Source of the DNA: a virus | IMG/VR virus record: IMGVR_UViG_3300044632_001003 | Location: 62,001-126,000 of that record | DNA: 64,000 nt | Direction: 5' to 3' (one strand) | In this document: positions 1 through 64,000 of the stretch, one piece after another | Layout of the letters: each line of letters begins with the position of its first letter | How positions within the stretch are numbered: position 1 is the stretch's first letter | The notes under the pieces: model-generated | What the model was told of the DNA's origin: nothing | Databases searched by the model: none | The model's input: only the letters and a program-made list of their open reading frames with translations | Position numbers and translations under genes: made by a program

Positions 1-1
1 C

Positions 2-23
2 TTCGAACTGAGAGTATTGTAGC
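2..23 (-). promoter_or_regulatory. Repeated short early-type promoter, copy 1
   Basis: On the minus strand this reads CTACAATACTCTCAGTTC-like, with a TACAAT -10 box. Two further copies precede small genes at about 254-270 and 484-499. The start codon it serves would lie left of the window edge. No matching -35 box is seen, so it may need a phage-modified or activated polymerase. Confidence 0.5.
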
Positions 24-26
24 AGG

Positions 27-242
27 TCAGCGGCGGGCAGCGGCTAGCAGCAGGTCCAGTAGGACAACTGCCACAACCGCCTTCCAAAAGCCCAGGGCGG
101 TGATTCCAAACCACCCCAGCACCAGCACCAGGAGCCACGCTTTCAGGGCAACGACGCCAGCGACGCCAACGATCAGGATACCTGCCAGAGCCACCATCTG
201 CGGGGTGCTGAGGTCCTCAATCCAGGGGTAACGCTTGCTCAT
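27..242 (-). CDS. Small integral membrane protein
   Basis: A 71-residue protein whose sequence is mostly hydrophobic from about residue 14 to 68, enough for two membrane spans, with a short polar N-terminus containing KRYPW and a basic C-terminus ending in ARR. It starts 22 bases after a TACAAT promoter-like box. The family is not recognised. Small membrane proteins of this kind are common in early regions of T4-like cyanophages and often have unknown host-takeover roles. Confidence 0.65.
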   Translation of the reverse strand: MSKRYPWIEDLSTPQMVALAGILIVGVAGVVALKAWLLVLVLGWFGITALGFWKAVVAVVLLDLLLAAARR

Positions 243-253
243 GGGTGCCTTGC

Positions 254-275
254 GGTTGAGAGTATTGTAAGGGGT
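254..275 (-). promoter_or_regulatory. Repeated short early-type promoter, copy 2
   Basis: The minus strand has TACAAT at 264-269, followed by ACTCTCA, and lies 22 bases before the ATG of the membrane protein at 242. It shares the CTGACC...TACAATACTCTCA block with the copies near 16 and 493. Confidence 0.5.
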
Positions 276-311
276 CAGCGGTGCCCTTTGGGGCAGGGAG
301 TGGACAGTGCC

Positions 312-470
312 TCAGGTGTCCTCATCCTCCCCCAGAATGAACCCATCAACCCATCCTGCTGTGTATCCGTCATCTTTGGTGAACAGGCGGATCTTAAGAA
401 GTTTGGCGATTGCAAAGGGCAAACCGATCACCAGGGCTCCAGGGATGAGAATGGCAAGCAGTTCGGTCAT
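312..470 (-). CDS. 52-residue single-span membrane protein
   Basis: ATG at 470, stop at 312. The N-terminal half (ELLAILIPGALVIGLPFAIA) is one strong hydrophobic span; the C-terminus is acidic (GEDEDT). It follows a TACAAT promoter at 493-498 and sits between two other predicted small membrane genes. Function unknown. Confidence 0.55.
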   Translation of the reverse strand: MTELLAILIPGALVIGLPFAIAKLLKIRLFTKDDGYTAGWVDGFILGEDEDT

Positions 471-483
471 GGGGTTCCTTTGA

Positions 484-512
484 ACTGAGAGTATTGTAGC
501 GGGTCAGCGGGC
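484..512 (-). promoter_or_regulatory. Repeated short early-type promoter, copy 3
   Basis: TACAAT on the minus strand at 493-498 within the shared block GACCCGCTACAATACTCTCAG, 23 bases before the ATG at 470. Confidence 0.5.
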
Positions 513-620
513 GATCAGGTCGCCTGCAGTGTACAGTGCCTGAGCTGTCACATGGCGGACGGGGCGAATCGGTTCCCATAGTATCCAGAGCAGCAGAGCG
601 GCAACGGTCAGGCGAAGCAT
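504..620 (-). CDS. Possible 38-residue membrane peptide
   Basis: Reading from ATG at 620 gives a short peptide with a hydrophobic N-terminus (LRLTVAALLLWILW) and a polar tail. The frame stays open upstream to 758, but that part is arginine-rich and not protein-like, so the shorter start is preferred. It is in line with the other small membrane genes here. Weak evidence. Confidence 0.4.
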   Translation of the reverse strand: MLRLTVAALLLWILWEPIRPVRHVTAQALYTAGDLIAR

Positions 621-950
621 GGTAGCACGGTGGAACTCAGGGGAACGGGAACGGGTCAGGGAGCGGATCATGCGATGTGAGCAGGGGAACCACAGGAACG
701 GTAGAATTCTACCATACGTTCCGCCTCTGCCAGGGTGGGGAACCATTGCGACCGCCACTCACAGTGGTTGTAGGGGACCTGGTAGCGGACTTCGTAGCGG
801 GTCAGTGCCATGGGTCAGTTGAAAGACTTTGGGGTGGCGGGTCCGTGACCTCCCGCCTACGGGGTCAAGGGGTCTGTGGGGTTGCCCCCGCCGTTCCTCC
901 CCTTGTTGAACATAGTATGGCACGGCAGAGGGGGCAGGTCTATGGGGTGT
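621..950. other. Gene-free GC-rich stretch
   Basis: About 330 bases with no convincing gene on either strand. It holds a perfect 14-base palindrome at 700-713 and several G-runs. Near 908-921 the sequence atagtatggcac resembles the promoter modules further right. It may be an early-region leader or the remains of a deleted small gene. Confidence 0.5.
700..713. repeat. Perfect 14-base palindrome GGTAGAATTCTACC
   Basis: A perfect inverted repeat. On the minus strand it follows GTATG, giving TATGGTAGAAT, an extended -10 element. The same 12-mer ATTCTACCATAC recurs at 5570-5581, where it belongs to a full sigma70-type promoter, so this copy is probably also a promoter with operator-like symmetry. 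Confidence 0.5.
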
Positions 951-972
951 GTGCCACATTCTGAACTGTCAC
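951..972. repeat. GTGCCA...TGTCAC hairpin after the MutH-like gene
   Basis: A member of a dispersed inverted-repeat family (consensus GTGCCASTT-N3-6-AACTGKCAC) found at the 3' ends of many minus-strand small genes. This copy overlaps the stop codon of the gene ending at 969. It has no U-tract, so it is not a canonical intrinsic terminator. Confidence 0.55.
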
Positions 973-1553
973 AGCACCTCTTTGCCGAACTTGCCACACA
1001 GGTAGAATGCCATTCCTTTATCTTTCAGGGTGCAACCTGCAAAGGTGAGAGGAACATAGGCGCCGTTAGTTTTAGATGCTTTGGTGCGAATTTGCAGCAG
1101 TCCGTTAGGACCAGTGATGGTGCTCAGTTGCTCACCAGCATTGAACTTAGCACGAATGGTATCACAAATGTGGTTGTAATCCTCCGCCAGTTCCTGATAG
1201 TGTTCGGGGTGAGTTTCAGGGTTCAGAACCTCAGTGCCCACATAATCGTTGGAGCGGGTGAAACCAACGTAGATGGTTTGAGAGAGTTTCTCACCGACTT
1301 TGCTGTCAGCGAAACTAACACTATCCTCCAGAATCTCAGAGAGGCAATGCTTCAGTTGGGTGACAGCGATAGACTCACCAACCGTGAAGGTCTTCAGTTC
1401 TCCATCCACCAGATCTTTCAGGTTGGAACTGTTAGGAATGCCCAGGGCAGTTTCAATCAGTTGCCCACGGGATCCTTTGTTCTTCCCAGGTTTGGCGAAC
1501 GCAGCGAAGTTAGTTACCTTCAGTTGGGCAGCGACTTGCAGGGTGTTGAGCAT
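969..1553 (-). CDS. mutH: MutH/Sau3AI-family DNA endonuclease
   Basis: A 194-residue protein from ATG at 1553, about 25 bases after a TATACT box; an upstream in-frame codon would add 16 unlikely residues. It matches the MutH/Sau3AI PD-(D/E)xK fold: GQLIETALGI with Glu34, then Asp (47 or 50) and GELKTF with Glu52 and Lys54 as the D...ExK catalytic set. A C-terminal LLQIRTKA (about 152-159) and FYLCGKF correspond to the conserved end of MutH. Family members cut at GATC; MutH nicks unmethylated GATC in mismatch repair and Sau3AI restricts it. A Dam methylase gene lies in the same window at 19.4-20.2 kb, which could protect phage GATC sites. Host-DNA degradation, restriction or repair are all possible roles. 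Confidence 0.8.
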   Translation of the reverse strand: MLNTLQVAAQLKVTNFAAFAKPGKNKGSRGQLIETALGIPNSSNLKDLVDGELKTFTVGESIAVTQLKHCLSEILEDSVSFADSKVGEKLSQTIYVGFTRSNDYVGTEVLNPETHPEHYQELAEDYNHICDTIRAKFNAGEQLSTITGPNGLLQIRTKASKTNGAYVPLTFAGCTLKDKGMAFYLCGKFGKEVL

Positions 1554-1575
1554 CGGGTGCGTTGCTGATGAGATT

Positions 1576-1604
1576 AGTATAGGGCACCAGGGGCACCCCA
1601 CAAG
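1576..1604 (-). promoter_or_regulatory. Promoter module before the MutH-like gene
   Basis: TATACT on the minus strand at 1576-1581, preceded by GTGCCC and a G/C-rich inverted repeat. It lies 23 bases before the start codon at 1553. No good -35 box is seen. Confidence 0.45.
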
Positions 1605-1611
1605 GGGGTCT

Positions 1612-1633
1612 GTGCCACTTCAACGATTGGCAC
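1612..1633. repeat. GTGCCA...TGGCAC hairpin
   Basis: A copy of the dispersed inverted repeat, with GTGCCACTT and a TGGCAC arm. It covers the stop codon of the ligase-like gene at 1620 and precedes the promoter of the next gene. Confidence 0.55.
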
Positions 1634-2519
1634 ACTGGAAGCGACCGCTGTTGAAGTTAGCGTTAGAAAAGACCTCACGATTCACCAGTTTGAACATACC
1701 AAACTGATTCACCAGAACGTAACCCTCAGCGTCGATTCTGTTACCGTACAGATAAGCAGCAGGACCATCATTGCGGCAGAGGAACAGGCAGTCATCTTTG
1801 ATAGACTTCACCAATGCCCACAGACGCAGCAGGTTAGCATCACAATCAAAGTCCTCAGGATTCACCTCTTCACCAGCACGAATGCAGGCATTGATCTGTT
1901 GTTTGATCTTTGCCGCTTCCTTCTCACTCACAAAGGTGGCAGTTTGTGCCATCTGACGGGCGAACTTGCACACCTCTTCAACATCAGCGAACGACTCCTG
2001 ATTGTGCAGGATGTATGCATTCGGTTTCACGAACTTCACCGTTTCGGTATCAGTCCAGATGCTACGGTCAGGGAATGCCTGGGCGTCACGAAGATCGCTC
2101 TCAGCATAATAGCAAGTGTGCGGGGCGATGATAATTTTCTGGGAAACTACCTCACCGAACTTATACGTGATGGTGTTAGGATTGTATTCGGTATCACCAC
2201 CGAACCCAATGAAATCACCCTGATAGATGGTTTCGAAACGCGGCAGATAATCGAAGCAAGCGTGAAGAATGTCTGCTACGTTGCCTTCGTAGTGTTGATC
2301 AATGTCCTCATGATTGTGAGCAATACGAATCTTCTTTTTGTTGAACACTGCCTTGGTTCCTACAAAGAACTCACCGCAAGCAGGGTCAATCCCCCACACG
2401 ATGGCAGGGGCACCGTCGATCTTGACGCTCAGGGCACCAGGGGTCACGAACCAGTCCAGGACGCTCAGGTCGCCCGTGAGGATGGTATCTTCGGGGTGCT
2501 CTTGGTGCTTGTTCTGCAT
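1620..2519 (-). CDS. Nucleotidyltransferase-superfamily protein (DNA/RNA ligase-like)
   Basis: A 299-residue protein. It shows an ordered set of motifs of the covalent nucleotidyltransferase (ATP-dependent ligase / capping enzyme) superfamily: motif I KIDG with Lys33 as the candidate AMP-accepting lysine; a motif-III-like TIYQGDF near residues 97-103; motif IV AEGYVLV with Glu265; motif V MFKLVN with Lys277. Length suits a minimal RNA or DNA ligase without accessory domains. The motifs are visible, the assignment is my inference, and overall the protein resembles uncharacterised phage proteins annotated only as conserved. It is preceded by a CATACT promoter-like box and ends inside a dispersed hairpin. 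A nick- or RNA-repair role would be plausible; substrate unknown. Confidence 0.6.
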   Translation of the reverse strand: MQNKHQEHPEDTILTGDLSVLDWFVTPGALSVKIDGAPAIVWGIDPACGEFFVGTKAVFNKKKIRIAHNHEDIDQHYEGNVADILHACFDYLPRFETIYQGDFIGFGGDTEYNPNTITYKFGEVVSQKIIIAPHTCYYAESDLRDAQAFPDRSIWTDTETVKFVKPNAYILHNQESFADVEEVCKFARQMAQTATFVSEKEAAKIKQQINACIRAGEEVNPEDFDCDANLLRLWALVKSIKDDCLFLCRNDGPAAYLYGNRIDAEGYVLVNQFGMFKLVNREVFSNANFNSGRFQCANR

Positions 2520-2556
2520 CGGTTCTCTGTTGATGGAATCAGTATGGCACGAACCA

Positions 2557-2599
2557 GGGGGGACCGCAACCCCCCCTGTGCCACTTGTTCAACTGTCAC
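2557..2599. repeat. G6/C6 hairpin plus GTGCCA...TGTCAC hairpin
   Basis: Two adjacent inverted repeats between genes: GGGGGG-N7-CCCCCC at 2557-2575, and the dispersed GTGCCACTT/AACTGTCAC repeat at 2578-2599, which overlaps the stop codon at 2589. The same pair recurs at 3159-3202. They could form transcript-end or processing structures on the minus strand. Confidence 0.5.
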
Positions 2600-2792
2600 C
2601 CAGGAGGTCTGGATCCAGCAGGTCGGGATAGTAAGACTCAACCTCTGAAATCAGTTCCTCATCAGTATAACTGGTGAGATTTTCTTCCATCTGGTCACCA
2701 ACAATCTGCAGCAAATCTTTGGTGCTCATGTTATCAAGCAAACGGTCGATGTATGCTTCAACCAGTGCTTCACGATCGAAAGTGTCAGTCAT
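2589..2792 (-). CDS. Small acidic protein, 67 residues
   Basis: ATG at 2792 gives a strongly acidic, probably helical protein ending in SDPDLLGDS-type sequence. It lies 4 bases after the preceding acidic gene and is likely cotranscribed with it. No family recognised; acidic small early proteins of phages often bind host enzymes, but nothing specific can be said. Confidence 0.6.
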   Translation of the reverse strand: MTDTFDREALVEAYIDRLLDNMSTKDLLQIVGDQMEENLTSYTDEELISEVESYYPDLLDPDLLGDS

Positions 2793-2796
2793 GGTT

Positions 2797-2994
2797 TCAG
2801 TTCAGAACGTGACGATAATCAATGGATTTGATGCACCAACCAGATGCACAAGTGATCTCTTCAACTAAATCATCTTCATCATCTGCCTCCCAGATTTGAC
2901 CAATGTATTCTGCATTTAGAAGGTCTTTGTCATAAGCAGTCATCTCATCATCGTCATCAGTATCAAACTCAATGTAGAGGATTTGGAACTGCAT
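2797..2994 (-). CDS. Small acidic protein, 65 residues
   Basis: ATG at 2994 overlaps the stop of the upstream gene (TGATG arrangement). The protein has an acidic stretch FDTDDDDEM and a second one EADDEDDLVEE, with a cysteine pair near the end. It is part of a three-gene set of acidic proteins read from the promoter near 3140. Confidence 0.6.
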   Translation of the reverse strand: MQFQILYIEFDTDDDDEMTAYDKDLLNAEYIGQIWEADDEDDLVEEITCASGWCIKSIDYRHVLN

Positions 2995-3119
2995 CAGTAA
3001 TCGTAGTTAGAGTTCAGATACTCATTGACATCGAACTTTTCATCTTTGAGTTCAGGAATGTCAAGGTCAAAGATCTCACCAGGAGCATCTTGAATCTCAG
3101 ACCAGAGTTCATCAAACAT
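2994..3119 (-). CDS. Acidic 41-residue protein
   Basis: ATG at 3119, stop TGA sharing a base with the next ATG. The sequence begins MFDELWSEIQDAPGE and ends NSNYDY; calculated charge is strongly negative. It follows the TACATTACATTCGT...CTGAGA promoter-like leader at 3129-3150. Unknown function. Confidence 0.55.
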   Translation of the reverse strand: MFDELWSEIQDAPGEIFDLDIPELKDEKFDVNEYLNSNYDY

Positions 3120-3128
3120 GGCGTGTCT

Positions 3129-3152
3129 CTCAGGGACGAATGTAATGTATCA
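3129..3152 (-). promoter_or_regulatory. ACATTACATTCGT-type promoter leader
   Basis: Minus strand reads TGATACATTACATTCGTCCCTGAGA before the gene starting at 3119. Near-identical sequence occurs before the ArdA-fusion gene (about 4298-4320) and before the gene at 3346 (about 3354-3374), defining a second class of repeated promoter and leader. Confidence 0.45.
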
Positions 3153-3158
3153 GGGTCT

Positions 3159-3202
3159 GGGGGGCATTGCAACCCCCCTTGTGACACTTACTCAACTGTC
3201 AC
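3159..3202. repeat. G6/C6 hairpin plus GTGACA...TGTCAC hairpin
   Basis: Same pair of inverted repeats as at 2557-2599: GGGGGG-N8-CCCCCC at 3159-3178 and GTGACACTT...AACTGTCAC at 3181-3202, overlapping the stop codon at 3188. Confidence 0.5.
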
Positions 3203-3346
3203 ACTCACCTCTTTGATGTTAAGACCCATCAACTGGTTTGTGACACGATTGCAGACAACTTCGGTGGGGTTCTTTACTCTGGACTTCTCATACCAGAAGG
3301 TAACGCAACCATCGTAAGTTTCGACCCGAACTTTAACTTCAGTCAC
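3188..3346 (-). CDS. 52-residue protein with GTG start
   Basis: The only start placed correctly after the TATACATTCGTTCCTGAGA leader is GTG at 3346. The protein (VTEVKVRVETYDG...) looks like a small beta-rich fold with conserved-type alternation and ends in EVSVTVE. No recognised family. It is too short for most gene finders. Confidence 0.5.
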   Translation of the reverse strand: MTEVKVRVETYDGCVTFWYEKSRVKNPTEVVCNRVTNQLMGLNIKEVSVTVE

Positions 3347-3405
3347 GGTTGAATCTCAGGAACGAATGTATAATAACCCACGTGGTGGGGTTATGGTAAA
3401 ACTGT

Positions 3406-3427
3406 GTGCCACTTCACGAACTGGCAC
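3406..3427. repeat. GTGCCA...TGGCAC hairpin
   Basis: Perfect-arm copy of the dispersed repeat (GTGCCACTTC / GAACTGGCAC) at the boundary between the last small gene and the non-coding palindrome-rich region. Confidence 0.55.
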
Positions 3428-3526
3428 AATTGCTCTTGATATCTGCCCTCTGGGTCTTTAAAGTACTTATACCCTACGGACATCGATACCAAAGGTATCT
3501 ATAAGAATTCATATTTCTAGATATCA

Positions 3527-3556
3527 TTCTCAATAAGAAAGGTCTTATTGAGAATT
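3527..3556. repeat. Inverted repeat ATTCTCAATAAGA...TCTTATTGAGAAT
   Basis: Perfect 13-base arms around a 4-base spacer (AAGG), one of three copies of this stem family; the others are at 3672-3701 and 5732-5760. No T-run beyond the usual AT flank, so a cruciform or operator is as likely as a terminator. Confidence 0.6.
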
Positions 3557-3671
3557 ATAATAAAGCACATTTAGATGGTGTGGGAAGGGGTGAGTGGGGT
3601 GAAGCACATATTCTTGCACATAAGGCGGGCTATGTGTGCCGCGTGGGTATCTAGAACTCACCAGCCGCGAT

Positions 3672-3701
3672 TCTCAATAAGAAACTAGTTATTGAGAATG
3701 A
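3672..3701. repeat. Inverted repeat ATTCTCAATAA...TTATTGAGAAT
   Basis: Perfect 11-base arms around GAAACTAG, the second copy of the stem family. The spacer differs while the arms are conserved, which argues that the stem sequence matters. Confidence 0.6.
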
Positions 3702-3747
3702 GATCTAGATGTGTATGTGTGTATCTAGATGATGTATGATGTGTGCG

Positions 3748-3813
3748 TCTCGACGAGATATAATGAATGCGTGTGCGATCTAGTCGAGACCACACACGCA
3801 CGTCTCGACGAGA
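3748..3813. promoter_or_regulatory. Three TCTCGACGAGA operator-like palindromes
   Basis: Sites at 3748-3758, 3779-3789 (variant TCTAGTCGAGA) and 3803-3813, spaced about 25-30 bases. The last lies 3 bases beyond the stop of the ArdA-fusion gene and overlaps TGGTAGAAT, an extended -10 on the minus strand. Eight more copies occur at 5322-5580. Confidence 0.6.
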
Positions 3814-3815
3814 TT

Positions 3816-4289
3816 CTACCAGTTCTTATTGAACACGAACCCATCTTCGAAATCAAAATCATAACGAAGATTACAGTTCCAGGTAGCATCCCAATCAACT
3901 ACCACGAACGAAGGTGCATCAAACCCATAGATGTCAGTGGTAAATTCTTCGGCAAATGCTGCCTCAGAATCATAAGGACCCTGATAGGCATCTTCGAAAG
4001 ACTGAAGATCCGCCTCATCATAGAGTTCCAGGAATGCATTCACAGCACCCTTACCATAAGAACTACACAGAGTCTGATACAGTTCCTGATACTCTTCGGA
4101 GATCTCATCCTCCAGAGTATCATTGTTCAGGATACCCTTGACAGTCAGCAACTCAGTGTAGAATTCAGTGTATTTGAGTTTGCCATCACGCTCATACCCA
4201 CAGGCACGAACGATTTCAGACATCTTAGCAGGCGGGTTTTGTGCCTGCATTTCATTCACTTTGTTCAGCAGGGAAGAACCAGTCAGCAT
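3816..4289 (-). CDS. ardA: cyAbrB-type domain fused to ArdA-like antirestriction domain
   Basis: A 157-residue protein from ATG at 4289. Residues 1-55 follow the pattern of the cyanobacterial AbrB-like DNA-binding protein: LTGSSLLNKV, then IVRACGY (26-32), FYTELL (43-48), VKG (50-52). Residues 75-157 match the C-terminal domain of ArdA, the DNA-mimic inhibitor of type I restriction enzymes: SFEDAYQGPYDSEAAFAEE (98-115), the VVDWD region (130-134) and a final DFEDGFVFN (147-154). The net charge is strongly negative, as ArdA function requires. ArdA is normally about 165 residues, with its N-terminal domain replaced here. The likely role is blocking host restriction or modification early in infection. 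A cluster of palindromic sites lies just after its stop. Confidence 0.75.
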   Translation of the reverse strand: MLTGSSLLNKVNEMQAQNPPAKMSEIVRACGYERDGKLKYTEFYTELLTVKGILNNDTLEDEISEEYQELYQTLCSSYGKGAVNAFLELYDEADLQSFEDAYQGPYDSEAAFAEEFTTDIYGFDAPSFVVVDWDATWNCNLRYDFDFEDGFVFNKNW

Positions 4290-4297
4290 GGTCGGTG

Positions 4298-4325
4298 TCT
4301 CAGGAACGAATGTAATGTAGATCGG
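4298..4325 (-). promoter_or_regulatory. ACATTACATTCGT-type promoter before the ArdA fusion
   Basis: Minus strand GATCTACATTACATTCGTTCCTGAGACACC precedes the ATG at 4289, nearly identical to the leader at 3129-3150. Confidence 0.45.
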
Positions 4326-4350
4326 ATTGGTCAGGAACGCAAGGGGGTGT

Positions 4351-4372
4351 GTGCCACTTATCAGACTGGCAC
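4351..4372. repeat. GTGCCA...TGGCAC hairpin
   Basis: Copy of the dispersed inverted repeat overlapping the stop codon at 4361. Confidence 0.55.
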
Positions 4373-4555
4373 AAGCCCCATCTCATCAATCATAATATCC
4401 CGCACACTTTCACGGTCGAAACTATCACCACAGAAATCAGCACCTGAATGAATGTATTTAAACGTTGCCTCAATGATATCATCATCAGTGGCACCCATAT
4501 CATAAATGCCACCAGGACCATAGAAGGACTTTACGTAACGAATGAATTCCACCAT
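4361..4555 (-). CDS. 64-residue small protein
   Basis: ATG at 4555 overlaps the upstream TGA (TGATG). The protein begins VEFIRYVKSFYGPGG and has an acidic centre GATDDDIIE; it resembles small conserved cyanophage proteins, but no function is known to me. Confidence 0.6.
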   Translation of the reverse strand: MVEFIRYVKSFYGPGGIYDMGATDDDIIEATFKYIHSGADFCGDSFDRESVRDIMIDEMGLVPV

Positions 4556-4764
4556 CACTTCACCTCCGCCAGCAGCAGTTTGTGAATGCGGTCTGCTTCC
4601 TCTAAGATATCACCATCCAGACGGTCCCACTCTACCCAATCATAGGCAGAAAGTGCAGTCTCATAAGAACCATCAGGCAGCAGGTTAGCATACATCAGAA
4701 CCCGCTGATTGTTTGCATCCAAAGTGTAAGTGCAATTGTTGAGTTTGGAGATGGCGAAAACCAT
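4555..4764 (-). CDS. 69-residue small protein
   Basis: ATG at 4764 is preferred over an upstream TTG because it lies after the ATTCATTTGTCGCTGAGA leader. The sequence MVFAISKLNNCTYTLDANN suggests a small beta-rich fold, then acidic helices (EWDRLDGDILEEADR). Translationally coupled to the next gene. Unknown function. Confidence 0.6.
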   Translation of the reverse strand: MVFAISKLNNCTYTLDANNQRVLMYANLLPDGSYETALSAYDWVEWDRLDGDILEEADRIHKLLLAEVK

Positions 4765-4797
4765 TGGATTTCTCAGCGACAAATGAATATTACCCCA

Positions 4798-4829
4798 CCA
4801 GAGGACCCAGTGGCCAGAGGACCCAGTGG
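4798..4829. repeat. Perfect 2 x 16-base tandem repeat
   Basis: Two adjacent identical copies of ccagaggacccagtgg between the promoter of the gene at 4764 and the hairpin at 4839. It looks like a recent duplication inside the intergenic module. Confidence 0.75.
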
Positions 4830-4838
4830 GGAATCAGT

Positions 4839-4860
4839 GTGCCACTACCTCAACTGTCAC
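4839..4860. repeat. GTGCCA...TGTCAC hairpin
   Basis: Copy of the dispersed inverted repeat at the 3' end of the gene that stops at 4850. Confidence 0.55.
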
Positions 4861-4996
4861 ATGCAACGAACTCTTGGAGATAGTAATCCAATGGCAGCTC
4901 AAGTTCAGCCGCTTTCTGTTCCCAAGCATCCCATTCTTCCTGGGAAGCATCATTCAGAAAATCTTCGAAAGTATAATCAAAAACTGGACCACACAT
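4850..4996 (-). CDS. 48-residue protein with KAAEL....DYYLQEFV ending
   Basis: ATG at 4996 after an AT-rich leader; the frame is open further upstream but without protein-like sequence. The C-terminal part QKAAELELPLDYYLQEFV is clearly related to the end of the gene at 11367-11573 (KKAAELNVSVDYYLQEFV), so the two are paralogues. Function unknown. Confidence 0.55.
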   Translation of the reverse strand: MCGPVFDYTFEDFLNDASQEEWDAWEQKAAELELPLDYYLQEFVACDS

Positions 4997-5057
4997 TGGA
5001 TTAATTGCGACGACGAAGGTAGAATATCCCACCTGGTGGCAGATATCAAGGGGTCTT

Positions 5058-5079
5058 GTGCCAGTTCTCAAACTGTCAC
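5058..5079. repeat. GTGCCAGTT...AACTGTCAC hairpin
   Basis: Copy of the dispersed repeat, placed directly after the stop codon of the gene ending at 5081. Confidence 0.55.
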
Positions 5080-5080
5080 A

Positions 5081-5191
5081 TTACTCGAACGGGTCGAATT
5101 CTTTTACCCTACAATGAACATCTTCGTTAGGTTCGAGTTGCAATAACTCCCGCCAATCGATGTTATCCAGGTCCAGATCATCATAACACAT
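5081..5191 (-). CDS. 36-residue acidic peptide
   Basis: ATG at 5191; sequence MCYDDLDLDNIDW...EFDPFE is strongly acidic. It is the first possible gene read from the promoter at 5570-5598 after nearly 400 non-coding bases. Short, so moderate confidence only. Confidence 0.45.
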   Translation of the reverse strand: MCYDDLDLDNIDWRELLQLEPNEDVHCRVKEFDPFE

Positions 5192-5305
5192 GATATCTAG
5201 TGTAACCTGTACGATACGCTTCTGTGCTAACATGAGGTCTAGATGTGTATGTGTACTAGATTATATCATGCATAATGACGATATGCAAGCGATTCGTAAT
5301 CTTGC

Positions 5306-5363
5306 CCATCTCGTGCATAATCCTCGTCGAGATCTAGTGCATCCTGTGCATAATACTCGTCGA
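5306..5363. repeat. Direct repeat GTGCATAAT(N)CTCGTCGAGATCT
   Basis: Two copies, about 35 bases apart, of a 23-base unit that includes one TCGTCGAGA site each; they differ by only one base. Confidence 0.65.
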
Positions 5364-5580
5364 GATCTTGTCCGTAATCGTTGCTGAATGTATAGTCGAG
5401 ATCGTAGTCGTCGTACATAGCTCGTCGAGATTTGTTGAACGCTTATGAATTGTAGCATAAAACTCGACGAGATTGCAAGCCTTATGATGCACCGTCTCGT
5501 CGAGATTCATGCTAGTATATATGCACTCTCGTCGAGAAATGTTAAGATATGCTTATATTTCTCGACTAGATTCTACCATA
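5322..5580. promoter_or_regulatory. Array of eight TCTCG(T/A)CGAGA-type palindromes
   Basis: Sites or close variants begin near 5322, 5356, 5393, 5421, 5462, 5495, 5527 and 5560. The core is an 11-base palindrome with a variable centre base. The right-most copy (TCTCGACTAGA) overlaps the -10 and start region of the minus-strand promoter at 5570-5598, as an operator would. Spacing of roughly 28-40 bases suggests cooperative binding of one protein. Confidence 0.65.
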
Positions 5581-5598
5581 CCCTTATAAGAATGTCAA
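5570..5598 (-). promoter_or_regulatory. Sigma70-type promoter (TTGACA-N17-TAGAAT)
   Basis: Exact -35 TTGACA at 5593-5598, a 17-base spacer ending in TATGG (extended -10), and TAGAAT at 5570-5575. It reads leftward through the palindrome array toward the accessory genes. Confidence 0.75.
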
Positions 5599-5647
5599 GG
5601 TCTGTGAGCCTTATGTGTGGGTCTGGGGATTTTCGGCGGGGCGTGGC

Positions 5648-5676
5648 TTGACAAACTGCGCGTCTTATGCTATACC
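5648..5676 (+). promoter_or_regulatory. Sigma70-type promoter (TTGACA-N17-TATACC)
   Basis: TTGACA at 5648-5653, a 17-base spacer, and TATACC at 5671-5676. It is divergent from the minus-strand promoter 50 bases away and points toward the GIY-YIG gene at 5894 with a structured leader of about 210 bases. Confidence 0.6.
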
Positions 5677-5679
5677 TGC

Positions 5680-5762
5680 TTAGGTCACAAGACTTAGACC
5701 TATTCTCATCAATTAACTCAATTGATTCTCAATTATTCATTTTTATTGAGAATGTTACAAAT
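5680..5762. repeat. Three consecutive hairpins
   Basis: TAGGTC...GACCTA, then ATCAATT-AACTC-AATTGAT, then ATTCTCAAT...ATTGAGAAT, one after another in the leader of the plus-strand gene. The third has the arm sequence shared with the inverted repeats at 3527 and 3672. Confidence 0.6.
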
Positions 5763-5893
5763 CACTGACATATATTTAATTTAATATTAACCTTCCATAC
5801 CTCACCATAATACACAACACCAAATTCATTATACCGTGTTATTAATTATACATACACTGTTATAAATCCACAGTACACACCGTGTTATAAACA

Positions 5894-6727
5894 ATGGCAA
5901 GAGGCATCATTTATCTCATCATCAACAAGCAAACTGGTGAAAAATACGTCGGAAACACCACACTTGCAATGAATAAAGAATGGGCACACCAGATAGACCG
6001 TGCTAAAAGAATGTCCCGAGAACCCTTACACAAGGCATTCAGAGAACATGGTGTCCATAACTTTATGATTAGAGAGTTAGATGAATGCGATGAATTAGAG
6101 TTTAATGAGAAAACAAACTATTGGATAGAGCAATACAAACCTGAATACAATCCTGCCATTAGCGCCATAGAGATTGCTAAGAAGGCAATAGAAGAGTATA
6201 AACCTGCCGAAGGCAGGCCTGCCGAAGGCATAAGTGCCGAAGGCATAAGCGCAAGCGCCGCAAGCGCAGCACTACAAGAACTTGCTAAACCAAAACCAAA
6301 AGAAAAAAGAAAAGTTAATACCTCACACTTAATGCAATGGAATGAGAATACCCGTGGAGATGGTAAGAAGACAGGTCTTAAAATAAGATGCAAGAACTTA
6401 GAAACTGGTGTATGCACTGATTATGAATCAGCCAGAGAAGCAGCAACACAAGTGACAGGCAATCCGAATAACCGTGCAAACATTCTATCTGCTGCCAGGC
6501 ATTACCGCATTGCCTATGGTCATCGTTGGCAGATCTTAGAAGAAAAGGAAAAGAAAAAGGCGGTGTTTGGTGTCGATAAAAAAACGGAGATAATTGGTCC
6601 CCGTTGTGAAAGTATTAATGCTGCTGTTCATTTTTTTGAAGGCACCGATAAAAACGGAATTCTCAAGAGTCTGAAGAATCCAGGGCGTTATAGTTGGAAA
6701 GGTTATTACTGGTTCTATGTACGTTAA
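5894..6727 (+). CDS. GIY-YIG homing endonuclease
   Basis: A 277-residue protein, the only large plus-strand gene in the left 60 kb. The N-terminal GIY-YIG nuclease domain shows GIIYLI (4-9) and KYVGNTT (17-23), with basic residues in the following helix and a Glu in KTNYWIEQY near residue 80. A linker rich in Ala-Glu-Gly repeats (about 108-130) is followed by two C-terminal DNA-binding-type segments: a NUMOD/IENR-like YESAREAATQVTG with AARHYRIAYGHRW, and a second INAAVHFFEG...YSWKGYYWFYV unit. These proteins cut DNA and spread their own gene. It stops next to the convergent gene at 6728. The linker coding sequence is made of GCCGAAGGC palindromes, unlike its neighbours. Confidence 0.88.
   Translation: MARGIIYLIINKQTGEKYVGNTTLAMNKEWAHQIDRAKRMSREPLHKAFREHGVHNFMIRELDECDELEFNEKTNYWIEQYKPEYNPAISAIEIAKKAIEEYKPAEGRPAEGISAEGISASAASAALQELAKPKPKEKRKVNTSHLMQWNENTRGDGKKTGLKIRCKNLETGVCTDYESAREAATQVTGNPNNRANILSAARHYRIAYGHRWQILEEKEKKKAVFGVDKKTEIIGPRCESINAAVHFFEGTDKNGILKSLKNPGRYSWKGYYWFYVR
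6203..6275. repeat. GCCGAAGGC palindromic repeat tract inside the GIY-YIG gene
   Basis: Three near-identical units of TGCCGAAGGCA with varying spacers, then GCGCAAGCGCCGCAAGCGC. These encode the linker PAEGRPAEGISAEGISASAASAA. The GC content is far above the rest of the AT-rich gene, so the tract looks like an inserted palindromic repeat that keeps the frame. Confidence 0.75.
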
Positions 6728-6916
6728 TCAGAGTCCTTTATCTCTTTTCTCTTGATTCGCCGTCTGCTGCAAATGCATAGTCGTATGAAGACGTTGTAGA
6801 TTCGCATAGCGATTGTGCTGACGTGTTATGATTCCACTTTCCTTGGCTTTTGCAGCATCAACCTTTGCCTGTGGTGTTGTGAGAATCTGTTCCATGAACT
6901 GAAAGAACGTCTTCAT
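6728..6916 (-). CDS. Small basic helical protein, 62 residues
   Basis: ATG at 6916 with an ATAAATA late box at 6937-6943. The protein is charged and helical (MKTFFQFMEQIL...QAKVDAAKAKESG). It ends one base after the convergent homing endonuclease gene. Function not recognised. Confidence 0.65.
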   Translation of the reverse strand: MKTFFQFMEQILTTPQAKVDAAKAKESGIITRQHNRYANLQRLHTTMHLQQTANQEKRDKGL

Positions 6917-6936
6917 TTATCCTCTGACTTTTTGAG

Positions 6937-6943
6937 TATTTAT
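6937..6943 (-). promoter_or_regulatory. Late promoter box ATAAATA
   Basis: Minus-strand ATAAATA 21 bases before the ATG at 6916, matching the late-promoter motif of T4-like phages. Confidence 0.5.
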
Positions 6944-6962
6944 GGCGTCGCAAACCTCGATC

Positions 6963-7499
6963 TTAGAAACCATAGAATGATTGTGAGATAAAGAAATTAT
7001 AAGTCAATCGACCATCTGTAATATCATTACCATAAGGTGATGTAGGAGCATGAACATAATACCCAGGATAGGCAATCAATCGATTATACTTATGAGCATA
7101 CGATACTATCTCATTCTTCTCTCCATTGACAATTGATGTGCCACAGGATTCTGGTGCATCAGACAAATAGATGACCCCTGCATAAGGCACAGGATCAGCA
7201 TGATACTTGTAATGATGATAATCTTTGATTCTTGTGTTTCTATCGCTTTGGATATCCCAGTCGATAACCTCAGTGGGAAGAATATGAAAATAAGACTCAA
7301 TCAGATAATTCTGAATCTTGAAATGCTCCGATACAGTATGAAGAACATTCTCTTGTATTTCAGGACAATACAATGGACCCGTGCGGTATCCTTGCCATCC
7401 AGAATCAATATCCTTAGAGCAGTTATAATTCTGCTCCAAGGACATCTCTATGACTTCTTCTGGATTCTCAAAGAAGTCATCAATAACAAGTACGTTCAT
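6963..7499 (-). CDS. 2OG-Fe(II) oxygenase-like protein
   Basis: 178 residues. It shows the iron-binding set HxD...H (His100, Asp102, His150) and a downstream Arg164 that would bind 2-oxoglutarate, in the context KYHADPVPYAGVIYLSD and LIAYPGYYVHAP. This is the double-stranded beta-helix fold of prolyl-hydroxylase-type enzymes. Similar genes are frequent in cyanomyoviruses, where the substrate is generally unknown (a structural protein or small metabolite is possible). Two further 2OG oxygenase-like genes are in the window at 10294 and 34244. Confidence 0.75.
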   Translation of the reverse strand: MNVLVIDDFFENPEEVIEMSLEQNYNCSKDIDSGWQGYRTGPLYCPEIQENVLHTVSEHFKIQNYLIESYFHILPTEVIDWDIQSDRNTRIKDYHHYKYHADPVPYAGVIYLSDAPESCGTSIVNGEKNEIVSYAHKYNRLIAYPGYYVHAPTSPYGNDITDGRLTYNFFISQSFYGF

Positions 7500-7524
7500 T
7501 TCTTTGATTGTTGTGCTGATTTAA

Positions 7525-7869
7525 TCACTGAGGAGGTTCTGGAATATGATCGTCAGGACAACAATCTTTTCTTGACTCCATGAACTTATCAAACTCTCCA
7601 TTCATCCAATCTTCATCAGATTCTCTCCATTTACCCAATGGGCAGGCATCAAGAGCAAAACGAACTTTTGAATCCAAATAACAACCACATTCCTTACAAC
7701 GATTGGGAATTGGGTCGCGGCGATCACAGGCTTCACAAATTGCCTTTCTCTTTAATACAACTTCATTGGAACAAAACAAACTATCACTTGCTTGTGCGTA
7801 CTTGAGCACATCAAATGCAAACTTTGCAAGATTTTTTGCTTGCTGTGGTAACGATGGATAATCACTCAT
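7525..7869 (-). CDS. Zinc-ribbon protein
   Basis: 114 residues with a cysteine cluster C45-x2-C48, C58-x2-C61-x-C63 and C76, typical of the small cysteine-rich proteins carried by many T4-like cyanophages. It lies 25 bases downstream of the 4-base overlap with the adhesin gene, so it is cotranscribed with it. The fold is inferred; no enzyme activity is suggested. Confidence 0.7.
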   Translation of the reverse strand: MSDYPSLPQQAKNLAKFAFDVLKYAQASDSLFCSNEVVLKRKAICEACDRRDPIPNRCKECGCYLDSKVRFALDACPLGKWRESDEDWMNGEFDKFMESRKDCCPDDHIPEPPQ

Positions 7870-9020
7870 TGGTACAATCCTTTAATGGTTTCAGAAGTTA
7901 ATTCACCTGTATATATGTAATTTCCTAGGGCAGGGGCAATGGCACGTCCTGCATTTCCTGCAATACCACCATTACCTACAAGTGTCGATGTTGGTGATGT
8001 TGTGGTTGCTGCTGACCCTGATCCAAATAGAGCACCTGATGAACCTGGCTCTCCAGGATTTCCACTGGGTTGTCCATATTGAGGACTTGCTCCACATCCA
8101 CCAGGCGCTCCTGCTCCACCAGCAACACCTGTAGTGCTTGGTTGATTGTATCCTTGACCGATTCCACCTGCACCACCATCACCACCAGGAGCAGCAGGCA
8201 CAGCATAATCAACTTGACAAAGATTATACCAACGTCCTACATTGCATCCACGGTTAAATTCACAGCAGTTGCCATCACCACCACCTTTACCACCTACTTT
8301 ATATCCACCAGGACAGTTATTGTTTGGACCACCACCACAATAACCACCAGTCCAATACTGATAGTTACAAGTTCCAGGATTGCCTGATGTACCTTGAGAA
8401 CCTCTGGCTCCACCTGATCCACCTGCATAAACCTGAGAACCTGCATCAATTACAACTTTAACAGCATATCCTGTTGAAGTTGAATAAATCGCAGATCCAC
8501 CTACAGCACCAGGCGTACTATAAACAGTTCCACCTGATCCACCTGCACCATGAATCTTTCCACCATTTTGAACAATCAAAGACAGATTGTAGGCCAATGA
8601 ATCAAACCTTGCCGCAGGTGAAGATGTGTTGATGGATCCAATCGTTCCCTGAACATAGAATCTCTTCTTGATGTTCTTGGGTAGATTACCAAACCAATTC
8701 TGTGCTCCAACATCAACACCAGGATTGCTAAAGTTGGCAGAGTTATCATCCGTTCCTGTCTGAACCAAATTATAATACTTCAGACTATTGCGAAACTGCG
8801 AACTCTTGAGATTCTTTGTCGTGCTGTTTGCAATCTGTGAGTTTTCAACAGCATCGGGTACAATTGGATCTGTTTCTGCAGAGGTTGTAACCGTTGTATT
8901 TCTCAGCAATTCAGATGCCTTAATTGGACCTGATGCAACTTCCTTAAAAGAGTTTCTTAGATCTCCAAACTTAATTGGACCTGATGAAAATAAAAACGTA
9001 TTACTTGTCGATATTGCCAT
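7866..9020 (-). CDS. Glycine-rich tail fibre adhesin-like protein
   Basis: 384 residues. The N-terminus has two SSGPIKFGDLRNSF / SGPIKASELLRN repeats, a motif often found at the start of cyanophage virion proteins. The C-terminal two thirds is a run of polyglycine segments (HGAGGSGG, GGKGGGDGN, GGAGAPGGCG) separated by short variable loops with many cysteines. That architecture resembles the T4-type gp38 tip adhesins that decide host range. A late box lies before the gene at 9051. Overlaps the zinc-ribbon gene by 4 bases. Confidence 0.7.
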   Translation of the reverse strand: MAISTSNTFLFSSGPIKFGDLRNSFKEVASGPIKASELLRNTTVTTSAETDPIVPDAVENSQIANSTTKNLKSSQFRNSLKYYNLVQTGTDDNSANFSNPGVDVGAQNWFGNLPKNIKKRFYVQGTIGSINTSSPAARFDSLAYNLSLIVQNGGKIHGAGGSGGTVYSTPGAVGGSAIYSTSTGYAVKVVIDAGSQVYAGGSGGARGSQGTSGNPGTCNYQYWTGGYCGGGPNNNCPGGYKVGGKGGGDGNCCEFNRGCNVGRWYNLCQVDYAVPAAPGGDGGAGGIGQGYNQPSTTGVAGGAGAPGGCGASPQYGQPSGNPGEPGSSGALFGSGSAATTTSPTSTLVGNGGIAGNAGRAIAPALGNYIYTGELTSETIKGLYQ

Positions 9021-9049
9021 TAGACAACTAAGAATTCCTTAACGTACTG

Positions 9050-9334
9050 TTATTTAGTTTTGGAATCCACTTTTGCAGTTTCAGCAGTATAAGGCACTCG
9101 TCCTGTTTCTTGATACATCACCATATCATACTTGAACTTGCATTCCAGAGGTTTCTGATTGCACAGTTTCAGAGTTTGATTGATGGTTGATTCAGTGTAT
9201 GCATTTGACCCTAGAGCAAATCCAATCATACCTGTCAATACAAGGGCAGGATAATAGATAACCTTTCTCTTTACTGAAAAAGGGGTACGATTTCGCTGTT
9301 CAGGTAGCCCTGTTTCTGTACGTGTTGTTCCCAT
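9050..9334 (-). CDS. Single-span membrane protein, 94 residues
   Basis: Basic N-terminus, then a hydrophobic span VIYYPALVLTGMIGFALGS (about 26-44), then a polar domain with a cysteine pair (LCNQKPLEC). Probably anchored in the inner membrane with the C-terminus outside. The segment ends 30 bases before the adhesin gene. Unknown function. Confidence 0.65.
   Translation of the reverse strand: MGTTRTETGLPEQRNRTPFSVKRKVIYYPALVLTGMIGFALGSNAYTESTINQTLKLCNQKPLECKFKYDMVMYQETGRVPYTAETAKVDSKTK
9051..9057 (-). promoter_or_regulatory. Late promoter box CTAAATA
   Basis: Minus-strand CTAAATA 31 bases before the adhesin ATG at 9020; it overlaps the end of the upstream gene. Confidence 0.5.
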
Positions 9335-9352
9335 AATGTAGCATCCTCAATG

Positions 9353-9607
9353 TTAAAGAAAACTGCGGTTTGTTTGGTTGTTTTGTTCTTCTTCGATTTG
9401 TAATATACAACTTGGTATTTCATTGTCATTCCAATGTCTTACGACCCCTGCGATAATGAATAGATTAGTAATGAGATAAGTACCGAATATAACAGTCCGT
9501 ATATGAGCAATGTGGTCTGCTTCTCTGTCATTTTTCGTCGCTTTCTCCCCAAGTGCTTTCGCCCACCATCGCCAAAGTTTTGTCCTCTTCCTTTTCTTCA
9601 TTATCAT
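9353..9607 (-). CDS. Small membrane protein, 84 residues
   Basis: A basic N-terminus (KKRKRTKLWRWW) is followed by one clear membrane span, TVIFGTYLITNLFIIAGVV, and a polar tail. The listed start overlaps the upstream gene by 80 bases, which is long for this genome, so translation may start later. A competing 30-residue frame (9439-9531, ATG ACA GAG) has a perfect ATGA overlap with the upstream stop and is also hydrophobic. One of the two is probably the real gene. Confidence 0.5.
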   Translation of the reverse strand: MIMKKRKRTKLWRWWAKALGEKATKNDREADHIAHIRTVIFGTYLITNLFIIAGVVRHWNDNEIPSCILQIEEEQNNQTNRSFL

Positions 9608-9833
9608 AAACAGATTGTCTTGACCTTACATAGGTGAGTTCTTTCCACTGATTATTATAGCACAGAACTAGCAATCGCTCATTGGAATGCAACTTACAGG
9701 CAGCATAGTTAGTCTTATCCTTGGGCTTGACATTGACTTCAATTGTGATGTACTCTACATCCTTGAAATACACCCAACCCTCAACACCTTTGGTCCAGGT
9801 GACATAATCATTGACTTCAGGAATGTAACTCAT
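9528..9833 (-). CDS. Conserved cyanophage-type protein, 101 residues
   Basis: ATG at 9833, overlapping the stop of the next gene upstream. N-terminal beta-rich part (IPEVNDYVTWTKGVEGWVYF...) resembles a small SH3-like barrel; the C-terminus is acidic and low complexity. I recognise the style of such proteins in cyanomyoviruses but no function. Confidence 0.6.
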   Translation of the reverse strand: MSYIPEVNDYVTWTKGVEGWVYFKDVEYITIEVNVKPKDKTNYAACKLHSNERLLVLCYNNQWKELTYVRSRQSVYDNEEKEEDKTLAMVGESTWGESDEK

Positions 9834-10111
9834 ACAAATGCAGATTCAAGTGGTGTTTGCTTAGGAATCATCGCAGAATAAGGAGTTGTTTTCCTTATAT
9901 CCACCGACTGTCCAACACTTTTGGAGTTGATGGGGGAATAATATGTTCTTGTTTTGGTGTTGTAGAACCCCCAGATACAACGAACGGCATCACCCAGATT
10001 GTAATCAAACCTACGGTCGTAATGAATCCAGATAGCAACAACATTGCGTTTAAACTCTGTCTGCTCATAATACATTCCCTCTGGTGCATTGTGTGGAAAA
10101 TCAATGTTCAT
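9830..10111 (-). CDS. Conserved hypothetical protein, 93 residues
   Basis: The first residues MNIDFPHNAPEGMYYEQTEF and a central WIHYDRRFDY...WGFYNTKTRTYYSP region are rich in aromatic residues, suggesting a small beta fold. Overlaps the next gene by 4 bases. Function unknown. Confidence 0.65.
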   Translation of the reverse strand: MNIDFPHNAPEGMYYEQTEFKRNVVAIWIHYDRRFDYNLGDAVRCIWGFYNTKTRTYYSPINSKSVGQSVDIRKTTPYSAMIPKQTPLESAFV

Positions 10112-10125
10112 CGTTATATCCCAAT

Positions 10126-10290
10126 TCAGTCGTTATCAACAACGGCACGAATACGATTGGGATTGTATCCATCCTCAATCAGAGTTAGAATACATTGCAT
10201 TGCTTGTTCTCTGGTCAGTTTGTGATATTGGGGGTCAATATCTTCCCAACCTGTGGTTTCTAATTCAACAATTTTATACAGTTGGTCCAT
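10126..10290 (-). CDS. 54-residue protein
   Basis: ATG at 10290 and TGA at 10126, between two well-supported genes. The sequence MDQLYKIVELETTGWEDID has the pattern of a small conserved cyanophage protein (the WE.....KLTREQA motif followed by a helical part and GYNPNRIRAVVD). Similar short proteins act as possible regulators, but no evidence is visible. Confidence 0.6.
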   Translation of the reverse strand: MDQLYKIVELETTGWEDIDPQYHKLTREQAMQCILTLIEDGYNPNRIRAVVDND

Positions 10291-10293
10291 GAA

Positions 10294-10944
10294 TTACCTC
10301 AGTGAAAGTGGTGCAGTTCGTGTCGTAATATCTCCCAGAATCATTGCATTAAAACTGATTGTAATACGATTCTTACCCTTACCATAGGATGTATATGTTT
10401 GGGGAACACCATGGGGAAGATAAGATGGGAATATCAACAACGTACCCTCTTCAAATTTAGGAATGAATACACCTGAGTTCGTTGCATTTAATTCATTGTG
10501 ATTGGGTTCAAAGATTCGTGCTCCTGGGCGTGGATCGGAAAATGCAGTTCCTGAACAACTTGGAGGCATTGAAACGTGCAAAACACCACTCAGCAATGAA
10601 TTGGGGTGAATATGATTCTGATGCGAATATTCAGGGCGATAACCTACGTTTGCCCACATACTTGTAAGATAGGATTCATCACGAATGACCGTCATATAAT
10701 CCATGACGGATACTGCTTCCTGAAGAAAAAGGTCGGCAAGTTCTTCAAACTGAGGTAGATTATGCAGGTTGTGATTGCTATGCCAACCAACAGTTCCTGC
10801 TTTATTCCCCATAGTTTCATCTTTGGTCAGTTTCATGACATCAGATGCAACCTGGTTCAACAAACTTTTACTCTCAATCTTTGAGGAAAAGACCATTGAT
10901 GGGAATGTTGGCCAAATTGTGCGATCAATTAGTTTGATACTCAT
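10294..10944 (-). CDS. 2OG-Fe(II) oxygenase
   Basis: 216 residues of the family of phage and marine-bacterial 2OG oxygenases: NHIHPNSLLSGVLHV (110-124) supplies the first metal ligands, EEGTLLIFPSYLPHGV carries the distal His near residue 183, and an Arg in NRITISFN near 200 would bind 2-oxoglutarate. T4-like cyanophages commonly carry one or more. The substrate is unknown. Nearest neighbours are small uncharacterised genes. Confidence 0.85.
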   Translation of the reverse strand: MSIKLIDRTIWPTFPSMVFSSKIESKSLLNQVASDVMKLTKDETMGNKAGTVGWHSNHNLHNLPQFEELADLFLQEAVSVMDYMTVIRDESYLTSMWANVGYRPEYSHQNHIHPNSLLSGVLHVSMPPSCSGTAFSDPRPGARIFEPNHNELNATNSGVFIPKFEEGTLLIFPSYLPHGVPQTYTSYGKGKNRITISFNAMILGDITTRTAPLSLR

Positions 10945-11174
10945 GTCGTGAATGAATCAACAATGCGGGAGTCTTCATCATTGGCAAGAGCAAATTTATG
11001 GGCATTAACAACACGTTCCATAATCCGAGAATCGTGTGCATTCTCATACTCATCACGCCAGTCCAGAAGAACATCATGGCACTCGTTATCATTTTCTGCG
11101 ATGACACTAACTACGCCACCATATTCAGAAGAAGGAAACGGAACCCAATAATCAACCAGATAAAGATACTTCAT
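10941..11174 (-). CDS. 77-residue protein
   Basis: ATG at 11174; overlaps the oxygenase gene by 4 bases. Begins KYLYLVDYWVPFPSSEYGG, then VSVIAENDNECHDVLLDW, a pattern of beta strands and a helix seen in small proteins of cyanomyoviruses. Function unknown. Confidence 0.65.
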   Translation of the reverse strand: MKYLYLVDYWVPFPSSEYGGVVSVIAENDNECHDVLLDWRDEYENAHDSRIMERVVNAHKFALANDEDSRIVDSFTT

Positions 11175-11187
11175 TGTTGTGTGTAAA

Positions 11188-11367
11188 TTACTCCTTAATT
11201 TTAGTGTATTTGTTGCTTCCTGTCAAGCAGTTCAATTGTCGCTCAATCTCAAACTTAATTGGAAGCAAATGCGAAGAAAAAAATCCAGCATATTGCCCAT
11301 CACTCAGAAGTTTATGAAGATTTTCAACCTGAATCTGTGCCAGAATCAATTTTGTTTTTTGATCCAT
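11188..11367 (-). CDS. 59-residue helical protein
   Basis: ATG at 11367 overlaps the TAA of the upstream gene (TAATG). MDQKTKLILAQIQVENLHKLL then IKFEIERQLNCL suggests two amphipathic helices. Unknown function. Confidence 0.6.
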   Translation of the reverse strand: MDQKTKLILAQIQVENLHKLLSDGQYAGFFSSHLLPIKFEIERQLNCLTGSNKYTKIKE

Positions 11368-11573
11368 TACACAAACTCCTGAAGATAATAATCAACAGAA
11401 ACATTCAGTTCTGCTGCTTTTTTCTCAATGAAATTGAGACGATGATTGCCCCCTGTTACATAATTACGTGCTTCCTGCCATTTTTTGTGGGCATCAATTT
11501 CAGTTTCTGCGTGTTTCATAAAATCCTCAAATGCGGTCATAAACTGCCTAATGTCTTCGTCGTTCATAATCAT
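11367..11573 (-). CDS. 68-residue protein, paralogue of the gene at 4850
   Basis: Acidic helical N-terminus (NDEDIRQFMTAFEDFMKHAETEID) and a C-terminus KKAAELNVSVDYYLQEFV shared with the protein at 4850-4996. Translationally coupled to its neighbours. Function unknown. Confidence 0.65.
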   Translation of the reverse strand: MIMNDEDIRQFMTAFEDFMKHAETEIDAHKKWQEARNYVTGGNHRLNFIEKKAAELNVSVDYYLQEFV

Positions 11574-11875
11574 CCAATAATACGATAACAGACAGTTGCA
11601 TTACCTTTTTGAGGTGATGCAATATGGGCAAATGCAGCATAAGATAAATCTAAGTCTGCATGAGAGTAAGGTCCGCGATCATTGACGCGAACAATCACCT
11701 GCTTCATGTTATCTTGGTTTGTCACCCTGATCTTACTGCCCATAGGCAAATGAGGATGAGCTGCAGTCCAACGATAAGCATCAAACCGTTCACCATTGGC
11801 GGTTTTTTGTCCATGGAAACCATCGCCAACACCGTAATATGTAGCGATACCACACATCAAAGCGGCAATAATCAT
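11570..11875 (-). CDS. rlpA: RlpA-like double-psi beta-barrel protein
   Basis: 101 residues from ATG at 11875, which forms an ATGA overlap with the upstream gene; a TTG 12 bases earlier is less likely. After a short hydrophobic start (MIIAALMCG) comes the RlpA/expansin-like core: GIATYYGVGDGFHGQKTANGE (9-29), the TAAHPHLPMGSKIRVTN block (38-53), and VIVRVNDRGPY with DLDLSYAAF (60-82). In bacteria RlpA is a septal peptidoglycan-binding lytic transglycosylase. In a phage it may help weaken the cell wall at lysis or entry, or modulate host division. Activity is not certain because the catalytic set is not fully defined by eye. Confidence 0.8.
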   Translation of the reverse strand: MIIAALMCGIATYYGVGDGFHGQKTANGERFDAYRWTAAHPHLPMGSKIRVTNQDNMKQVIVRVNDRGPYSHADLDLSYAAFAHIASPQKGNATVCYRIIG

Positions 11876-12033
11876 TCTATGTGACAATCAGGGTGAAAAG
11901 ATTTCATTTGTTCGCAGATTTGTGCTTGGCGATTCTTGTAACCTTCAAACATTTTGTTATCACGTTGGATTAGAAACAAATTCCAACCAAAGATAACGCC
12001 AACTGCGAGTAGAGCATAAAAATAGAGTTTCAT
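11872..12033 (-). CDS. 53-residue exported or membrane-anchored peptide
   Basis: ATG at 12033; hydrophobic N-terminus KLYFYALLAVGVIFGWNLFLI followed by a polar tail with two cysteines (QICEQMKSFHPDCH). Directly upstream of and coupled to the RlpA-like gene, so it could act in the same envelope process. It might be a spanin- or holin-like small protein, but this is speculation. Confidence 0.55.
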   Translation of the reverse strand: MKLYFYALLAVGVIFGWNLFLIQRDNKMFEGYKNRQAQICEQMKSFHPDCHIE

Positions 12034-12194
12034 CCGCAATCAAGGTCGTAGAGAATAGCAGCAGACATTTCAGAAAGAATCTTTCGGTTCAAGTTATGTA
12101 CATCATAACCAATCTTTTCCGAAAGATCAACCCAATCAGGATGTTTCATAAGAATGTTGAGCATCGCACTTAGTTCATCAGTTGTAAATGCCAT
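12030..12194 (-). CDS. 54-residue protein
   Basis: ATG at 12194, stop overlapping the next start. MAFTTDELSAMLNILMKHPDWVDLSEKIG suggests a small helical protein. Coupled to flanking genes on both sides. Confidence 0.6.
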   Translation of the reverse strand: MAFTTDELSAMLNILMKHPDWVDLSEKIGYDVHNLNRKILSEMSAAILYDLDCG

Positions 12195-12457
12195 CAGCAA
12201 GCACCATGAAAAGGATTACCAAGTTGAGGCAGGTCGGAGTTGTCACCAGTTTCGACATAACCCAGTGCCAGACGCTCACGAATCGCAAGAGTCTTCTCAA
12301 CACGATTCAGAAACTTCTTGGAGATTTGATCCACACCTTTCCAAGACAGAACCTGCAGGCACCATTCCTGACTAATATCACCATAAGGCGTCTTGACAGG
12401 ATAGTAACCAACCAGCATCGTGCCGTCTGCAGACTGGAGAGTGGGGAAGGTGGTCAT
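12194..12457 (-). CDS. 87-residue protein, promoter-proximal gene
   Basis: ATG at 12457 follows a TATAAT box at 12482-12487 by 25 bases with the leader GGTAATCGAGGGACACCC. The protein (DGTMLVGYYPVKTPYGD...WCLQVLSWKGVDQISKKFLNRVEKTLA) looks like a small alpha/beta protein. It starts a five-gene coupled run ending with the RlpA-like gene. Confidence 0.6.
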   Translation of the reverse strand: MTTFPTLQSADGTMLVGYYPVKTPYGDISQEWCLQVLSWKGVDQISKKFLNRVEKTLAIRERLALGYVETGDNSDLPQLGNPFHGAC

Positions 12458-12481
12458 TGGGTGTCCCTCGATTACCTTAGT

Positions 12482-12487
12482 ATTATA
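12482..12487 (-). promoter_or_regulatory. TATAAT promoter module
   Basis: Minus-strand TATAAT followed by ACTAAGGTAATC, a leader shared with promoters at 15489, 17486 and 46079. A CTGACT sequence lies 17 bases upstream. Confidence 0.55.
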
Positions 12488-12520
12488 GGGCAGAGTCAGG
12501 GCAGAGTCAGGGCAGAGTAT
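12488..12520. repeat. 3 x 11-base tandem repeat
   Basis: Three head-to-tail copies of gggcagagtca (the last ending in tat) directly upstream of the TATAAT box, where a -35 or activator site would lie. Confidence 0.7.
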
Positions 12521-12529
12521 GCCAGTTCA

Positions 12530-14152
12530 TCAAGTGGACCCTCTGTGAATGTTTTGTCTCAAATAGTCATACATTGACTGGCATTGTGATGCATAGGACT
12601 GATAGTGTTTTTGACAACCAGTAAAAACATCTGATAGGTAATCCAAATATGCATCACAATCTAATCCTTTTAACTTACCCATTGCCAAATGTAGATGTGC
12701 ATCCACAGGAGAATAATCCATACCTGCAGCAATACATTGAAATCCTGCCCCTGGTTGATATTCCCCAAACTTGTATCGGGCATTTGCAGTGAACATAAAC
12801 TCACTGGTTGCAACAATATCCCCAACCTTACTTTGCATGGATAAAGTATCTGCTATTGTTGAATTAACATCTGCAGAGATTCTACATCTCTCAGTAATAT
12901 CCATCCAATAGTCAGAGTCATGTCTTGGACTGATTGCATAATGCAATGCTACAAATTGTGCTAATTGATAGTAGGTCTGACTCATTGAAAAATTATAAGC
13001 ATCTCTATCCCACTGATTAACAATCCTATTTCTGCGGAGAGTATGGGCAAGAGGAAGAAGGAATTCATATGTTGTTAGCAATCCTGTGCTTTCCAGTGGT
13101 TCAATAAATCCAGCAGCAAGACCAATACCAATCACATTCTTTTTCCAAATCTGATTATGCAAACCCAACTTCATATCAATTGGTCTATATTCCAATTCTT
13201 CAGGATCAACACGATGAGTGTGCTTAATGTGATTCTTGAATTCTTTCAGAGCATCTTCTGAAGAAATGTACTTATCACTATAGACATATCCACCACCAAT
13301 GCGAGACCACAAAGGAATATTCCATACCCAACCATTTGTCAGAGCAGTGCAGTTTGTAAATGGCTCTAATTGTTTCTTTTTATCTTTATATGGAATATGT
13401 GTCGCCCATGCTTTATTGTTTGGAATGATGTGAGAAATCGAATTGAACTTCTCTTCAAGAGCGCCACCCAAGAGCATACTCTTAAATCCTGTACAATCAA
13501 TGAACAAGTCTGCGGTAATTGTTGATCCATCTTTGAGTTTAAGATAATCAACTCCGTTCTCATTTGTAACTACACCATCTACAGTTGAATGAATCAACTT
13601 GACTCCTCTAGGGAGACAAACTGCAGTCTTCAAGTATTGTCCAAATGCTGTTGCATCAAAATGATAAGCAGCATCAAAGTTAAAATTAAATCCTGGAGTC
13701 TTTCCAGTACCATCTGTTGATATTTTTCTTTGTTCAGCAACAGCAGTGATTGGATAAAAACAACGGGCATATGAGTTCTTATCCAGAACATCAGGTCTTA
13801 GTTGTTTAACTAAGTACCAATCATTTCTACTCAGTTGTTCATGAGGAACCGTAGACATCCCAAATGGATAGTGAAAGGAACCAGTCCCCTTTCCTTCAAA
13901 ATCAGTAAATTTAATGCTTAATTTGTATATTCCATCAGTTTTATGCAAGAAATCTCTATCATTCAATCCAAGCAAAGAAGTCCAGTGCTTAATACCACCC
14001 AAGGTGCTTTCACCCACACCAAGAATAGCAAAGTCTGGACTTTCGATGACAGTTAGATCAATTTCAGGAATTTGAGTTGCAATGGTGGCAGCAGACATCC
14101 ATCCTGCCGAACCACCACCGACAACCACAATCTTTTTTATTTCTTTACTCAT
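12530..14152 (-). CDS. Tryptophan-halogenase-like flavoenzyme
   Basis: 540 residues, a full-length match to flavin-dependent halogenases. The FAD-binding GGGSAG lies at residues 12-17; Lys81 in LSIKFTDF matches the position of the catalytic lysine; the diagnostic WxWxIP motif is present as GWVWNIP near residue 270; GIGLAAGFIEPLESTG lies near 335. These enzymes use FADH2, oxygen and a halide to make hypohalous acid, then halogenate tryptophan or other indoles. Cyanomyoviruses are known to carry homologues, with unknown substrate. It stands alone with no visible biosynthetic partner and would need a host flavin reductase. Confidence 0.88.
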   Translation of the reverse strand: MSKEIKKIVVVGGGSAGWMSAATIATQIPEIDLTVIESPDFAILGVGESTLGGIKHWTSLLGLNDRDFLHKTDGIYKLSIKFTDFEGKGTGSFHYPFGMSTVPHEQLSRNDWYLVKQLRPDVLDKNSYARCFYPITAVAEQRKISTDGTGKTPGFNFNFDAAYHFDATAFGQYLKTAVCLPRGVKLIHSTVDGVVTNENGVDYLKLKDGSTITADLFIDCTGFKSMLLGGALEEKFNSISHIIPNNKAWATHIPYKDKKKQLEPFTNCTALTNGWVWNIPLWSRIGGGYVYSDKYISSEDALKEFKNHIKHTHRVDPEELEYRPIDMKLGLHNQIWKKNVIGIGLAAGFIEPLESTGLLTTYEFLLPLAHTLRRNRIVNQWDRDAYNFSMSQTYYQLAQFVALHYAISPRHDSDYWMDITERCRISADVNSTIADTLSMQSKVGDIVATSEFMFTANARYKFGEYQPGAGFQCIAAGMDYSPVDAHLHLAMGKLKGLDCDAYLDYLSDVFTGCQKHYQSYASQCQSMYDYLRQNIHRGST

Positions 14153-14183
14153 GTATATTTTTTAATCTTTAGTAATTATAGCA

Positions 14184-14387
14184 TCAAAAAGAGGGAACTA
14201 CATCATTCCTAAGCCCAGTCTCAGACCTATCCATCTGTTCCCAGTAGGAATAAAGTTTGTTATACAGTGCTGGAGCACTTCCATATTCTCTTGCAATTCT
14301 ATTTTCATCAGCATTCTCAAGATTTTGAAGTGCAGATAGAATCACACCAATTTCATGAACATTCAGTTGTACAGTTGCTTCAGTCAT
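14184..14387 (-). CDS. 67-residue protein
   Basis: ATG at 14387 is used (the frame is open further up but overlaps the signal-peptide gene). The sequence MTEATVQLNVHEIGVILSALQNLENADENRIAREYG reads as helical, and similar short proteins with this 'L...E...I..AL..L' pattern recur in cyanophages. Unknown function. Confidence 0.65.
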   Translation of the reverse strand: MTEATVQLNVHEIGVILSALQNLENADENRIAREYGSAPALYNKLYSYWEQMDRSETGLRNDVVPSF

Positions 14388-14392
14388 TGTTA

Positions 14393-14782
14393 TCAGTCCC
14401 AAGATACGTTTTGAAGTAAGAAACCAGGCATCACCAGTGACCAAGCACCCTGGTCACCAGTGCCACTAACTTTATATTCCCATTTATAGGCAAACTTGTT
14501 ATGACTGTCCCAAGTCATAAACCCCTTCTCCTTATCAAACCAAGACTTAATGGTCAGACCAAATCGATTAGAGTAAATATTGCGGGTTCGCAGTGCTCCG
14601 CCAGTTTCACGGGTTTCAACTACTTTACAGGTATCAAACTGAGCCTGAAGACCTACATCCAGAGCACAAGGAGTTTCATACACAAATGGACGATAAACTT
14701 TCGGTTTAGCGACAGTTGGTGCCGTCTGTGCAAATGCAGGAGAAGTCAGCAACAGAGTTACAAGTAGAAGTAGTTTTTTCAT
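14393..14782 (-). CDS. Secreted protein with signal peptide
   Basis: 129 residues. A clear Sec signal peptide KKLLLLVTLLLTSPAFA-Q with likely cleavage after residue 18, then a mature domain rich in Trp and Tyr with two cysteines (CALDVGLQAQFDTC). Probably periplasmic. Overlaps the upstream membrane-protein gene by 4 bases. Function unknown. Confidence 0.7.
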   Translation of the reverse strand: MKKLLLLVTLLLTSPAFAQTAPTVAKPKVYRPFVYETPCALDVGLQAQFDTCKVVETRETGGALRTRNIYSNRFGLTIKSWFDKEKGFMTWDSHNKFAYKWEYKVSGTGDQGAWSLVMPGFLLQNVSWD

Positions 14783-15009
14783 TCAAACTCTCCATTACGG
14801 TTGTTTGGTTTAGAATTTTTCAATGAATACACTTCAACACTCAGTGATTGAATTGCAGAATACAAATTGCTATCCAACTGATTCACCTTATACTCAAGGT
14901 TTCCCATTTGACGATAGAGATTCAGGCATAGAAGAAGATTACCTGCGATGCCAACAACAATTGCCCACCCAATCACTTGCTCAAGTCGTTCTTCACTCAG
15001 TCTCATCAT
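14779..15009 (-). CDS. Membrane protein with coiled coil, 76 residues
   Basis: One transmembrane span (VIGWAIVVGIAGNLLLCLNLY, 12-32) and then a heptad-like helix NLEYKVNQLDSNLYSAIQSLSVEVYSL. It is placed directly before the exported protein gene. A periplasmic spanin-like role is conceivable but unproven. Confidence 0.65.
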   Translation of the reverse strand: MMRLSEERLEQVIGWAIVVGIAGNLLLCLNLYRQMGNLEYKVNQLDSNLYSAIQSLSVEVYSLKNSKPNNRNGEFE

Positions 15010-15151
15010 CTTCTCCTACAACTTCCAGATAATTATAACCAATCACTTGGCGTCCTTGATGAGTTGCAGTATCAATCTTTACACCCTCACTTTCAAGTTT
15101 TTCCAGGCGACGATTTGTAGCAGTATTCAGTTTAGTAGTCCAATAGGTCAT
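14993..15151 (-). CDS. 52-residue protein
   Basis: ATG at 15151 shares a base with the TAA of the upstream gene. The sequence MTYWTTKLNTATNRRLEKLESEGVKIDTATHQGRQVIGYNYL has a basic helix followed by an acidic tail. Unknown function. Confidence 0.55.
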   Translation of the reverse strand: MTYWTTKLNTATNRRLEKLESEGVKIDTATHQGRQVIGYNYLEVVGEDDETE

Positions 15152-15303
15152 TAAATTTCTCCTTTCTTATTGTATTCTATCATAGAACGTCGTGCAGCGT
15201 AAGCCTCAAATTCTGATGGGAATGATGCAATGGTTCGACCATTATCTGCCCAGTGCAAATACCAACGGTTTGCAAATTGTTTAATAAGAATTGGTTTGTC
15301 CAT
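15151..15303 (-). CDS. 50-residue protein
   Basis: ATG at 15303 overlaps the preceding TGA (ATGA). MDKPILIKQFANRWYLHWADNGRTIASFPSEFEAYAARR is a compact alpha/beta pattern. Function unknown. Confidence 0.6.
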   Translation of the reverse strand: MDKPILIKQFANRWYLHWADNGRTIASFPSEFEAYAARRSMIEYNKKGEI

Positions 15304-15464
15304 CATTCTTCGGGGTAGAGTTTCCAACCATCAGGGCGGATGCCCATTTCTTCACAACGAACCTCATAAACAATCCGCTTCAGAAGTTGAAGAGGCATTT
15401 CATTCTCAATCTTTTTCTGAATGGTGCGGCGCAGTTGGGCGTCCTGGGTGGTGTCGGTGACCAT
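15303..15464 (-). CDS. 53-residue helical protein
   Basis: ATG at 15464 lies 25 bases after TATAAT (15489-15494), inside the conserved leader GGTAATCAAGGGAACCGCA. The protein (DAQLRRTIQKKIENEMPLQL...PDGWKLYPEE) is charged and helical. Starts a coupled three-gene run. Confidence 0.6.
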   Translation of the reverse strand: MVTDTTQDAQLRRTIQKKIENEMPLQLLKRIVYEVRCEEMGIRPDGWKLYPEE

Positions 15465-15488
15465 TGCGGTTCCCTTGATTACCTTGTA

Positions 15489-15494
15489 ATTATA
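15489..15494 (-). promoter_or_regulatory. TATAAT promoter module overlapping an upstream stop codon
   Basis: Minus-strand TATAAT; the TAA stop of the metalloprotease gene lies inside the box. The downstream leader GGTAATCAAGGGAACC is shared with other modules. Confidence 0.5.
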
Positions 15495-15966
15495 GGGCAC
15501 TCATCAGGCGATTCGGGAAGAACTGTGCCACTTGATGATCTGTCCATCCGTTCTTCTCAAACAGGTACTCCAGATATAGGGTTTCTTCTTGCTCCCGTGC
15601 CTCTATTTCGTGTGGTTGATGCCAATAGTCGTACTTTTCGACAGGTTCTTTAGAATAACACAATTTTCCGTATCGGAACCGCAGCGAACCGACTACCCAC
15701 TGTCGCAGATGGACCAGCTCATGCAAAAGAGTTTTTATATACAACTCCTCGGACATGTGGGTGTTAAGTTCAATCAGAAACTCACGTGGGCGACGTGATT
15801 CACCCACATAGTCACAATATCCATAAACCTGCTCACGACGCAGACCACGGTGAAGAATCTCCACCTCAATCTTATGACGGGGAAGAAACTTATTCAGAAA
15901 CCAAGTGGTAACGTCCTCACAGAGGAGTTTAGAATAACCGTATCCAGAATACGTGATGTAAGACAT
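15490..15966 (-). CDS. Zinc metalloprotease (SprT-like, HExxH)
   Basis: 158 residues from ATG at 15966. LLHELVHLRQW holds the HExxH zinc motif (His82, Glu83, His86), and HEIEAREQEE (about 122-131) supplies a probable third ligand. The arrangement resembles SprT/DUF45-type minigluzincins. Possible roles are processing of a phage or host protein. Cotranscribed with small envelope-type genes upstream. The catalytic motif is seen directly; the substrate is unknown. Confidence 0.7.
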   Translation of the reverse strand: MSYITYSGYGYSKLLCEDVTTWFLNKFLPRHKIEVEILHRGLRREQVYGYCDYVGESRRPREFLIELNTHMSEELYIKTLLHELVHLRQWVVGSLRFRYGKLCYSKEPVEKYDYWHQPHEIEAREQEETLYLEYLFEKNGWTDHQVAQFFPNRLMSAL

Positions 15967-16028
15967 TGCCCCCAATGCAAAAACCAAATGAACGAAGAAA
16001 TGAAGATGAGTTTGTCTTTAGCAGTCAT
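15894..16028 (-). CDS. Possible 44-residue membrane peptide
   Basis: ATG at 16028 has a TGATG overlap with the upstream gene, and the first part (KLIFISSFIWFLHW) is hydrophobic. The frame then overlaps the metalloprotease gene by 73 bases, so it may be a true small gene or an accident of the junction. Confidence 0.35.
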   Translation of the reverse strand: MTAKDKLIFISSFIWFLHWGQCLTSRILDTVILNSSVRTLPLGF

Positions 16029-16405
16029 CAGTTACATCCGAAAGCGGCACCTCCAAGAAACACTCCAAGTGGAACAGACCATTTATAACCATCTCCACGA
16101 CTCATGCTAGCAGCAATACCACCACCTAGAATACCACCTAAAGCAGTTTTTGTTGGATCACAATAAACACCTCTATTAGGACGATAATCGGAATTATACC
16201 GATTATACCTACCATATCCACCATTACATGGAACATTATAACGTTCGGTATTCACGTATCCCTGTTGATAGTTGCCATACCCATCATAATATCCTGGGAC
16301 ATAAACCTCACGAGTTCTGGTGCATTCCTGAAATTCAGTCACTTGCTGTGCCTGAACTGGAATGGAGAGAAAAGTAAGGGAGAGTAGTAGGAATAGTTGT
16401 TTCAT
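16028..16405 (-). CDS. Secreted glycine-zipper protein
   Basis: 125 residues. A signal peptide KQLFLLLSLTFLSIPVQA precedes a Tyr/Asn/Gly-rich repeat region (YYDGYGNYQQGY, GGYGRYNRYNSDY), and the C-terminus has a glycine-zipper hydrophobic stretch GGILGGGIAASM with GVFLGGAAFG. Such proteins associate with membranes or the outer membrane. Function unknown. Confidence 0.7.
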   Translation of the reverse strand: MKQLFLLLSLTFLSIPVQAQQVTEFQECTRTREVYVPGYYDGYGNYQQGYVNTERYNVPCNGGYGRYNRYNSDYRPNRGVYCDPTKTALGGILGGGIAASMSRGDGYKWSVPLGVFLGGAAFGCN

Positions 16406-16408
16406 TGC

Positions 16409-16840
16409 TCAGCGAAGATAGAGATAACCACCTGCCCAGTCGGCGTGTTGCAGCAACCACTCACGTTGCTCAATGATGCGAAGGTCGAAGCGAACACCTT
16501 TGGCAGGTGCTTTGAAACTGGCAGACTTATAGACTTCACCAGTCTTTTTATCTATAAAAGCATGAACTGAACGAGAACCAGCAGCGTTCATAATGATTTT
16601 GTGATACTTACGACCCGTTTCGGGGTAGAAGTCATAATCACAAGTACCTTCCTTCAGTTTAGCAATCTGTGCCTGATGATATTCCAGGTTATCATCACAA
16701 CGCTCATGCATACGGATGGAATAATCAATGTAGTTCTGACGCAGTGCCTCACAGAGGGCATAGGTGTGCCCCAGAACAGCAGCAGCGATGTCTTTCCGTG
16801 CCTCAGCAGCGGCGGCGTAGTCAGCGAAGGTGGTGGTCAT
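16409..16840 (-). CDS. Conserved hypothetical protein, 143 residues
   Basis: ATG at 16840 is chosen because it follows the TATAAT box at 16862-16867 by 22 bases; the frame stays open upstream across the promoter and hairpin. N-terminal half is helical (FADYAAAAEARKDIAAAVLG), the C-terminal half beta-rich with VHAFIDKKTGEVYKSASFK, a pattern seen in other cyanophage proteins. Function unknown. Confidence 0.7.
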   Translation of the reverse strand: MTTTFADYAAAAEARKDIAAAVLGHTYALCEALRQNYIDYSIRMHERCDDNLEYHQAQIAKLKEGTCDYDFYPETGRKYHKIIMNAAGSRSVHAFIDKKTGEVYKSASFKAPAKGVRFDLRIIEQREWLLQHADWAGGYLYLR

Positions 16841-16861
16841 TGCTTGGTTGCGTATGAACGT

Positions 16862-16867
16862 ATTATA
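16862..16867 (-). promoter_or_regulatory. TATAAT promoter module
   Basis: TATAAT preceded by a CCCAGA-N4-TCTGGG inverted repeat and the dispersed hairpin at 16898-16919. Confidence 0.5.
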
Positions 16868-16892
16868 GGGCATCCCAGAGGGGTCTGGGAGG

Positions 16893-17018
16893 TCAGTATG
16901 CCAGTTCTGAATCTGGCACCCAGGGTTCGTCATCACCCAGGTATCCCATCCAATCTTGAGGGTCAGACTCATACATTGCGATTTCCCGCAGTTCGTCAAT
17001 CAGTTCAGACAGGTCCAT
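16893..17018 (-). CDS. Acidic 41-residue protein
   Basis: ATG at 17018, 23 bases after TATAAT (17041-17046). MDLSELIDELREIAMYESDPQDW is acidic and helical. The codons for its last residues (WVPDSELAY) form the dispersed GTGCCA...TGGCAT hairpin, so the repeat is partly coding. Confidence 0.55.
   Translation of the reverse strand: MDLSELIDELREIAMYESDPQDWMGYLGDDEPWVPDSELAY
16898..16919. repeat. GTGCCA...TGGCAT hairpin within a coding end
   Basis: Copy of the dispersed repeat, here inside the last codons of the gene ending at 16893. Confidence 0.5.
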
Positions 17019-17040
17019 AATGATCCTCAACTACTTGGGT

Positions 17041-17046
17041 ATTATA
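17041..17046 (-). promoter_or_regulatory. TATAAT promoter module
   Basis: Minus-strand TTATAATACCC before the ATG at 17018. Confidence 0.45.
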
Positions 17047-17058
17047 ACAGAAAGCGGA

Positions 17059-17460
17059 TCAAACCGCCAGTGCTGCAGAAGGAATCTCTACAACTTCAGG
17101 CAGTTTGCTGTCATCAAACTGGTGCATATTGTAGCAGACCCATTCGCCACCACGGAAGACATAAGCATACTCTTCACTGTTATCAGGAAGAAGATACTCG
17201 CACAGGTCAGCATCAAGGCGAGGAGGGCAATTCTCACCACGCTGAGAGTAGTATTCGGGGTGATATGCGTTCTCATAGTCATTCTTAGTCCAGCAGGAAG
17301 ACATATCACCACCGTCAATCAGTTCGGCAGCGAGTTCTTTGCTATTGTAATGCGTCTTCAGGATGCGACCCAACCATTCGGGATACGAGTCCCAATGATG
17401 ATAGCTGCTCAGAATGCTGCCATCAGAAAGTTCGATTCCGATTCTTCCGCGAGTTGCCAT
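17059..17460 (-). CDS. Conserved phage protein, 133 residues
   Basis: ATG at 17460. The start MATRGRIGIELSDGSILSSYHHWDSYPEWLG and the GGDMSSCW segment belong to a family I recognise as widespread in T4-like and other phages, with no assigned function. It follows a TATACT module at 17486-17491 with the GGTAATCAACAAACG leader. Confidence 0.7.
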   Translation of the reverse strand: MATRGRIGIELSDGSILSSYHHWDSYPEWLGRILKTHYNSKELAAELIDGGDMSSCWTKNDYENAYHPEYYSQRGENCPPRLDADLCEYLLPDNSEEYAYVFRGGEWVCYNMHQFDDSKLPEVVEIPSAALAV

Positions 17461-17483
17461 TGGGGCGTTTGTTGATTACCTTG

Positions 17484-18281
17484 TTAGTATAATGCCTCTA
17501 GCAGCGGATTCTGGGGTTCCTGTGCCACTTCCTCAACTGGCATAGCATCCTCTATGCGTTGCTTAGCAATCTCATAATATTCTTGTTCAAATTCCATCCC
17601 AATAAACTTTCGATTTAATTTAACTGCAGCAACACCAGTAGAACCAGAACCCATACAGTTATCAAGAACAATCTCACCTTCATTAGAATACGTTTTGATT
17701 AACCATTCCATTAGTGGAACAGGTTTCTGTGTGGGATGCACCTGTTGTTGAGCACTAAAGTCTCTGGAGATATTAAGAACAGACTTGGGATATCTTACAC
17801 CTTCATTACTGAAGGATTTACGTGGTTTCATACCATAACCATGGTCATTCTTGCGACCAACGTATCCCTCTGGATTCTTACTTGTTCTTGAGTACGGTTC
17901 TCCTTTTTCCATCTGTGGGTTGTACGTACCACCTGTTTCCCTGTAAAAAATTAGAACGTTCTCGTGAGTCTTCATTGGTCTGTACTTGGCAAGTCCAGGC
18001 GATCCACATTTGTTCTTGTTCCATACTAATTCGTACCTGAACCATTCTAGTTTTGAGCAGATAAGTTGTGCTGAAAAGGGTTGAGAACCAAATAGACATA
18101 TCACACCTTTAGGTTTGATGATACGCCCATATTGCTGCCACATTTGGTTAAAATCTAAAACTTCATCCCACTTGATGGAAGTAGTCCCATAAGGTGGGTC
18201 GCAGCAGATGAAATCAATAGAATTGTCTGGAATCTCTTTCATGAGTTCCAGACAGTCACCTAGTTGTAAGTCAAAGGGCAT
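17484..18281 (-). CDS. Beta-type DNA methyltransferase (N6-adenine or N4-cytosine)
   Basis: About 265 residues. The catalytic DPPYG (residues 32-36 counted from an upstream ATG at 18293) precedes the AdoMet-binding FxGxG-type motif NCMGSGSTG near residue 220, the order of beta-class methyltransferases. The target-recognition part in between includes HPTQKPVPLMEWL, typical of this class. The start overlaps the restriction-endonuclease-like gene by 11-23 bases. The stop codon lies in the promoter of the next gene, and the last codons (PVEEVAQEPQN) carry a copy of the dispersed GTGCCACTT repeat. Likely role: modification of phage DNA, perhaps paired with the neighbouring nuclease. Confidence 0.85.
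   Translation of the reverse strand: MPFDLQLGDCLELMKEIPDNSIDFICCDPPYGTTSIKWDEVLDFNQMWQQYGRIIKPKGVICLFGSQPFSAQLICSKLEWFRYELVWNKNKCGSPGLAKYRPMKTHENVLIFYRETGGTYNPQMEKGEPYSRTSKNPEGYVGRKNDHGYGMKPRKSFSNEGVRYPKSVLNISRDFSAQQQVHPTQKPVPLMEWLIKTYSNEGEIVLDNCMGSGSTGVAAVKLNRKFIGMEFEQEYYEIAKQRIEDAMPVEEVAQEPQNPLLEALY
17486..17491 (-). promoter_or_regulatory. TATACT promoter module
   Basis: Minus-strand TATACTAACAAGGTAATC; overlaps the last codon and stop of the methyltransferase gene and precedes the ATG at 17460. Confidence 0.45.
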
Positions 18282-18873
18282 CATAACCTTCATGGGCAGT
18301 AATTTTTTTGAGAACAGATTCTTTGTAACATCCTACCAGAAAATCATACGCTTCAGCATGAGTACGCTGAACAGGAGTAGTATTAACCCGCCATTCAATC
18401 TGGAAAGGAAGATTGTTACCGTTAGAAGTGAGTTTGTTGAGAGTTTTAAGAGAAGTAAGATGAACCTCGTTAGTAACTTTATTCAATGAGATGATATAAT
18501 AATCACGATTATTATCTTTGCTGCTATGATTCTTTAAAAGTTCTTGAAACTTCTTCCAACGCTGAACATTAACTTTATCTTCGGGCAAGTCAGTCAGAGC
18601 ATACAGAATCGCTGCTTTCGAAGTAAAATTATCTGCAGCACTACCATACTTGGAAGATTTGATGTTGAGAGGATAACCAAACACCTTGACATCCCACCAG
18701 TTACGCTCTACAGGTTTCTCTACATTCTCACTACCATACTTATCAACCAACAGGTCAATGATAGTATCTTCATCATCAATGCTATTCACACGACCATCGC
18801 CATGCTTTTCACTGACAGAGATGACAATGCTGTTGAGAAACTCAACAACTTCAACAAGAATAGACGGAAACAT
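18271..18873 (-). CDS. Putative type II restriction endonuclease-like protein
   Basis: 200 residues from ATG at 18873, 23 bases after the upstream stop; a longer TTG start is unlikely. Residues 52-94 read EKPVERNWWDVKVFG...LNIKSSKYGSAADNF: an Asp61 and NIK72 that fit the D...(E/D)xK catalytic pattern, with the NIK-S-(x)-ADN arrangement seen in several type II restriction enzymes. It overlaps the methyltransferase gene, the usual geometry of a restriction-modification pair. The family match is by pattern only. Alternatives are a homing-type nuclease or a decayed restriction gene. Confidence 0.55.
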   Translation of the reverse strand: MFPSILVEVVEFLNSIVISVSEKHGDGRVNSIDDEDTIIDLLVDKYGSENVEKPVERNWWDVKVFGYPLNIKSSKYGSAADNFTSKAAILYALTDLPEDKVNVQRWKKFQELLKNHSSKDNNRDYYIISLNKVTNEVHLTSLKTLNKLTSNGNNLPFQIEWRVNTTPVQRTHAEAYDFLVGCYKESVLKKITAHEGYDAL

Positions 18874-18895
18874 CAAATTGATTAAACTATTAGTA

Positions 18896-19387
18896 TTATA
18901 CGTCTTTTTCTGTCTCTTGGATATCTTCTTGTACCACTTCCTCAACTGGCACATCAACCTTGGAACTTCTCAAGGTTTTTGGCTTAGTGTATTCGACTGG
19001 AACAAAAGGTTGTTCAGGATCTTTTGTTGCTCTAATAGATGGACTAGAAGTAAATTTCTTGGTCTTTTTTGGTTGTTTTAAAAGTTTGTGGCGGAACAAT
19101 GTTTGACCAGGATTAAGCTCCTTAGGTGGTTCTGGATCTGGTTCAAATTGTTTTAAATATGTCTTTTTACTGAAGAGAAGATTCTTTTCAATTGCTTCTT
19201 CAGGAGTTGCAGGTAAATCTTCTTCTACAATTGATGATTGTTTCTGAATTTCTTCATAAACATCAACATGTGGAACATCTTCTGTCTTTTCTTCAACAGG
19301 AGCACATACAACTTCTGGTTCTGGTTGAACTACACTCTCTGGTTGTTTTTGAGATTCAGAAGAAACAAGATCAGAAAATCTTCCCAT
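18896..19387 (-). CDS. Acidic, proline/glutamate-rich low-complexity protein
   Basis: 163 residues, rich in Glu, Pro, Val and Lys (QPEPEVVCAPVEEKTEDV, then KQPKKTKKFTSSPS). Probably disordered. It sits between the Dam gene and the nuclease gene and has a late-type ATAAATA box at 19404-19410. Its 3' end contains another copy of the dispersed repeat (18931-18952), encoding PVEEVVQE. Unknown function. Confidence 0.65.
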   Translation of the reverse strand: MGRFSDLVSSESQKQPESVVQPEPEVVCAPVEEKTEDVPHVDVYEEIQKQSSIVEEDLPATPEEAIEKNLLFSKKTYLKQFEPDPEPPKELNPGQTLFRHKLLKQPKKTKKFTSSPSIRATKDPEQPFVPVEYTKPKTLRSSKVDVPVEEVVQEDIQETEKDV

Positions 19388-19402
19388 CGTCCTACTTTTT
19401 GA

Positions 19403-20230
19403 CTATTTATTATTCCAAACAGCAATTAGTTCATTTGCTTTCTTCCTACTAGAACCCTTGGCAGAAATGGTCCTAGTCACCTGAATTGGATAGATTTTAG
19501 CATTATTATAAAGTTCTCTTGCAACAGGAACATCGTGATTAGAAATAATGACGGTAATTCCTTTGTTTGCAAGTTGTTCTGCCAAATCTCTCAACTCAAC
19601 TTGCTGTGCATCAGTAAATCCATCCGTGGCATAATCTGTAAAGGATGCAGTTTCCGAAGCTGGAATGTATGGTGGGTCAAAATATACAGTATCACCTGCT
19701 TCTAAGTCCTCATAAAGTGACGGATCTTCAAAAGATAATGAAGTGAATCGTGTAAGTTTTTTAGTGAGGAAGAACATTCTAAAGTTCATCATCTCTTCCG
19801 ATGGGCAAGATGGTTTATCATACTTACCAAAGGGAACATTAAATTCACCTTTCTTATTATATCTCGACAGTCCATTGAAGCAGTGACGGTTCAGGTAAAT
19901 GAACAGTCGTGCCCTCTCTATAGTGTTTGTTGCCTGGTTAAAGTGCTTCCGCAACTCTAGATATGCTTCCTTAGTATTATTTTCTGGAATGAATAACTCT
20001 TCGCAATATTTGATGAAGTTATCATCCCCAGGATGAACCAAATTCTGGTAGATTGCCACCAAATCTTTATTCACATCATTCAAAATGTATTGCTCTGCTG
20101 GTGTGTTAAGGGCAACAGCAAGACTACCACCAAAGGGTTCGCAATAACGCTTTGGATATCCAATATGGGGAATAAGATGGGGCAGGACCCGTGTTTTGTT
20201 TCCTGCCCACTTCAAGAAAGTTTTGTTCAT
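19403..20230 (-). CDS. dam: Dam-family DNA adenine methylase
   Basis: 275 residues. Motif I FLKWAGNKTR (5-14), the FGGSLAVALN AdoMet block (34-43) and DPPY near residue 184 followed by IPASETASFTDY identify the Dam/M.DpnII class, which methylates adenine in GATC. T4 encodes a Dam of similar size. It overlaps the DGQHK protein gene by 4 bases. It may protect phage DNA from the MutH/Sau3AI-like nuclease encoded at 969 as well as from host GATC-specific enzymes. Full length and intact by eye. Confidence 0.9.
   Translation of the reverse strand: MNKTFLKWAGNKTRVLPHLIPHIGYPKRYCEPFGGSLAVALNTPAEQYILNDVNKDLVAIYQNLVHPGDDNFIKYCEELFIPENNTKEAYLELRKHFNQATNTIERARLFIYLNRHCFNGLSRYNKKGEFNVPFGKYDKPSCPSEEMMNFRMFFLTKKLTRFTSLSFEDPSLYEDLEAGDTVYFDPPYIPASETASFTDYATDGFTDAQQVELRDLAEQLANKGITVIISNHDVPVARELYNNAKIYPIQVTRTISAKGSSRKKANELIAVWNNK
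19404..19410 (-). promoter_or_regulatory. Late promoter box ATAAATA
   Basis: Located 17 bases before the ATG at 19387, overlapping the end of the Dam gene. Confidence 0.4.
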
Positions 20231-21150
20231 TTAATAGGGTCTTTCAATCCGTATTTTTCAAGAATGTCTTCAGAGATACACTGACTGTTTGCAGTTGTAG
20301 AAAGAGCATTATAACTCTTAATGATTCTTCTGGCAATCAAAACATCAGTATTTGGTCCAGAGATTCCTTCATACCAAACTTTTGGTTTGGACTTAGACAT
20401 TTCAAAGCAAACAAAATTCAGAACTTTTTCTCTCCTTCCGTTGATGACTTCACTTGCATTATCAAGAAATCTAATCAAGCAAGATAGTCCATACACGATA
20501 TCACCACGAACTTCACGTTTGCCTGAAACTTTATCAAAGTAGTCTTTTGCATAAGAAACTGCTCTCATAACGGTTACAAGTTCGTAATTCTTTACTGCTT
20601 GTCTCCACTGATATTCACCATTTAATTGATGTCCTTCAACATCACCAAGACTATCAACATAAACGCCACAGGCACTGAGATTGTCATTATATACAATTGC
20701 CTCTGGCAGACCAAACACATACCCTGCTCTCATTTTGTCAATGTGAGTGGGATTTTTACGTTTTGCATTTTGAGCGTGAAAGATTTCTGCTTCAATCTTT
20801 TCGCAGTCTTCATCACTTCTATTTTTGGTGTGTTCAAGCACCATACAAGGAACTTTATCAATACAACCACTCCACAGTGCCATAACTGCTTTGTGCTGCC
20901 CGTCAATCACGACGATTCTACCATCAGGACGAACGGCAACAATTAGTGGAACAAAATACCACTTGTTGAATTGACCATATGTATTAATATCACCACAAGA
21001 AAGGTCTCTTTGATAGCTTTCGGGAACTATTAACTTATAGACTTCTAGCTCTTTATACACTAGAAACTCGTTAATACTACCAGGACGAAACTTTTTTGCT
21101 TTCGATTTGAATTTATGTGCAAGCTGCACTAAAGGAACATAGTTCTTCAT
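20227..21150 (-). CDS. DGQHK (ParB/Srx-fold) protein
   Basis: 307 residues. The core YQRDLS (46-51) and VVIDGQHKAVMALWSG (81-96) fit the ParB/sulfiredoxin-like superfamily, which includes DGQHR proteins such as DndB and DpdB from DNA-modification systems. The C-terminal part is helical. It is the first gene of an operon with dam, promoted from 21212-21240. Possible roles are DNA binding or nicking, NTP hydrolysis (as in ParB), or regulation of modification. The motif is visible, the activity is inferred. Confidence 0.7.
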   Translation of the reverse strand: MKNYVPLVQLAHKFKSKAKKFRPGSINEFLVYKELEVYKLIVPESYQRDLSCGDINTYGQFNKWYFVPLIVAVRPDGRIVVIDGQHKAVMALWSGCIDKVPCMVLEHTKNRSDEDCEKIEAEIFHAQNAKRKNPTHIDKMRAGYVFGLPEAIVYNDNLSACGVYVDSLGDVEGHQLNGEYQWRQAVKNYELVTVMRAVSYAKDYFDKVSGKREVRGDIVYGLSCLIRFLDNASEVINGRREKVLNFVCFEMSKSKPKVWYEGISGPNTDVLIARRIIKSYNALSTTANSQCISEDILEKYGLKDPIK

Positions 21151-21211
21151 TTAAAGACTCCATAAAGGAAGGGATTCGTAGTTTTACGACAAATTGCGGT
21201 CAGTGATATTT

Positions 21212-21240
21212 AGTATAACATAAAAAAAGAGGGTTGTCAA
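21212..21240 (-). promoter_or_regulatory. Sigma70-type promoter (TTGACA-N17-TATACT)
   Basis: TTGACA at 21235-21240 and TATACT at 21212-21217 with an exact 17-base spacer. It drives the DGQHK-dam operon. The -35 box lies inside the terminator stem of the upstream gene. Confidence 0.75.
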
Positions 21241-21246
21241 CCCTCT
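21221..21246 (-). terminator. Intrinsic terminator overlapping a promoter
   Basis: On the minus strand AGAGGGTT-GAC-AACCCTCT followed by seven T: perfect 8-base stem and U-tract, directly after the gene ending at 21252. The clearest rho-independent terminator in the window. Confidence 0.85.
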
Positions 21247-21251
21247 AATAT

Positions 21252-21464
21252 TCAATCATCATAAACTCTACATTCCAATGCATCAGGATGTAGTTCGCAA
21301 TAGAGTTCCAATGCTGTAGGATCGTGTGAGTCTTCTGGATGATGTTCTTTATAAACTTTAAGTGCTTCTAATTCTTCTTCTGTGTGTCTTCTGGACTGCG
21401 GAGAAATTGTTGGGTCATTCAAAAGATCCACATCCTTTTGAATGTGTTGGTCGATGTTATCCAT
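21252..21464 (-). CDS. 70-residue acidic protein
   Basis: ATG at 21464 is preferred because an ATAAATA box lies 21 bases upstream; an upstream GTG at 21503 would add 13 residues and overlap the preceding gene. The sequence DNIDQHIQKDVDLLNDP...RRHTEEELEALKVY is helical and acidic. Followed by a strong terminator. Unknown function. Confidence 0.6.
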   Translation of the reverse strand: MDNIDQHIQKDVDLLNDPTISPQSRRHTEEELEALKVYKEHHPEDSHDPTALELYCELHPDALECRVYDD

Positions 21465-21484
21465 AGTTTTGTAGCGTGATGATA

Positions 21485-21491
21485 TATTTAT
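21485..21491 (-). promoter_or_regulatory. Late promoter box ATAAATA
   Basis: Minus-strand AAATAAATATATC, 21 bases before ATG at 21464. Confidence 0.4.
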
Positions 21492-21495
21492 TTTA

Positions 21496-21702
21496 TCATT
21501 CACTTAAAGTAGAACCTCTCCAATTCTTAGGAGCAGGAGGGTCACATTTTCCTTCAAGCGAACGAACCATAAGTTCGGTGAATTTTTCCATCTTTTCTGC
21601 AGAAACTGTTTGCGGAGCATAGGTAATTGCATCTTTTAGTGCAACAAGTTCGTCCCATTCTTCTTTTGTAAGAACTTCGGTTCCAGTTTTTGCGAGAGTC
21701 AT
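21496..21702 (-). CDS. 68-residue protein
   Basis: MTLAKTGTEVLTKEEWDELVALKDAITYAPQTVS reads as helical with conserved-type spacing, then a basic-proline C-terminus. Isolated by 84 bases from the upstream gene. Unknown function. Confidence 0.6.
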   Translation of the reverse strand: MTLAKTGTEVLTKEEWDELVALKDAITYAPQTVSAEKMEKFTELMVRSLEGKCDPPAPKNWRGSTLSE

Positions 21703-21786
21703 AAGTTTCTTGCGATGTTACTCAATATTAGCATTTCAATACATTACTATCTAGAAACTTAATGTTTTCTTCGGGATCGGGTTACA

Positions 21787-22137
21787 TTACTTAATGAAAT
21801 CGTCAAGAGCGTCAAGGTCAGACTTGAGTTCTTTTTCTCTTTTTTGGTCGTGATAATAAGACCACAGAGCATTATGAACGTCCATAAGTTCAGACACCCA
21901 GAAACCAGCAGGATAAACACCCAGAGAATCTTGGAGACCACGATGACTAGTTCCTTCACTTTCTGCTTTACACATAATATAGCAGATAGCTTGGAGCATA
22001 TCAATCTTGTCAGACTCAGAAAGCATAAAATACTTTCCTACTGCACGTTGCTTTGCTTCTTCAGTTTCTTTCTGAAGTTTTTTGTAGGCGTCTGAATCCC
22101 ACCATTCTTGCATCCAATTTTTCTTTTCTTCAGTCAT
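21787..22137 (-). CDS. 116-residue helical protein
   Basis: ATG at 22137 (frame extends a little further up). N-terminal helix rich in Lys and Glu; the middle has DKIDMLQAICYIMCKAESEGTSH and WVSELMDVHNALWSYYHDQ. A conserved-looking cyanophage protein, unknown function. Overlaps its neighbour by 8 bases. Confidence 0.6.
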   Translation of the reverse strand: MTEEKKNWMQEWWDSDAYKKLQKETEEAKQRAVGKYFMLSESDKIDMLQAICYIMCKAESEGTSHRGLQDSLGVYPAGFWVSELMDVHNALWSYYHDQKREKELKSDLDALDDFIK

Positions 22138-22360
22138 CTTTCCCAAAAATAGTTCCAAAAAAACCAGAGTCTCCTGGTTTGCGGTTTTCTAGTTTATCTA
22201 GGAGACTATCAGTTGTTTGCAGTGACTCAATGCGAGAAATCATATCTGCAATTACAGTACAAACCATAGGACGTTCTTGACGTGCAGCGTATGCTAGAGC
22301 ATTACGCAGTGCTCCTTCTGCTTCCTTTAGGGATTCTTCAACTGATTGTGATAATGCCAT
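22130..22360 (-). CDS. 76-residue helical protein
   Basis: ATG at 22360. SVEESLKEAEGALRNALAYAARQERP...CTVIADMISRIESL looks like a two-helix protein with a flexible GFFGTIFGKDD tail. Starts one base inside the upstream stop. Unknown function. Confidence 0.65.
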   Translation of the reverse strand: MALSQSVEESLKEAEGALRNALAYAARQERPMVCTVIADMISRIESLQTTDSLLDKLENRKPGDSGFFGTIFGKDD

Positions 22361-22611
22361 TACTTAACCTCACTTTTAAATAAATTATGATAATAAAGAA
22401 TATCTGGATTCTCTAAATCTTTACAACGGGGATAATAGATGCCGTCTTTATAACAACCATCTTTTGGATCTTGTTTATCGTATTTTAACACATAATTGGG
22501 TGGTTGTCTAAAGTTACATAAGTCACCTTGTTTTTCCATAAAATTAGAAAAACACAATCCCCCTATAATCGGAGCAATTGCTTTTAGTTGCCATAACCAA
22601 AGTTCTGCCAT
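22360..22611 (-). CDS. 83-residue protein with hydrophobic N-terminus
   Basis: The N-terminal LWLWQLKAIAPIIGGLCFSNF could be a membrane anchor or lipoprotein-like signal (LCF); the rest is polar with three more cysteines (CNFRQ, CYKDG, RCKDL). Coupled to both neighbours. Unknown function. Confidence 0.6.
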   Translation of the reverse strand: MAELWLWQLKAIAPIIGGLCFSNFMEKQGDLCNFRQPPNYVLKYDKQDPKDGCYKDGIYYPRCKDLENPDILYYHNLFKSEVK

Positions 22612-23312
22612 TACTCCTTAATCCAGAAACCATCAGCAGTCATAGTCCATCCAGAAGCAACCATTTCATCATAAGTCATTGGTACTTTTTTAATAAGATA
22701 AGAACCATCACCTTGATCCACCCATTCTACTTGATCACCTTCTTTCAGATTTGCTGCTTCTAGCAAATCATCAGGAAATGATACGCAGTATATATATTCA
22801 TCAGTATCTTCATCTCTGACTTCTTCAACTGGAAGAACCCACTTTTTTACTTTATCTTCTTTTGCACCTGGAGTCCATTCATATCCACCTTCTTTACGAA
22901 TTTCCTCTATTTCTTTTTGAAGACTTGTATTTGATTTTTTATGTTCTTCTGGATAATAGTTCTCTTCCCAGAAATCATTCCAAGATTTTTGACACTCTGG
23001 TGATGGGTCATCTTTATCACAACTCAGAGGTTCTTTATTATTTACAATGGCATACTCTAGGTCACTATGACCCCAAGGACGCATACCATCATCCACACTT
23101 TCATCCTTCACTGGACGATGACCACTCAACAGTTCTAGAAGACCATAAGCACGACTAGCATGATCTTTGTAATAGTAATAATCTTCACGAACTGCTTCAC
23201 GAATCGCAGAATAAATTTCGTGAGGTGATGCTTCTCCAGAACTTAAAGCATCATGCACCCACTCTTGAAGTTTTTCAAGAGAATACTTTTTGTAATCAAG
23301 ATTGGAAGTCAT
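22611..23312 (-). CDS. 233-residue protein with C-terminal AbrB/SpoVT-like domain
   Basis: The N-terminal two thirds is acidic and helical. Near residues 172-207, VSFPDDLLEAANLKEGDQVEW then GSYLIKKV fits the swapped-hairpin AbrB/MazE DNA-binding fold, followed by TYDEMVASGWTMTADG. The domain is commonly found in antitoxins and transition regulators; here it could be a DNA-binding regulator. The large non-homologous N-terminal part is unusual for that family. Confidence 0.6.
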   Translation of the reverse strand: MTSNLDYKKYSLEKLQEWVHDALSSGEASPHEIYSAIREAVREDYYYYKDHASRAYGLLELLSGHRPVKDESVDDGMRPWGHSDLEYAIVNNKEPLSCDKDDPSPECQKSWNDFWEENYYPEEHKKSNTSLQKEIEEIRKEGGYEWTPGAKEDKVKKWVLPVEEVRDEDTDEYIYCVSFPDDLLEAANLKEGDQVEWVDQGDGSYLIKKVPMTYDEMVASGWTMTADGFWIKE

Positions 23313-23463
23313 TGAGGAAATCTTGGATCGCTTGCTCCATAATAACCTGAATTTCAGCAGAAGTCAAGCCATTCAACCACTTCCAATTTGGGTCTTCTTT
23401 GTCCCAATCCATTGAGAATGACCCATCTTCATTTTGTGTTATCTTAAGGCTATCAGCACTCAT
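23296..23463 (-). CDS. 55-residue protein
   Basis: ATG at 23463. MSADSLKITQNEDGSFSMDWDKEDPNWKWLNGLTSAEIQVIME has the small beta hairpin plus helix of many cyanophage conserved proteins (W..LNGLT..EI). Overlaps the following gene by 17 bases. Confidence 0.65.
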   Translation of the reverse strand: MSADSLKITQNEDGSFSMDWDKEDPNWKWLNGLTSAEIQVIMEQAIQDFLNDFQS

Positions 23464-23638
23464 CACAGTCAGTTTCCTTATGCTTTTTACGAATTTTTTT
23501 AAGTTGCTTAAGTTCTTCCTTAATCATTTTATATGCTTCTTCACTTCCAATTTTATCACCAATTTCAAGGGCAACAATAATATCTACTCGGGTTCCAAAG
23601 TGTGCGAGTGCTTTTTCAAAACAATCTAAATCATACAT
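23453..23638 (-). CDS. 61-residue protein
   Basis: ATG at 23638 overlaps the upstream stop by 8 bases. The protein MYDLDCFEKALAHFGTRVDIIVALEIGDKIGSEEAYKMIKEEL ends in a very basic helix KKIRKKHKETDCDEC. Unknown function. Confidence 0.6.
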   Translation of the reverse strand: MYDLDCFEKALAHFGTRVDIIVALEIGDKIGSEEAYKMIKEELKQLKKIRKKHKETDCDEC

Positions 23639-23876
23639 CGTAATTAATCCCACAACGTTCGGCAATAATATCTATACGGGCATCCAAGGAGTTTTCCATA
23701 CGATAAAGTTCGTTAGTTGTTTCTACATTTTCTTCCTCAAGACGTTTTACATCGAGAATCAGAGCATTATATTTCTCTTCCAACTCAACTAACCTATCAT
23801 AAAGGTCAAAATCCTCAAAAAATTCTTGTTTTACGGAAGGAGAAAAAAACCAATCAATAAATTTTCTAATTATCAT
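23631..23876 (-). CDS. Coiled-coil protein, 81 residues
   Basis: A basic/hydrophobic N-terminus (IIRKFIDWFFSP) followed by a long heptad-rich helix (LYDRLVELEEKYNALILDVKRLEEE), likely dimeric. Starts inside the overlap with the upstream gene. Unknown function. Confidence 0.65.
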   Translation of the reverse strand: MIIRKFIDWFFSPSVKQEFFEDFDLYDRLVELEEKYNALILDVKRLEEENVETTNELYRMENSLDARIDIIAERCGINYDV

Positions 23877-24037
23877 GATACACCTATAGATTTTAAATAA
23901 TTACTAAATGCTTTATATCTTTGCCAATGTGGCTGACCAGGAACTTTTAGTTGATGGCAGATTTCACAATAACAGAGCCAATCATACCAAGGAGTTGTAG
24001 GATCTAATACGTGATAAGGATAATCAGAGTTTTCCAC
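23873..24037 (-). CDS. 54-residue protein with GTG start
   Basis: GTG at 24037; the stop overlaps the next ATG in an ATGA arrangement, which supports it. DPTTPWYDWLCYCEICHQLKVPGQPHWQRYKAF holds a Cys-x-Cys-x2-Cys-His cluster that could bind a metal. Unknown function. Confidence 0.55.
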   Translation of the reverse strand: MENSDYPYHVLDPTTPWYDWLCYCEICHQLKVPGQPHWQRYKAFSNYLKSIGVS

Positions 24038-24230
24038 CTACTTCGCCTTCATAAGTTCTGGACGTAGAGAAACCTTCCTGCCGTCCTTTAAGAATAAAAC
24101 GGGTCGCTGATATACATTGGTCTTCAGTAAGAGATGTGACCAATCCTTTACCATCTTTGTCGGTAGAATCCCAGAGTCCATATCGTTTTTGTTCAATGTA
24201 GAAGGCATCATCAATTAGTTTCTTTTCCAT
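24024..24230 (-). CDS. 68-residue protein
   Basis: EKKLIDDAFYIEQKRYGLWDSTDKDGKGLVTSLTEDQCISATRFIL is a conserved-style small cyanophage protein, of helix then beta-turn type. Overlaps both neighbours. Unknown function. Confidence 0.65.
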   Translation of the reverse strand: MEKKLIDDAFYIEQKRYGLWDSTDKDGKGLVTSLTEDQCISATRFILKGRQEGFSTSRTYEGEVGGKL

Positions 24231-24366
24231 TCTTCAACTCAGGATGGGGGGCATAAAGAGGACCATCATAGTCCTTATGAACTTCTTTAAGTGCTTGAAT
24301 CACTTCTGGAGTTTCTTCCCAACTCCATTCGTTTCCATTTTTGTCAGTGAAAGTGCGTGTTGTCAT
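24211..24366 (-). CDS. 51-residue protein
   Basis: ATG at 24366 overlaps the dehydratase stop (ATGA). TTRTFTDKNGNEWSWEETPEVIQALKEVH then LYAPHPELKNG is compatible with a small soluble protein. Unknown function. Confidence 0.6.
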   Translation of the reverse strand: MTTRTFTDKNGNEWSWEETPEVIQALKEVHKDYDGPLYAPHPELKNGKETN

Positions 24367-25391
24367 AGTGTAATCCAACGTTGGTTTTTAAGAGTCCATT
24401 GAGTTACCTCTGCAATTCTTTCTTTTACAGATTTTGCAGGAACCCATCCAAGATTTTTCATTTTATCACCATCCAAAGCATAACGCAAGTCATGCCCAGG
24501 GCGTGAAGAATGGAAGTCAATTAATTCGTAGTTTAATTCTTTTCCTTGGGCTTCGGCAATGATTTGTGCCAACTCCAGGTTGTTGAGTTCTTCCGCTCCA
24601 ACAATGTTAAACTTAGGGCATTTAGCACCACCCCAAGTAGGTTCGAACTTACCCTCATAATTTAAAAGAAATAGAATTGCAGAGGAGACATCTTCTGCAT
24701 GTATGTAGTGACGAGACCCAGGAATTGTGCAGGTTTTGTCACTATGAATTGTTACTGTTTCTCCATCCCTAATCTTCTTAATGCACATTGGAATGTATTT
24801 CTCTGGGTGCTGACGCTCACCAAACACATTCATTGTGTGAGTAATGTAAATGGGAAGACCATAGGTGTTCTCATATGCTACGGCAAGTTCTTCGCCACCT
24901 GCTTTTGATGCACTATAAGGATTGGTTGAATTGTATCGGTCATTCTCTTTATATTTGATTCCATCTGGAGCAGGACCAAATACTTCATCTGTGCTGAAAT
25001 ACACAAACCTTTCAAGGTTACCCTTTTGTGCTCGCGCAAACTCTAGAATGTTACAAGTTCCAACTACATTATCAAGGACAAACTCCATAGGATACTCGAT
25101 ACTACGATCGACATGAGACCCAGCAGCAAGATGGAGAATGTAATCAACAGAGCCAATTTCACTACGAACAAGAGGATTAAGTTCTGCCTTCAAATCATGA
25201 TGAACAACTTTCACACGTGTGCGAGTTTCAGCGTCAAAAGAAAGCATCAAGTCATGAAGACGATTTAAGTTTCCACTATAATCCAGTCTATCAAGGGTGA
25301 CAACTTCCCAATTAGTTTCTCTAAGAATTTGCCCAATCATATGATGGGCAATGAACCCTGCACCACCAGTAATAAGAACTCTTTTAGTCAT
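24363..25391 (-). CDS. dTDP-glucose 4,6-dehydratase-like NAD-dependent sugar-nucleotide enzyme
   Basis: About 342 residues from ATG at 25391. The Rossmann GGAGFIAHHM (about 9-18), YFSTDEVFGP, and the catalytic YSASK (Tyr and Lys near 158-162) with NVFGERQHPEKYIP identify the extended SDR family closest to RmlB. RmlB converts dTDP-glucose to the 4-keto-6-deoxy sugar. A WxcM-like cupin gene lies just upstream at 25.6-26.1 kb, so the two may make or alter a nucleotide sugar, perhaps to change host surface polysaccharide or a virion glycan. Confidence 0.85.
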   Translation of the reverse strand: MTKRVLITGGAGFIAHHMIGQILRETNWEVVTLDRLDYSGNLNRLHDLMLSFDAETRTRVKVVHHDLKAELNPLVRSEIGSVDYILHLAAGSHVDRSIEYPMEFVLDNVVGTCNILEFARAQKGNLERFVYFSTDEVFGPAPDGIKYKENDRYNSTNPYSASKAGGEELAVAYENTYGLPIYITHTMNVFGERQHPEKYIPMCIKKIRDGETVTIHSDKTCTIPGSRHYIHAEDVSSAILFLLNYEGKFEPTWGGAKCPKFNIVGAEELNNLELAQIIAEAQGKELNYELIDFHSSRPGHDLRYALDGDKMKNLGWVPAKSVKERIAEVTQWTLKNQRWITL

Positions 25392-25393
25392 AA

Positions 25394-25567
25394 TCACTCT
25401 TCAAATTTGTAACTTAATTTAATGTCTTTCTTTTTCAGTTTGTAGCGATCAATGTGCTTTTGTCGATGACTCTCAGACTCAAAATAGCACTTGCGAGTTT
25501 CATTCCCGTCTTTATACACCAACTTCCAAGGAAATTGATCAAAAGGAAATTCTTCAGCGTAATCCAT
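25394..25567 (-). CDS. 57-residue basic protein
   Basis: ATG at 25567, 23 bases after a TATACT box. MDYAEEFPFDQFPWKLVYKDGNETRKCYFES...HRQKHIDRYKLKKKD. Ends within the start of the dehydratase gene, so likely cotranscribed with it. A similar YKLVFEDGKES pattern occurs in the protein at 26287. Unknown function. Confidence 0.6.
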   Translation of the reverse strand: MDYAEEFPFDQFPWKLVYKDGNETRKCYFESESHRQKHIDRYKLKKKDIKLSYKFEE

Positions 25568-25590
25568 CAGGTAGGTTGCTCAACATAATC

Positions 25591-25619
25591 AGTATAAGGC
25601 AGACTTCACTAGAAGTCAA
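25591..25619 (-). promoter_or_regulatory. Sigma70-type promoter (TTGACT-N17-TATACT)
   Basis: TTGACT at 25614-25619, 17-base spacer, TATACT at 25591-25596, just before the small gene and the dehydratase gene. Confidence 0.7.
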
Positions 25620-25622
25620 GAG

Positions 25623-26096
25623 TCATTCACCAAGTGTATGAATGACTGGTTTTTCGTGGGCAAGAATGTGATAAAGGTCGGGGTTCTTTGCTGCTGATAC
25701 AGGAACAAATTCGGTCTCAGGGTGAAACTCGTCATCACGGATTGCTTGGTTGATGACGATAGACCCATCAGCACCTGAATATGAACGATGGAAGGTCATC
25801 TTAGGAATCACAAGAGCACCAGAAGAACGATTGAGATGAACGATATGGTATGGATATCTCCACTCAGGATTCACCAGTTCAAATGTGCGAAGACCAGACA
25901 GAACACGATTGTGATCTATCTGATGATAGTGAATATAAAATTGTTTTGCTCCCACAATATCATCGGGTGGAGAGATTGCAGGCCCAGTGTGACACACAAG
26001 GTCTTGTGCGTTAGAACCATCTACAGAGATATCGTAGAAGACAACTGCTTCAGTCTCACGGAATACTCTGTGTTTCTTAAAAGTTACTTCGCTCAT
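25623..26096 (-). CDS. Cupin protein (WxcM/FdtA-like)
   Basis: 157 residues. The cupin signature is FYIHYHQIDHNRVLSGLRTFE and the second block is GALVIPKMTFHRSYSGADGS, as in sugar 3,4-ketoisomerases and FdtA-like WxcM domains. With the RmlB-like dehydratase next to it, a role in nucleotide-sugar isomerisation is the most economical reading, though cupins are diverse. Ends just beyond the promoter of the dehydratase gene. Confidence 0.65.
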   Translation of the reverse strand: MSEVTFKKHRVFRETEAVVFYDISVDGSNAQDLVCHTGPAISPPDDIVGAKQFYIHYHQIDHNRVLSGLRTFELVNPEWRYPYHIVHLNRSSGALVIPKMTFHRSYSGADGSIVINQAIRDDEFHPETEFVPVSAAKNPDLYHILAHEKPVIHTLGE

Positions 26097-26290
26097 TAGT
26101 CGTAGGTGTTTTGCTCCTGATTCAATCTATCTATGTGATGATAAATGGTTGCTTGTGAATATTGAAATTCCTTAAACCTTTGTGGTTTATTCTTTTGCAT
26201 CTTAGTAAGCATGTTGATCCATTGATAGCGATTATCAACCACCCAACCATAACGACGCTCATCGTGCATCAAATCAAAAATAGAAATCAT
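26096..26290 (-). CDS. 64-residue protein
   Basis: MISIFDLMHDERRYGWVVDNRYQWINMLTKMQKNKPQRFKE reads as a basic helical protein. Overlaps the cupin gene by one base. Unknown function. Confidence 0.6.
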   Translation of the reverse strand: MISIFDLMHDERRYGWVVDNRYQWINMLTKMQKNKPQRFKEFQYSQATIYHHIDRLNQEQNTYD

Positions 26291-26484
26291 TTGAACCCCT
26301 TGCTTTTCTTTTTATCTAATACTTCAATGTGACTTAAAAAGTTTCCACCACGTTGAAACCAGAAGACTTGAACGTCTTCATAGTTATCAAACACAGACTC
26401 TTTACCATCTTCAAACACTAACTTATAATCGTGACGAATGTAAGGTTCATCCGATGTTTGTTTGAATACTTTAAGTTCGGTCAT
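26287..26484 (-). CDS. 65-residue protein
   Basis: TELKVFKQTSDEPYIRHDYKLVFEDGKESVFDNYEDVQVFWFQR suggests a small beta fold; the YKLVFEDGKES segment resembles the protein at 25394. Coupled to neighbours by 4-base and 14-base overlaps. Confidence 0.6.
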   Translation of the reverse strand: MTELKVFKQTSDEPYIRHDYKLVFEDGKESVFDNYEDVQVFWFQRGGNFLSHIEVLDKKKSKGFK

Positions 26485-26641
26485 TTTTCATAATAATCAA
26501 TTTACCAGCAAGCATTCCATAAAACAATTCACACATCTTGTCTTCACAAGACTTCATCTTTTCTTTGGAGAGAACAATGAGAGCGTTGAGTTCTTCTTCG
26601 TTTAAGTTCCAATCGGTTAGGTTGTGTTCGGTGACTTTCAT
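26471..26641 (-). CDS. 56-residue helical protein
   Basis: ATG at 26641 lies just after the upstream stop; the longer frame is out of place. MKVTEHNLTDWNLNEEELNALIVLSKEKMKSCEDKMCEL has helical periodicity. Unknown function. Confidence 0.6.
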   Translation of the reverse strand: MKVTEHNLTDWNLNEEELNALIVLSKEKMKSCEDKMCELFYGMLAGKLIIMKNDRT

Positions 26642-26642
26642 T

Positions 26643-26864
26643 TTACAATAAATTAGGGCATTTAGTAGCAACAATAGATAAAGCGGTAACTTCAATCATA
26701 GAAGATTGATTAATAACTCTTCGCACATTTGACCCACCAAACTTATCATTTGCTTTGGAATATGAAAGTAAAACGGAACGTAGTGAATCTATGCCTTTCA
26801 TACGATAAGTACAAAAGTCAGCGGCAACAAAGTTTAGAAGTCCTATTAAAGTCAGTTCAGCCAT
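26643..26864 (-). CDS. 73-residue protein with hydrophobic segments
   Basis: AELTLIGLLNFVAADFCTYRMKG and a C-terminal MIEVTALSIVATKCPNLL; could be peripheral to a membrane. Unknown function. Confidence 0.55.
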   Translation of the reverse strand: MAELTLIGLLNFVAADFCTYRMKGIDSLRSVLLSYSKANDKFGGSNVRRVINQSSMIEVTALSIVATKCPNLL

Positions 26865-26879
26865 AGCATAAAGATTTGG

Positions 26880-27047
26880 TTATTCTGAGTCAAATTTATT
26901 CCACTTTGCTATTCTAAGGCACATCAGCAAAGTTTGATGTTCGCGGTCATACAATTCCCAATCTTGTTTGAGTTTTGCAGCATATCGACGACGATATGCA
27001 CAGCACCAGACATTATAGAATATCCTATCTTTTTCAGTTAAAGACAT
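26880..27047 (-). CDS. 55-residue basic protein
   Basis: ATG at 27047. MSLTEKDRIFYNVWCCAYRRRYAAKLKQDWELYDREHQT is a highly charged helix with a cysteine pair. Overlaps the upstream gene by 10 bases. Confidence 0.6.
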   Translation of the reverse strand: MSLTEKDRIFYNVWCCAYRRRYAAKLKQDWELYDREHQTLLMCLRIAKWNKFDSE

Positions 27048-27217
27048 ATCTGTTCCCCATACACCCAACCAGCATCGGTTTTAATAAGTTCCCAATAAGA
27101 ATCCCCATCAAGTCTCCTAAAGAGATAACGTGTTCCATCCTCACGCTCACACATAAAGTCACACTTGTGCGGAGAATACAAACGAACCTCAAGTACTTTG
27201 TCGTTTTTGTTGAGCAT
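27038..27217 (-). CDS. 59-residue protein
   Basis: ATG at 27217. LNKNDKVLEVRLYSPHKCDFMCEREDGTRYLFRRLDG has beta-strand periodicity and two cysteines. Unknown function. Confidence 0.6.
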   Translation of the reverse strand: MLNKNDKVLEVRLYSPHKCDFMCEREDGTRYLFRRLDGDSYWELIKTDAGWVYGEQICL

Positions 27218-27329
27218 AGGTAATTACATACTTTTTGTGTTCGGTATGAAGGTCGGAACAAATATAGTGTTCCAACTTTCCACCAAGTTCTTCTGCGATT
27301 TTTTCTAATTGCTTTTCAATTTCAGTCAT
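27189..27329 (-). CDS. 46-residue protein
   Basis: ATG at 27329. TEIEKQLEKIAEELGGKLEHYICSDLHTEHKKYV. A helical start like the TEIEK... start of the protein at 28692. Overlaps both neighbours. Confidence 0.5.
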   Translation of the reverse strand: MTEIEKQLEKIAEELGGKLEHYICSDLHTEHKKYVITYAQQKRQST

Positions 27330-27676
27330 TGTTCATCATCCCATGGTGCTTTACGATTCATAAGTTCTTTAATTCTTTCCACCACAGCAGGATCTTGTGG
27401 TTCATTGATTCGTCGCACAAGTTCATCATATGCTTCTGCGGATACAATAATCCTTTCTGGTTCTTGTCCCAATCTCAACCTACGTTCTGGACTGATGGTT
27501 ATATTGTAAGGGTCATCATAAGGATAGATGTATTCCTGAAACCAACCAATACTCAAACTCTCCCAGAACTCACCATATCCCCATTCATCACCGTCATCAT
27601 AACAGTCAAGAATATACAGGACATTACGAAATCCATCAAGGAAGATTTCCCATTTTGTTGGGTTTTCAAATCTCAC
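27326..27676 (-). CDS. 116-residue acidic protein
   Basis: A GTG at 27676 overlaps the upstream TGA (GTGA) and is preferred over a longer TTG start. Aromatic-rich middle (CYDDGDEWGYGEFWESLSIGWF). The C-terminus PERIIVSAEAYDELVRRINEP...ERIKELMNRKAPWD resembles the C-terminal part of DUF1778-type antitoxins; similarity by eye only. No toxin-like partner is seen. Confidence 0.55.
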   Translation of the reverse strand: MRFENPTKWEIFLDGFRNVLYILDCYDDGDEWGYGEFWESLSIGWFQEYIYPYDDPYNITISPERRLRLGQEPERIIVSAEAYDELVRRINEPQDPAVVERIKELMNRKAPWDDEQ

Positions 27677-27867
27677 GGCGTTTCGTCGCTCCAATAATAA
27701 CGTAGTTTATCACCATCTGCGTGAATATTCAAGTGGTAAATCTTCTTGTCTTGTGTGTAAATGCCCACCCATAGACTCCGTTCGTTCATACTTTCCAGGT
27801 GAAACATTTCCACCTCTTCCAGTACAATTTCGTCTGGGTTTTCTTCCCACCTTACTAGTTTAGTCAT
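27673..27867 (-). CDS. 64-residue protein
   Basis: TKLVRWEENPDEIVLEEVEMFHLESMNERSLWVGIYTQ with DKIYHLNIHADG: beta-rich and conserved-looking. Unknown function. Confidence 0.6.
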   Translation of the reverse strand: MTKLVRWEENPDEIVLEEVEMFHLESMNERSLWVGIYTQDKKIYHLNIHADGDKLRYYWSDETP

Positions 27868-28040
27868 AAGTCTCTAATGTATCCATAGTTCAGATAGTCC
27901 CAAAACATATTGTGATAATCTTCAAAGTCCCATTCAAGGTCAGTTCCATCATAACTCACAAGGTCCGTCCAAGTTTGATATGCCCACCTCCACATCAATC
28001 TTCTCAACCAGAATTGTTTGATATTGTATGTAAGGTTCAT
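27864..28040 (-). CDS. 58-residue Trp-rich protein
   Basis: ATG at 28040, 4-base overlaps at both ends. NLTYNIKQFWLRRLMWRWAYQTWTDLVSYDG then acidic DLEWDFEDYHNMFW. A basic, aromatic N-terminus with an acidic rest. Unknown function. Confidence 0.6.
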   Translation of the reverse strand: MNLTYNIKQFWLRRLMWRWAYQTWTDLVSYDGTDLEWDFEDYHNMFWDYLNYGYIRDL

Positions 28041-28516
28041 TCTCTCAAACTATCCAACACTTGAAGAATAAAAGCAATCGAGTTAGCATACTCTCGTCCA
28101 TCTTGCCCACCCATTACAATATAAGCAATCTCTTTTTCGGCAAGTTCAATTCTCTCATTTCTGGTGAGTTCTTTGAGTTCAGGACGATACCAATTACCAT
28201 CAGCATCTTGTTTGAAACCAGCATTCAGTTTTTCACGACGCTCTGCTTCTTCAAACATTTCATCGGGGTATGGTTCGCAATCCATTGTTTTTTCTATTTC
28301 AAGTTTAATTTCAGGTGCTTTGGTTCCAAGAGTAAGAGTTTCAAGGGTTGGAGAAGGCATACGGGATGTTTCTTTACCGTTTGTATAGAAGATTAAGTCC
28401 TTGTTCATAAGTTTCCTCAGTTTCTCTTTGCCGTATTCAGTGAGTTCGTGTTTTTTGTTGCGGAGTTCTTCTACTTCTTCTTGGGTGAGATTGACCCAAG
28501 GCATATCATTGTTCAT
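28037..28516 (-). CDS. 159-residue acidic protein
   Basis: ATG at 28516 makes an ATGA overlap with the upstream gene. The N-terminus MNNDMPWVNLTQEEVEEL matches the 28-residue gene at 29873 (MNDDMPWVNLTLTDEEY), so the two share origin. The rest is Glu/Lys-rich and helical. Unknown function. Confidence 0.65.
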   Translation of the reverse strand: MNNDMPWVNLTQEEVEELRNKKHELTEYGKEKLRKLMNKDLIFYTNGKETSRMPSPTLETLTLGTKAPEIKLEIEKTMDCEPYPDEMFEEAERREKLNAGFKQDADGNWYRPELKELTRNERIELAEKEIAYIVMGGQDGREYANSIAFILQVLDSLRE

Positions 28517-28695
28517 TGTTCCCAAGCATAAGATTTCAGAAGTTCGTTGTCCTTCTCCAGTTGCTCTATTCTATCACACAACTCGGTGATAATACAAATC
28601 AAAGAAGGATAGCAAATAGTTTCAGTATCATTCCCATCCTCCATATCAATATAGCGGTGATGGCAAAGTTCTTTGGCAAAGTTGCGTTCAGTCAT
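28513..28695 (-). CDS. 60-residue protein
   Basis: TERNFAKELCHHRYIDMEDGNDTETICYPSLICIITELCDRIEQLEKDNELL: cysteine-rich then a leucine-zipper-like helix. Overlaps both neighbours by 4 bases. Confidence 0.6.
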   Translation of the reverse strand: MTERNFAKELCHHRYIDMEDGNDTETICYPSLICIITELCDRIEQLEKDNELLKSYAWEQ

Positions 28696-29291
28696 CGTAG
28701 CATCCCCTTGATTTTACGCAAACAATCATTAAATCCATCAACAAGCAATTCAGTATCTACATTTTGACTTCCTGCTGCTGATTGTTCTTTCGGCAACCAA
28801 CTCTCCACCAAATCTACAATATCATTACAGGCATCAAAATCATAACCAAGTTCATCCACCAATCTATTAAAAAGCTTTTGTGCTTGGTATTTTTTAATTA
28901 ACCTATTCACAACCTCATCCATCGGTTTTGGATTATCTTTCTCATCCCAATATGCTCTCACATTCCTATAAGGTTCATCAACTACATCATCATACTTCCC
29001 CTTCTTTACATCGTTGAACCATACACCTTCAAGAAGACGATGAGTTTCACCATCACTAATATTAACCATCAGCATACCATCAACAGTATGCTTTCTCTTA
29101 TACCAAGTATGACTCTTATCATTAAATTCATAACGATAATAATTCTCACCATTATAAGAGACAATCTCAAACTTTCCACCAAGTTCAAAGTTCATTCTTG
29201 GTTGAGATTTATGGTTCTCAATCTCTTTGAGGAGTTCAAGTTTCTTTTGAAGCACTTTGATTTCTGCTTTTACTTTTTCAATTTCAGTCAT
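28692..29291 (-). CDS. 199-residue protein with WLPKE domain
   Basis: N-terminal helix (TEIEKVKAEIKVLQKKLELLKEIE), a beta-rich middle (FEIVSYNGENYYRYEFNDKSHTWY), and a C-terminal domain LGYDFDACNDIVDLVESWLPKE...FNDCLRKI. The C-terminal domain is repeated in the separate 54-residue gene at 29956 (LGYSIDCTDEIVDAVEGWLPKE), so one derives from duplication of the other. Unknown function; conserved in cyanophages I believe. Confidence 0.65.
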   Translation of the reverse strand: MTEIEKVKAEIKVLQKKLELLKEIENHKSQPRMNFELGGKFEIVSYNGENYYRYEFNDKSHTWYKRKHTVDGMLMVNISDGETHRLLEGVWFNDVKKGKYDDVVDEPYRNVRAYWDEKDNPKPMDEVVNRLIKKYQAQKLFNRLVDELGYDFDACNDIVDLVESWLPKEQSAAGSQNVDTELLVDGFNDCLRKIKGMLR

Positions 29292-29421
29292 TTTTCTTAT
29301 AAAACTCTATTTTGAGTTGAGTAATGAGTAAATCAACTTTATCTTCAATACGAGTAAGTCGTTCCTCAATCGTATCTATACGATACTCATCAATTGCTTC
29401 TTTTTTTATTTCGTAAATCAT
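29284..29421 (-). CDS. 45-residue coiled-coil peptide
   Basis: ATG at 29421. MIYEIKKEAIDEYRIDTIEERLTRIEDKVDLLI has clear heptads. Overlaps both neighbours. Unknown function. Confidence 0.55.
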   Translation of the reverse strand: MIYEIKKEAIDEYRIDTIEERLTRIEDKVDLLITQLKIEFYKKND

Positions 29422-29876
29422 AGTTTTATAAAGTGAAATTCACCATCTTGTTTTGTTTTACCCCAGAGAAATTCATTTGAATCTATATCATATCCAGCAT
29501 CTCTGGAATAGTAATTAATACCATCAAACTTCAAAAATGTGGAGACATAAGCATTTCTCTTGGGTATGATACAATTATCATTTATACCAATCCAAGAGTT
29601 ATTTACATACTCAAAAACAATCTCACAAGATTTGGTATTTGTAAGATTATTATAAGGTGTCATAATAACATTCTCACCAGACACGGATAATTCCAATGTT
29701 GTTGCCCGATAAGGTTTTTCTTCCCCATCAATATCATACCAACTCTTTGAGTATAACATTCCGTCAGGAAGTTCTTCAAATTTAATATGAATATGTGCCC
29801 AAAGTGATGGACTGTTAAATGCTTGCTGTTGGTTAGAATAATTACCAATCAATTTTACTTTGAAATCTTCAATCAT
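29418..29876 (-). CDS. 152-residue protein
   Basis: Beta-rich sequence: MIEDFKVKLIGNYSNQQQAFNSPSLWAHIHIKFEELPDGMLYSKSW..., then an EIVFEYVNNSWIGINDNC segment. Related in style to the protein at 44974 (PFTFDELPDGHLYDQ versus KFEELPDGMLYSK), which points to a shared CpeT-like or lipocalin-like small beta-barrel fold; this is a guess from the ELPDG-LY motif. Confidence 0.6.
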   Translation of the reverse strand: MIEDFKVKLIGNYSNQQQAFNSPSLWAHIHIKFEELPDGMLYSKSWYDIDGEEKPYRATTLELSVSGENVIMTPYNNLTNTKSCEIVFEYVNNSWIGINDNCIIPKRNAYVSTFLKFDGINYYSRDAGYDIDSNEFLWGKTKQDGEFHFIKL

Positions 29877-29959
29877 AAGGCATCCTCCTCCACAGGAAAT
29901 AGGTTAGCATACTCTTCATCAGTCAGTGTGAGATTGACCCACGGCATATCATCGTTCAT
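29873..29959 (-). CDS. 28-residue peptide with MNDDMPWVNLT start
   Basis: Too short for most gene finders but with ATGA overlaps at its 3' end and near its 5' end. N-terminus shared with the protein at 28037 and C-terminus (LTLTDEEYANLFPVEE) shared with the end of the protein at 30588 (LTLTDEEYDEMFPYEE). It may be a deletion remnant or a real mini-gene. Confidence 0.4.
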   Translation of the reverse strand: MNDDMPWVNLTLTDEEYANLFPVEEDAL

Positions 29960-30120
29960 CGTAGTTTCTCCCGCATAAGTTTCAGACACTCGTTCCATTT
30001 ATAAGAGTTAGTATCGTGTTCTTTCGGCAACCAACCTTCTACGGCATCCACAATCTCATCGGTGCAGTCAATACTATACCCCAAGTCATCCCGTATAATG
30101 TCCCAGAGTTTTCTAGTCAT
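29956..30120 (-). CDS. 54-residue WLPKE protein
   Basis: ATG at 30120. RKLWDIIRDDLGYSIDCTDEIVDAVEGWLPKEHD...WNECLKLM is a stand-alone copy of the C-terminal domain of the protein at 28692. Unknown function. Confidence 0.65.
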   Translation of the reverse strand: MTRKLWDIIRDDLGYSIDCTDEIVDAVEGWLPKEHDTNSYKWNECLKLMREKLR

Positions 30121-30340
30121 TGGTCTTGGAGCATCTCCCAGTATTATAACCCGTCATATATGCGGAATGCAACCACTTGGTCATCAAATCCTTACGAGTA
30201 TTCACATCTTCTACTTCGCAATCACCGAAAAAATATTCACTACGAAGTGAAAAACCACCATAAAGGTCGTGAAACCATTTCTGAAATGCGACTTCGGCAG
30301 TATCTTCCCATTCCCATTCTGATGTAGGATGTTCAGTCAT
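30113..30340 (-). CDS. 75-residue acidic protein
   Basis: TEHPTSEWEWEDTAEVAFQKWFHDLYGGFSL...WLHSAYMTGYNTGR. The A.F..W..A...GYN type C-terminal pattern is common in small phage proteins. Unknown function. Confidence 0.6.
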   Translation of the reverse strand: MTEHPTSEWEWEDTAEVAFQKWFHDLYGGFSLRSEYFFGDCEVEDVNTRKDLMTKWLHSAYMTGYNTGRCSKTND

Positions 30341-30591
30341 TTCAGTTCCTCTTCATCTTGCTCAATCTGAAAGATAGCATTTAGAAACTCCAGACCATAC
30401 TTACCCACGACCCAGGCATCTTTATCCTCAAAGAACCGATCACCAATAGTCCACATATCATAATACTCTTTACCTTTATTGAAGAAGGCAATCACATAAC
30501 AATACTCTTTGCCTTCACATTTATGCCACCTAACGAGTTCATACTTGTTGTTGACTTCGCACCAACGGAACTCTATGTTACGAAACCTCAT
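30337..30591 (-). CDS. 84-residue protein
   Basis: RFRNIEFRWCEVNNKYELVRWHKCEGKEYCYVIAFFNKGKEYYDMWTIGDRF: beta-rich with three cysteines and aromatic residues. A conserved-looking cyanophage protein without known function. Confidence 0.65.
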   Translation of the reverse strand: MRFRNIEFRWCEVNNKYELVRWHKCEGKEYCYVIAFFNKGKEYYDMWTIGDRFFEDKDAWVVGKYGLEFLNAIFQIEQDEEELK

Positions 30592-30764
30592 TCTTCTTCC
30601 TCTTCATAAGGGAACATTTCATCATACTCTTCATCAGTCAGAGTAAGATACTGAACATCAGCATTTTTGTGTTCTTCGGCATACACCAACTGATAGTGAG
30701 CAAAACTGCTTTCAGAAGTGCTGGCGTATTCTAAAAGACCATCAACAAAGCATAGGTAGTTCAT
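30588..30764 (-). CDS. 58-residue protein
   Basis: ATG at 30764 overlaps the upstream TAA. MNYLCFVDGLLEYASTSESSFAHYQLVYAEEHKN then LTLTDEEYDEMFPYEEEEE. The C-terminal motif is shared with the 28-residue gene at 29873. Confidence 0.6.
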   Translation of the reverse strand: MNYLCFVDGLLEYASTSESSFAHYQLVYAEEHKNADVQYLTLTDEEYDEMFPYEEEEE

Positions 30765-30958
30765 TAGAGCACCTCCCAATCACATTCCCAGAAGTCGTTG
30801 ATATTCACCCAGAAGAAGTATTTCTGGTTCTCTGATGCGAGAAACAGCATACCATCACCCTTATCCTGCTCCACAATACAGATAGGGTTGTTGTCCATCA
30901 TATTCGCAAGGCGGTTCTTAGCCTTCTTGCTTTTGGGTCTGACTGTTACTCTTCTCAT
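30764..30958 (-). CDS. 64-residue basic/beta protein
   Basis: RRVTVRPKSKKAKNRLANMMDNNPICIVEQDKGDGMLFLASENQKYFFWVN: very basic N-terminus then a beta hairpin. T4-like cyanophages carry similar 'M.N...V...QG....V.S.N..Y..WV' proteins. Unknown function. Confidence 0.65.
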   Translation of the reverse strand: MRRVTVRPKSKKAKNRLANMMDNNPICIVEQDKGDGMLFLASENQKYFFWVNINDFWECDWEVL

Positions 30959-31175
30959 TTTGAATCTCCAGTTTCAGTTTGCGAATACCAGTAATAAAGT
31001 AAGCAAAGTCACGGGATTCAGTCACCCGTTTTTCTTCACCACATACACCACACTTACCATTCCAGACAGATGAACAACCGACTGAATAGACACCATACTT
31101 TTGCCCACAATCCATACAGGTTGTGCCTGTCTGCTCAAGGCGTTTGAGTAGTGCCTTCTTCTCTTTGAGGGTCAT
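30918..31175 (-). CDS. Small zinc-finger protein, 85 residues
   Basis: C20-x2-C23, C34 and C42-x2-C45 make a zinc-ribbon-like site, followed by a helix and a Gln/Lys-rich tail. First gene after the TATAAT module at 31197-31202. A possible nucleic-acid or protein-binding factor. Confidence 0.65.
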   Translation of the reverse strand: MTLKEKKALLKRLEQTGTTCMDCGQKYGVYSVGCSSVWNGKCGVCGEEKRVTESRDFAYFITGIRKLKLEIQNEKSNSQTQKQEG

Positions 31176-31196
31176 AGGGGCGTTTCAGATATGAAT

Positions 31197-31202
31197 ATTA
31201 TA
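31197..31202 (-). promoter_or_regulatory. TATAAT promoter module
   Basis: Minus-strand TTTATAATATTC, 22 bases before ATG at 31175. Confidence 0.45.
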
Positions 31203-31207
31203 AAGCA

Positions 31208-31645
31208 TCAGGAGGCGTCTTCAACGTCCTCTGTGCCAGTTTCGGAAGTGTCCTCGTCAGGCAACTCCTCATCTAAATCCACACCGTCCAATACTTCATC
31301 TGACCATTCTTTTACTCTTTCCAACACTTCATCCATAGAATATGTTTCTACTTTACCAAGCTCAACGTCTTCTACCATTTGTAAAAGATATTCCAGAAAC
31401 TCTTTGGGATAACATTCATCTTCACCAAGAGAAGACCAGAACCAATCTCTACATTCTTCTTCTGGATCTTCTACTGTTCTGGGGAGAGCATAGTTATCAT
31501 AGTTGGAAGTCATCAGGTCAGCCCAGATGCGAAATGTGATTCGCATACTCTGCCATCCAGTCATCCAACAATGACCAATCCAATACTCCCACCAGTTCAA
31601 GGTGGTTTTCTTTTTATCAGTTCCTTTAAGTGCTTTACTAAACAT
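31208..31645 (-). CDS. 145-residue acidic protein
   Basis: ATG at 31645 shares a base with the upstream TGA. Trp-rich N-terminus (NWWEYWIGHCWMTGW), then a strongly acidic C-terminus (DGVDLDEELPDEDTSETGTEDVEDAS). Its 3' end carries another GTGCCAGTTT hairpin half-repeat. Unknown function. Confidence 0.6.
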   Translation of the reverse strand: MFSKALKGTDKKKTTLNWWEYWIGHCWMTGWQSMRITFRIWADLMTSNYDNYALPRTVEDPEEECRDWFWSSLGEDECYPKEFLEYLLQMVEDVELGKVETYSMDEVLERVKEWSDEVLDGVDLDEELPDEDTSETGTEDVEDAS

Positions 31646-31944
31646 CAGCACTCATCCATTCCAAGATATTCAGTTTCCTTTTCATCCACTTCTTTCATAT
31701 AGTCCCAGTTCCAAGTCCTAGAAAGAACATCAATATCAAATCCAAACTTATATGCCCAGAACAGAATACCTAAAAGACCATTGCTTCCCATTGTAATTTG
31801 AAGATAAGGTGAAGATGGGTAGTCATTCCAACTTACAGAAAACTGAAACAGAGACCACTGATACTTTTTGGGTCTGATGTTCAGGATCTGGACATATACT
31901 TCGTGTCCAAAGTCATAGCGATGCTTGAATTGAATTAGGTTCAT
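31645..31944 (-). CDS. 99-residue protein
   Basis: NLIQFKHRYDFGHEVYVQILNIRPKKYQWSLFQFSVSWNDYPSSPYLQITMGSNGLLGILFWAYKFGFDIDVL: beta-rich, and conserved in cyanophages as far as I recognise. Unknown function. Confidence 0.65.
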   Translation of the reverse strand: MNLIQFKHRYDFGHEVYVQILNIRPKKYQWSLFQFSVSWNDYPSSPYLQITMGSNGLLGILFWAYKFGFDIDVLSRTWNWDYMKEVDEKETEYLGMDEC

Positions 31945-32135
31945 TGTGTGAGTTCCTCTGCGAGTTGTAGCATGTCATTAACATCCAAAACTGTTAGTCC
32001 CATTTGGGCATTATAAGCCTTTACAGACTGTGTTGCAAGAGAAAGAATTGCTGCAACTAATTTTTCTTCAGTATCAGCACCAGAGTTTCGTGCTTCCCAT
32101 ATTGCATTCATAAATGCTTGTGCTCGATCCGTCAT
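31941..32135 (-). CDS. 64-residue helical protein
   Basis: TDRAQAFMNAIWEARNSGADTEEKLVAAILSLATQSVKAYNAQ. Typical small helical phage protein. Overlaps both neighbours by 4 bases. Confidence 0.65.
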   Translation of the reverse strand: MTDRAQAFMNAIWEARNSGADTEEKLVAAILSLATQSVKAYNAQMGLTVLDVNDMLQLAEELTQ

Positions 32136-32434
32136 TTATAATCATCTCCGTATTCAATATTAGAGTCTGCGTTCATAAGTTCTACAGTAGTTTGATATCC
32201 CTGTGCTACTGTAACTTCGTGTTGAATCGCAATATCACGAAGTGCTTCTACATCATATTCATGAGCAGTAATCCAACTAAATCCTTTACCAAAAGTATTA
32301 TCAGGATTCACGATGTACCAGTGACAGGCAGTGTCGGGAACAAACACGGAACATTTAGTCCAGTCATTGTCCCACTGAGGAACCTGAACAAAAGAGAGTG
32401 CCGCAAAGATGAAACCAAGAAAACTAAAAATCAT
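32132..32434 (-). CDS. Exported 100-residue protein
   Basis: Signal-peptide-like start MIFSFLGFIFAALSFVQV, then a two-cysteine mature domain (KCSVFVPDTACHWY) with a long acidic C-terminus. Probably periplasmic. Unknown function. Confidence 0.6.
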   Translation of the reverse strand: MIFSFLGFIFAALSFVQVPQWDNDWTKCSVFVPDTACHWYIVNPDNTFGKGFSWITAHEYDVEALRDIAIQHEVTVAQGYQTTVELMNADSNIEYGDDYK

Positions 32435-32607
32435 TGTTCCTTAACAACACAAGATGTAGTGCATTTAAGGTCACCAGAAGAACCAGAGACCGTAGATGTA
32501 TGGTGTGGGGTCTTTTCTGGTGTAAGATTATAAGACACCAATAGACCTACAGCAAATCCAATAACGGGCAAACAAACGTGAAGTAAAAAAGAATTACGAG
32601 TCCGCAT
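32431..32607 (-). CDS. 58-residue membrane protein
   Basis: ATG at 32607. RTRNSFLLHVCLPVIGFAVGLLVSYNL is one transmembrane span, followed by a Ser/Thr-rich tail with two cysteines. Next to an exported protein gene; an envelope role is possible. Confidence 0.55.
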   Translation of the reverse strand: MRTRNSFLLHVCLPVIGFAVGLLVSYNLTPEKTPHHTSTVSGSSGDLKCTTSCVVKEQ

Positions 32608-32779
32608 TAGTATCCTCAAAGTCAAACCATTCATAAAGAGAGTTCATCGCACCATCCACCACACAATCAACCACAGCATCTTCGTGTGGATTCTCTACGT
32701 GTTTATGAGCACGGTTGTATCCATAACGGACACCTTCTTCCAATGCCATTTCCAATACCTTACGGAAGTTGGGTTTCAT
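32594..32779 (-). CDS. 61-residue protein
   Basis: MKPNFRKVLEMALEEGVRYGYNRAHKHVENPHEDAVVDCVVDGAMNSLYEWFD: the G....GYNRAHKH motif followed by an acidic helix is common in T4-like cyanophage small proteins. Unknown function. Confidence 0.65.
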   Translation of the reverse strand: MKPNFRKVLEMALEEGVRYGYNRAHKHVENPHEDAVVDCVVDGAMNSLYEWFDFEDTNADS

Positions 32780-32780
32780 A

Positions 32781-32984
32781 TCAATAAGGAAGAGATTTCA
32801 GACCATCCAGAACTTCCTGAAAGCGTTCAGCACGACTCTTGTGGTGCTCCACATTCTCCTCAAGCACACTCACAATATCGTCCAGGACAACATCCAGAGA
32901 CGCATCGGTATCAAAGTATTGTTGGATTGCTTCGGCAAGATACCGCCGCCGACTCCATTCCATACTATAAGGTTTGTAGTCCAT
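32781..32984 (-). CDS. 67-residue helical protein
   Basis: ATG at 32984, 22 bases after a consensus TATAAT. MDYKPYSMEWSRRRYLAEAIQQYFDTDASLDVVLDDIVSVLEEN is mostly helical. First gene of the run read from the strongest promoter in this region. Confidence 0.65.
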   Translation of the reverse strand: MDYKPYSMEWSRRRYLAEAIQQYFDTDASLDVVLDDIVSVLEENVEHHKSRAERFQEVLDGLKSLPY

Positions 32985-33006
32985 AATAATGGGTGTATAT
33001 GGGTGT

Positions 33007-33035
33007 ATTATAGGGTATTTACTACGGGTTGTCAA
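33007..33035 (-). promoter_or_regulatory. Consensus sigma70 promoter (TTGACA-N17-TATAAT)
   Basis: Perfect -35 (33030-33035) and -10 (33007-33012) with 17-base spacing, immediately after a terminator hairpin. Likely an early promoter for the leftward small-gene run. Confidence 0.85.
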
Positions 33036-33037
33036 GA

Positions 33038-33066
33038 CTAAAACGGGGGGATTTCTCCCCCCAATA
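33038..33066 (-). terminator. Intrinsic terminator GGGGGG-AGAAAT-CCCCCC-GTTTT
   Basis: Six-base G/C stem with a short U-run on the minus strand, directly after the gene ending at 33069 and before the consensus promoter. Confidence 0.7.
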
Positions 33067-33068
33067 AC

Positions 33069-33251
33069 TCAATGTGAATGATCTAACAAACTTCTACATA
33101 TCCTTTTACACACTTGTTTTTCATCATCACATTCAATCAGACAATTAAAATAATCATTAACTAAATCCAATTCATCATTGCATCGATCTACAGTTTCTTC
33201 AAAATGGTTCCATTCAGCCAGTTGATTGTAAGAAATTAAGTTGTGCATAAT
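33069..33251 (-). CDS. 60-residue acidic protein
   Basis: ATG at 33251 has a strong Shine-Dalgarno (GGAGG, 5 bases upstream). HNLISYNQLAEWNHFEETVDRCNDELDLVNDYFNCLIECDDEKQVCKRIC: four cysteines, acidic helices. Followed by a terminator. Unknown function. Confidence 0.65.
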   Translation of the reverse strand: MMHNLISYNQLAEWNHFEETVDRCNDELDLVNDYFNCLIECDDEKQVCKRICRSLLDHSH

Positions 33252-33297
33252 AACCTCCATGCACAAAGAACATCATAATAATGGAGTTTTCGCTCAT
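33214..33297 (-). CDS. Possible 27-residue leader peptide
   Basis: ATG at 33297 has a good Shine-Dalgarno (GAGAGGTGAT), and the frame contains the start region of the next gene. It could be a translated leader or chance. Listed with low confidence. Confidence 0.25.
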   Translation of the reverse strand: MSENSIIMMFFVHGGYYAQLNFLQSTG

Positions 33298-33390
33298 TTG
33301 TATCACCTCTCATATTGTAACACTATCTAGACAAATTATGTTCAGATAATAACATTTCCGCAACAAAAATTTATGCCTACGAGTTTATAC

Positions 33391-33534
33391 TTACTCTTCT
33401 TCAAGTTCTGCCAGATAATCAATCCACCACTGAGGATCTTTTTGCATCTTCCAGTTGGGAACCTCTTTACCGTGCTCAAAATACCATTTCCAGATTGCTT
33501 CGTCAATCACTTCAGCAATCTCAATCCTCTTCAT
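33391..33534 (-). CDS. 47-residue protein
   Basis: ATG at 33534 is chosen to limit overlap with the upstream gene (a start at 33606 is also possible). KRIEIAEVIDEAIWKWYFEHGKEVPNWKMQ: helix and Trp-rich, with an acidic end. Unknown function. Confidence 0.55.
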   Translation of the reverse strand: MKRIEIAEVIDEAIWKWYFEHGKEVPNWKMQKDPQWWIDYLAELEEE

Positions 33535-33712
33535 TCTCACCATCAACGTCTCCATATGGGTTTTCCACATAGGGTCCGTGCTCTCGTTTGGAATCTTCTC
33601 GGACATAATTGACTTCTGATACGCTAGAGGACAACCAGACAGACACTTTCATTATAAGATATATAACCGCCAGTGGAAGAAAACAAAGTGAAAGTATTAC
33701 AGCGTGTTTCAT
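33521..33712 (-). CDS. 63-residue single-span membrane protein
   Basis: MKHAVILSLCFLPLAVIYLIMKVSVWL is a membrane span; the tail is polar and acidic. Unknown function. Confidence 0.6.
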   Translation of the reverse strand: MKHAVILSLCFLPLAVIYLIMKVSVWLSSSVSEVNYVREDSKREHGPYVENPYGDVDGENEED

Positions 33713-33924
33713 TCTTCTATCTCAAAACACTTTTCAAACTTATCCCTCAACTCATTAAGTTTCGTTTGCTCTTGAAACTCCATAATATGTGCATTGATTT
33801 CTTTTTCTGCTTCAGTGAATTCCATACGATACTTTTGTTTAATATCAATCAAGCGCACCATATCCATATAGTGCTCTGGACTTTTATTAACAAACTCTTC
33901 GTAAGTCAATCCCGAGTCCTCCAA
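33709..33924 (-). CDS. 71-residue helical protein
   Basis: EDSGLTYEEFVNKSPEHYMDMVRLIDIKQKYRMEFTEAEKEINAHIMEF is acidic and coiled-coil-like. Overlaps the upstream gene by 19 bases. Unknown function. Confidence 0.6.
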   Translation of the reverse strand: MEDSGLTYEEFVNKSPEHYMDMVRLIDIKQKYRMEFTEAEKEINAHIMEFQEQTKLNELRDKFEKCFEIEE

Positions 33925-34223
33925 TCGGTTTCGTCTTCATCACGTTTAAACCAATCATGCAGTTCATCTGGGCTGTCAAAACCTCTTCTACCAAATCTTT
34001 CGTGCCCTAAACCACCAATATCCATTGAGTTTAGAAAATCATCCATTTCGTCCATATTAGGATTTTCTGCTTTACGTCTTGCCTGACGGAGCATTGTACC
34101 AGCAGAGCGATTTGCTTTCGCAAGTTTCTCTGCCCAAATCATATCTTCAAGACTCACTTCTTCGTGAAGGACAATCTTTTCACAGATTGCTTCTAACCGA
34201 AGACGATATTGTGTAGATAACAT
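33906..34223 (-). CDS. 105-residue helical protein
   Basis: LSTQYRLRLEAICEKIVLHEEVSLEDMIWAEKLAKANRSAGTMLRQARRKA: the 'R..IC..I...E.VSLEDM.WAEKLA.ANR.A..ML..ARR' pattern is one I recognise from T4-like cyanophage genomes. Preceded by a CTAAATA late box. Function unknown. Confidence 0.7.
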   Translation of the reverse strand: MLSTQYRLRLEAICEKIVLHEEVSLEDMIWAEKLAKANRSAGTMLRQARRKAENPNMDEMDDFLNSMDIGGLGHERFGRRGFDSPDELHDWFKRDEDETDWRTRD

Positions 34224-34243
34224 ATCTTTCTCCAGATATAGGG

Positions 34244-34792
34244 TTATTTAGATTCTGCTTGAATCAGATTGAATGCCAGGGCAACTCGCCTAACATCCGA
34301 TCTATTTGGAAGGGTATGGTGGAGTAATGCTGATGGAAAAAATAGAATGGAGCCCTCAGTTACATTTTCTGGATTATATTCAACCATGCTACCATCAAAT
34401 AAATCTGTAAAGGGAGCTATGAATCGAACTGGTGTATGTAGTTCTGGATTATATTCCAAATAACATACAGCAGCAAATCCTGAGTAATGATTATGTACAG
34501 GATGTGACATGTATTTTTCTTGGATTTGAAACCAAGACGAAGAAATTTTACACATTTCAACCTTAAAAGTTTCCATGAAATAATATATCTCTTCGTTCAA
34601 AATTTCATGAACAGAGCGATTCAAGTTATTCATTTCATCGGAATTTTCATCCCGAATAGAACTATAAAAAGTGGTATGTAAATGAATTTGATTTTCAAAA
34701 TTACTGGATTGTGTTTCCATCAAATCGAGTAATTTTTTCTTTTTACTTTCCCAATCATGTACCTTTAGATGAAGCAAAGGTACGTTAAACAT
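34244..34792 (-). CDS. 2OG-Fe(II) oxygenase-like protein
   Basis: About 182 residues (ATG at 34792, or 34804 with a small overlap). MSHPVHNHYSGFAAVCYLEY holds the first metal ligands, EGSILFFPSALLHHTLP the distal His, and SDVRRVALAFNL the 2-oxoglutarate arginine. This is the third such gene in the window and the order of motifs matches the one at 10294. Substrate unknown. Confidence 0.75.
   Translation of the reverse strand: MFNVPLLHLKVHDWESKKKKLLDLMETQSSNFENQIHLHTTFYSSIRDENSDEMNNLNRSVHEILNEEIYYFMETFKVEMCKISSSWFQIQEKYMSHPVHNHYSGFAAVCYLEYNPELHTPVRFIAPFTDLFDGSMVEYNPENVTEGSILFFPSALLHHTLPNRSDVRRVALAFNLIQAESK
34245..34251 (-). promoter_or_regulatory. Late promoter box CTAAATA
   Basis: TCTAAATAACCC, 22 bases before the ATG at 34223. 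Confidence 0.5.
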
Positions 34793-34793
34793 A

Positions 34794-35042
34794 CTAATTA
34801 GCATCTGGATTATTTTTATTGCTGTATTCTTGTTGCAACTCTTTTGCTAGTTTCATAGCACGACGCCACATTAGATATTTTACCACAGGATTACGTGGAT
34901 TATTCAATAACCACCATTTTTGTTTCTCAAAGTTAGATTTTGCTAACTTTGTAATGTAATAAAAAGCAGCAGCGACACTATCATCGGTTGCGATGAAGTA
35001 TGCCACTACTGCAAATACGATAAACCAAGCGTAATAAGTCAT
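34794..35042 (-). CDS. 82-residue membrane protein
   Basis: YYAWFIVFAVVAYFIATDDSVAAAFYYITKL is a membrane span, followed by a basic amphipathic region WWLLNNPRNPVVKYLMWRRAMKLAKEL. Unknown function. Confidence 0.65.
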   Translation of the reverse strand: MTYYAWFIVFAVVAYFIATDDSVAAAFYYITKLAKSNFEKQKWWLLNNPRNPVVKYLMWRRAMKLAKELQQEYSNKNNPDAN

Positions 35043-35209
35043 CGTCTTAAATTTTTTAAATATTCTAGCACTTGCTCACGCACTGCCATTAATTCATTAT
35101 AGCACTTTTGTTCGTGTGCATCTTGTCTGAGTTCGTGATCTGGTTTATGGACGCTCTCAATAAACAAATCCAACCCTTTATTCCATTTAATTTCAGGAGT
35201 CTCTTCCAT
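35039..35209 (-). CDS. 56-residue helical protein
   Basis: ATG at 35209. EETPEIKWNKGLDLFIESVHKPDHELRQDAHEQKCYNELMAVREQV. Coupled by 4 bases to the membrane protein gene; a TTAAATA box lies about 20 bases upstream. Confidence 0.6.
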   Translation of the reverse strand: MEETPEIKWNKGLDLFIESVHKPDHELRQDAHEQKCYNELMAVREQVLEYLKNLRR

Positions 35210-35241
35210 AATCAGTATCGTAGTTATACTATTTAACGGGT

Positions 35242-35490
35242 TTAAAGAAACTTGTCTAAACTGGAAACCGATGCGCCTTTTGCGGACTTTTGAATGTAGG
35301 TTTTTGCGGACTTGTAATTGTTTGCCACATGAATTTGTTGCCCATTGTGAATGATGACAAACTTTTTAGAATTTACCATCGGAACAGCAGCCCACATACC
35401 ATCTTTCGTCACATAACCTTGAGGGTCTCCTGGAGTTGGGTCAAGAATACCAGGACGATCGATAAAAGATTTTTGAAAAGATTCACTCAT
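35242..35490 (-). CDS. 82-residue conserved protein
   Basis: SESFQKSFIDRPGILDPTPGDPQGYVTKDGMWAAVPMVNSKKFVIIHNGQQIHVANNYKSAKTYI. Beta-rich with a helix at the end; cyanophage-type. Overlaps the upstream gene by 4 bases. Confidence 0.65.
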   Translation of the reverse strand: MSESFQKSFIDRPGILDPTPGDPQGYVTKDGMWAAVPMVNSKKFVIIHNGQQIHVANNYKSAKTYIQKSAKGASVSSLDKFL

Positions 35491-35630
35491 CCGAATACCG
35501 CAGTGACTCCCATGACCTTAGCATTAGGATTACGGGCGAGGGCAACCTGACGTGCTTCTTGGTAGTCACGTGCCTCAACAATCTCATCAAAGACCTTGCC
35601 AGCGACATAGAGTTGGACTTTGCAGCGCAT
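35487..35630 (-). CDS. 47-residue conserved protein
   Basis: ATG at 35630. MRCKVQLYVAGKVFDEIVEARDYQEARQVALARNPNAKVMGVTAVFG: a compact alpha/beta pattern found next to helicase genes in T4-like cyanophages as I recall. Function unknown. Confidence 0.7.
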   Translation of the reverse strand: MRCKVQLYVAGKVFDEIVEARDYQEARQVALARNPNAKVMGVTAVFG

Positions 35631-35672
35631 TGGGGGGATTCCTCCTGATGTGTAGGTAGTTTAGCAGAAAAC

Positions 35673-36908
35673 TCAGCGTTTGACAACGCTGATGGCAGGC
35701 AAACCCTGCTGGAACACGGTATCGACCACCGCTTGCACCTTCTTAGCGGTGCTGATGCCCACAGAAGAATAGACAGGGATGCAGACCAACCCAAAGGACT
35801 TGGTGTAGTCCTGAAGGGCACCAGGGGCGATCCTGCCGCTGCTGAGACCCTCTGCATCGTCCTTGTGCAGGCGAATCACCCGTCCGATGGTCTGGGAGAT
35901 GCCGATGTAATCCATAGAGCGCATAAACAGCACTGCCTCCAGACCAGACACGTTGATACCCTCGCTCAGGATGCTGTGATGAAGAACCACAAACTTCTTA
36001 GAGTCATCCTTGCCCCAGGCACTCAGAGTGTCGAAAAACACCTCACGATTGACCTTCTGACCATCAATCACAGCACCAGTCTTGGAAGTGATATACATCC
36101 AAGAGAACCCACGGTCTTCCAGTTGCTTACAGAAGTCAGTCTGAGAAACCAGAGAAACAATCTGCTTGGTTGCCTTAGAGCAGATGAGAACCTTGCCCAC
36201 TTCCTGAGCATCGATGGTCTGAATCAGATTCTCACAATCTACATCAGCAACAATCTGACCCTTGCTAAGAAGTTCAAACTGCTGAACAACAACCTTAGGG
36301 GGAACAATGAAACCACCCTCAACCAGTTCTGGGGCAGGCACATTGCAGATGACATTGCCATAAACGGCAGCGTCATTCATGCCAGGTTTTGCAATAGTGG
36401 CAGAATGCTTAGGAGTAGCAGTGAAGAAATAGCAGCGGTCAGCAGCAGAAGCGAAATGCTCGGTGGCAGGGAAGAAATGACGTTGGACAGAGTTGTGCGC
36501 TTCATCAAAGTAAATGGTATCAACGTGAATATCTGCCTGTTGCAGACGCTGCAGGGAGTTGTAGGTGGTGAAAATCAGTTGATGCTTATATGCACGACGA
36601 GACCAGTTATAAATCTCAGAAGGTTTGGTCGTGCTCTGGTGATGCGTCTCACCACTATGAACGTGAAGAACAGCAGCAGTCGTGATAAACTCAAGGAACT
36701 CGCTGGACAATTGCTCTGCCAGGATGATTCTCGGGCAGCACACTACAATGGTCTTCGGAGCATCAGACTGAAACTCACGCAGAGCATCAAAGATGGCAAT
36801 ATTGGTCTTGCCGCCGCCAGTCGGAATGATCACCTGACCCTTACGATACTGCAGCAAGGCATCCAGAGCACGGTGCTGGTGAGGTCGGAGTTGAATCACA
36901 GGTCTCAT
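35673..36908 (-). CDS. SF2 DEAH-type helicase
   Basis: 411 residues. Walker A PTGGGKT (29-35), DEAH (135-138), motif III FTATP near 168 and an arginine-finger motif VI QTIGRVIRLHK near 345 define an SF2 DNA/RNA helicase of the restriction-enzyme-helicase/UvsW-like group. T4 UvsW is slightly longer and carries an N-terminal domain not seen here. Probably acts in recombination, repair or origin control. Higher GC content and CAG-rich codon use than the structural genes. Preceded by a TATAAT box. Confidence 0.85.
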   Translation of the reverse strand: MRPVIQLRPHQHRALDALLQYRKGQVIIPTGGGKTNIAIFDALREFQSDAPKTIVVCCPRIILAEQLSSEFLEFITTAAVLHVHSGETHHQSTTKPSEIYNWSRRAYKHQLIFTTYNSLQRLQQADIHVDTIYFDEAHNSVQRHFFPATEHFASAADRCYFFTATPKHSATIAKPGMNDAAVYGNVICNVPAPELVEGGFIVPPKVVVQQFELLSKGQIVADVDCENLIQTIDAQEVGKVLICSKATKQIVSLVSQTDFCKQLEDRGFSWMYITSKTGAVIDGQKVNREVFFDTLSAWGKDDSKKFVVLHHSILSEGINVSGLEAVLFMRSMDYIGISQTIGRVIRLHKDDAEGLSSGRIAPGALQDYTKSFGLVCIPVYSSVGISTAKKVQAVVDTVFQQGLPAISVVKR

Positions 36909-36921
36909 CGCGTATAGGACT

Positions 36922-36927
36922 ATTATA
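36922..36927 (-). promoter_or_regulatory. TATAAT promoter before the helicase
   Basis: Minus-strand GCTATAATAGTCC 14 bases before the helicase ATG at 36908; GGGACAGTTCTCAAAGTGTCC of the dispersed-repeat type lies just upstream at 36957-36978. Confidence 0.5.
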
Positions 36928-37038
36928 GCAGAAAACCGCCCCTGGTGCGACCCATGGGACAGTTCTCAAAGTGTCCTAGTATTTCATCTTCAACCTAGAC
37001 AAAGGTAGTCTAGTGGTATTAAAGATGATTGTCAAGTC

Positions 37039-39639
37039 TTATGCCCAAGATCCAGAAACATTTGCTGCTGATGCAGATCCAGCTGCGTATAGTTCAAAGA
37101 AAGTATTTGTAGATACGGTTGGAGCAACCACACTTCCTGCTACAGACTGTGCAAAATCAGGTCTAAATGTTCCACCAGTAGTTGCATTAGATACAAACCA
37201 TCCTTCAAGTTCAATTACATAGTTTTCTGCTGCAGTTCCAGTTGGAGTTACAGTTGTTGCAGTTACTACTGTTGCATAACCTGAAGTTTGAGATGTAGAA
37301 GAACTTTGAGTAAATGATTTATACTTGTATCCAATACTTTGTTGTGCATTACTAAATGTAAATCCAACTTGAAGTCCAGCTGCTGAACCAGATGCAGTTT
37401 TGGTCATTACATAAACCGCTCTAAACTTGTAGAGAGTATTTGCTAATAAAGTTGCAGTATCATTTGCGGCAGGGAAAACCGCTTCAAGTGTATTATTATT
37501 AGTTGCCTTTGTTCTATCAGATGCAATTCTTACAACTTCTGGTGATAGTAGTCCAACCCAAGCAGTTCCACTGTATCCCTGGAATTGTCCAATAGTGTTA
37601 TTGAACAGAAGACCACCAGCAATTCTATTGATTGTTGCAATGTTTGTTGTTGGGTTTGGCTCATTTGGTAGAATTGCATATGGATTGGTAACCGATGTCC
37701 CAACTCTTGCAACTCCTAAGTCAAGAACTGCTCTTGGGGAGAACGTTCCATATCCAACTCCACTATCACCATGCATAGTGACAATGTTATCAAAGAATGC
37801 AGAACCGCCTCTATGAACTTGGAAAGATGGTATGTAAGCACCTGGTGGGAAATACATTCCAGTAGTTCCAATTCCTACACCTGTACATCCAATCGTCCCT
37901 ACTGCAAACAATGAATGATCAAAAAGTTCATTATAATCTGTACCAATACCAACACCAGACGTTAATACACGTCCCCCATATCTTGCATCAATTGCTACGA
38001 TTGGATTGTCTGTTCCAATACCAATCGAAGTAACACCAATTCTGTAGAATGTTGAAACACCAACACTATTGTTTAATTGAATTCCATTTAGAACATTTGG
38101 TAGTTGTATTTGCTGTGATGCTGAAGTAACAATACCAGCAACGATCAAATTACCACCAATATATGTGTCTCCAGTGATGGTCGATGTACCAACAACATGT
38201 AGTTTATATCCTGGATTTGTAATTCCCAGACCAAGATTTCCTTGGTATGTTAGGGACATTAATTCTTGATTGCCTTGCCCATAAACCCAGTTAAACCTAC
38301 CAGTATTAATTCCTGCGCCACCAGCATGAATATAATGATTTACGTTTCCAGTGTCATTGTGTCTAATTTCAAATATTTTAGATGAATAACGAAGAACTGT
38401 AGAACTGTTACCAGCACCGATAGAACTACCAAGAGATAGTCTTGTTGCACCATCTTGGCTAATAATTTCAAATAATGATTCTGTTGGTTTAATAAACTGA
38501 TATTCTGATGATGGAATTGCAGTTCCAATACCAAAGCGACCATTATTTGCTAAGGTAAATAAAGTTCCACCAGTACCAACGTGGAGATATTCTGTAACTG
38601 TAGAAATTCCAGTTGTTGAAATAGATGATTTTAATTCAGTAACAGTTGTGACACCTGATACTAATACATTTCCTAATACACTAACTTTTGATGTTGGATT
38701 TGTCGTGCCTAATCCAATATTAGAAGATGCTGAAGGAATTAACGAAATATGATTTCTAGTTCCGTTTGTTTCTACTTTTAGCGGTCTATCATATGAATAA
38801 ATGTTTTGATATCCATTATCAGATGGCCCTTCACCAATCAACATACCATCAGTTGCTGTATTTCCAGTTATTGTGGAAATAAATCTTGCGTATGAATTAA
38901 AGAAGGTTAATCCATCAATTAAGGAGGAATCTCCTGTTGTTCCAATAAAAGCTCTTCCAGCACCATCGATTGCAAATGGGCTACTATCTGGAGAACCAGA
39001 GTCTTCAACCAGTAATGAAAGTCCCGATCCAAGTTGAGTAATTCTTACAAGAGGTTGTGTTGTGTTTGCAAAGATTGAAGTAACACCAGTGATTCCTGCA
39101 TCAACACCAACGAATTGCAATTGTCTAGTTGTTACAATTCCAGTTGCTTTTATATTACCTGTTGAATTAATTCCAACCCCTTGCTGAGAACCATCTGGAT
39201 TTCCACCAATTTGCAAGGAAAAATTAGGATAAGTTGTAGCGATTCCAACATTACCAGATGCATAGATGCTTGTATATCCAAATCCAGGATCAACATCAAC
39301 CCATTGTGATGTTGGTAGATTTAATAATTTTCCACCATCTCCATAATATGTTATAATACCAGAAGTGGTTGTAGCAGTAATAATACCAGTGCTGCTAAAC
39401 GAAGATATACCTACTCTTAAATTTCCAATAGAAGTCGTTAATCCTGAAACGTATATATTTTCTACCCAAATATTCTTAATCGTTGCTAATCCAACAACTT
39501 TTGCAGTTCCTCTAACATCTAAAAATTCAGTCGGCACCGAAGTTCCGATGCCGACCAATCCATTTGGATTTACAACGAAATTATCATCATCAACCTGAAC
39601 ACCATTTTTAAAATTAAAAGACTTCCTGTAATTTGCCAT
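37039..39639 (-). CDS. Tail fibre protein with VGIGT repeats, 866 residues
   Basis: N-terminus MANYRKSFNFKNGVQVDDDNFVVNPNGLVGIGTSVPTE begins with the FNFKNGVQVDDDNF attachment motif found on many cyanophage fibre proteins. The body is a long series of beta repeats carrying VGIGT, LGLGITNPGYKLHVVGTS and similar, typical of a trimeric shaft. The C-terminal region (ASDRTKATNNNTLEAVFP...GYKYKSFT...VIELEGWFVSN) is the globular tip seen on several cyanophage fibres. Late expressed from the box at 39657. Involved in host recognition. Confidence 0.8.
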   Translation of the reverse strand: MANYRKSFNFKNGVQVDDDNFVVNPNGLVGIGTSVPTEFLDVRGTAKVVGLATIKNIWVENIYVSGLTTSIGNLRVGISSFSSTGIITATTTSGIITYYGDGGKLLNLPTSQWVDVDPGFGYTSIYASGNVGIATTYPNFSLQIGGNPDGSQQGVGINSTGNIKATGIVTTRQLQFVGVDAGITGVTSIFANTTQPLVRITQLGSGLSLLVEDSGSPDSSPFAIDGAGRAFIGTTGDSSLIDGLTFFNSYARFISTITGNTATDGMLIGEGPSDNGYQNIYSYDRPLKVETNGTRNHISLIPSASSNIGLGTTNPTSKVSVLGNVLVSGVTTVTELKSSISTTGISTVTEYLHVGTGGTLFTLANNGRFGIGTAIPSSEYQFIKPTESLFEIISQDGATRLSLGSSIGAGNSSTVLRYSSKIFEIRHNDTGNVNHYIHAGGAGINTGRFNWVYGQGNQELMSLTYQGNLGLGITNPGYKLHVVGTSTITGDTYIGGNLIVAGIVTSASQQIQLPNVLNGIQLNNSVGVSTFYRIGVTSIGIGTDNPIVAIDARYGGRVLTSGVGIGTDYNELFDHSLFAVGTIGCTGVGIGTTGMYFPPGAYIPSFQVHRGGSAFFDNIVTMHGDSGVGYGTFSPRAVLDLGVARVGTSVTNPYAILPNEPNPTTNIATINRIAGGLLFNNTIGQFQGYSGTAWVGLLSPEVVRIASDRTKATNNNTLEAVFPAANDTATLLANTLYKFRAVYVMTKTASGSAAGLQVGFTFSNAQQSIGYKYKSFTQSSSTSQTSGYATVVTATTVTPTGTAAENYVIELEGWFVSNATTGGTFRPDFAQSVAGSVVAPTVSTNTFFELYAAGSASAANVSGSWA

Positions 39640-39655
39640 CTTATATGGTTTTTAG

Positions 39656-42600
39656 TTATTTATCTGATAATTTTTGCTCAAGATCACCGACTCTTGCAGA
39701 AAGTTCTTTAACTGCTTCAACTAGAAGTGGAATAATCTTTTCATATCTAACAGCGAGATAACCATTGTCTCTTGTAGTTACTGCTTCAGGTAGAACCTCT
39801 AAGATTTCTTGTGCGATAACACCAACATCATTACCTTCTTTACCTGATTTCTCATTCCAAGTGTAAGTATTACCACTAATTGAAAGAACCTTAGCAAGAG
39901 GATCATCAATTGGGGTTATGTTATCTTTCAGTCTTTGGTCAGAAGTATAGAATGCAGTAATATCACCAGTTACATTTAGTTCTCCACTGATTGTAGTGTT
40001 GGTGCTGATTGAAACGCTGCTTCCAATCGAAGCATTGATAACTAGGTTTCCACCTCTTGTATCGATTGTTGTTGTTCCTGCAACACCAATTCTAATACCA
40101 TCAATGTAAGCCTCTTCAAATGCTCCACCAACAGTACCAATATAAGCACCCTTATCAACATCAGGAATAATACCAGTGTTAATTGTAACAATATCATCGA
40201 GAGTTGATTTTCCATCAACTCCAAGACCACCGCTTACAACTAATGCACCAGTTGTCTTACTTGTAGATTCAGTAACATTGGTAATTTTAACAATTCCAGT
40301 AATTGAAGCACTGTTTCTAATTCTGACTTCTTTATTAAAGGTTACAGGTCCATCAAACTGTGATAGAACAGTTCCAGACTTGCCACCCTCAACTCTTAGA
40401 CGCTCCTTAATTAGAACTTCATCAAAGATAACACTCAAACGACCACTTTCTTGTCCAGTGACAGTTGGTACTGGAACGTCAAAGGTAATTTCTTGCCCTG
40501 TTGCGGAACTAGATTTCTTATTACCAATATAGAAATCACCATCACTATTCATTCCAGTATATACAACAACACCAGCAGATCTCTTCTGAGATTGTGCTAA
40601 GAATGATTCTTTTTCTGTTAGTGATCTAACTTGTACTTGTGGGAGACCAGTTGAATAGTTACCAGGACCAAATCCAAGATATTCAAATGTATGACCAGAT
40701 GCACGAATGATTGAAGGTCTTCTCAGTTCGATTGCTAGTGGTCTAATCTTTCTAGCGATCGATCCTGTATTATGAGTTTCTTTACTCGTTCCAAATACAC
40801 CACGAATAACTACTAATTGATTATTTGAAGATCCAGTGAATTCTGATCCACTGATTCTCATGATTTCATTATCAACTTGAATATAAGAACCAAGTGGGAA
40901 TCTAGTCAGAGTTGAAAGACCACAAATAGTAGATCCAGAAACTGTTATGCTTGACCCAGACTCAATCGTTGCACCCAAGAAGAATTTCTCATTATCATAG
41001 AAGAATGTTCCTCTAGATGCTATATTTTCAGTGGTAGAATCTGAAACAGCATCATTTGAAGACAGTCCATGCTTGAGAATATATTTTGCAGAACTTAATG
41101 TAGTTGAAGTTGCGACAGTAAATGTATTAACACCTACTTTTTCATTAACAATATAATCACCAAGATTATTATTATTACTATCAATAAACTTAAATTTGGA
41201 ACCAGCTGTTAAATTATGTGCAAATGATGATGTAAATGTCGTAATTCCCAACACTGGACCAGCAACAGTTGTAACTGGAACTGATGGTCCAAGATTAATT
41301 ATATAATGACCAGTATGAATTTGTGGGTCTGCAGCAGTAATCGCTACAGAAATCTGAGTTTTTGAAGGAATAGATGCAATTCTGTAATACCCATCACCTG
41401 TTGTTCCAATACCAGTAACTTGAACAACATCTCCAAGGTTAGTCGAAATACCAGTTGAAGCGATTGTCAATCCAGCACCTACACCTACACCAATTACAGA
41501 TGTATCAAAATCTAGTTCTTCACCATCAGTATATCCAGATCCTCTGGAAAGAATCTTAACATCGGTGATTGTTCCACCACTGGATACAATAACCTTAGCA
41601 GTTGCTCCATCCCAAGTAGAAGTACCATTGTTAAAGAGTTTTACGTTATAATGTGTTCCAGCATTGTAACCACTACCACCAGAGAATGAACTATAAGTCG
41701 TAACACCTGCAAATCCATGCTCACGTCCAAGTGTAATCGTTGCAGTACCAGAATTTACGGAAGCAAAAGAAGTGGAAACTGCAACAATTGGTAGTCCAAT
41801 TCCAAAATCTTGTGTAAATAAATCTAGAGATTCTTTAGTAATACTCTTTTTAAGGTCATCAGTTACAACATCACCAATTGGACTTCTCTTTGCGTAAGTA
41901 TTTGCAGCAAAAGGATTGTCATCTACATTATCTTTATCAAGTTGTGGATATAAATCTGTTACATTTTGTGCATATTTTAAATTTGTAAATTCTTCAGGTA
42001 CGCTATTATTTGCGTTTAAGAGGTATGCATGATAGATACCATCTTGTACGTCCTTAATGTATGGACGAATGATTTCTGAACGATATACAAAATAATTTTT
42101 ATTTACATCACTTCTTTCGAATCTGGGTAGATTTGTATTTCTGGTTGCAGTATTACTTGTAAATGTACCTGGACTGTGAGTTACTCCAGTAACATCAACT
42201 GTCGAATATCTAAATGTATGGTCATCAACGATACCAGTAATTGCAAACTTACCATTATATCCCTCATTTGATAGTCCGCCAGTATTCGTGCTACTTCTAA
42301 CACTCTTAATATTAACTAGGTTTCCAACTTGTAAGTTATGTGGTAATTCAGTTGTTACAGTTACGATTCCTGTAGTACCAGTAATACATGTACTAATAAA
42401 TCTTGGATTTCTATGATAATCATAGTCAGTTGCACCAATACTTACTCTACCAGGATCTCCATCATTTCTATATCCAGTAGAACTTGATTCTTGAACAATA
42501 AATGTTTCTGCAGGTGCCTTAGCATTCTCTGCGTCTTTAGGTACAACAATTCTTATCTTATAGAGTTTCTCATCTAGACTTCTGGAATCATCAAATCTTT

Positions 42601-44938
42601 TTACGAAAGTGTTATCAGTTTTCTCACCCAGAATTCCAATACCATAAGTTGCAAATGCATTGTAAATTGGGTTGTTATGCGTACTGTGGATATACCAGTT
42701 TGAGCGGAAAGAGTCCCACTGTACTGGATGTCCTACATCTCCAGATGCTTTGTCAGAAACTCTACTCTGAATCTTGAGTTTTGATCCACCATATACTGTA
42801 ACTTCTACATTATTATCAGCATTTGCTTTTGATGAAGCTACTTTAATTGTTGTGCTGGACGAACGAATCGCATAATAAACTCTATGCGAAACAATATTTT
42901 CTGGGAGATCTCCATCATCACTTGTAATGTAAATACTTTCACCAGTTAAGATGTCATGTGCTCCGATAGTGAAAACATTACTAGTAGGACCTGAGGTTAC
43001 TCTATATTCCTTATAAGCTACGTTTGTTCCTAAAGCAGTGGTTCCAATGCCAATAACATTATTAACCATGCAGATATTAGCACCAAATGTGCCAATACCA
43101 CTTCCTAAATTAACATAAAGTTTGTCATCTCTTCTAGCACCAACTCGATATCCTTGAGTAAGAATAGGTGGGGAATCATCTTGGTTATTAAATCCATAAA
43201 GATAAAGATGACTTGAGATTCCAACAGAAGTTGTAAGTCCAACGTCTAGGGATTGCCAATCAATGTCTGCCTCATCAGATTTAACTGCTCTTGGACCAAC
43301 AATTGCAGAAATATAAGCCTTATTATCCTTGTCAAATGCTTCTGCTCTAAATCCATCAGAAGTTAGAGAGAATTGACCAAAGTTTGAGTTTGAGTTGGTA
43401 ATCGATGCGTCACCACCAGACTCGGTATTAAAATGGTTAGTAAATCCAATAGCAAACACAGATACAATCTGAATGATTGAATCATTCGACATTTTAATAT
43501 GATTGGTTTCCCAACCTGTTCTATAGACTGCGCTTGAATCTAAGTGATAGACTTTATCCTTATCTAAAGAAGAAGCACCTGCCGATAATTCTGCTCCCGT
43601 CTTTTTAGTAATAGTTATTGATTCGTAGTTTCTATCTACTTCATCATATTTTACAAATGCCCTATCATCTTTTTGTAGAGAAACACCTGTAAATTGTGCA
43701 ACAACCATTGAACGGAAACCTGATGCTTTGCTACCATCAGCGTACATTCCATTCATGCCATAAACTGATCTTAGCGAACAGTTGAAGACATAAGGAGAAG
43801 CACCAGAAACAGTATCCGTTTCAATCGTAACTGTTGCACCACTAACATCTGGAAGTGTTAGTAGATTTGGTTGAACATATGGGAGAACATATGTAAAGGT
43901 ATTTGCATTAATTACACTTTGTACCTTTGTAGAAATATTGTAATCATTTACTCCATCAGCAAGACCAACACCCTTAATCTTAATTGGTGTTCCTTCATTG
44001 AACTTATGTTCTAAAACAGTAGTTACTGTAATGATAGGACCAGCAGTTCCACCACTACCAGATTCAATTCTTGCAATCGTTAATGTATCAGCAGCGAACG
44101 CACCAACAATCTCCCATTCTGCTCTTTGCTTAGCGAATCCGCCTGCGTCATCTGGATATTTTTCTGGAATATCTCTTACCGAATTGAATGCATTTGACAA
44201 TTTGCTATAATACATGTCAAGATCGGTTAAATCATAACCGACCACTTCATTTACACCATCAGCATACTCAAAGCAAGTTAGTTTATGGTGAGAAAATGTT
44301 GGGACTGAACGATTATTTTCAGAAAAATCTATATTATCGGTATAAACAGTTCCAGTCTCACTACCATCAAAAATTGTAAATTGCCAAAGATAACAAGTAC
44401 CAGTTAGCCTAAAAATAGCAGATCGAGGAACATTTGAATCTGTGGGATTTGGTACATACTTTGGTCTTATTTTTGTTTTTCTTAGGTCTAAACCAACTAA
44501 TGATGTACCTCTTGGTATAATAACTCCACCATTAACGCTGTTAAATTTGTAGAGAATATTTCCAACTTGGTTAAGGTCAAAGTTAGAATCTAAATTGAGT
44601 GCAATCTGTTCGGATGGAGTTGAGATTGTACCCGAAGGTGACTTAACTTTTACACCAAGTGCGGGGTCATTATAAATCGCAAATCCTGGTCTATTATCAA
44701 TTAAATGCTCACCTGGAAAAAGTAAAATTGTAGTTTTTTCAATCGCATCATTATTATTACCTTTTAAGTATGAGAATCTTGCAGACTCTAGTAACGCCCT
44801 TTGTATTGTTTTAAATGGCTTAGCAAGAGAATTTCCTTGATTCTCGATGCTATCCGTTGCTTCAAGATCGTTTGGATTTACATATAGAATACGACCTTCA
44901 GTATTTTTAATAAAATTATCTAATTTATTAAGAGGCAT
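39656..44938 (-). CDS. Giant tail fibre/structural protein with intramolecular chaperone domain, 1760 residues
   Basis: The largest gene. N-terminus (residues 1-100) is a beta-helix/pectate-lyase-like stretch GRILYVNPNDLEATDS... with FKTIQRALLES, typical of cyanophage baseplate-attached fibres. The middle is beta-rich with repeated GIST/GTGSY and VGIT-like strands. The C-terminal 100 residues are an S74-type intramolecular chaperone: TSDQRLKDNITPIDDP, then IAQEILEVLPEAV and a helix ending QKLSDK. That domain trimerises the fibre and then cuts itself at the Ser of TSDQRLK. Late box at 44971. Confidence 0.85.
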   Translation of the reverse strand: MPLNKLDNFIKNTEGRILYVNPNDLEATDSIENQGNSLAKPFKTIQRALLESARFSYLKGNNNDAIEKTTILLFPGEHLIDNRPGFAIYNDPALGVKVKSPSGTISTPSEQIALNLDSNFDLNQVGNILYKFNSVNGGVIIPRGTSLVGLDLRKTKIRPKYVPNPTDSNVPRSAIFRLTGTCYLWQFTIFDGSETGTVYTDNIDFSENNRSVPTFSHHKLTCFEYADGVNEVVGYDLTDLDMYYSKLSNAFNSVRDIPEKYPDDAGGFAKQRAEWEIVGAFAADTLTIARIESGSGGTAGPIITVTTVLEHKFNEGTPIKIKGVGLADGVNDYNISTKVQSVINANTFTYVLPYVQPNLLTLPDVSGATVTIETDTVSGASPYVFNCSLRSVYGMNGMYADGSKASGFRSMVVAQFTGVSLQKDDRAFVKYDEVDRNYESITITKKTGAELSAGASSLDKDKVYHLDSSAVYRTGWETNHIKMSNDSIIQIVSVFAIGFTNHFNTESGGDASITNSNSNFGQFSLTSDGFRAEAFDKDNKAYISAIVGPRAVKSDEADIDWQSLDVGLTTSVGISSHLYLYGFNNQDDSPPILTQGYRVGARRDDKLYVNLGSGIGTFGANICMVNNVIGIGTTALGTNVAYKEYRVTSGPTSNVFTIGAHDILTGESIYITSDDGDLPENIVSHRVYYAIRSSSTTIKVASSKANADNNVEVTVYGGSKLKIQSRVSDKASGDVGHPVQWDSFRSNWYIHSTHNNPIYNAFATYGIGILGEKTDNTFVKRFDDSRSLDEKLYKIRIVVPKDAENAKAPAETFIVQESSSTGYRNDGDPGRVSIGATDYDYHRNPRFISTCITGTTGIVTVTTELPHNLQVGNLVNIKSVRSSTNTGGLSNEGYNGKFAITGIVDDHTFRYSTVDVTGVTHSPGTFTSNTATRNTNLPRFERSDVNKNYFVYRSEIIRPYIKDVQDGIYHAYLLNANNSVPEEFTNLKYAQNVTDLYPQLDKDNVDDNPFAANTYAKRSPIGDVVTDDLKKSITKESLDLFTQDFGIGLPIVAVSTSFASVNSGTATITLGREHGFAGVTTYSSFSGGSGYNAGTHYNVKLFNNGTSTWDGATAKVIVSSGGTITDVKILSRGSGYTDGEELDFDTSVIGVGVGAGLTIASTGISTNLGDVVQVTGIGTTGDGYYRIASIPSKTQISVAITAADPQIHTGHYIINLGPSVPVTTVAGPVLGITTFTSSFAHNLTAGSKFKFIDSNNNNLGDYIVNEKVGVNTFTVATSTTLSSAKYILKHGLSSNDAVSDSTTENIASRGTFFYDNEKFFLGATIESGSSITVSGSTICGLSTLTRFPLGSYIQVDNEIMRISGSEFTGSSNNQLVVIRGVFGTSKETHNTGSIARKIRPLAIELRRPSIIRASGHTFEYLGFGPGNYSTGLPQVQVRSLTEKESFLAQSQKRSAGVVVYTGMNSDGDFYIGNKKSSSATGQEITFDVPVPTVTGQESGRLSVIFDEVLIKERLRVEGGKSGTVLSQFDGPVTFNKEVRIRNSASITGIVKITNVTESTSKTTGALVVSGGLGVDGKSTLDDIVTINTGIIPDVDKGAYIGTVGGAFEEAYIDGIRIGVAGTTTIDTRGGNLVINASIGSSVSISTNTTISGELNVTGDITAFYTSDQRLKDNITPIDDPLAKVLSISGNTYTWNEKSGKEGNDVGVIAQEILEVLPEAVTTRDNGYLAVRYEKIIPLLVEAVKELSARVGDLEQKLSDK
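39657..39663 (-). promoter_or_regulatory. Late promoter box ATAAATA
   Basis: GATAAATAACTAAAA, 18 bases before the ATG at 39639. Confidence 0.55.
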
Positions 44939-44970
44939 TGGATTATTACGACCAGAATATTTCTATGTTC

Positions 44971-44977
44971 TATTTAG
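44971..44977 (-). promoter_or_regulatory. Late promoter box CTAAATA
   Basis: GCTAAATAGAACAT, about 33 bases before ATG at 44938, inside the end of the upstream gene. Confidence 0.5.
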
Positions 44978-45279
44978 CTGGTCAAATCCTCCTCATCATG
45001 TTCATATTCTAAATCATCTGGTAAGTCTTCTGGGTTTTCTAAATCCACTGCGAAGAAGCAAGGATGTACCTCTTCATCAATTAGATAGAAAGAGTTCCTG
45101 TACAAGTCTTCTGGCTCAAAAGACCTTTCTTTATCTGCTAATCTACAAAGATCTTGGTCATATAAATGTCCGTCTGGAAGTTCGTCGAATGTAAATGGAA
45201 CGTGATTAATAAAGTACATCTTCACGATCATACTGCCATTATTGTACCAGCAGTATGCGTGATCGATACGATAAGACAT
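44974..45279 (-). CDS. 101-residue conserved protein (ELPDGHLYDQ motif)
   Basis: SYRIDHAYCWYNNGSMIVKMYFINHVPFTFDELPDGHLYDQDLCRLADKERSFEPEDLYRNSF. The ELPDG-LYD segment resembles CpeT/CpcT-like phycobilin lyases found in cyanophages, but the protein is much shorter than full CpeT, so only a weak relation is proposed. Late box at 45299. Confidence 0.6.
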   Translation of the reverse strand: MSYRIDHAYCWYNNGSMIVKMYFINHVPFTFDELPDGHLYDQDLCRLADKERSFEPEDLYRNSFYLIDEEVHPCFFAVDLENPEDLPDDLEYEHDEEDLTS

Positions 45280-45298
45280 TGGGTTTTCCCATATCTTA

Positions 45299-45305
45299 TA
45301 TTTAT
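45299..45305 (-). promoter_or_regulatory. Late promoter box ATAAATA
   Basis: AAATAAATATAAG, 20 bases before the ATG at 45279; also 6 bases from the 3' end of a tRNA gene. Confidence 0.5.
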
Positions 45306-45310
45306 TTTTA

Positions 45311-45383
45311 TACCCGTGAGTGGATTCGAACCACCGCTTGGAACATTTTAAGTGTTCTGCCTCTTCCGCTGGGCTACACGGGC
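45311..45383 (-). tRNA. tRNA with anticodon UAA (reads UUA), short variable loop
   Basis: Seven-base acceptor stem (GCCCGTG with CACGGGT, first pair G-U), anticodon arm GAACA-CTTAAAA-TGTTC giving UAA, T-arm GGTGG-TTCGAAT-CCACT, discriminator A, 73 bases, no encoded CCA. The UAA anticodon predicts leucine, but the variable loop is only about 5 bases while bacterial tRNA-Leu normally has a long variable arm. Fold done by hand. Confidence 0.75.
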
Positions 45384-45482
45384 GTGTATTTTTTGTTTGA
45401 TGCCGTGTGTTTGTGAGACTAAATCAAAACCGTTTGATAGATGCCCCACTGGATTCTATCATAAGTTTTGAACCACGACAAG

Positions 45483-45555
45483 TGCAGGTTGCGAGGATTG
45501 AACTCGCCTTCGCCGCTTTATGAGAACGGTCCATTCACCAGATTGGTAAACCTGC
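45483..45555 (-). tRNA. tRNA with anticodon CAU (Met-type)
   Basis: Acceptor GCAGGTT/AACCTGC, anticodon arm CCGTT-CTCATAA-AGCGG with CAU, T-arm GCGAG-TTCAATC-CTCGC, discriminator A, 73 bases. Elongator Met, or Ile if the C34 is lysidinated; the sequence alone does not decide. Confidence 0.8.
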
Positions 45556-45559
45556 ACGA

Positions 45560-45647
45560 TACGAGTGCCTGGATTCGAACCAGGTCAAAGCCGCTAATCT
45601 GGCGGAAAGAGTTTATAAGACTCCTCTGACTACCAAGTCTCACTCGC
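45560..45647 (-). tRNA. Class II (long variable arm) tRNA, anticodon read as UAU
   Basis: Acceptor GCGAGTG/CACTCGT, T-arm CCTGG-TTCGAAT-CCAGG, long variable stem CCGC-CAGATTA-GCGG, and anticodon arm GGAGT-CTTATAA-ACTCT, which puts UAU at 34-36. A long variable arm is expected for Leu, Ser or Tyr, not for a UAU (Ile) tRNA. Leu with UAA would need a different fold. 88 bases. Confidence 0.65.
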
Positions 45648-45655
45648 TTCTGCGT

Positions 45656-45829
45656 TTATGATGCCTCGTTGTTTAACTCAGTGTGTATTCGTATGAGGTC
45701 ATCATCCACAGGTATCATAACCGCTGCTTGCCCATTCTCGTTAATTATACCTAAATGCTCTCCATTTTCAACTCGTTCCATCAGTTCATCAAACCTCTCT
45801 TGAAACTCTTCCACAGTGAAAACTTCCAT
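45656..45829 (-). CDS. Phd/YefM-family antitoxin-like protein
   Basis: 57 residues from ATG at 45829. MEVFTVEEFQERFDELMERVENGEHLGIINENGQAAVMIPVDD has the N-terminal 'V.EF...FDEL..RVENGE...I..NG..AVM.P' pattern of Phd/YefM antitoxins, which bind DNA and neutralise a partner toxin. The usual C-terminal toxin-binding tail is short, and no toxin gene is adjacent. Late box CTAAATA at 45841-45847. It could silence a host toxin, or be an immunity-type protein. Confidence 0.75.
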   Translation of the reverse strand: MEVFTVEEFQERFDELMERVENGEHLGIINENGQAAVMIPVDDDLIRIHTELNNEAS

Positions 45830-45840
45830 TTTTGTGTTTT

Positions 45841-45847
45841 TATTTAG
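45841..45847 (-). promoter_or_regulatory. Late promoter box CTAAATA
   Basis: ACTAAATAAAAAC, 12 bases before the antitoxin-like ATG at 45829. Confidence 0.45.
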
Positions 45848-46053
45848 TTGTTATCCTGACCATAAATTGCCAGGTCAGCATACTCAATCTGCTCAGGGTC
45901 AAGTTGAGCGGTGACAACTTCCAACACGTTCATAAACTCTTGAACAGTCTCACACTCCACCAGACGCTCACTACCCTGGTCGCTGAGAAGAAGGAAGGTG
46001 CGGGTGCAGACATCAATCACAATGCCTTGAACGGTCTCTTGTGCAATGCTCAT
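45844..46053 (-). CDS. 69-residue protein
   Basis: MSIAQETVQGIVIDVCTRTFLLLSDQGSERLVECETVQEFMNVLEVVTAQ is a small beta-rich protein followed by a helix, acidic overall. Read from the consensus promoter at 46079-46107. Unknown function. Confidence 0.65.
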   Translation of the reverse strand: MSIAQETVQGIVIDVCTRTFLLLSDQGSERLVECETVQEFMNVLEVVTAQLDPEQIEYADLAIYGQDNN

Positions 46054-46078
46054 TTGGTGTTCCGTTGATTACCCCCAT

Positions 46079-46107
46079 ATTATAGGGCAGATGGGGGCGG
46101 GTGTCAA
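46079..46107 (-). promoter_or_regulatory. Consensus sigma70 promoter (TTGACA-N17-TATAAT)
   Basis: TTGACA at 46102-46107 and TATAAT at 46079-46084, with an exact 17-base spacer. Leader GGTAATCAACGG matches other modules. Read through the tRNA-antitoxin region if it continues leftward. Confidence 0.8.
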
Positions 46108-46128
46108 GTGTGCCAGTTTAAAAAGTGG

Positions 46129-46674
46129 TTACAGATCTAAAAGAACTCTTAAATCTTCTACAGTCAGACCAAGATTTCTCAGTTTTTCTTGAGGAGTAAC
46201 TGGATTTGCTTCAACAACAGACCAACCAGACTCAGAACTTTCTGATGCTGCAGAAATAGTATCTCCAGTTTCAGCATTCCAAACTAAAGTATAATTTTCT
46301 GTATGAAATGGTGGTGGAGTTCTAGTTGCATTTTCTGGAGCAACTACTGGATTTGGATTGGCGATAACTGTTCCCAGAGTATCTGGATTTGTTGAATAAT
46401 ACATTCCACTCAGGTCATCAACCTGATTCCAGACTTGATTTTCTTCATCAAAAACTCGAACTTTACCCAATTCTGGTTCAGGAGCTTCAATACATGTGGA
46501 ATGTGCTGGAGCAAGATACATATTATGCTCTAGTGGGTCCTTTTTAGCTTCAGTTTTTGATATGAAAAATTTAAAATCAGCATCATAATTATAAATTGGG
46601 CAACTGTTTGCATAGGGCAAATCAAAAATATGCTCAACACCATCTGCGGTTCTACATGTGACAGTATAAGACAT
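46129..46674 (-). CDS. Fibre-associated protein, 181 residues
   Basis: Ends TPQEKLRNLGLTVEDLRVLLDL, a C-terminal pattern shared with chaperone-like proteins that follow tail-fibre genes in cyanophages. The body is beta-rich. Placed directly after the collagen-like fibre gene, with which it is cotranscribed. Probably a fibre component or assembly chaperone. Confidence 0.6.
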   Translation of the reverse strand: MSYTVTCRTADGVEHIFDLPYANSCPIYNYDADFKFFISKTEAKKDPLEHNMYLAPAHSTCIEAPEPELGKVRVFDEENQVWNQVDDLSGMYYSTNPDTLGTVIANPNPVVAPENATRTPPPFHTENYTLVWNAETGDTISAASESSESGWSVVEANPVTPQEKLRNLGLTVEDLRVLLDL

Positions 46675-46702
46675 CTTTAATATAAAATAGTATCTTTACG
46701 AT

Positions 46703-46709
46703 TATTTAT
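46703..46709 (-). promoter_or_regulatory. Late promoter box ATAAATA
   Basis: CATAAATAATCG, about 29 bases before the ATG at 46674. Confidence 0.5.
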
Positions 46710-49321
46710 GTCTTTATACAGGGTAGTAACGCATAGTTTCTTGGTCTTGTTTCATTACCAAAGTTACCGCCATTTGTAGCATTGGGAGATCCACTCTCAA
46801 TATTTGTTAGTGTTCCTGTCAATGTCGCAGTTCTTGGAATAGCATTAGTTCCACTATTGCTATACGTTGGAATATTATGAGTGTGAGTTTGATATTGGTG
46901 ATCTTGGAAACTAGCAAAAGTACGACCAGTATCAACAGATGAAGTATTTGCCCAACCTCTGATGAAATTTCCTCTTAAATCTGGAATATTAAAAGTGCTC
47001 ACTCCGTTTCCCGCACCCCAGGTTGTTCCAATAGCAGTAAAGAGAACATTATAAAGTCCTCTAGAAACAGCAGATCCGTCACACTCCAAATATCCACTTG
47101 GAGCAGTGTTTTTTGCAAACCAAAGAACAACTCCAGCGGCGACTGTTCCAGACCCAGCTTCTGTACCTTGAATACCTTGAATGCCCTGGATACCTTGAAT
47201 ACCTTGACCACCAACGAATCCACTAATTCCCTGGTTTCCTTGCAAACCCTGAACACCCTGAGGTCCAATATTACCCTGAATACCTTGGTTTCCAGTTCCA
47301 TTAATACCCTGGATGCCTTGCTCACCCTGGATACCTTGAATTCCCTGGATACCTTGAGAACCTAGGTCACCTCTAATTCCTTGGACACCTTGACGACCTT
47401 GAATACCCTGAGTTCCCTGAGATCCTACACCATTGTCACCTTGAATACCTTGGCGACCTTGAATACCTTGCTCACCTTGAAGTCCTTGAGCCCCTTGATT
47501 TCCATTATTACCTTGGATACCCTGACGACCTTGAATACCTTGAATACCTTGGAGACCCTGAACACCCTGAACACCCTGGAGACCTTGTTCCCCCTGGACT
47601 CCCTGAAGACCCTGGTTACCTTGTGGTCCAAAGTCTCCCTGAATACCCTGCAAACCTTGCCCACCAGTTCCACCAGTAGCACCTCCAGTTCCCTGGAAAC
47701 CTTGAATACCTTGTCTTCCTTGGTTACCCTGCGCTCCAGTTTCACCTTGAACACCTTGGCGTCCTTGAATACCTTGCTCACCCTGGATACCTTGAACACC
47801 CTGGATTCCCTGACGACCCTGAACACCTTGATATCCCTGAATACCTTGAATACCCTGGATACCTTGAATACCTTGATTACCAGCACCACCTATCTGTCCG
47901 CTGATGCCTTGAATACCTTGAGCGCCTTGAGCACCGTCATTACCCTGAATACCTTGACGACCTTGAATACCTTGGTTACCTTGGTTACCTTGGAAACCTT
48001 GAAGACCTTGGTTTCCTTGAGGTCCTTGAGCACCTTGAGTTCCTGGACCACCACCAATACCTTGAAGACCTTGGAATCCTTGGAATCCTTGGAATCCTTG
48101 TGGTCCCGCTGTTCCCTGAGTTCCTTGACGACCCTGAGAACCCTGAACACCTTGGTTTCCTTGAATACCTTGGACACCCTGGAAAGATGCATCATTAATA
48201 CTGATTTTCTTTACATCATCCGCAGAAAAATCATAAACTAGTAATAAATCTTGAAGTCCATCAGCACCAGTAATGAGTTGTTGCTCAGTAATTGCTTTTT
48301 TACTTACTCTTCCATCAAACAAAGTCGCCGTAATAATTCCAGAAGAAAATGTGTTTCCATAGATGGAAAAGTCTGCTCCAACTCCTAAGGTTGAAGTTCC
48401 AATACCAACTTTGCGGAAGGTTGAAATTCCAAGGAATGTAGAAACACCTGTTACTAACAATTCTTTGATTGTAACTGGTCCAGCAAATCCAGAACTACCT
48501 ACAACGTCAAAAACAAATCTTGGAGTTGTTGAACCTAGACCAACTCTTTGATTTGTATAATCATACCAAAAATTAGTTGCACCATCTACTAATCCAGCAG
48601 TTCCATGAAACTGAATTTGTCCGATTGTACCACCAGCACCAGATAGTGTTGCAGATTGAGATTGCCATTCAATACCAGTGATTGTCCTAATTAAAACCTC
48701 TCCTGGATTTCCTGGGTCATTGGTTGAGTCATAAATTGTTCCAGAAACTCTTACATCACCTTGAACGTGCAACTCCTGTGATGGGCTGGGAGTATTAATT
48801 CCAACATATCCCTCGGCAGTTGTCTTAATGATTGTTCCACCAATACCAACATGGAAGTAATGCCCGATGGTCATTATTCCAGTTACATTGTCAAAAAGCA
48901 AATATGGAGAAGCAGCAAAGGATCCATCATTATTAAAGATTATCTCATTATCATTCCCTGGAGGACTAATTGTAATTGTAGAAATTGTCCCGAAGTTATT
49001 TGCAGTTACATTGACAATATTTCCGACAAAATTTAACTTATTAATACTATTTCCTGTACCAACAATCGATCCTTCTTCAAAAACTGAAATACCTGTAACA
49101 ATTCCAGCAGGAGGAACTTGCCAATATCTATCATATTGACCGCCATTTTCAAAAGTTACAAGATTATAATAGTAATCCTTTACAGGCAAAGCCCTCTCAC
49201 CTGGATATCCAAGATTGGGTTCTGCCTCTTCTGGACTAAGAAATACGTGTCTATCTGTACTTAATCCAGAGAAGGGTGTTAATTTTTGCTTCCCGCTTAA
49301 ATATCTTTGCTTATTCCCCAT
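46706..49321 (-). CDS. Collagen-like tail fibre with tail-collar domain
   Basis: 871 residues. N-terminal third is beta-rich fibre (VGIGGTIIKTTAEGYVG). Residues about 382-720 are an uninterrupted Gly-X-Y collagen-like repeat, with most triplets GIQ, GVQ, GNQ and GRQ. The C-terminal 140 residues are a phage tail-collar domain: VVLWFAKNTAPSGYLECDG then FNIPDLRGNFIRGWAN and HTHNIP. Collagen-like shafts occur in other phages and stiffen fibres; the collar tip is for receptor contact. The open frame on the opposite strand across this repeat is a shadow. Confidence 0.85.
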   Translation of the reverse strand: MGNKQRYLSGKQKLTPFSGLSTDRHVFLSPEEAEPNLGYPGERALPVKDYYYNLVTFENGGQYDRYWQVPPAGIVTGISVFEEGSIVGTGNSINKLNFVGNIVNVTANNFGTISTITISPPGNDNEIIFNNDGSFAASPYLLFDNVTGIMTIGHYFHVGIGGTIIKTTAEGYVGINTPSPSQELHVQGDVRVSGTIYDSTNDPGNPGEVLIRTITGIEWQSQSATLSGAGGTIGQIQFHGTAGLVDGATNFWYDYTNQRVGLGSTTPRFVFDVVGSSGFAGPVTIKELLVTGVSTFLGISTFRKVGIGTSTLGVGADFSIYGNTFSSGIITATLFDGRVSKKAITEQQLITGADGLQDLLLVYDFSADDVKKISINDASFQGVQGIQGNQGVQGSQGRQGTQGTAGPQGFQGFQGFQGLQGIGGGPGTQGAQGPQGNQGLQGFQGNQGNQGIQGRQGIQGNDGAQGAQGIQGISGQIGGAGNQGIQGIQGIQGIQGYQGVQGRQGIQGVQGIQGEQGIQGRQGVQGETGAQGNQGRQGIQGFQGTGGATGGTGGQGLQGIQGDFGPQGNQGLQGVQGEQGLQGVQGVQGLQGIQGIQGRQGIQGNNGNQGAQGLQGEQGIQGRQGIQGDNGVGSQGTQGIQGRQGVQGIRGDLGSQGIQGIQGIQGEQGIQGINGTGNQGIQGNIGPQGVQGLQGNQGISGFVGGQGIQGIQGIQGIQGTEAGSGTVAAGVVLWFAKNTAPSGYLECDGSAVSRGLYNVLFTAIGTTWGAGNGVSTFNIPDLRGNFIRGWANTSSVDTGRTFASFQDHQYQTHTHNIPTYSNSGTNAIPRTATLTGTLTNIESGSPNATNGGNFGNETRPRNYALLPCIKT

Positions 49322-49323
49322 AA

Positions 49324-49986
49324 TTATGATGTACTATTCTCTAGGATACTTGCAATAAATTCCATTTGAAGTGGGGCAACCAATCCACCACTAACATATG
49401 TATGTACGATTCCATTAGCACTTCCTACTGTAGTGGTAAATGTTCTAGAAGTACCAACACTATTCACAATACTATCAACGACAAATGATGATTGGGGGGA
49501 TGGGAAAATTGTTGTAGTGATTCCAGACCCTGAAGGGCATGTCATAGCAATACCTGACATGGTAATTGGGTCATTTGGAGAGAACCCATGAGGAGTTAGT
49601 GTAGTAACCGTTGCAACTCCTGTAGGTTCGTAGTACTGAACATTTGTAATTGTTACAATTCCAGTTTGAACTGCATTAATGTAAAGTGAATCTAGTTTAA
49701 TTGCGTCTTTTTCTAAAACTAGACGACCATCAACCAAAACAACTGCATCATTTGGAGGAATTTGAATATCTTTAATGATACGAATATCTCTCGTGTTACC
49801 TGTGCTTCTTGATTCTCGACGATGCCAGAAAGTTACGGTTGGATATGTTGCACCAATACCAACATTCGAAACTTGAGCAAACAAAAGAATGGAAGAAACT
49901 CCAGTTGGAACTTCATATAACTTTTGAGTCCCTGGAGCAACAGGAACTGCAACTGTTAAAAACTTATTGACTGGTGCGACTGCCAT
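49324..49986 (-). CDS. Virion structural protein, 220 residues
   Basis: AVAPVNKFLTVAVPVAPGTQKLYEVPTGVSSILLFAQVSNVGIGATYPTVTFWHRRESRSTGNTRDIRIIKD. I recognise the pattern of a conserved cyanomyovirus structural protein, a small jelly-roll-type domain with a C-terminal beta extension. Cotranscribed with the large fibre genes on both sides. The PVNK start and VPTGVSSILLF block are the recurring features. Confidence 0.7.
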   Translation of the reverse strand: MAVAPVNKFLTVAVPVAPGTQKLYEVPTGVSSILLFAQVSNVGIGATYPTVTFWHRRESRSTGNTRDIRIIKDIQIPPNDAVVLVDGRLVLEKDAIKLDSLYINAVQTGIVTITNVQYYEPTGVATVTTLTPHGFSPNDPITMSGIAMTCPSGSGITTTIFPSPQSSFVVDSIVNSVGTSRTFTTTVGSANGIVHTYVSGGLVAPLQMEFIASILENSTS

Positions 49987-49987
49987 A

Positions 49988-52900
49988 TTATCTTAACGCT
50001 AGAATGAGTGGGGTAACTTCTGCTTGAATTGCTCTACTAAAATCTCGACCTCTAATTGTTGATGTTGTTTGGTCAATTGTGATTCCTTCACCAATTTTAA
50101 AGTTTCCTGCCTGGTCAGTACTCGTAAATGGTATTCTTGCACCATTAATAGCTACGATTTCATTCTCAGGTATTGGAATTCCACCTTGGAATGGGTTCGC
50201 TCTATTTATGTTAACACCTGTACCAATATATTCAAATGAGTGAGTACTTGTTAAAATTCTGCTAATTCTAAAAGTTTCAATTGAAGTGCCAGCACCAATA
50301 CTGTAGGGAACAAACTGACTCAAAGTAATTGTTGTAATCCCACTAACTGGTATTGGTTCTGTTGCTTCGGCAACATCATAGAAAATTGGTTCACTAATTG
50401 CAGTTGCAATTGCTCCTCCTCCACCACCAATTGTAATTACAATTTCTTGATTTGGTAGATAATTTCTACCACTGTTTGTAACATCAATTGAAGTTATTGT
50501 ACCTGCAGCACTTACGTTTGCACTACCTTCAGCAGTAATTCCTTCTGGACCAAGAGGCGAAGAAATCGTAATAGCTGGTGGAGAAGCTGGAGTGTATCCA
50601 CTTCCTCCATTGAGAATACCAATTCGAGAAAGTGTTCTTAATGGCGCAGTAATAATTCCAGTTGCAGGGGTATCGTTATAATCATCAAGATTAATCTTGA
50701 AGAAAATTGCTTGTCCATTATATGGTCTTCTAGTATTTCCTAAGGTATCAGCAATACCAGCGACTACAAATTGGTCAGTATCTCCACCAATTGTTGATAC
50801 TGTTGTAACTCCAACGAAATCTAATGAACCGACACCATCCGCATAAAGTCCGTATATACCAAATGATGAGTTAGAGTTTGTAAGGTCACATGCACCGCCA
50901 CTTGCTGCATAAATTGCAATCTTACAGTTAATTGTAAAGATGGAAACCAACTGTGCATATCCATTATTAGTGATTGAAACTCCAATACCATTTTCATTAT
51001 ATTGCGTAAAGGAGTCACAAACCATACACTTGAGGTCTTGTCCTGGATTATTGACTCCAGTAAATGCTGCACCAACATGCTTCCCATCAATCTTCATGCC
51101 AATACTATCGGTCATGAAGTTAGTGCAGTTACGGATATATGGGGACCTCCATCTTCCGCTTGGACCTTCGTTACATGGTCCTGGATCTAAGAATCCAGAC
51201 CTTGCACTTGCAATACCTGCTGGTGGTGGGAATGCTACAGCAGCACCTCTAATTGTCAATGGAGCATTATCATCAAAAGGATCTGGAGCATAAGCAAAGT
51301 TGATGTTCTCAATTAAACATCCTCTTCTTACATAGAAAACATCATCATCATGTTGTGGATAGATGGTAACAAGACGTAAATCCTGCCCACTAACACTTAC
51401 ATCTGTTCTAAGACCAATAGGATTGTTCTCAGCATAAACTCCAGAACGAATATAAATTGTATCTCCTGGGTTTGCTACTGCTGCTGCAGCACCAATGGTT
51501 AGTTTGGCATCACCCTCGGTTCTTCCGCTATTTTCATCATTACCATACTTCGAAACATATACAATATTCTTCGAATCTGCACCTCTAGGAGCCCAAAAGA
51601 CTCTACCATTTGGATAAGTAACTTTTGGAGAAGCAGCAGGACCAACACCAATAATTGTTGTAACGATTCCAGCACAAACATTAATTGCAGAAACAACGTT
51701 TGCACACCCATCAGGATCACTATTACTACCTCTTTGAGAATCTGGTAGAAGAGAGAAGTCCCTGATTTGTGGAAAAGGTATTGTATAAGAAAGGGTTCTT
51801 GTTGCTGGTAGTTGAGTATTTCCAATACCAGTTGTAACTATTCCAATAAATGATGTAATAGCAGATGCCTGACTTGCACAAGTTGGTGATATTGGATCTG
51901 GTAATACGGAACCATCAATATACTGAGTAAATGTATTTCTTATGCCAGATATTTTGGTAACAACTTGATTTCTCATTACCTGAATAGCAACATCTCTTGC
52001 TTGTTGATAAGCATAGATTGATTGCTCTTGCTCACCTGCTAATAATCCTGCATTATCAATATAGTATTTGGTTGCGTCATAAACTCTTTCATTACCACCA
52101 TATGACAAGTTATATGCAATAGCATCTAAAATTAACTTGATATCATCAATGCAACTTTGATTACTATTTGGTATGCTAAACAGAGGATAATTATTTAAAA
52201 CTCTATCAACTGCTTCTGCCGCAATAAAATCTTTGTTTAAGAAAATCAAACGAGAAGCATCGGCATATGTTCCATTGATGGGCTCCATCTGATAAGATAG
52301 AGGATACAAGGAATTATTAATGACATATCTAGAAATTTCCGCTGCTTTTTGAATTGCAGTAATAGATGCTTCTTTAATTGAATATCCATTCACATCAGTC
52401 CCAGTGATATGAATTAATGTATTGCCATTATAATATGATAATCCAGCACCAACCGATCTAGAATTACCACCTCTAGTAATGTCAAAACAAATGGACCTTA
52501 GAATATCTTTGATGTCATCTCGACAAGAACTATAATTAGAAGTTGATAGTGAAAATGGGGGGTCTTTGTATGAAGTGCTTGTTATGAATCCAACTGCTTC
52601 TCCAGCAAGATACTCTAGATTCAAGCGAATCATATTCGCAGCATCAAAGAATCTAGCAGGAATAACTTGCCCTGTAGTTCCAACACCAACTTGTGTTAAT
52701 ACACTTCTGAAGACTCTGTATTCATCAGTTGTATTTTCAGATGTGAATCCTACTTGATTATTTGCATCATATATTGCACCTTGATTGAAGTATATGTCTT
52801 TTCTAAAAAGATCGACATCGCGTGATGGATCTGCAGTTCCTATACCAATTGAACCGATTCCAGTTGTTGTAAATACTGTTCCACCAGCACCAACACCTAA

Positions 52901-54211
52901 CGTTGTCTGTAAAGTTGTTGCATCATCTACATTTAGTGTTGAATCAAACTGAACTGCATCAACAACATCTAAAGTAGATTGCAGATCTGTTGCACCTGTT
53001 ACATCTAATGTGTCTAATAAATTAGTTGCACCAGTTACTTCTAAGGTATCAAACAATTCAACAGACTGAAGCACGTCCAATGTGCTGAGTAAAGTTGCTG
53101 CTGCACCAACTTGTAAAGTTCCAAATAAAGTTGTACCAGCACCAACAAATAAGAATTTTTGTATGGATACTCCAGCTCCAACAAAAACATTATTTTGGAA
53201 CGTCGAGACTCCAATAACTCTAAAACTACCTGCCATCGTGGCAGCAGCACCAACGTATAATTGATTATCAATTTCTAAGTTTTCTTCTACAAGAACATTT
53301 TTTTCAAAAGTTACATCATCTTTAAATGTAACAATTTGTTCAAATGTTGCTACTCCAACTACACTTAATGGACTTAAGATAGTAGATCCAGAACCTATAA
53401 CATCAAATCCATCATAAAATACACTTCTTTCAAAGAAAGTAGAAACTCCAGATACAGTTAATCTACCATTTAATTTAGTATCACCAGTTACTTCTAATTG
53501 ATTTTGTGGGTTGGTAAGACCTATGCCAACATATGCTGAAGTATTAAGTCCAGCAGGTCTCTTTTCCCAAAAATCTTTAATAACAATATCAGCAATATTG
53601 GGGTTATCTACATTAACTTTACCCTCTACCAATTCAAAAAGACTTCCACCAGAATTAGTGATAAAGTTTAATCCACGGAATGATGATGGTCCAACTAGAA
53701 CGCCTTCATTATAAACAAAGATACCTTCAGTAAAAGATGGTTCAAATTCTACCCATTTAATTCCTTCAGCATCTTTTGATAAGAATCCACCAATAACACC
53801 AGGACTATTAGAAGCATCATAAAGATTTCCATCAATTCTAGCATTACCAATAATATCTAGATTTTGAGTTGGGGCTGTTGTGCCTATTCCAACCCAACCA
53901 GCATAGGGTCCATAAGTTACAACATTAAAAACATTATCTCCTGGATTATTTCCAATATAAAATTCTTCAGTAACTGTTAGAATTCCAACTTGAAGTTGTT
54001 CTAGTTCTTGTTGAATATCAACAGGACCAGCAAAAGTTGTTATGCCAGAGAAAAATGCATTTCCAGTAATTGAAATGTCACCGAAAGTTTCTGTTGCTCC
54101 TGCTTCAAAATCATAATAAATTTTGCCATAGACGTATAAGTCCTTATACATCTTGACATCTTCATTAAAGATAGATGGTTTTCCAATAATTGAAAAATCT
54201 TCTCCTTCCAT
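49988..54211 (-). CDS. Giant baseplate-associated structural protein, 1407 residues
   Basis: N-terminus MEGEDFSIIGKPSIFNEDVKMYKDLYVYGKIYYDF..., then VGIGTTAPTQNLDIIGNAR-type repeats and an Asp/Thr-rich repeat series (LDVTGATNLLDTLDVTGATDL) around 385-430. About residue 880-1080 is a pectate-lyase-like beta-helix: VSKYGNDENSGRTEG, PGDTIYIRSGVYAENNPIG, and FGIYGLYADG. This fits the long fibre or baseplate structural proteins that follow gene 5 in cyanomyoviruses. Exact T4 counterpart not assigned (gp10-like position). Confidence 0.75.
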   Translation of the reverse strand: MEGEDFSIIGKPSIFNEDVKMYKDLYVYGKIYYDFEAGATETFGDISITGNAFFSGITTFAGPVDIQQELEQLQVGILTVTEEFYIGNNPGDNVFNVVTYGPYAGWVGIGTTAPTQNLDIIGNARIDGNLYDASNSPGVIGGFLSKDAEGIKWVEFEPSFTEGIFVYNEGVLVGPSSFRGLNFITNSGGSLFELVEGKVNVDNPNIADIVIKDFWEKRPAGLNTSAYVGIGLTNPQNQLEVTGDTKLNGRLTVSGVSTFFERSVFYDGFDVIGSGSTILSPLSVVGVATFEQIVTFKDDVTFEKNVLVEENLEIDNQLYVGAAATMAGSFRVIGVSTFQNNVFVGAGVSIQKFLFVGAGTTLFGTLQVGAAATLLSTLDVLQSVELFDTLEVTGATNLLDTLDVTGATDLQSTLDVVDAVQFDSTLNVDDATTLQTTLGVGAGGTVFTTTGIGSIGIGTADPSRDVDLFRKDIYFNQGAIYDANNQVGFTSENTTDEYRVFRSVLTQVGVGTTGQVIPARFFDAANMIRLNLEYLAGEAVGFITSTSYKDPPFSLSTSNYSSCRDDIKDILRSICFDITRGGNSRSVGAGLSYYNGNTLIHITGTDVNGYSIKEASITAIQKAAEISRYVINNSLYPLSYQMEPINGTYADASRLIFLNKDFIAAEAVDRVLNNYPLFSIPNSNQSCIDDIKLILDAIAYNLSYGGNERVYDATKYYIDNAGLLAGEQEQSIYAYQQARDVAIQVMRNQVVTKISGIRNTFTQYIDGSVLPDPISPTCASQASAITSFIGIVTTGIGNTQLPATRTLSYTIPFPQIRDFSLLPDSQRGSNSDPDGCANVVSAINVCAGIVTTIIGVGPAASPKVTYPNGRVFWAPRGADSKNIVYVSKYGNDENSGRTEGDAKLTIGAAAAVANPGDTIYIRSGVYAENNPIGLRTDVSVSGQDLRLVTIYPQHDDDVFYVRRGCLIENINFAYAPDPFDDNAPLTIRGAAVAFPPPAGIASARSGFLDPGPCNEGPSGRWRSPYIRNCTNFMTDSIGMKIDGKHVGAAFTGVNNPGQDLKCMVCDSFTQYNENGIGVSITNNGYAQLVSIFTINCKIAIYAASGGACDLTNSNSSFGIYGLYADGVGSLDFVGVTTVSTIGGDTDQFVVAGIADTLGNTRRPYNGQAIFFKINLDDYNDTPATGIITAPLRTLSRIGILNGGSGYTPASPPAITISSPLGPEGITAEGSANVSAAGTITSIDVTNSGRNYLPNQEIVITIGGGGGAIATAISEPIFYDVAEATEPIPVSGITTITLSQFVPYSIGAGTSIETFRISRILTSTHSFEYIGTGVNINRANPFQGGIPIPENEIVAINGARIPFTSTDQAGNFKIGEGITIDQTTSTIRGRDFSRAIQAEVTPLILALR

Positions 54212-54221
54212 CTACTTTACC

Positions 54222-54818
54222 TCAATTTCCATTGAAAGAGTCTTTTGCAGCATTAAAAAGAAATACTGCTGCCCCACCAAGAATTCCTGCTAAAACATCT
54301 GCCCCAACGAAACTACCAGCGAAGACTTGATTACAAAAATCAATTTTCAATCCTTCAGCAAGATTTCCCTGTTTTGCATTCAGATTAACTTCATTACCAT
54401 CAAGCAGTGTTTGACCACCAACTGATTTTAGTGTTAGGTTTCTTCCCGCTTTAATGTCAATATCTTCGGTTGCTTCAAGAGTTATATTTGTTGCTTTAAT
54501 TCTTACCGCACCATTTCCATCTGCTTGAATTACAACTTCACCAGTTTTAGATGCAATTAAAACGTCTTGACCTTTAGAACTTTCATTACCATCTCCACCA
54601 ACTATTTCAATCGTTCTATCATTATAAATTGAAAACGTGCCATCCTGTGCAAGGGAAATAGAAGACTTATCTTTATTATCTGTTGTAGAGTAAATTAGAT
54701 AACTTAAATTTCCCTTATTTCCCATTCTAGGATTGTTTGCGTCAATCCTAAACTTTGGTCCAAGACTAATGTGTCTTCTTGCTTCCCAGTTACACTTTTG
54801 GGCGGGTCTTTCTGCCAT
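54222..54818 (-). CDS. Beta-helical spike protein (gp5 C-terminal-like)
   Basis: 198 residues. Residues 75-150 are regularly spaced beta strands (IEIVGGDGNES, GEVVIQADGNGAVRIKATNITLEATEDIDIKAGRNLTLKSVGG), the triple-stranded beta-helix of VgrG/gp5 needles. It lies next to the gp5-like hub gene. In T4 the needle is the C-terminus of gp5, so a separate gene means the puncturing device is assembled from two chains here. Confidence 0.75.
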   Translation of the reverse strand: MAERPAQKCNWEARRHISLGPKFRIDANNPRMGNKGNLSYLIYSTTDNKDKSSISLAQDGTFSIYNDRTIEIVGGDGNESSKGQDVLIASKTGEVVIQADGNGAVRIKATNITLEATEDIDIKAGRNLTLKSVGGQTLLDGNEVNLNAKQGNLAEGLKIDFCNQVFAGSFVGADVLAGILGGAAVFLFNAAKDSFNGN

Positions 54819-54819
54819 G

Positions 54820-56799
54820 TTATTTCGTAATACAATCTATTTGCTGTTTAACTTCATCTTGATATTCAGGAATGCCCAGGATTGGTCGTATTAATGCTCC
54901 CGATCCTGTATCACTAATAACTCTTATAATTGGTAAGTCGGTAGTTATATTGGTATTTATCGGAGTAGCCTGAACAATTCCTCCCTTATCAATTACTAGA
55001 TCATATTCTGTGCCGAAATTATCAGTTGCTATATCACCAACTCGATATCCAGTTCCAGGATTATCAATAACTGTATTAGTTACTGCATAATTTGCAATAT
55101 CACCAACAGGATAATTTTCACCCTCAGATACAAGATAAATGGCACTCACTTCTCCAGCATCATTAATTAATGCTCTAGCAACTGCACCATATCCCTGATT
55201 ACAATTATCTTGAATGGTAACAAATGGTGGGAATTGATATCCCGATCCAGGATTAGTGATTTGCACTCCAATGCAACTTCCAGTTGCTTCTGCGCCAAGT
55301 CCAACAATTGTTCCCATAAGTGGCGTAGCTGCTGCGCCAGTCCCACCACCACCAAAAATATTGATAGTAGGAGCACCACAAACTAATGGCGGTCCAGTAT
55401 AACAACCACCCAAAGCACTCAATGGATTACTTACAGCGTCAATAACTTGACCTGTAGTTGATTTAAAGATATCATAAGCATCTGTGAAACTACCTGTCAT
55501 ATCTTGCAAGGTAGAATTGGCAGTGTTCATAATATTAGAAATCTGAGTAAATGGATCTGCCCCAGACATCATTGGACCACCACCAATCACATATGTTGTT
55601 GCAAGATTTGTACATTTGTCTTTATTTTGATTACATCCAAAAATAGAACCAATACCTTTAATTGCATCAATTGAACTTCGAATTAAATTGGCAATATTAA
55701 GACCTGCAGTTAAAATCTTAGCAACTCCACCAATGGCAGCACTTAGTGCATCAGCAATGCCATCAACAATATTATTCAAAAGTGCTCCAACAAATTGATT
55801 AGCAGCACAAGAAACAAAGTTTTTAATATTATCTACTGCAGAATTAACCATCTGCTCAATAACACCCTTCAATCCTTCAATTACTTTTCCAACAACACAC
55901 CCTAGTGCTTTTTGGAATGCTTTCACTGGTTTTACCATTGCAGTCTGAGCTGCAACCCCACCCAAGTGAGCTGCTACGGGGTTGCCAGTTATCGCTAAAA
56001 TTTTTCCAAATACATCTTTATATAAAAAGTCTAAACCAGCCTTCATCAATTTGACCATCTCATCACCCAACCATTTGACCGCATTGCCAATCATTTCGTT
56101 GCAGTCTTTTAGAATTCCATTAATTGCCTCTTTGATTTTTGCTTTTTTCTTCTGTATATTATTCTGTAACTTTCTAATCTTTTTAAGTAGGTTTTCAATT
56201 CTGGCAGTTATTTTATCCACTGTAGTATTCTTACAGGGATTTGCCATAACAATTTTGTCACCAATAACAGAACTTACTGAAACATCTCCAGTTGAAGAAG
56301 ATGTATCATCTGTTCTAGCAACAGGAGAAACTTGAGATTTAGGATTGCCAGATTCATTTGATTCATTCGGAACAAGAGTTCCATCTGGTTTAGGAATATT
56401 CTCAGTATATCCCGTGAATGGTTGAAATGGTCCTTTATAATCTTTGCTTACTACGTCCGATGTTTTACCAAATGTTGCTAATATGACGGGGATTTGTGCA
56501 TTATCACCATCCATAAAGAACCCGAAAACCACATCACTAGGTTGAAGTGCAACATCTGTAGATTGATTTGCTGCGCCACTTCCAGACGTGGTTGGTATCA
56601 GAACTTGAGCCCATGGAAGGTCTTCATTTTTTAATTCAGATTCATAGAATGGATGATACCCCATAATACGAACACGGTATCTATTACCCCAACCTTCAGC
56701 ACCTTGTCTATGATAAGGAGCAGGGGGAATCTGACCAATCCACCAACGGAATCCGTCTCTACCTAGAAAATTACTTTTAAGTAATGATTCATCTATCAT
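54820..56799 (-). CDS. gp5: Baseplate hub protein gp5-like, without a lysozyme domain
   Basis: 659 residues. The N-terminal OB-fold is clear: GRDGFRWWIGQIPPAPYHRQ and RYRVRIMGYHPFYESELKNEDLPWAQVLIP (16-80), then SDVVFGFFMDGDNAQIPVILATFG, which is the gp5/VgrG barrel that sits on gp27. Where T4 gp5 has a lysozyme, this protein has helical low-complexity (CNEMIGNAVKWLG) and then glycine-rich repeats GYGAVARALINDAG. No lysozyme active site is seen. Overlaps gp27 by 4 bases. Confidence 0.8.
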   Translation of the reverse strand: MIDESLLKSNFLGRDGFRWWIGQIPPAPYHRQGAEGWGNRYRVRIMGYHPFYESELKNEDLPWAQVLIPTTSGSGAANQSTDVALQPSDVVFGFFMDGDNAQIPVILATFGKTSDVVSKDYKGPFQPFTGYTENIPKPDGTLVPNESNESGNPKSQVSPVARTDDTSSSTGDVSVSSVIGDKIVMANPCKNTTVDKITARIENLLKKIRKLQNNIQKKKAKIKEAINGILKDCNEMIGNAVKWLGDEMVKLMKAGLDFLYKDVFGKILAITGNPVAAHLGGVAAQTAMVKPVKAFQKALGCVVGKVIEGLKGVIEQMVNSAVDNIKNFVSCAANQFVGALLNNIVDGIADALSAAIGGVAKILTAGLNIANLIRSSIDAIKGIGSIFGCNQNKDKCTNLATTYVIGGGPMMSGADPFTQISNIMNTANSTLQDMTGSFTDAYDIFKSTTGQVIDAVSNPLSALGGCYTGPPLVCGAPTINIFGGGGTGAAATPLMGTIVGLGAEATGSCIGVQITNPGSGYQFPPFVTIQDNCNQGYGAVARALINDAGEVSAIYLVSEGENYPVGDIANYAVTNTVIDNPGTGYRVGDIATDNFGTEYDLVIDKGGIVQATPINTNITTDLPIIRVISDTGSGALIRPILGIPEYQDEVKQQIDCITK

Positions 56800-58166
56800 G
56801 ACTTATTAGCCTCTGGATTTATACCAAATGTATCTCTAACTAATTTCATAGAAGTATAAGATGATTCTGTATCAAAGTGATGACACAGTTCTTTAATCAT
56901 ATATAGACCGCTTGTTTCCTCGTCCAATTCGTTTCCATCTTGAGAAGATATCTTTGGAAAATTGCATTTAATGACATCCCCTGCACTTAGATTTGTATTC
57001 AGAGGAACAACCATACTTAAAGTTTGAGTGAAAAGTATATTATACCTCATAATAGACTGAGATTGATACTTTTCTGGACTTGCATTCACTTCTTTAGATG
57101 GTTCTTTATTCAGAGTACCAACATCAAGACACATTGTGAAGATTCTAGTTGGAGTTTCACCAAGATCTTTTGAACTACCAGAAGTTATTTTAGGAAGTTT
57201 TATTTTTTCGCCAAGATTACTTGTCTTATTAACATAGTCATTTAACTTAAATAATCCCTTTTGGGGATTTGTAAATTCAAACGTTAATGGATTAAAAAAT
57301 ATTCTGTAACTTGAATATGTGCCTAACTTAAGTTTCTCAATTAAGTTTTGATTCTTCTCTGTAGTATATTTCAAGATTTTAAAGTCGTTCTTTACAGCGT
57401 CACCCTTTTCATCATATGTTTCAATGCTTTGACTATAAAGATAAACTGCTTTTGGTTTTTGTTTAATCAAATTATCAATTGACCTGAAATTAAAACCATC
57501 CTTGGTTTGATAGAATACAAATCCAGCGGTAGCATCACCTGAAGTAGCAGGAACACCTTTTGATGCTAGCCAGATTAAGACAGTAAATGGCTTACGCATA
57601 TTACCAATAAATCCATACTTATTTGTTGTCCTCTCTATTGAATCATTAGTAAATTTGTCAGTCTTAAGGATATTTTTAAGAATTTGTTTTACAGAAGTAT
57701 CAATACTATTGTCTGGGGCAAACTTTTTTCCTACTCTTACTGTTTCATTTGTGATTGCTTCTCTTGAAGTAAGATGTAAAGTAAAAGCTTCTCTTTGAGA
57801 TTCTGCAATCACATCAGTAATACTTGAGACATACAAGTAATCTTTTGATGACTTGGAAAAATCAATGGCAATATTAGACTCGGTGTTAGGAGAAATTTTC
57901 AATCTAAGTCTCTCCCCACCCCTAAGAGGAAGACCATTATAAACAGACTGGGGATTCTTATCTGTGCTCCCATCAGGGTTAGCAGAAGGTATGCTATCAC
58001 CAGTATTAATCATCTTCAAAGTCGCAGTGATTGTTGGCGAAAAGATATCTTCATAATAGTCAAAAGAAACTATTGAAGGCGTGATATCAACTGTTCTTTG
58101 CTGATCATTTGATTCTAGAATTGCTTCTTCAAACTTGGATGGGGATTGTGCTACTACTTGTGCCAT
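56796..58166 (-). CDS. gp27: Baseplate hub protein gp27
   Basis: 456 residues. SFDYYEDIFSPTITATLKMINTGDSIP and the beta-barrel pairs that follow (RLRLKISPNTESNIAIDF, YLYVSSITDVIAESQREAFTLHLTS) match gp27 hub proteins, which make a trimeric torus carrying the gp5 spike and continuing the tail tube. Longer than T4 gp27 (391 residues). Abuts the transglycosylase-domain protein gene. Confidence 0.75.
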   Translation of the reverse strand: MAQVVAQSPSKFEEAILESNDQQRTVDITPSIVSFDYYEDIFSPTITATLKMINTGDSIPSANPDGSTDKNPQSVYNGLPLRGGERLRLKISPNTESNIAIDFSKSSKDYLYVSSITDVIAESQREAFTLHLTSREAITNETVRVGKKFAPDNSIDTSVKQILKNILKTDKFTNDSIERTTNKYGFIGNMRKPFTVLIWLASKGVPATSGDATAGFVFYQTKDGFNFRSIDNLIKQKPKAVYLYSQSIETYDEKGDAVKNDFKILKYTTEKNQNLIEKLKLGTYSSYRIFFNPLTFEFTNPQKGLFKLNDYVNKTSNLGEKIKLPKITSGSSKDLGETPTRIFTMCLDVGTLNKEPSKEVNASPEKYQSQSIMRYNILFTQTLSMVVPLNTNLSAGDVIKCNFPKISSQDGNELDEETSGLYMIKELCHHFDTESSYTSMKLVRDTFGINPEANKS

Positions 58167-60046
58167 TATAGATACGCTAAATCAGTTAAGAACTTTTGTT
58201 TGATAAAATTATTTAACACACTTGATGGTGGGCTTTGTGTGGTTTGTGATTCTTGTTCAAGAGAACGAGATCCAAACGATGCAGCGGCAGAATTCAATAA
58301 TTGTGCTAATCCACTCAAATCCATTTGTGGTCGTGTATCAACCACGCTTACAACATCTGGAGACATACTTGGTGTAATTCCAGATGCAACATCCATTGAT
58401 GGAACACCAGATACAGAACTTGCTGTTGAACCTGCTGCACCATGAGAAACAGTAACTCCCCCCGTTCCAATAATTTCTGCTTCTCTACCATATCCACCAC
58501 GATAATACACTGCACCAACTGCAAAAGGAAACTTAGTTGCCGATCCTACTTGAGATGGGAATGTTTGTTTTACTTTAGAATTGATTTCTTGCATATCAAC
58601 AGCGGCACTACTTCTTCCACCATGGGCTCTCTGCTCTGCAGCAATTAATCTTCTGATATTATCATCACTACCAGATGCATATTGTTTTATATTTCCATAA
58701 AATACAGTTGAACCTCTTGCAAGCATTGCTTTTGTTGCATGGAAAGCAACTTCACGAATACTTGCAAGTTGCTCTGCCGTTGGATTTGCTCCTTTATAAT
58801 CTAAGTGGAAGTGAGTCGCATAACTAGCCTCCCCTCTACCAGATCCACCCTGAATAAATCCCCCTGGTCCAACTTGTGGTATTAAACTCATTGTTCCAGT
58901 TGATACTGCAGGTGCTTGTTGTAGATTTGCAGATTGCTGCCCAGATGCATATGCTGCTGGAGATACATTTGCTGCTTTTTGTGCTTCTGGTAAAAATGAC
59001 CTATATTTTCCAGACTTATAAACACTCCAAGGATTAAAATTAGAACCACCAGACAGAATGAATGCTGCCCTTGCATTAGTTAGAGGGTCTTTTAATTGCT
59101 CATAGGATGTTATTCCAAATTTTTTCAATCTTTCTGGGCCAAGGGACCCAATCATATTAATTTGCCATAAACCATAAGATAAGTCACGAGTCCTTGGATT
59201 GTCATTTACTACACCAGATCTTCCACCAGACTCTGCTTTTGCAACTGCTGCTGCAGTAACTGCATTTTGTTGACTAAATCCAGCTTGTTTTGCAACAGCA
59301 ACTAATTGTTCAGTGGATAATGTTTCTCCAGCTCCTGGAAATTGAGATTCGCGTTCTGAGAATTGAGATTCTCCCTGAGTGCCCAATGGTGGTGCATTTT
59401 GACCACTTGCAATCCCTTCATTGAGAGATGTTGTCATCAATCTCAATGCGTCATCGATTGATGATGACATATCAGATAGATTTTGATTGAGTTGTCCAAA
59501 TGTATCTTTTACTCTATTCGATGTGTCAAAGAAATCAAATGACATAATGTTTTGGGCAACGGCACCAAGAAGATTGAACATATTACCAACAAATCCAATT
59601 GCACCCATAAAAAACTGTTTAATAATTGCCACTCCCTTATAAATTCTGGCAACAAATTCTTTTGCCATTCCAATCCAAGTTGGTAAGTTTCTTAGTAACC
59701 ATCCCACTCCCAAATATGCAATCGCAGATAAAATCCTTCCCAAAAATCCTTTACCACTGTTGAGGATAGATTTCTCAGTAGCAAATCCTGGAGAAAGGAT
59801 AGAACCTAGACTTGATGCTTCAAGTTGATCTTCTGCTTCTTTCTTTCTTAAATTATCCTGTCTTTTTTGAAAGAGACCTTTACTTCTGAATACTGCTTCA
59901 CTTTTTATCTTAGTTCTATTTAAAATAACTCTTTTAGTATCACTAATTACTGTTCTTGTATTAGAAAGACTTCTTCTCATGTTTATAAACGTGGAAGAAA
60001 TCTTATTGATTGAACTAGTTCCAGCAGATAAACTTAAAACTGCCAT
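58166..60046 (-). CDS. Tail hub/tape-measure-type protein with lytic transglycosylase domain
   Basis: 626 residues. The N-terminal 200 residues are helical with a membrane-like segment (ILSAIAYLGVGWLLRNLPTWIG), as in tape-measure proteins. Residues 243-360 form a soluble lytic transglycosylase fold: AAVAKAESGG with Glu272 as candidate catalytic acid, then LSYGLWQIN (289-297) and AAFILSGGSNFNPW. That is the cell-wall-cutting domain that gp5 lacks here. A C-terminal segment THFHLDYKG then follows. Placed where T4 has gp28/gp29. Confidence 0.75.
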   Translation of the reverse strand: MAVLSLSAGTSSINKISSTFINMRRSLSNTRTVISDTKRVILNRTKIKSEAVFRSKGLFQKRQDNLRKKEAEDQLEASSLGSILSPGFATEKSILNSGKGFLGRILSAIAYLGVGWLLRNLPTWIGMAKEFVARIYKGVAIIKQFFMGAIGFVGNMFNLLGAVAQNIMSFDFFDTSNRVKDTFGQLNQNLSDMSSSIDDALRLMTTSLNEGIASGQNAPPLGTQGESQFSERESQFPGAGETLSTEQLVAVAKQAGFSQQNAVTAAAVAKAESGGRSGVVNDNPRTRDLSYGLWQINMIGSLGPERLKKFGITSYEQLKDPLTNARAAFILSGGSNFNPWSVYKSGKYRSFLPEAQKAANVSPAAYASGQQSANLQQAPAVSTGTMSLIPQVGPGGFIQGGSGRGEASYATHFHLDYKGANPTAEQLASIREVAFHATKAMLARGSTVFYGNIKQYASGSDDNIRRLIAAEQRAHGGRSSAAVDMQEINSKVKQTFPSQVGSATKFPFAVGAVYYRGGYGREAEIIGTGGVTVSHGAAGSTASSVSGVPSMDVASGITPSMSPDVVSVVDTRPQMDLSGLAQLLNSAAASFGSRSLEQESQTTQSPPSSVLNNFIKQKFLTDLAYL

Positions 60047-60047
60047 C

Positions 60048-61658
60048 TTACATCACCACATTATAACTTAATTGAGAGTACATAGTGTAAAAATTATTAG
60101 GATTACTCGAAGATATATGGGGAACATTGTTAGAAGAATTTCCTTTTCTTAATGATGGTGCTGGTGGTTTTTGCTTCATCTCTGGTTGTGTCAAAATAAC
60201 CTGAGGAGCTGGTTTAGTTAAAGGTCCTAATGGTGCATTTTCTGTTTGCTTTTGTGATATTTTTGCTTCTGGAGACACTGGAGTAACAGAAAGAGCTCTT
60301 TCTTCAGCAGTTTCTCCTGGAAGTAAAGGTCTCATTGTTGGTATATTTTTATATAAGTCTAAGTATCCTTTTTCTTCTTCTGTTGGAGTTACTTCTGGTG
60401 CAGCGGTTCCAACATTCATATTAAGATCTCCATTTACCCCTGGAGTCATTGGAAGCATAGGTGTTGCTGCTGGAGCTTCTGGTGTTTGTGAAGTTGAACC
60501 TGGTGGTGGAATATTTGGTTTATTTGGCTTTAATTGTTGCTGTGGAGTTGAAGAAGTTGGAGTTTGTTTTTGTTCTTGTCCCCCACCTGCCATTCTAGAT
60601 AATTCAAGTCCAACTCTTCCAGCGGCTGCAAATCCTCCGATTACTGGAAACATAGATAACGCACTAAGAGCTGCTCCTGGCAAATCTCCTTGACTCAAAT
60701 CATAACCTGTCGAGACTGCACCAAGAGCAGTTCCAAGACCAGGGGTAAAACCACCAGCAACTCTCCCACCTCCAGCTGCTGCAGCACCGCCACCTTTCAT
60801 AAAATTAAAGAACTTAGTCATTAAGTTCGTGCTACCTGTTACAGTAGGTCTTGCACCTCTGGCAGCGGCATTGGCAGCGGCAGGTGCTCCTCTACTGAAT
60901 AATCCAGCAACACCTCTACCTAAAGCACCCAGACCTCTGAATGGCAGTAAAATCAGTTTAGCAATTAAACCACCAACTTTAAAAACTACACCATTGAGTA
61001 ATCTTAGGAAAACAGCAAATCCAACATTAATCGCTAATAAACCAGCACCAGCATAAAGTAAGTTCTTGAGGATACTATTCTTAATCTCATCAAAAACTTT
61101 AAAATTTTTATCCTTGTATGCCCTTAATAATTCTATTCCTTGAAGTGTGAACCACCCACCAAGAAGAGTGAATATTGCGCTCTTAATCCTATCAAATATA
61201 CCCTCAGTCTGCTCAATAACTTTTTTTACTGGACTGATAAGAGCATTTTGTATTTTCTTTTCTAATTCGTTTTCACGACCTCTTTTTATATCTCTATCAA
61301 CTATCTTTTGCTCATTATCTTGTTCTGTTTGAATTCTTTTTTGCTCAGCAATAGTTTCTCCTCTGAGAAGTCTAGCAATATCTCTAACACCATTGGTTAA
61401 ATTTAAAACTTCTACACGAACAAATTCAATCTGCTTTGAAATTGTTCCAAGAGAAGATTGATTTGCCTTTACAATTGCTAAACTTTGAGTGCTTGCTAAA
61501 TCATTTCCATCTTGCCTAACTAAAGCACCACCACGACCACGAAACACAGAACTGGAAACAGTTGCTCTACGGAATAGTGCTTTTCTGGCTTCAGCAGACA
61601 GGTAAGATCCTGTTCTAGGATCTACACCTGTTTGTGCTATGGTTATTGCATCAGCCAT
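60048..61658 (-). CDS. Structural protein, 536 residues (tape-measure or hub position)
   Basis: N-terminus YLSAEARKALFRRATVSSSVF...VRQDGNDLAST is basic; residues 100-260 have coiled coil and hydrophobic segments (IFTLLGGWFTLQGIELL, GLIAKLILLPFRGLG); the C-terminal 180 residues are Pro/Thr/Gln-rich and disordered. Architecture is similar to the next protein (58166). T4 encodes the tape-measure gp29 in this region, so a distant gp29-like role is likely but not proven. Confidence 0.6.
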   Translation of the reverse strand: MADAITIAQTGVDPRTGSYLSAEARKALFRRATVSSSVFRGRGGALVRQDGNDLASTQSLAIVKANQSSLGTISKQIEFVRVEVLNLTNGVRDIARLLRGETIAEQKRIQTEQDNEQKIVDRDIKRGRENELEKKIQNALISPVKKVIEQTEGIFDRIKSAIFTLLGGWFTLQGIELLRAYKDKNFKVFDEIKNSILKNLLYAGAGLLAINVGFAVFLRLLNGVVFKVGGLIAKLILLPFRGLGALGRGVAGLFSRGAPAAANAAARGARPTVTGSTNLMTKFFNFMKGGGAAAAGGGRVAGGFTPGLGTALGAVSTGYDLSQGDLPGAALSALSMFPVIGGFAAAGRVGLELSRMAGGGQEQKQTPTSSTPQQQLKPNKPNIPPPGSTSQTPEAPAATPMLPMTPGVNGDLNMNVGTAAPEVTPTEEEKGYLDLYKNIPTMRPLLPGETAEERALSVTPVSPEAKISQKQTENAPLGPLTKPAPQVILTQPEMKQKPPAPSLRKGNSSNNVPHISSSNPNNFYTMYSQLSYNVVM

Positions 61659-61827
61659 TCGTTATGCCGTTTTTAAGATTTTCTTCTTCTATAAACTGCT
61701 GAAGAAGAGAGATATAAATTTCTCTCTCCCAAGGTATCATATTTTCTAACTCTGTCAATGAATATTTATGATGCTGTATGAGGGCAAAATTTGTTTTGTA
61801 GTATGACTCAAGGGAATCATGAGCCAT
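61651..61827 (-). CDS. gp51: Baseplate hub assembly protein gp51-like, 58 residues
   Basis: ATG at 61827, missed by length filters. LTELENMIPWEREIYISLLQQFIEEENL is the WERE-Y-LL helical pattern seen in gp51/tail-chaperone-type proteins. It lies between gp26 (4 bases away) and the 536-residue structural gene (8-base overlap), as in other cyanomyoviruses. Acts as a hub assembly catalyst in T4; no virion role. Confidence 0.65.
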   Translation of the reverse strand: MAHDSLESYYKTNFALIQHHKYSLTELENMIPWEREIYISLLQQFIEEENLKNGITNG

Positions 61828-61829
61828 CC

Positions 61830-62546
61830 CTACGCGAAAAAACTTGTTAGACCCTCCAAAACAACTTCACTTTCAACTTTTGTTTCTGGATTTTTGATTT
61901 TGATTGTATGAGAAAGTTTGGGCATTGTTTCAAAGAAAGTCTCAATCTCTTTGAATTGTTTCGAACTCAATTGATCAACAAATTCAAATAATTCTTTCTT
62001 AGTACAATCAGAAGCAGACCAAGATTCTTCTTCAGAATAGACTTGCTCAATACATCCACTAATCAACTCAAAAGTATCATCAACCGTTACATCAGTAATA
62101 TTAAAGTTGTTTTTAATAAACTGACTCAATGAAGGATATCTCATCCTCATTGTTAGATTATCATCTAACTTAATATCTCTGGTATGATTTGGATTGGTTT
62201 GAACTTGGATTTCGTCCAAGTTAATTGACACTGGAACTTGAGTAACTTCATCATCAGGGCAGGTGATTAGAACATCTACTGTCTCACCTACTGACTTTCC
62301 TCTGATGTTAAGGAACAGATACTCAATATCAAAAGTAGCCAGGTCTTCTACTTTTACACCTTTTGTCAAAATGCAATTTGAGATAACTGTTTTAATTGCA
62401 TTTGTGATTTGCTTATCATCTTGACTTTCCATTGCGATGATAAGAATTTTTTCTTCTTTAACAAGAAATGGTCTATATTTAATTGTTTTTTTAGAAGATG
62501 GTAATGTCAACTCATAAGTCGGAGTTGCAATTGTTGGTAAAGGCAT
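61830..62546 (-). CDS. gp26: Baseplate hub subunit gp26
   Basis: 238 residues, close to the T4 length of 208. LPSSKKTIKYRPFLVKEEKILIIAMESQDDKQITNAIKTVI and LATFDIEYLFLNIRGKSVGE are typical of the gp26/T4-type baseplate protein family (PF12322, from memory). It acts in hub assembly. Separated by 3 bases from gp51-like. A late box lies at 62573-62579. Confidence 0.85.
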   Translation of the reverse strand: MPLPTIATPTYELTLPSSKKTIKYRPFLVKEEKILIIAMESQDDKQITNAIKTVISNCILTKGVKVEDLATFDIEYLFLNIRGKSVGETVDVLITCPDDEVTQVPVSINLDEIQVQTNPNHTRDIKLDDNLTMRMRYPSLSQFIKNNFNITDVTVDDTFELISGCIEQVYSEEESWSASDCTKKELFEFVDQLSSKQFKEIETFFETMPKLSHTIKIKNPETKVESEVVLEGLTSFFA

Positions 62547-62572
62547 AATAACCTATAATATTGTCAGTAATT

Positions 62573-62579
62573 TATTTAT
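62573..62579 (-). promoter_or_regulatory. Late promoter box ATAAATA
   Basis: CATAAATAAATT, 27 bases before the ATG of gp26 at 62546. Confidence 0.5.
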
Positions 62580-63445
62580 GAACCAAATCCTGGTGGATAT
62601 TGTCCAATTTCTCCAGCAACAAAGTCAGGTTTTTGATTCCAATCAATACTACTCCCAGTAGTTGCCGCACCCTCTCCTCCATAAATTGGATAAGATTGTG
62701 ATAATCTAATAGCGTTCGCTTCATCCGCACTCAGTGGTGCGACTTTACCAGATGCATACAGTAAAGATGATTCTCCAGTTTTATTATTATCAACTCCTCT
62801 TTTTTGGTCAATGGCAGAAATTGGCCCACAAACATAGCGAGTGAATTCAAAAGTTGCAGATGCAGTCAAAGTTCTAGAGCTATCATATGAAACATTAATA
62901 TTACCAACATTAGAGGGGAACATTCCAAAAAATGTGTATTCAATATTTTTACGATAGTCTCTATCAAACTTAACGATTTTTGTCGATTCCATCTTATAGT
63001 ATTCGGGGTATTGCATTCTGATAAAATAATTCTTTCTTCCTTGACTGACAGCATCAGCATTTGTTCCAACTGGATTATGAGATCCGCTTGCAATAAATTC
63101 TGCCCAGTGCTCTAGAAATTTCAATACTTTATAATCACTATCAATATAGAACCCTAAATTAACTTGCCCATAAATTCTACTATGGGCAATCTTTTCTTGA
63201 ATGCCCATGTAGTTTCCTGCAATATTTGCAGTTGCCAAACTTCCATATGGAAGTTCTGCAGAGTAACATAACAATCCAACATCACCGCTTATAAATCTAG
63301 AATCAACACCTCTGTTAGCCAAATAAGATGATAACGCACCATCTTTTGGTGGTGCTCCAAACTTGACTTCATAATGTGAGGTTTGAGCTAGATTTGTTAA
63401 TACTCTTTTAAATTCTGATATTTTTCTTGGTCTAGGTGCTGGCAC
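62576..63445 (-). CDS. gp54: Baseplate-tail tube initiator (gp54-like)
   Basis: 289 residues from GTG at 63445, the codon that follows the late promoter. RPRKISEFKRVLTNLAQTSHYEVKFG and LLCYSAELPYGSLATANIAGNYMGIQEKIAHSRIYGQVNLGFYIDSDYKVLKFLEHWAEFI have the gp19-like tube fold of the terminator/initiator proteins gp48 and gp54. T4 gp54 is 320 residues. I prefer gp54 by position next to gp26; gp48 is an alternative. Confidence 0.65.
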   Translation of the reverse strand: MPAPRPRKISEFKRVLTNLAQTSHYEVKFGAPPKDGALSSYLANRGVDSRFISGDVGLLCYSAELPYGSLATANIAGNYMGIQEKIAHSRIYGQVNLGFYIDSDYKVLKFLEHWAEFIASGSHNPVGTNADAVSQGRKNYFIRMQYPEYYKMESTKIVKFDRDYRKNIEYTFFGMFPSNVGNINVSYDSSRTLTASATFEFTRYVCGPISAIDQKRGVDNNKTGESSLLYASGKVAPLSADEANAIRLSQSYPIYGGEGAATTGSSIDWNQKPDFVAGEIGQYPPGFGS

Positions 63446-63446
63446 T

Positions 63447-63453
63447 CTAAATA
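63447..63453 (+). promoter_or_regulatory. Late promoter box CTAAATA for gene 4
   Basis: Plus-strand CTCTAAATACC, 30 bases before the ATG of gp4 at 63483. It pairs with the opposite-facing box at 63476-63482. Confidence 0.55.
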
Positions 63454-63475
63454 CCTATATTATGAGTCTTTTAGT

Positions 63476-63482
63476 TATTTAG
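63476..63482 (-). promoter_or_regulatory. Late promoter box CTAAATA for the gp54-like gene
   Basis: Minus-strand TCTAAATAACT directly beside the gp4 start codon; 31 bases upstream of the GTG at 63445. Confidence 0.55.
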
Positions 63483-63920
63483 ATGTCTTATAAGGGAAAA
63501 TATCAACCATCTTATCCTGAAAAATACAAAGGAGATCCAACAAATATCATTTATCGTTCCCTCTGGGAAAGAAAATTTATGAAATACTGCGATCTCAATG
63601 AAAATATTTTAGAGTGGGGAAGTGAAGAAATTGCCCTTCCATATCGTTCCCCAATTGACCGCCGCATTCATAGATATTTTCCAGATTTTTATATTAAAGT
63701 AAAAGAATCAAATAATGTTATTAAAAAATATTTGATTGAAATAAAACCCAAAAGACAGACTATTCCCCCACAAAATCCAGGCAGACAAACTAAAACATAC
63801 ATCCGTGAAGCATATGAGTATGCAAAAAATCAATCAAAGTGGGCTGCTGCAAAAGAATTCTGTGCTGACCGTGGGTGGAGTTTTAAAATTATAACAGAAG
63901 ATGAGTTAGGTATTAAATAA
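63483..63920 (+). CDS. gp4: Head completion nuclease gp4
   Basis: 145 residues, close to T4 gp4 (150). YRSLWERKFMKYCDLNENILEWGSEEI...YRSPIDRRIHRYFPDFYIK with EIKPK is the Vsr/TnsA-like PD-(D/E)xK nuclease fold of gp4 (D in PDF and ExK in IEIKPK). It finishes packaged heads before tail joining. It is the first plus-strand structural gene at the right end, divergent from gp54-like. Confidence 0.88.
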   Translation: MSYKGKYQPSYPEKYKGDPTNIIYRSLWERKFMKYCDLNENILEWGSEEIALPYRSPIDRRIHRYFPDFYIKVKESNNVIKKYLIEIKPKRQTIPPQNPGRQTKTYIREAYEYAKNQSKWAAAKEFCADRGWSFKIITEDELGIK

Positions 63921-64000
63921 TGCCGAGAAAAACTCTTAAAGACAAACAAGAGAAGCAACAAAAACTTCAACAAAATAAAGCAGTCAAAAATAGGGTTTTG
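63920..64000 (+). CDS. Start of a structural gene cut by the window edge
   Basis: ATG at 63920 overlaps the gp4 stop (TAATG), and the frame runs to the window end: MPRKTLKDKQEKQQKLQQNKAVKN. Very basic and helical so far. In T4-like cyanophages a baseplate wedge gene commonly follows gp4, but the visible part is not diagnostic. Confidence 0.55.
   Translation, partial: MPRKTLKDKQEKQQKLQQNKAVKNRVL

Follow-up and report, generated by a model that had tools for sequence, protein, structure and literature searches.

A cyanophage protein family joining a cyAbrB-type N-terminal module to an ArdA-like part

Sequence comparison confirms that one viral protein unites a cyAbrB-type segment and a C-terminal ArdA part. 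The rear part of ArdA is joined here to the front module of cyAbrB, including the cysteine of its redox switch, which suggests that the virus aims a DNA-look-alike decoy at the DNA-binding machinery of the host. Our preferred explanation, to which we assign a probability of about 0.4, is that an ArdA-type DNA mimic may be assembled or docked via the putative oligomerisation/redox module of host cyAbrB.

The fusion gene and its surroundings

The window, that is, the whole stretch of DNA that was analysed, comprises 64,000 nucleotides of a 205-kb IMG/VR virus record. It encodes a tail fibre, a baseplate hub/tail lysozyme, a helicase, and a tryptophan halogenase. As these genes are shared with cyanophages such as S-SSM7, the virus is most probably a cyanophage. 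The halogenase gene (12530-14152, minus strand) matches phrog_2928 with E=6e-137. An ORF of a HNH/GIY-YIG-type homing endonuclease (5894-6727, plus strand) lies on the strand opposite to that of its neighbours. At 17578-18516, a stretch with possible relevance to restriction evasion shows 76% identity to the region for DNA adenine methylase/restriction endonuclease in Synechococcus phage ACG-2014a.

The fusion gene is an intact ORF with an ATG start (Table 1), and the genes around it are small and mainly belong to phage families without known function. The linker between its two parts differs in length among relatives.

Table 1. Features of the fusion gene, in window coordinates
Feature	Position	Strand	Basis
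Complete gene, 157 aa: cyAbrB N-terminal module and ArdA domains 2/3-like part	3816..4289	-	ORF, relatives
Module homologous to the cyAbrB N-terminal part, residues 1-52	4134..4289	-	profile, hhalign, BLASTP, AlphaFold2
Cys30 codon, at the conserved, usually single, cyAbrB cysteine position (C34 of cyAbrB2)	4200..4202	-	
Low-confidence linker, residues 53-62	4104..4133	-	AlphaFold2 pLDDT about 57, residues 51-60
Putative DNA-mimic part like ArdA domains 2+3, residues 62-157, strongly acidic	3819..4106	-	
Conserved upstream block, promoter-like TTG...TACATTACATTCGT and leader	4290..4345	-	by eye

Inspected by eye, the upstream block lies at the same distance from the gene in most relatives; its promoter-like TTG...TACATTACATTCGT was not called by a consensus scanner. 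The TACATTACATTCGT block is present ahead of most fusion genes in IMG/VR contigs, and the window contains a second copy at 3120-3175 (minus strand), ahead of a 41-aa ORF (2994-3119). Several of the blocks upstream of fusion genes carry a GC-rich inverted repeat over the putative -35 with both arms changed (by eye only). In addition, we found a palindrome, GTGCCA-N10-TGGCAC, at window positions 1612, 3406, and 4351, with variants at 16899 and 17523, its copies lying within or beside the gaps that separate small genes. The looser TGCCA..TGGCA occurs in 7 places, where single-base shuffles average 0.4. The palindrome is a possible operator or terminator.

The N-terminal module and its relation to cyAbrB

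Residues 1-52 follow the pattern LTG..LL..V....EIVRACGY...G...T.FY.ELL..KG. The initial annotation had taken this segment both for a cyAbrB-type sequence and for a DNA-binding regulator fold. The homology tests used cyAbrB sequences fetched from plasmids and 80 genome contigs. With the profile of the cyAbrB N-terminal module, the window protein scored 14.1 bits, while the best of 1000 shuffles reached 8.3; most relatives also exceeded the best shuffle, L027 and DSL-LC07 falling below it. In the opposite direction, with the profile of the viral modules, each of the 80 cyAbrB proteins outscored all shuffles (best E=2e-9). The two modules, homologous over residues 2-52 of the phage protein, were aligned by hhalign with a probability of 98.1 and a score of 62, against a maximum score of 18 and probabilities of about 12 or below in 60 column-shuffled nulls. 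BLASTP yielded 45% identity over 58 columns between the window protein and a picocyanobacterial cyAbrB, and a viral relative more similar to cyAbrB showed 49%. As a single query in the phage collection, the window module found the T7-like fusions and no cyAbrB-type protein.

Modelled alone by AlphaFold, the module is compact (pLDDT 94), with a helix, a second helix, a short hairpin, and a further helix. Rank 13 in BFVD is its match to an "AbrB family transcriptional regulator" from a phage, with 36% identity over 56 columns, an rmsd of 2.6, and a probability of 1.00. A Foldseek search of the module against PDB returned nothing significant, the top matches being dockerins and assorted regulators with E above 2. 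The view that the resemblance arose by chance or convergence, the N-terminal part being a leader specific to cyanophage ArdA, could appeal to the modest single-sequence score of the window protein; it is effectively refuted by the profile-profile probability, the identity to picocyanobacterial cyAbrB, and the match of the predicted fold.

The homology is confined to the N-terminal module of cyAbrB. The DNA-binding domain of cyAbrB has been placed C-terminally (PMC4264147), and the AbrB half, tested against the viral module, yielded an hhalign probability of 0.9. No fusion protein scored above shuffles with the profile of the cyAbrB C-terminal half, and no PF14250 match was found in the whole 205-kb record. 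PF14250 covers only residues ~45-113 of cyAbrB, so the LTG/CGY module lies outside the AbrB model. The similarity ends before the AbrB/PF14250 DNA-binding half, and the phage protein has no counterpart of that half. Thus, the cyAbrB-type identity of the segment stands for the N-terminal module and does not extend to the AbrB hairpin half; the suggestion of a DNA-binding regulator fold fails, since that hairpin lies in the missing half and the module has no significant match among solved structures, whether DNA-binding or not.

The module also differs from the rest of the protein in charge. By residue composition, it is no part or extension of the DNA mimic, because it is near neutral (net charge +1; mean -0.9 in 32 fusions), whereas the net charge of residues 53-157 is -22 over 105 aa, with a mean of -24 in the same number of fusions (a sequence count and not a surface property). 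Most non-fused cyanophage ArdAs have differing N-termini with a charge of -5 to -10.

In the cyanobacterial genomes that we searched, the module occurs in cyAbrB, commonly in two proteins per genome. In picocyanobacterium G117, it is, moreover, part of two membrane-anchored proteins with LRV/HEAT repeats (589 and 1110 aa), encoded by adjoining paralogues (contig L229, 2132-3901 and 4240-7572, minus strand) with near-identical N-termini. Both proteins consist of a hydrophobic segment, the LTG/CGY module, and then the LRV/HEAT repeats, and Pfam found no DNA-binding domain in them, which fits a role of the module in protein interaction. The same genome encodes a 71-aa acidic stand-alone relative of the module (contig L230, 633-848, minus strand), located beside unrelated small ORFs.

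These observations bear on the proposal of an AbrB-like domain in the N-terminal part that binds DNA, either to direct the inhibitor there or for autoregulation of the gene. In polyvalent proteins, the DNA-binding partner ArdC-N has been suggested to bring an ArdA domain to injected DNA (PMC5512222), and there is a weak HTH_48 match in 3 of 20 relatives (best E=0.01), which we dropped as an identity for the module. Still, we consider this proposal very unlikely: the AbrB DNA-binding half is absent, the module is neutral and not basic, structure searches returned no significant DNA-binding fold, and the module is found on membrane-anchored repeat proteins.

The cysteine of the module can be related to cyAbrB biology. 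The nucleoid protein cyAbrB2 resembles H-NS and occupies AT-rich DNA (PMC11368403). Glutathionylation of its single conserved cysteine has been reported to alter oligomerisation and DNA binding (PMC4264147), and this residue has been numbered C34 (PMC13421787). cyAbrB1 binds itself and cyAbrB2 (PMC4264147, PMC13421787). In our set, the CGY cysteine is the sole cysteine in 100 of 108 cyAbrB ORFs, most commonly at residue 33-34; in one of the 108, cysteines occupy positions 7 and 59, as reported for cyAbrB1. We conclude from these positions that the module cysteine is C34 of cyAbrB2 and corresponds to Cys30 in the phage protein. From the effect of this cysteine, we infer that oligomerisation and redox control of cyAbrB reside in the module. 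Thirty-two of the 33 distinct viral fusions retain the CGY cysteine. The position is occupied by Ala in the T7-like fusions of S-CBP1, S-B28, and DSL-LC07; therefore, redox control is not general among the fusions.

The ArdA-like part and the distribution of the fusion

The reading of the C-terminal half as ArdA-like held in profile searches. Residues 62-153 match phrog_36653, "anti-restriction protein", with E=2.6e-13, and so do 20 of 20 relatives. Pfam ArdA (PF07275) scored the window protein at 15.2 bits, under the curated cut-off of 27, and matched all 20 aligned relatives with the best E=9.7e-6. The AlphaFold2 model of the full protein (pLDDT 85) retrieved predicted phage antirestriction proteins with E from 4e-9, several of them over 94-100 columns with an rmsd of 1.9-3.1 Å. 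Foldseek of the full model against PDB returned nothing significant and no solved ArdA chain, so residues 62-157 are assigned to ArdA on the basis of sequence profiles and of predicted models of viral proteins. Searching solved structures by sequence yielded calmodulin, Rab, stromelysin, and peroxidase, all at chance level.

The domains of ArdA span residues 1-61, 62-103, and 104-165, and domains 1 and 2 have been reported to carry the antirestriction activity (PMC3906837). In the window protein, only ArdA profile positions ~65-143 are matched, the match starting near the start of domain 2. Hence the three-domain layout is incomplete, residues 1-52 belonging to another family. Like ArdA antirestriction proteins (such as ORF18 of Tn916, PDB 2W82), the phage protein is strongly acidic and borne by a mobile element, and its residues 62-157 match domains 2 and 3; unlike them, the phage protein lacks domain 1 and has an unrelated neutral module at that position. 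The small proteins sArdC and sArdN, each matching one end of ArdA, are active by themselves (PMC12548430). They resemble the present case in that a piece of ArdA is used alone, and differ from it in being stand-alone domains of bacterial chromosomes without an added module.

The architecture is recurrent and widespread in cyanophages. An identical protein is encoded in 9 IMG/VR contigs; full-length relatives were found in 20 viral contigs at first and later in more than 50. The 33 distinct IMG/VR sequences with the module fused to the ArdA part are joined by proteins of five isolated T7-like cyanophages (S-CBP1, S-B28, DSL-LC07, WH11-B, and 7B11-B), which share the two-part layout at 32-34% identity over 92% of the query, and whose genes are annotated as "antirestriction" or "hypothetical". 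They differ from the window protein by a longer linker and, in those aligned, by the Ala replacement. The initial annotation knew of no described fusion of the two parts. The papers examined likewise contain no description of a fusion of a cyAbrB segment with ArdA, but the search of other cyanophages proposed there revealed the fusion in isolates as well as in IMG/VR contigs. We found no such fusion in 244 cyanobacterial genomes.

Other cyanophages combine the parts differently. The anti-restriction proteins of S-TIM54, S-TIM5, S-PM2, and P-TIM68 are similar to the window protein in the ArdA part (30-48% identity) and have another N-terminus in place of the cyAbrB module. In Prochlorococcus phage P-TIM68, the module and ArdA are encoded by separate genes 3.3 kb apart, the stand-alone module being a 52-aa protein annotated as hypothetical (L028, 1498-1656). 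In Synechococcus phage B23, the module is carried on another protein. The tree of the ArdA part requires two changes of the module label, and a single origin is not rejected (AU p=0.29).

Purifying selection acts on the fusion protein, with the module changing at a lower rate than the ArdA part (pN 0.12 vs. 0.21; pN/pS 0.29 vs. 0.37). These estimates are relevant to the possibility that the module is a structural or self-assembly device only, that is, a cap or an extra dimerisation unit on a restriction inhibitor of the usual kind, which makes no contact with cyAbrB. The place of the module at ArdA domain 1, with the Pfam match beginning at profile position 65, agrees with such a device, as do the other N-termini of non-fused cyanophage ArdAs and the long N- or C-terminal extensions often found in ArdA genes (PMC3969726). 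However, the conservation of the module exceeds that of the inhibitor part, and the regulatory cysteine is present in nearly all T4-like fusions, beyond the needs of a spacer. On balance, we regard a purely structural role as possible but doubtful.

Possible modes of action

According to the preferred explanation, domain 1 of an ArdA-type inhibitor would have been swapped for the putative N-terminal oligomerisation/redox module of cyAbrB. The acidic ArdA domains 2 and 3 would fill the cleft in which a DNA-recognising protein of the host binds DNA; type I restriction-modification enzymes are the simplest target. Protein-protein contacts would come from the neutral module, either docking on cyAbrB oligomers or pairing with itself. 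The mimic would thereby accumulate at the nucleoid, the site at which incoming phage DNA encounters host regulators. The module cysteine could control docking or assembly. We count in favour of docking or assembly via the module its slower evolution, its occurrence on membrane-anchored proteins, and its presence in P-TIM68 as a gene separate from ArdA.

The initial annotation had also suggested that the inhibitor is targeted to host chromatin. This is plausible, more likely via cyAbrB binding than via DNA binding. A parallel among fusions is found in the polyvalent proteins combining ArdC-N and ArdA, which may likewise carry the ArdA domain to its site of action; there the partner is the DNA-binding ArdC-N and the proteins are mainly from Firmicutes (PMC5512222).

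The module may also enter cyAbrB assemblies as a poisoned subunit. The phage protein resembles cyAbrB1 and cyAbrB2 (Sll0359/Sll0822 type) in the N-terminal LTG...CGY...F..AL module and the conserved cysteine, and differs from them in having the putative DNA mimic in place of the C-terminal AbrB half (PF14250). If poisoning were the main function, the protein would join cyAbrB oligomers and fill or block their DNA-binding faces, so that host silencing would be relieved or transcription reprogrammed, with antirestriction secondary or lost. The layout fits, as it copies cyAbrB from N- to C-terminus except that a DNA mimic stands in for the DNA-binding half; moreover, cyAbrB2 is H-NS-like on AT-rich DNA, as noted above, and for some ArdA proteins, binding to the transcription regulator AllR and opening of its promoter have been described (PMC13300388). 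On the other hand, ArdA-type proteins are classically restriction inhibitors, and many cyanophages have ArdA parts without the module. We therefore hold poisoning as the main function to be decidedly unlikely. A protein that acts as a poisoned cyAbrB subunit, possibly redox-responsive via the retained cysteine, while also inhibiting restriction seems somewhat unlikely.

If the module docks on cyAbrB, cyanophages would have a general way of reaching the host nucleoid together with global redox and carbon regulation, and the assembly domain of a host nucleoid protein would have been turned against the host by a virus. Even in the plain structural case, domain 1 of ArdA would be exchangeable for an unrelated module. 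In addition, the occurrence of the LTG/CGY module in cyAbrB, in LRV/HEAT proteins anchored to the membrane, and in proteins of cyanophages points to a hitherto undescribed, mobile domain of cyanobacteria outside the PF14250 model.

Follow-up and report, generated by a model that had tools for sequence, protein, structure and literature searches.

The 64,000-nt stretch of DNA analyzed here (the window) covers positions 62,001-126,000 of a 205-kb IMG/VR virus record from what is, judged by its relatives, a T4-like cyanophage. It includes a pair of overlapping genes, named R and M, that in all likelihood code for a Type II restriction enzyme recognizing GTNNAC and its cognate methyltransferase, with which the phage would cut foreign DNA while its own is spared by methylation or by removal of the sites. 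This reading is based on a computational analysis of the identities and linkage of the genes, the fold and conserved active site of R, the selection acting on it, the R-linked depletion of GTNNAC and the change of partner in bacteria, from which we infer cleavage, methylation of GTNNAC and a benefit to the phage. The features of the locus are listed in Table 1.

Table 1. Features of the R-M locus and its surroundings (coordinates of the window).
Feature	Coordinates	Strand	Basis
R, Type II restriction endonuclease (200 aa)	18271..18873	-	PHROG 3978, fold, conserved residues, GTNNAC depletion
M, β-class N6-adenine methyltransferase (269 aa)	17484..18293	-	Pfam N6_N4_Mtase, PDB relatives, linkage to R
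R-M overlap (3' end of R, 5' end of M), 23 nt	18271..18293	-	
Linker protein, outside the R-M unit	18896..19387	-	No family match
Dam-family methyltransferase, outside the R-M unit	19403..20230	-	TIGR00571
ParB-like DGQHK protein, outside the R-M unit	20227..21150	-	PHROG 2558/1033
R E35 codon, putative active-site helix glutamate	18769..18771	-	Conservation; aligns with ThaI E62/E63 region
R D61 codon, putative catalytic aspartate	18691..18693	-	Conservation; ThaI alignment
R K72 codon, putative catalytic lysine	18658..18660	-	Invariant in 76 sequences
Terminator-like hairpin	21212..21246	-	Loop supplies -35 of TTGACA-17-TATACT; upstream of DGQHK gene
26-bp direct repeat, copy 1	18926..18951	-	Inside end of linker gene
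26-bp direct repeat, copy 2	17517..17542	-	Inside end of M

The initial annotation, made from the sequence alone, had described R as a protein with a restriction enzyme-like core consisting of D...NIK and ADN, and both elements are present as D61...N70-I71-K72 and A80-D81-N82. The profile search that it called for matched R to PHROG 3978, 'endonuclease', with an E value of 2e-96. The only relative of known structure detectable by sequence was ThaI, with a weak match (PDB profile E 0.005), and R scores 18.7 bits with the ThaI family PF15514, below the Pfam gathering score of 25. Membership of R in this family with CGCG as target was rejected because of this score and because CGCG is not the depleted site (see below); moreover, CGCG offers no A to an adenine methylase partner. 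A structural model obtained with AlphaFold2 using 76 homologues, down to 31% identity, had a pLDDT of 94.3 and a pTM of 0.89; an initial model, built from 11 close sequences, was set aside for its poor quality (pLDDT 47.5). When the former was used to search the PDB with Foldseek, the ten best matches were all Type II restriction enzymes (SwaI, ThaI, HincII, EcoRV), with a TM of about 0.6 for HincII. These four enzymes are blunt cutters, and the fold class suggests that R probably cuts at GTN^NAC, leaving blunt ends.

Residues K72, D81 and N82 are invariant in the 76 homologues, E35 and D61 are conserved in at least 90% of them, and D124 and the NGNNLPFQ region show little or no variation. R has an active site of the PD-(D/E)XK type, in which the acidic (D/E)XK position is occupied by N70 in R and by a serine in ThaI; while R shares its modeled fold with SwaI, ThaI, HincII and EcoRV, it has D...NxK and not D...(D/E)xK. 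The gene is under purifying selection, with a median dN/dS of 0.24 and lower values in most close pairs. The profile match, the fold, the active site, the linkage to M and the predicted target together support the identification of R as a Type II restriction endonuclease.

M shows DPPY followed by NCMGSGSTG, which is the β order, and matches Pfam N6_N4_Mtase (2e-34), in agreement with its initial description as a β-type methyltransferase; its relatives in the PDB are CcrM, MboIIA and RsrI. As is the case for other Type II systems, the methyltransferase lies next to R, and it is missing only in a minority of relatives. R and M were found together in 40/40 cyanophage isolate records holding either of them at 60% identity or more. 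In each of these records M directly follows R, as it does in nearly all of the divergent IMG/VR viral loci. The same order and overlap are found in P-HM2, Syn33, ACG-2014a, S-MbCM100 and S-RIM12, to which the window proteins are 63-68% (R) and 76-81% (M) identical, and an overlap of this kind is present in relatives. The statement that a complete pair would be unusual in a lytic phage is thus correct only in part, as 40 cyanophage records carry the same one, annotated as 'restriction endonuclease' plus 'DNA adenine methylase'. The genes had therefore been annotated before, and what is new here is the predicted target: the papers found on the annotated cyanophage pair assign no target or function to it, and in Sullivan 2010 (PMC3037559) the sole reference is to 'a pair of endonucleases' that are unique to P-HM2. 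The open-access literature, which is the part covered here, yielded no description of the target, of an R lacking M, or of the removal of sites.

The R homologues of bacteria and of a few other phages adjoin a different partner, a TaqI/Eco57I-like γ-class NPPY methylase of about 375-430 amino acids; the cyanophage M is instead a 269-amino acid β-class DPPY enzyme, so that the class of the methylase is not shared with the bacterial relatives of R. Homologues of R with 31-40% identity were found in other Helicobacter and in Campylobacter, and a plasmid search with a bacterial R gave no matches. In the R tree the cyanophage proteins form one clade (100/99), which includes one row from a phage with a γ-class partner on a long branch. 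Within the cyanophages, R alleles 47% identical are joined to M proteins that are 94-96% identical. R is thus swapped against a nearly constant M, which suggests that these alleles have one target in common.

The five ORFs of the initial annotation are all real, but they had been interpreted as a single DNA modification island, and this did not hold. The linker protein had no family match in Pfam/PHROG profile searches and was found only in four identical contigs. The Dam methylase was correctly named (261 bits against an NCBIfam dam cut-off of 115), while the DGQHK protein, proposed to have a ParB fold, belongs to PHROG 2558 with only a weak ParB-like match. The trio formed by these three genes is restricted to near-identical copies of the locus in the window and is missing from all divergent R-M loci; relatives of Dam are found in cyanophages without R, and those of the DGQHK protein in cyanophages outside the R-M list. 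In the loci L016/L017 the R-M pair lies between the same two neighbors as in the window, the gene ending in LECRVYDD at 21252 and the gene at 17059, and the trio is absent. The five genes do not travel together and the R-M pair alone is the unit, the trio being either a separate insertion in the window locus or a loss in L016/L017.

A promoter-like sequence, TTGACA-17-TATACT (11/12), overlaps the terminator-like hairpin located upstream of the five genes, and this hairpin contains a GTNNAC site at 21236, one of the few in the window. The single sigma70 promoter proposed in the initial annotation thus has a counterpart in the DNA, but that it drives all five genes could not be confirmed: in relatives R is closely preceded by its own hairpin/-10, and in the window a TATAAT, absent from the list produced by the promoter scan, is found about 20 nt before R. 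The R-M pair is flanked by two copies of a 26-bp direct repeat. Their interpretation as the footprint of an insertion was dropped because they are members of a recurring phage element of 22 nt, which is present in 9 copies in the window (0.02 expected), and because L016/L017 have the same M end without the upstream copy.

The target of R was approached through the composition of the genomes that carry it, with GTNNAC counts resting on 20-90 kb read per phage. Among 592 palindromes, both gapped and ungapped, that were scanned blind with phages lacking R as the correction, GTNNAC was the most depleted in four R-carrying groups, and none of its twelve one-base neighbors was depleted. The window includes 18 GTNNAC sites versus 201 expected (log10 P -40); the corresponding log10 P values were -44 for ACG-2014a and -57 and -11 for two groups that have R without M, hereafter orphan R. 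The depletion spans all sixteen central dinucleotides. When the genes were subjected to synonymous-codon shuffles, 103.5 +/- 8.6 sites were expected and 9 seen in the window, and 91 were expected and none seen in the orphan-R contigs. Codon usage and the sequence of the proteins are thereby excluded as causes. A further 80 kb of the genome from which the window was taken has 26 sites versus 216 expected; about 90% of the GTNNAC sites have been eliminated from the DNA of this virus. The genome-wide depletion is indirect evidence that R, as expected for a Type II enzyme, has a short specific recognition sequence, and it points to GTNNAC, the sequence recognized by Hpy8I and Hpy166II, as its target; M would then methylate GTNNAC as the cognate of R. 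T4-like cyanophages do carry homing endonucleases (PMC3037559), but the short palindromic target depleted genome-wide, the Type II restriction fold and the linkage to a methylase in both phages and bacteria make it very improbable that R is a homing endonuclease or has some other nuclease function outside restriction.

Sites cut by host enzymes are commonly lost from phages, and the depletion could reflect restriction of GTNNAC by the hosts, with M kept as a counter-defense and R as a passenger. Nine cyanophages lacking R are in fact mildly depleted as well (observed/expected, O/E, 0.52-0.92). Among R carriers O/E ranges from 0.02 to 0.64 in the compared set and up to 0.81 in the full per-contig list; a one-sided rank test between carriers and phages lacking R gave p 1.6e-4, a value that is indicative only since the lineages were hand-picked. 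A closer comparison is offered by P-HM1 and P-HM2, which were co-isolated (PMC3037559) and are both listed with MED4 as host. By synonymous-codon shuffles the genes of P-HM1, which lacks R, show no depletion (117 GTNNAC sites versus 105 expected), and those of the R-M carrier P-HM2 have 56 versus 107 expected, a difference in the direction that carriage of R predicts in spite of the common host. The depletion tracks R rather than M, no site at all being left in the orphan-R contigs, and the purifying selection acting on orphan R is strong. Host restriction as the cause is accordingly quite unlikely.

Carriage of the R-M pair does not always go with strong depletion. In Syn33, S-RIM12, G010 and G011 it is no greater than in phages lacking R, and Syn33 keeps 127 GTNNAC sites in 60 kb (O/E 0.64). 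Since Syn33 keeps its sites while R without M goes with none, something in Syn33 must protect them, and the simplest account would be that M does. The bacterial R loci, when pooled, have a GTNNAC O/E of 0.35, with several Helicobacter loci at zero, although the same pool has comparably low values for GGNCC and CATG.

Orphan R was found in two groups. In the first (L118, L121, L125 and L130) a helicase gene, the one that comes after M in Syn33, lies 69 nt downstream of R; the second consists of L153/L154. No M was found in these contigs, which are fragments of 8-15 kb, and neither group has a single GTNNAC site: 0 versus 180 expected in 46.5 kb of group 1, whose four contigs partly overlap in content, and 0 versus 35 expected in group 2. 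The L121 contig, which ends 97 nt after R and by itself would be a weak case of orphan R, was kept only since it aligned with L130 to its end, and L143 was left out of the set because M begins at the end of the contig. In the R tree the orphans form two separate lineages, and M has apparently been lost in at least two lineages. An R fragment without M is also present in L161/L256 (the L161 contig is 5.8 kb), with 2 GTNNAC sites versus 17 expected; the residual sites of L161 fit no account given here.

The dN/dS of orphan R is 0.04-0.07. R-M systems are known to act as addiction modules in bacteria, and the tight linkage and overlap of R and M would suit a selfish pair that does not benefit the phage and is kept because a carrier losing M dies. 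However, at least two lineages apparently without M keep R under purifying selection, and addiction cannot retain R there as it could simply be lost; this explanation therefore has little probability. The strong purifying selection on orphan R suggests that R itself, and not M or addiction, is the useful part. We consider it somewhat more probable than otherwise that these are lytic phages in which the GTNNAC restriction enzyme is active and a methylase is lacking, and that they are immune because selection removed every site. Alternatively, another methylase encoded elsewhere may protect GTNNAC, with the absence of sites as a by-product of strong R activity, which would be compatible with the small size of the contigs and with the strong purging of sites in phages that do have the pair (the window, ACG-2014a). 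Against this, M is missing at its usual place, where the helicase follows R, as well as from every contig, and no sites are found versus about 200 expected; a methylase elsewhere is a rather unlikely possibility.

By specificity, the closest characterized match to the phage system is HP0909/HP0910 (M.HpyAIX) of Helicobacter pylori, a GTNNAC system (PMC3936762). With this pair and its isoschizomers Hpy8I and Hpy166II it would share the target and the adenine methylase partner, and the carriers are strongly depleted, H. pylori having a GTNNAC O/E of 0.06-0.11 (PMC3849833). The HincII target, GTYRAC, is a subset of GTNNAC. Complete R-M pairs in a lytic virus have a precedent in the Chlorella virus PBCV-1, with CviAI and CviAII, in which the restriction enzyme is packaged in the virion and self-DNA is m6A-methylated (PMC7248222). 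PBCV-1 differs in that its host is a eukaryote, the targets are GATC and CATG, and its own sites are kept and methylated. A possible role may be shared with EndoII and EndoIV of T4 (denA, denB), phage nucleases that degrade host DNA with self exempt. T4 DNA is exempt by virtue of hydroxymethylcytosine, unlike that of the window phage, in which m6A and site removal would have this function. The genes denA, ndd and denB are missing from cyanomyoviruses, whose route of host DNA degradation has not been described (PMC2984593). Host DNA is degraded during infection not only by P-HM2 but also by Syn9 (PMC7852597); since no R match was found for Syn9 in the isolate-record search (at least 60% identity), R is not a general answer to this question.

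According to the mechanism that we propose, the phage would make R, which would cut DNA bearing GTNNAC, i.e., the host chromosome and competing phages that lack R and carry about two to three such sites per kb, while M would methylate the sites remaining in the phage genome. Newly copied, transiently unmethylated DNA would still be cut, and selection would remove sites; once removal was complete M would become dispensable and could be deleted, as may have happened in at least two lineages that retained R. The earlier suggestion that the enzyme degrades host or competitor DNA while self-DNA is methylated is therefore plausible but incomplete, as self-protection would also be achieved by removal of GTNNAC and, in some relatives, apparently only in this way.

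A phage restriction enzyme with a predicted target makes the destruction of host DNA testable in its carriers and the competing phages that are vulnerable predictable. Reading a recognition site from genome-wide depletion in carriers of an orphan enzyme could serve as a general method, and the change in methylase class between phages and bacteria, together with the swapping of R alleles, gives a view of restriction enzyme evolution. The transition from a methylated self to a site-free self, followed by loss of the methylase, would, if true, represent a second way for the carrier of a restriction enzyme to be immune to it.

A 22-nt element, TGACAGTTGANNAAGTGNCACA, is present in nine copies in the window, all of them on one strand, when only 0.02 would be expected. 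The element is often followed directly by a terminator-like hairpin, also with promoter hexamers, and in relatives similar stretches are found upstream of the gene for R, the predicted Type II restriction endonuclease. Promoter/stem-loop shuffling modules have been described for T4-like phages, and the element resembles them.

Copies of the 22-nt element in the window
Coordinates	Strand
950-971	-
2577-2598	-
3180-3201	-
3405-3426	-
4838-4859	-
5057-5078	-
15524-15545	-
17521-17542	-
18930-18951	-

The 18 leftover sites for GTNNAC, the inferred target of R, are clustered in the window (300-529 and 12534-13851, among others). A halogenase-like gene (12530-14152) holds three of them, as expected if it is a recent arrival in the genome.

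Among relatives, an R fragment (L161/L256) shares 87% identity with the orphan R of L130; the methyltransferase M was not found on its contig, where 2 GTNNAC sites are still present versus 17 expected. The R homologue of a 175-kb phage (L163, genome G009) is partnered by a gamma-class NPPY methylase, a pairing like that of bacteria, and GTNNAC is moderately depleted in the stretches of this genome that were read (observed/expected 0.44). In G010, a phage carrying both R and M (L228-L230, L176), GTATAC is abundant, as is GTTAAC, of which the genome has 108 copies, while GTNNAC with central C or G is scarce; the target of R may have shifted in this phage, or the A/T-centred sites may be protected by an additional methylase.

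GATC is also rarer than expected in the window (1-64000; 143 versus 266), and strongly depleted in the Dam-carrying S-RIM8 (L250, L251; 24 versus 172 expected); the same comparison of GATC counts revealed no depletion in S-PM2, syn9, P-HM1 and ACG-2014a. One could look for a GATC-cutting counterpart with a logic parallel to that of R and GTNNAC.
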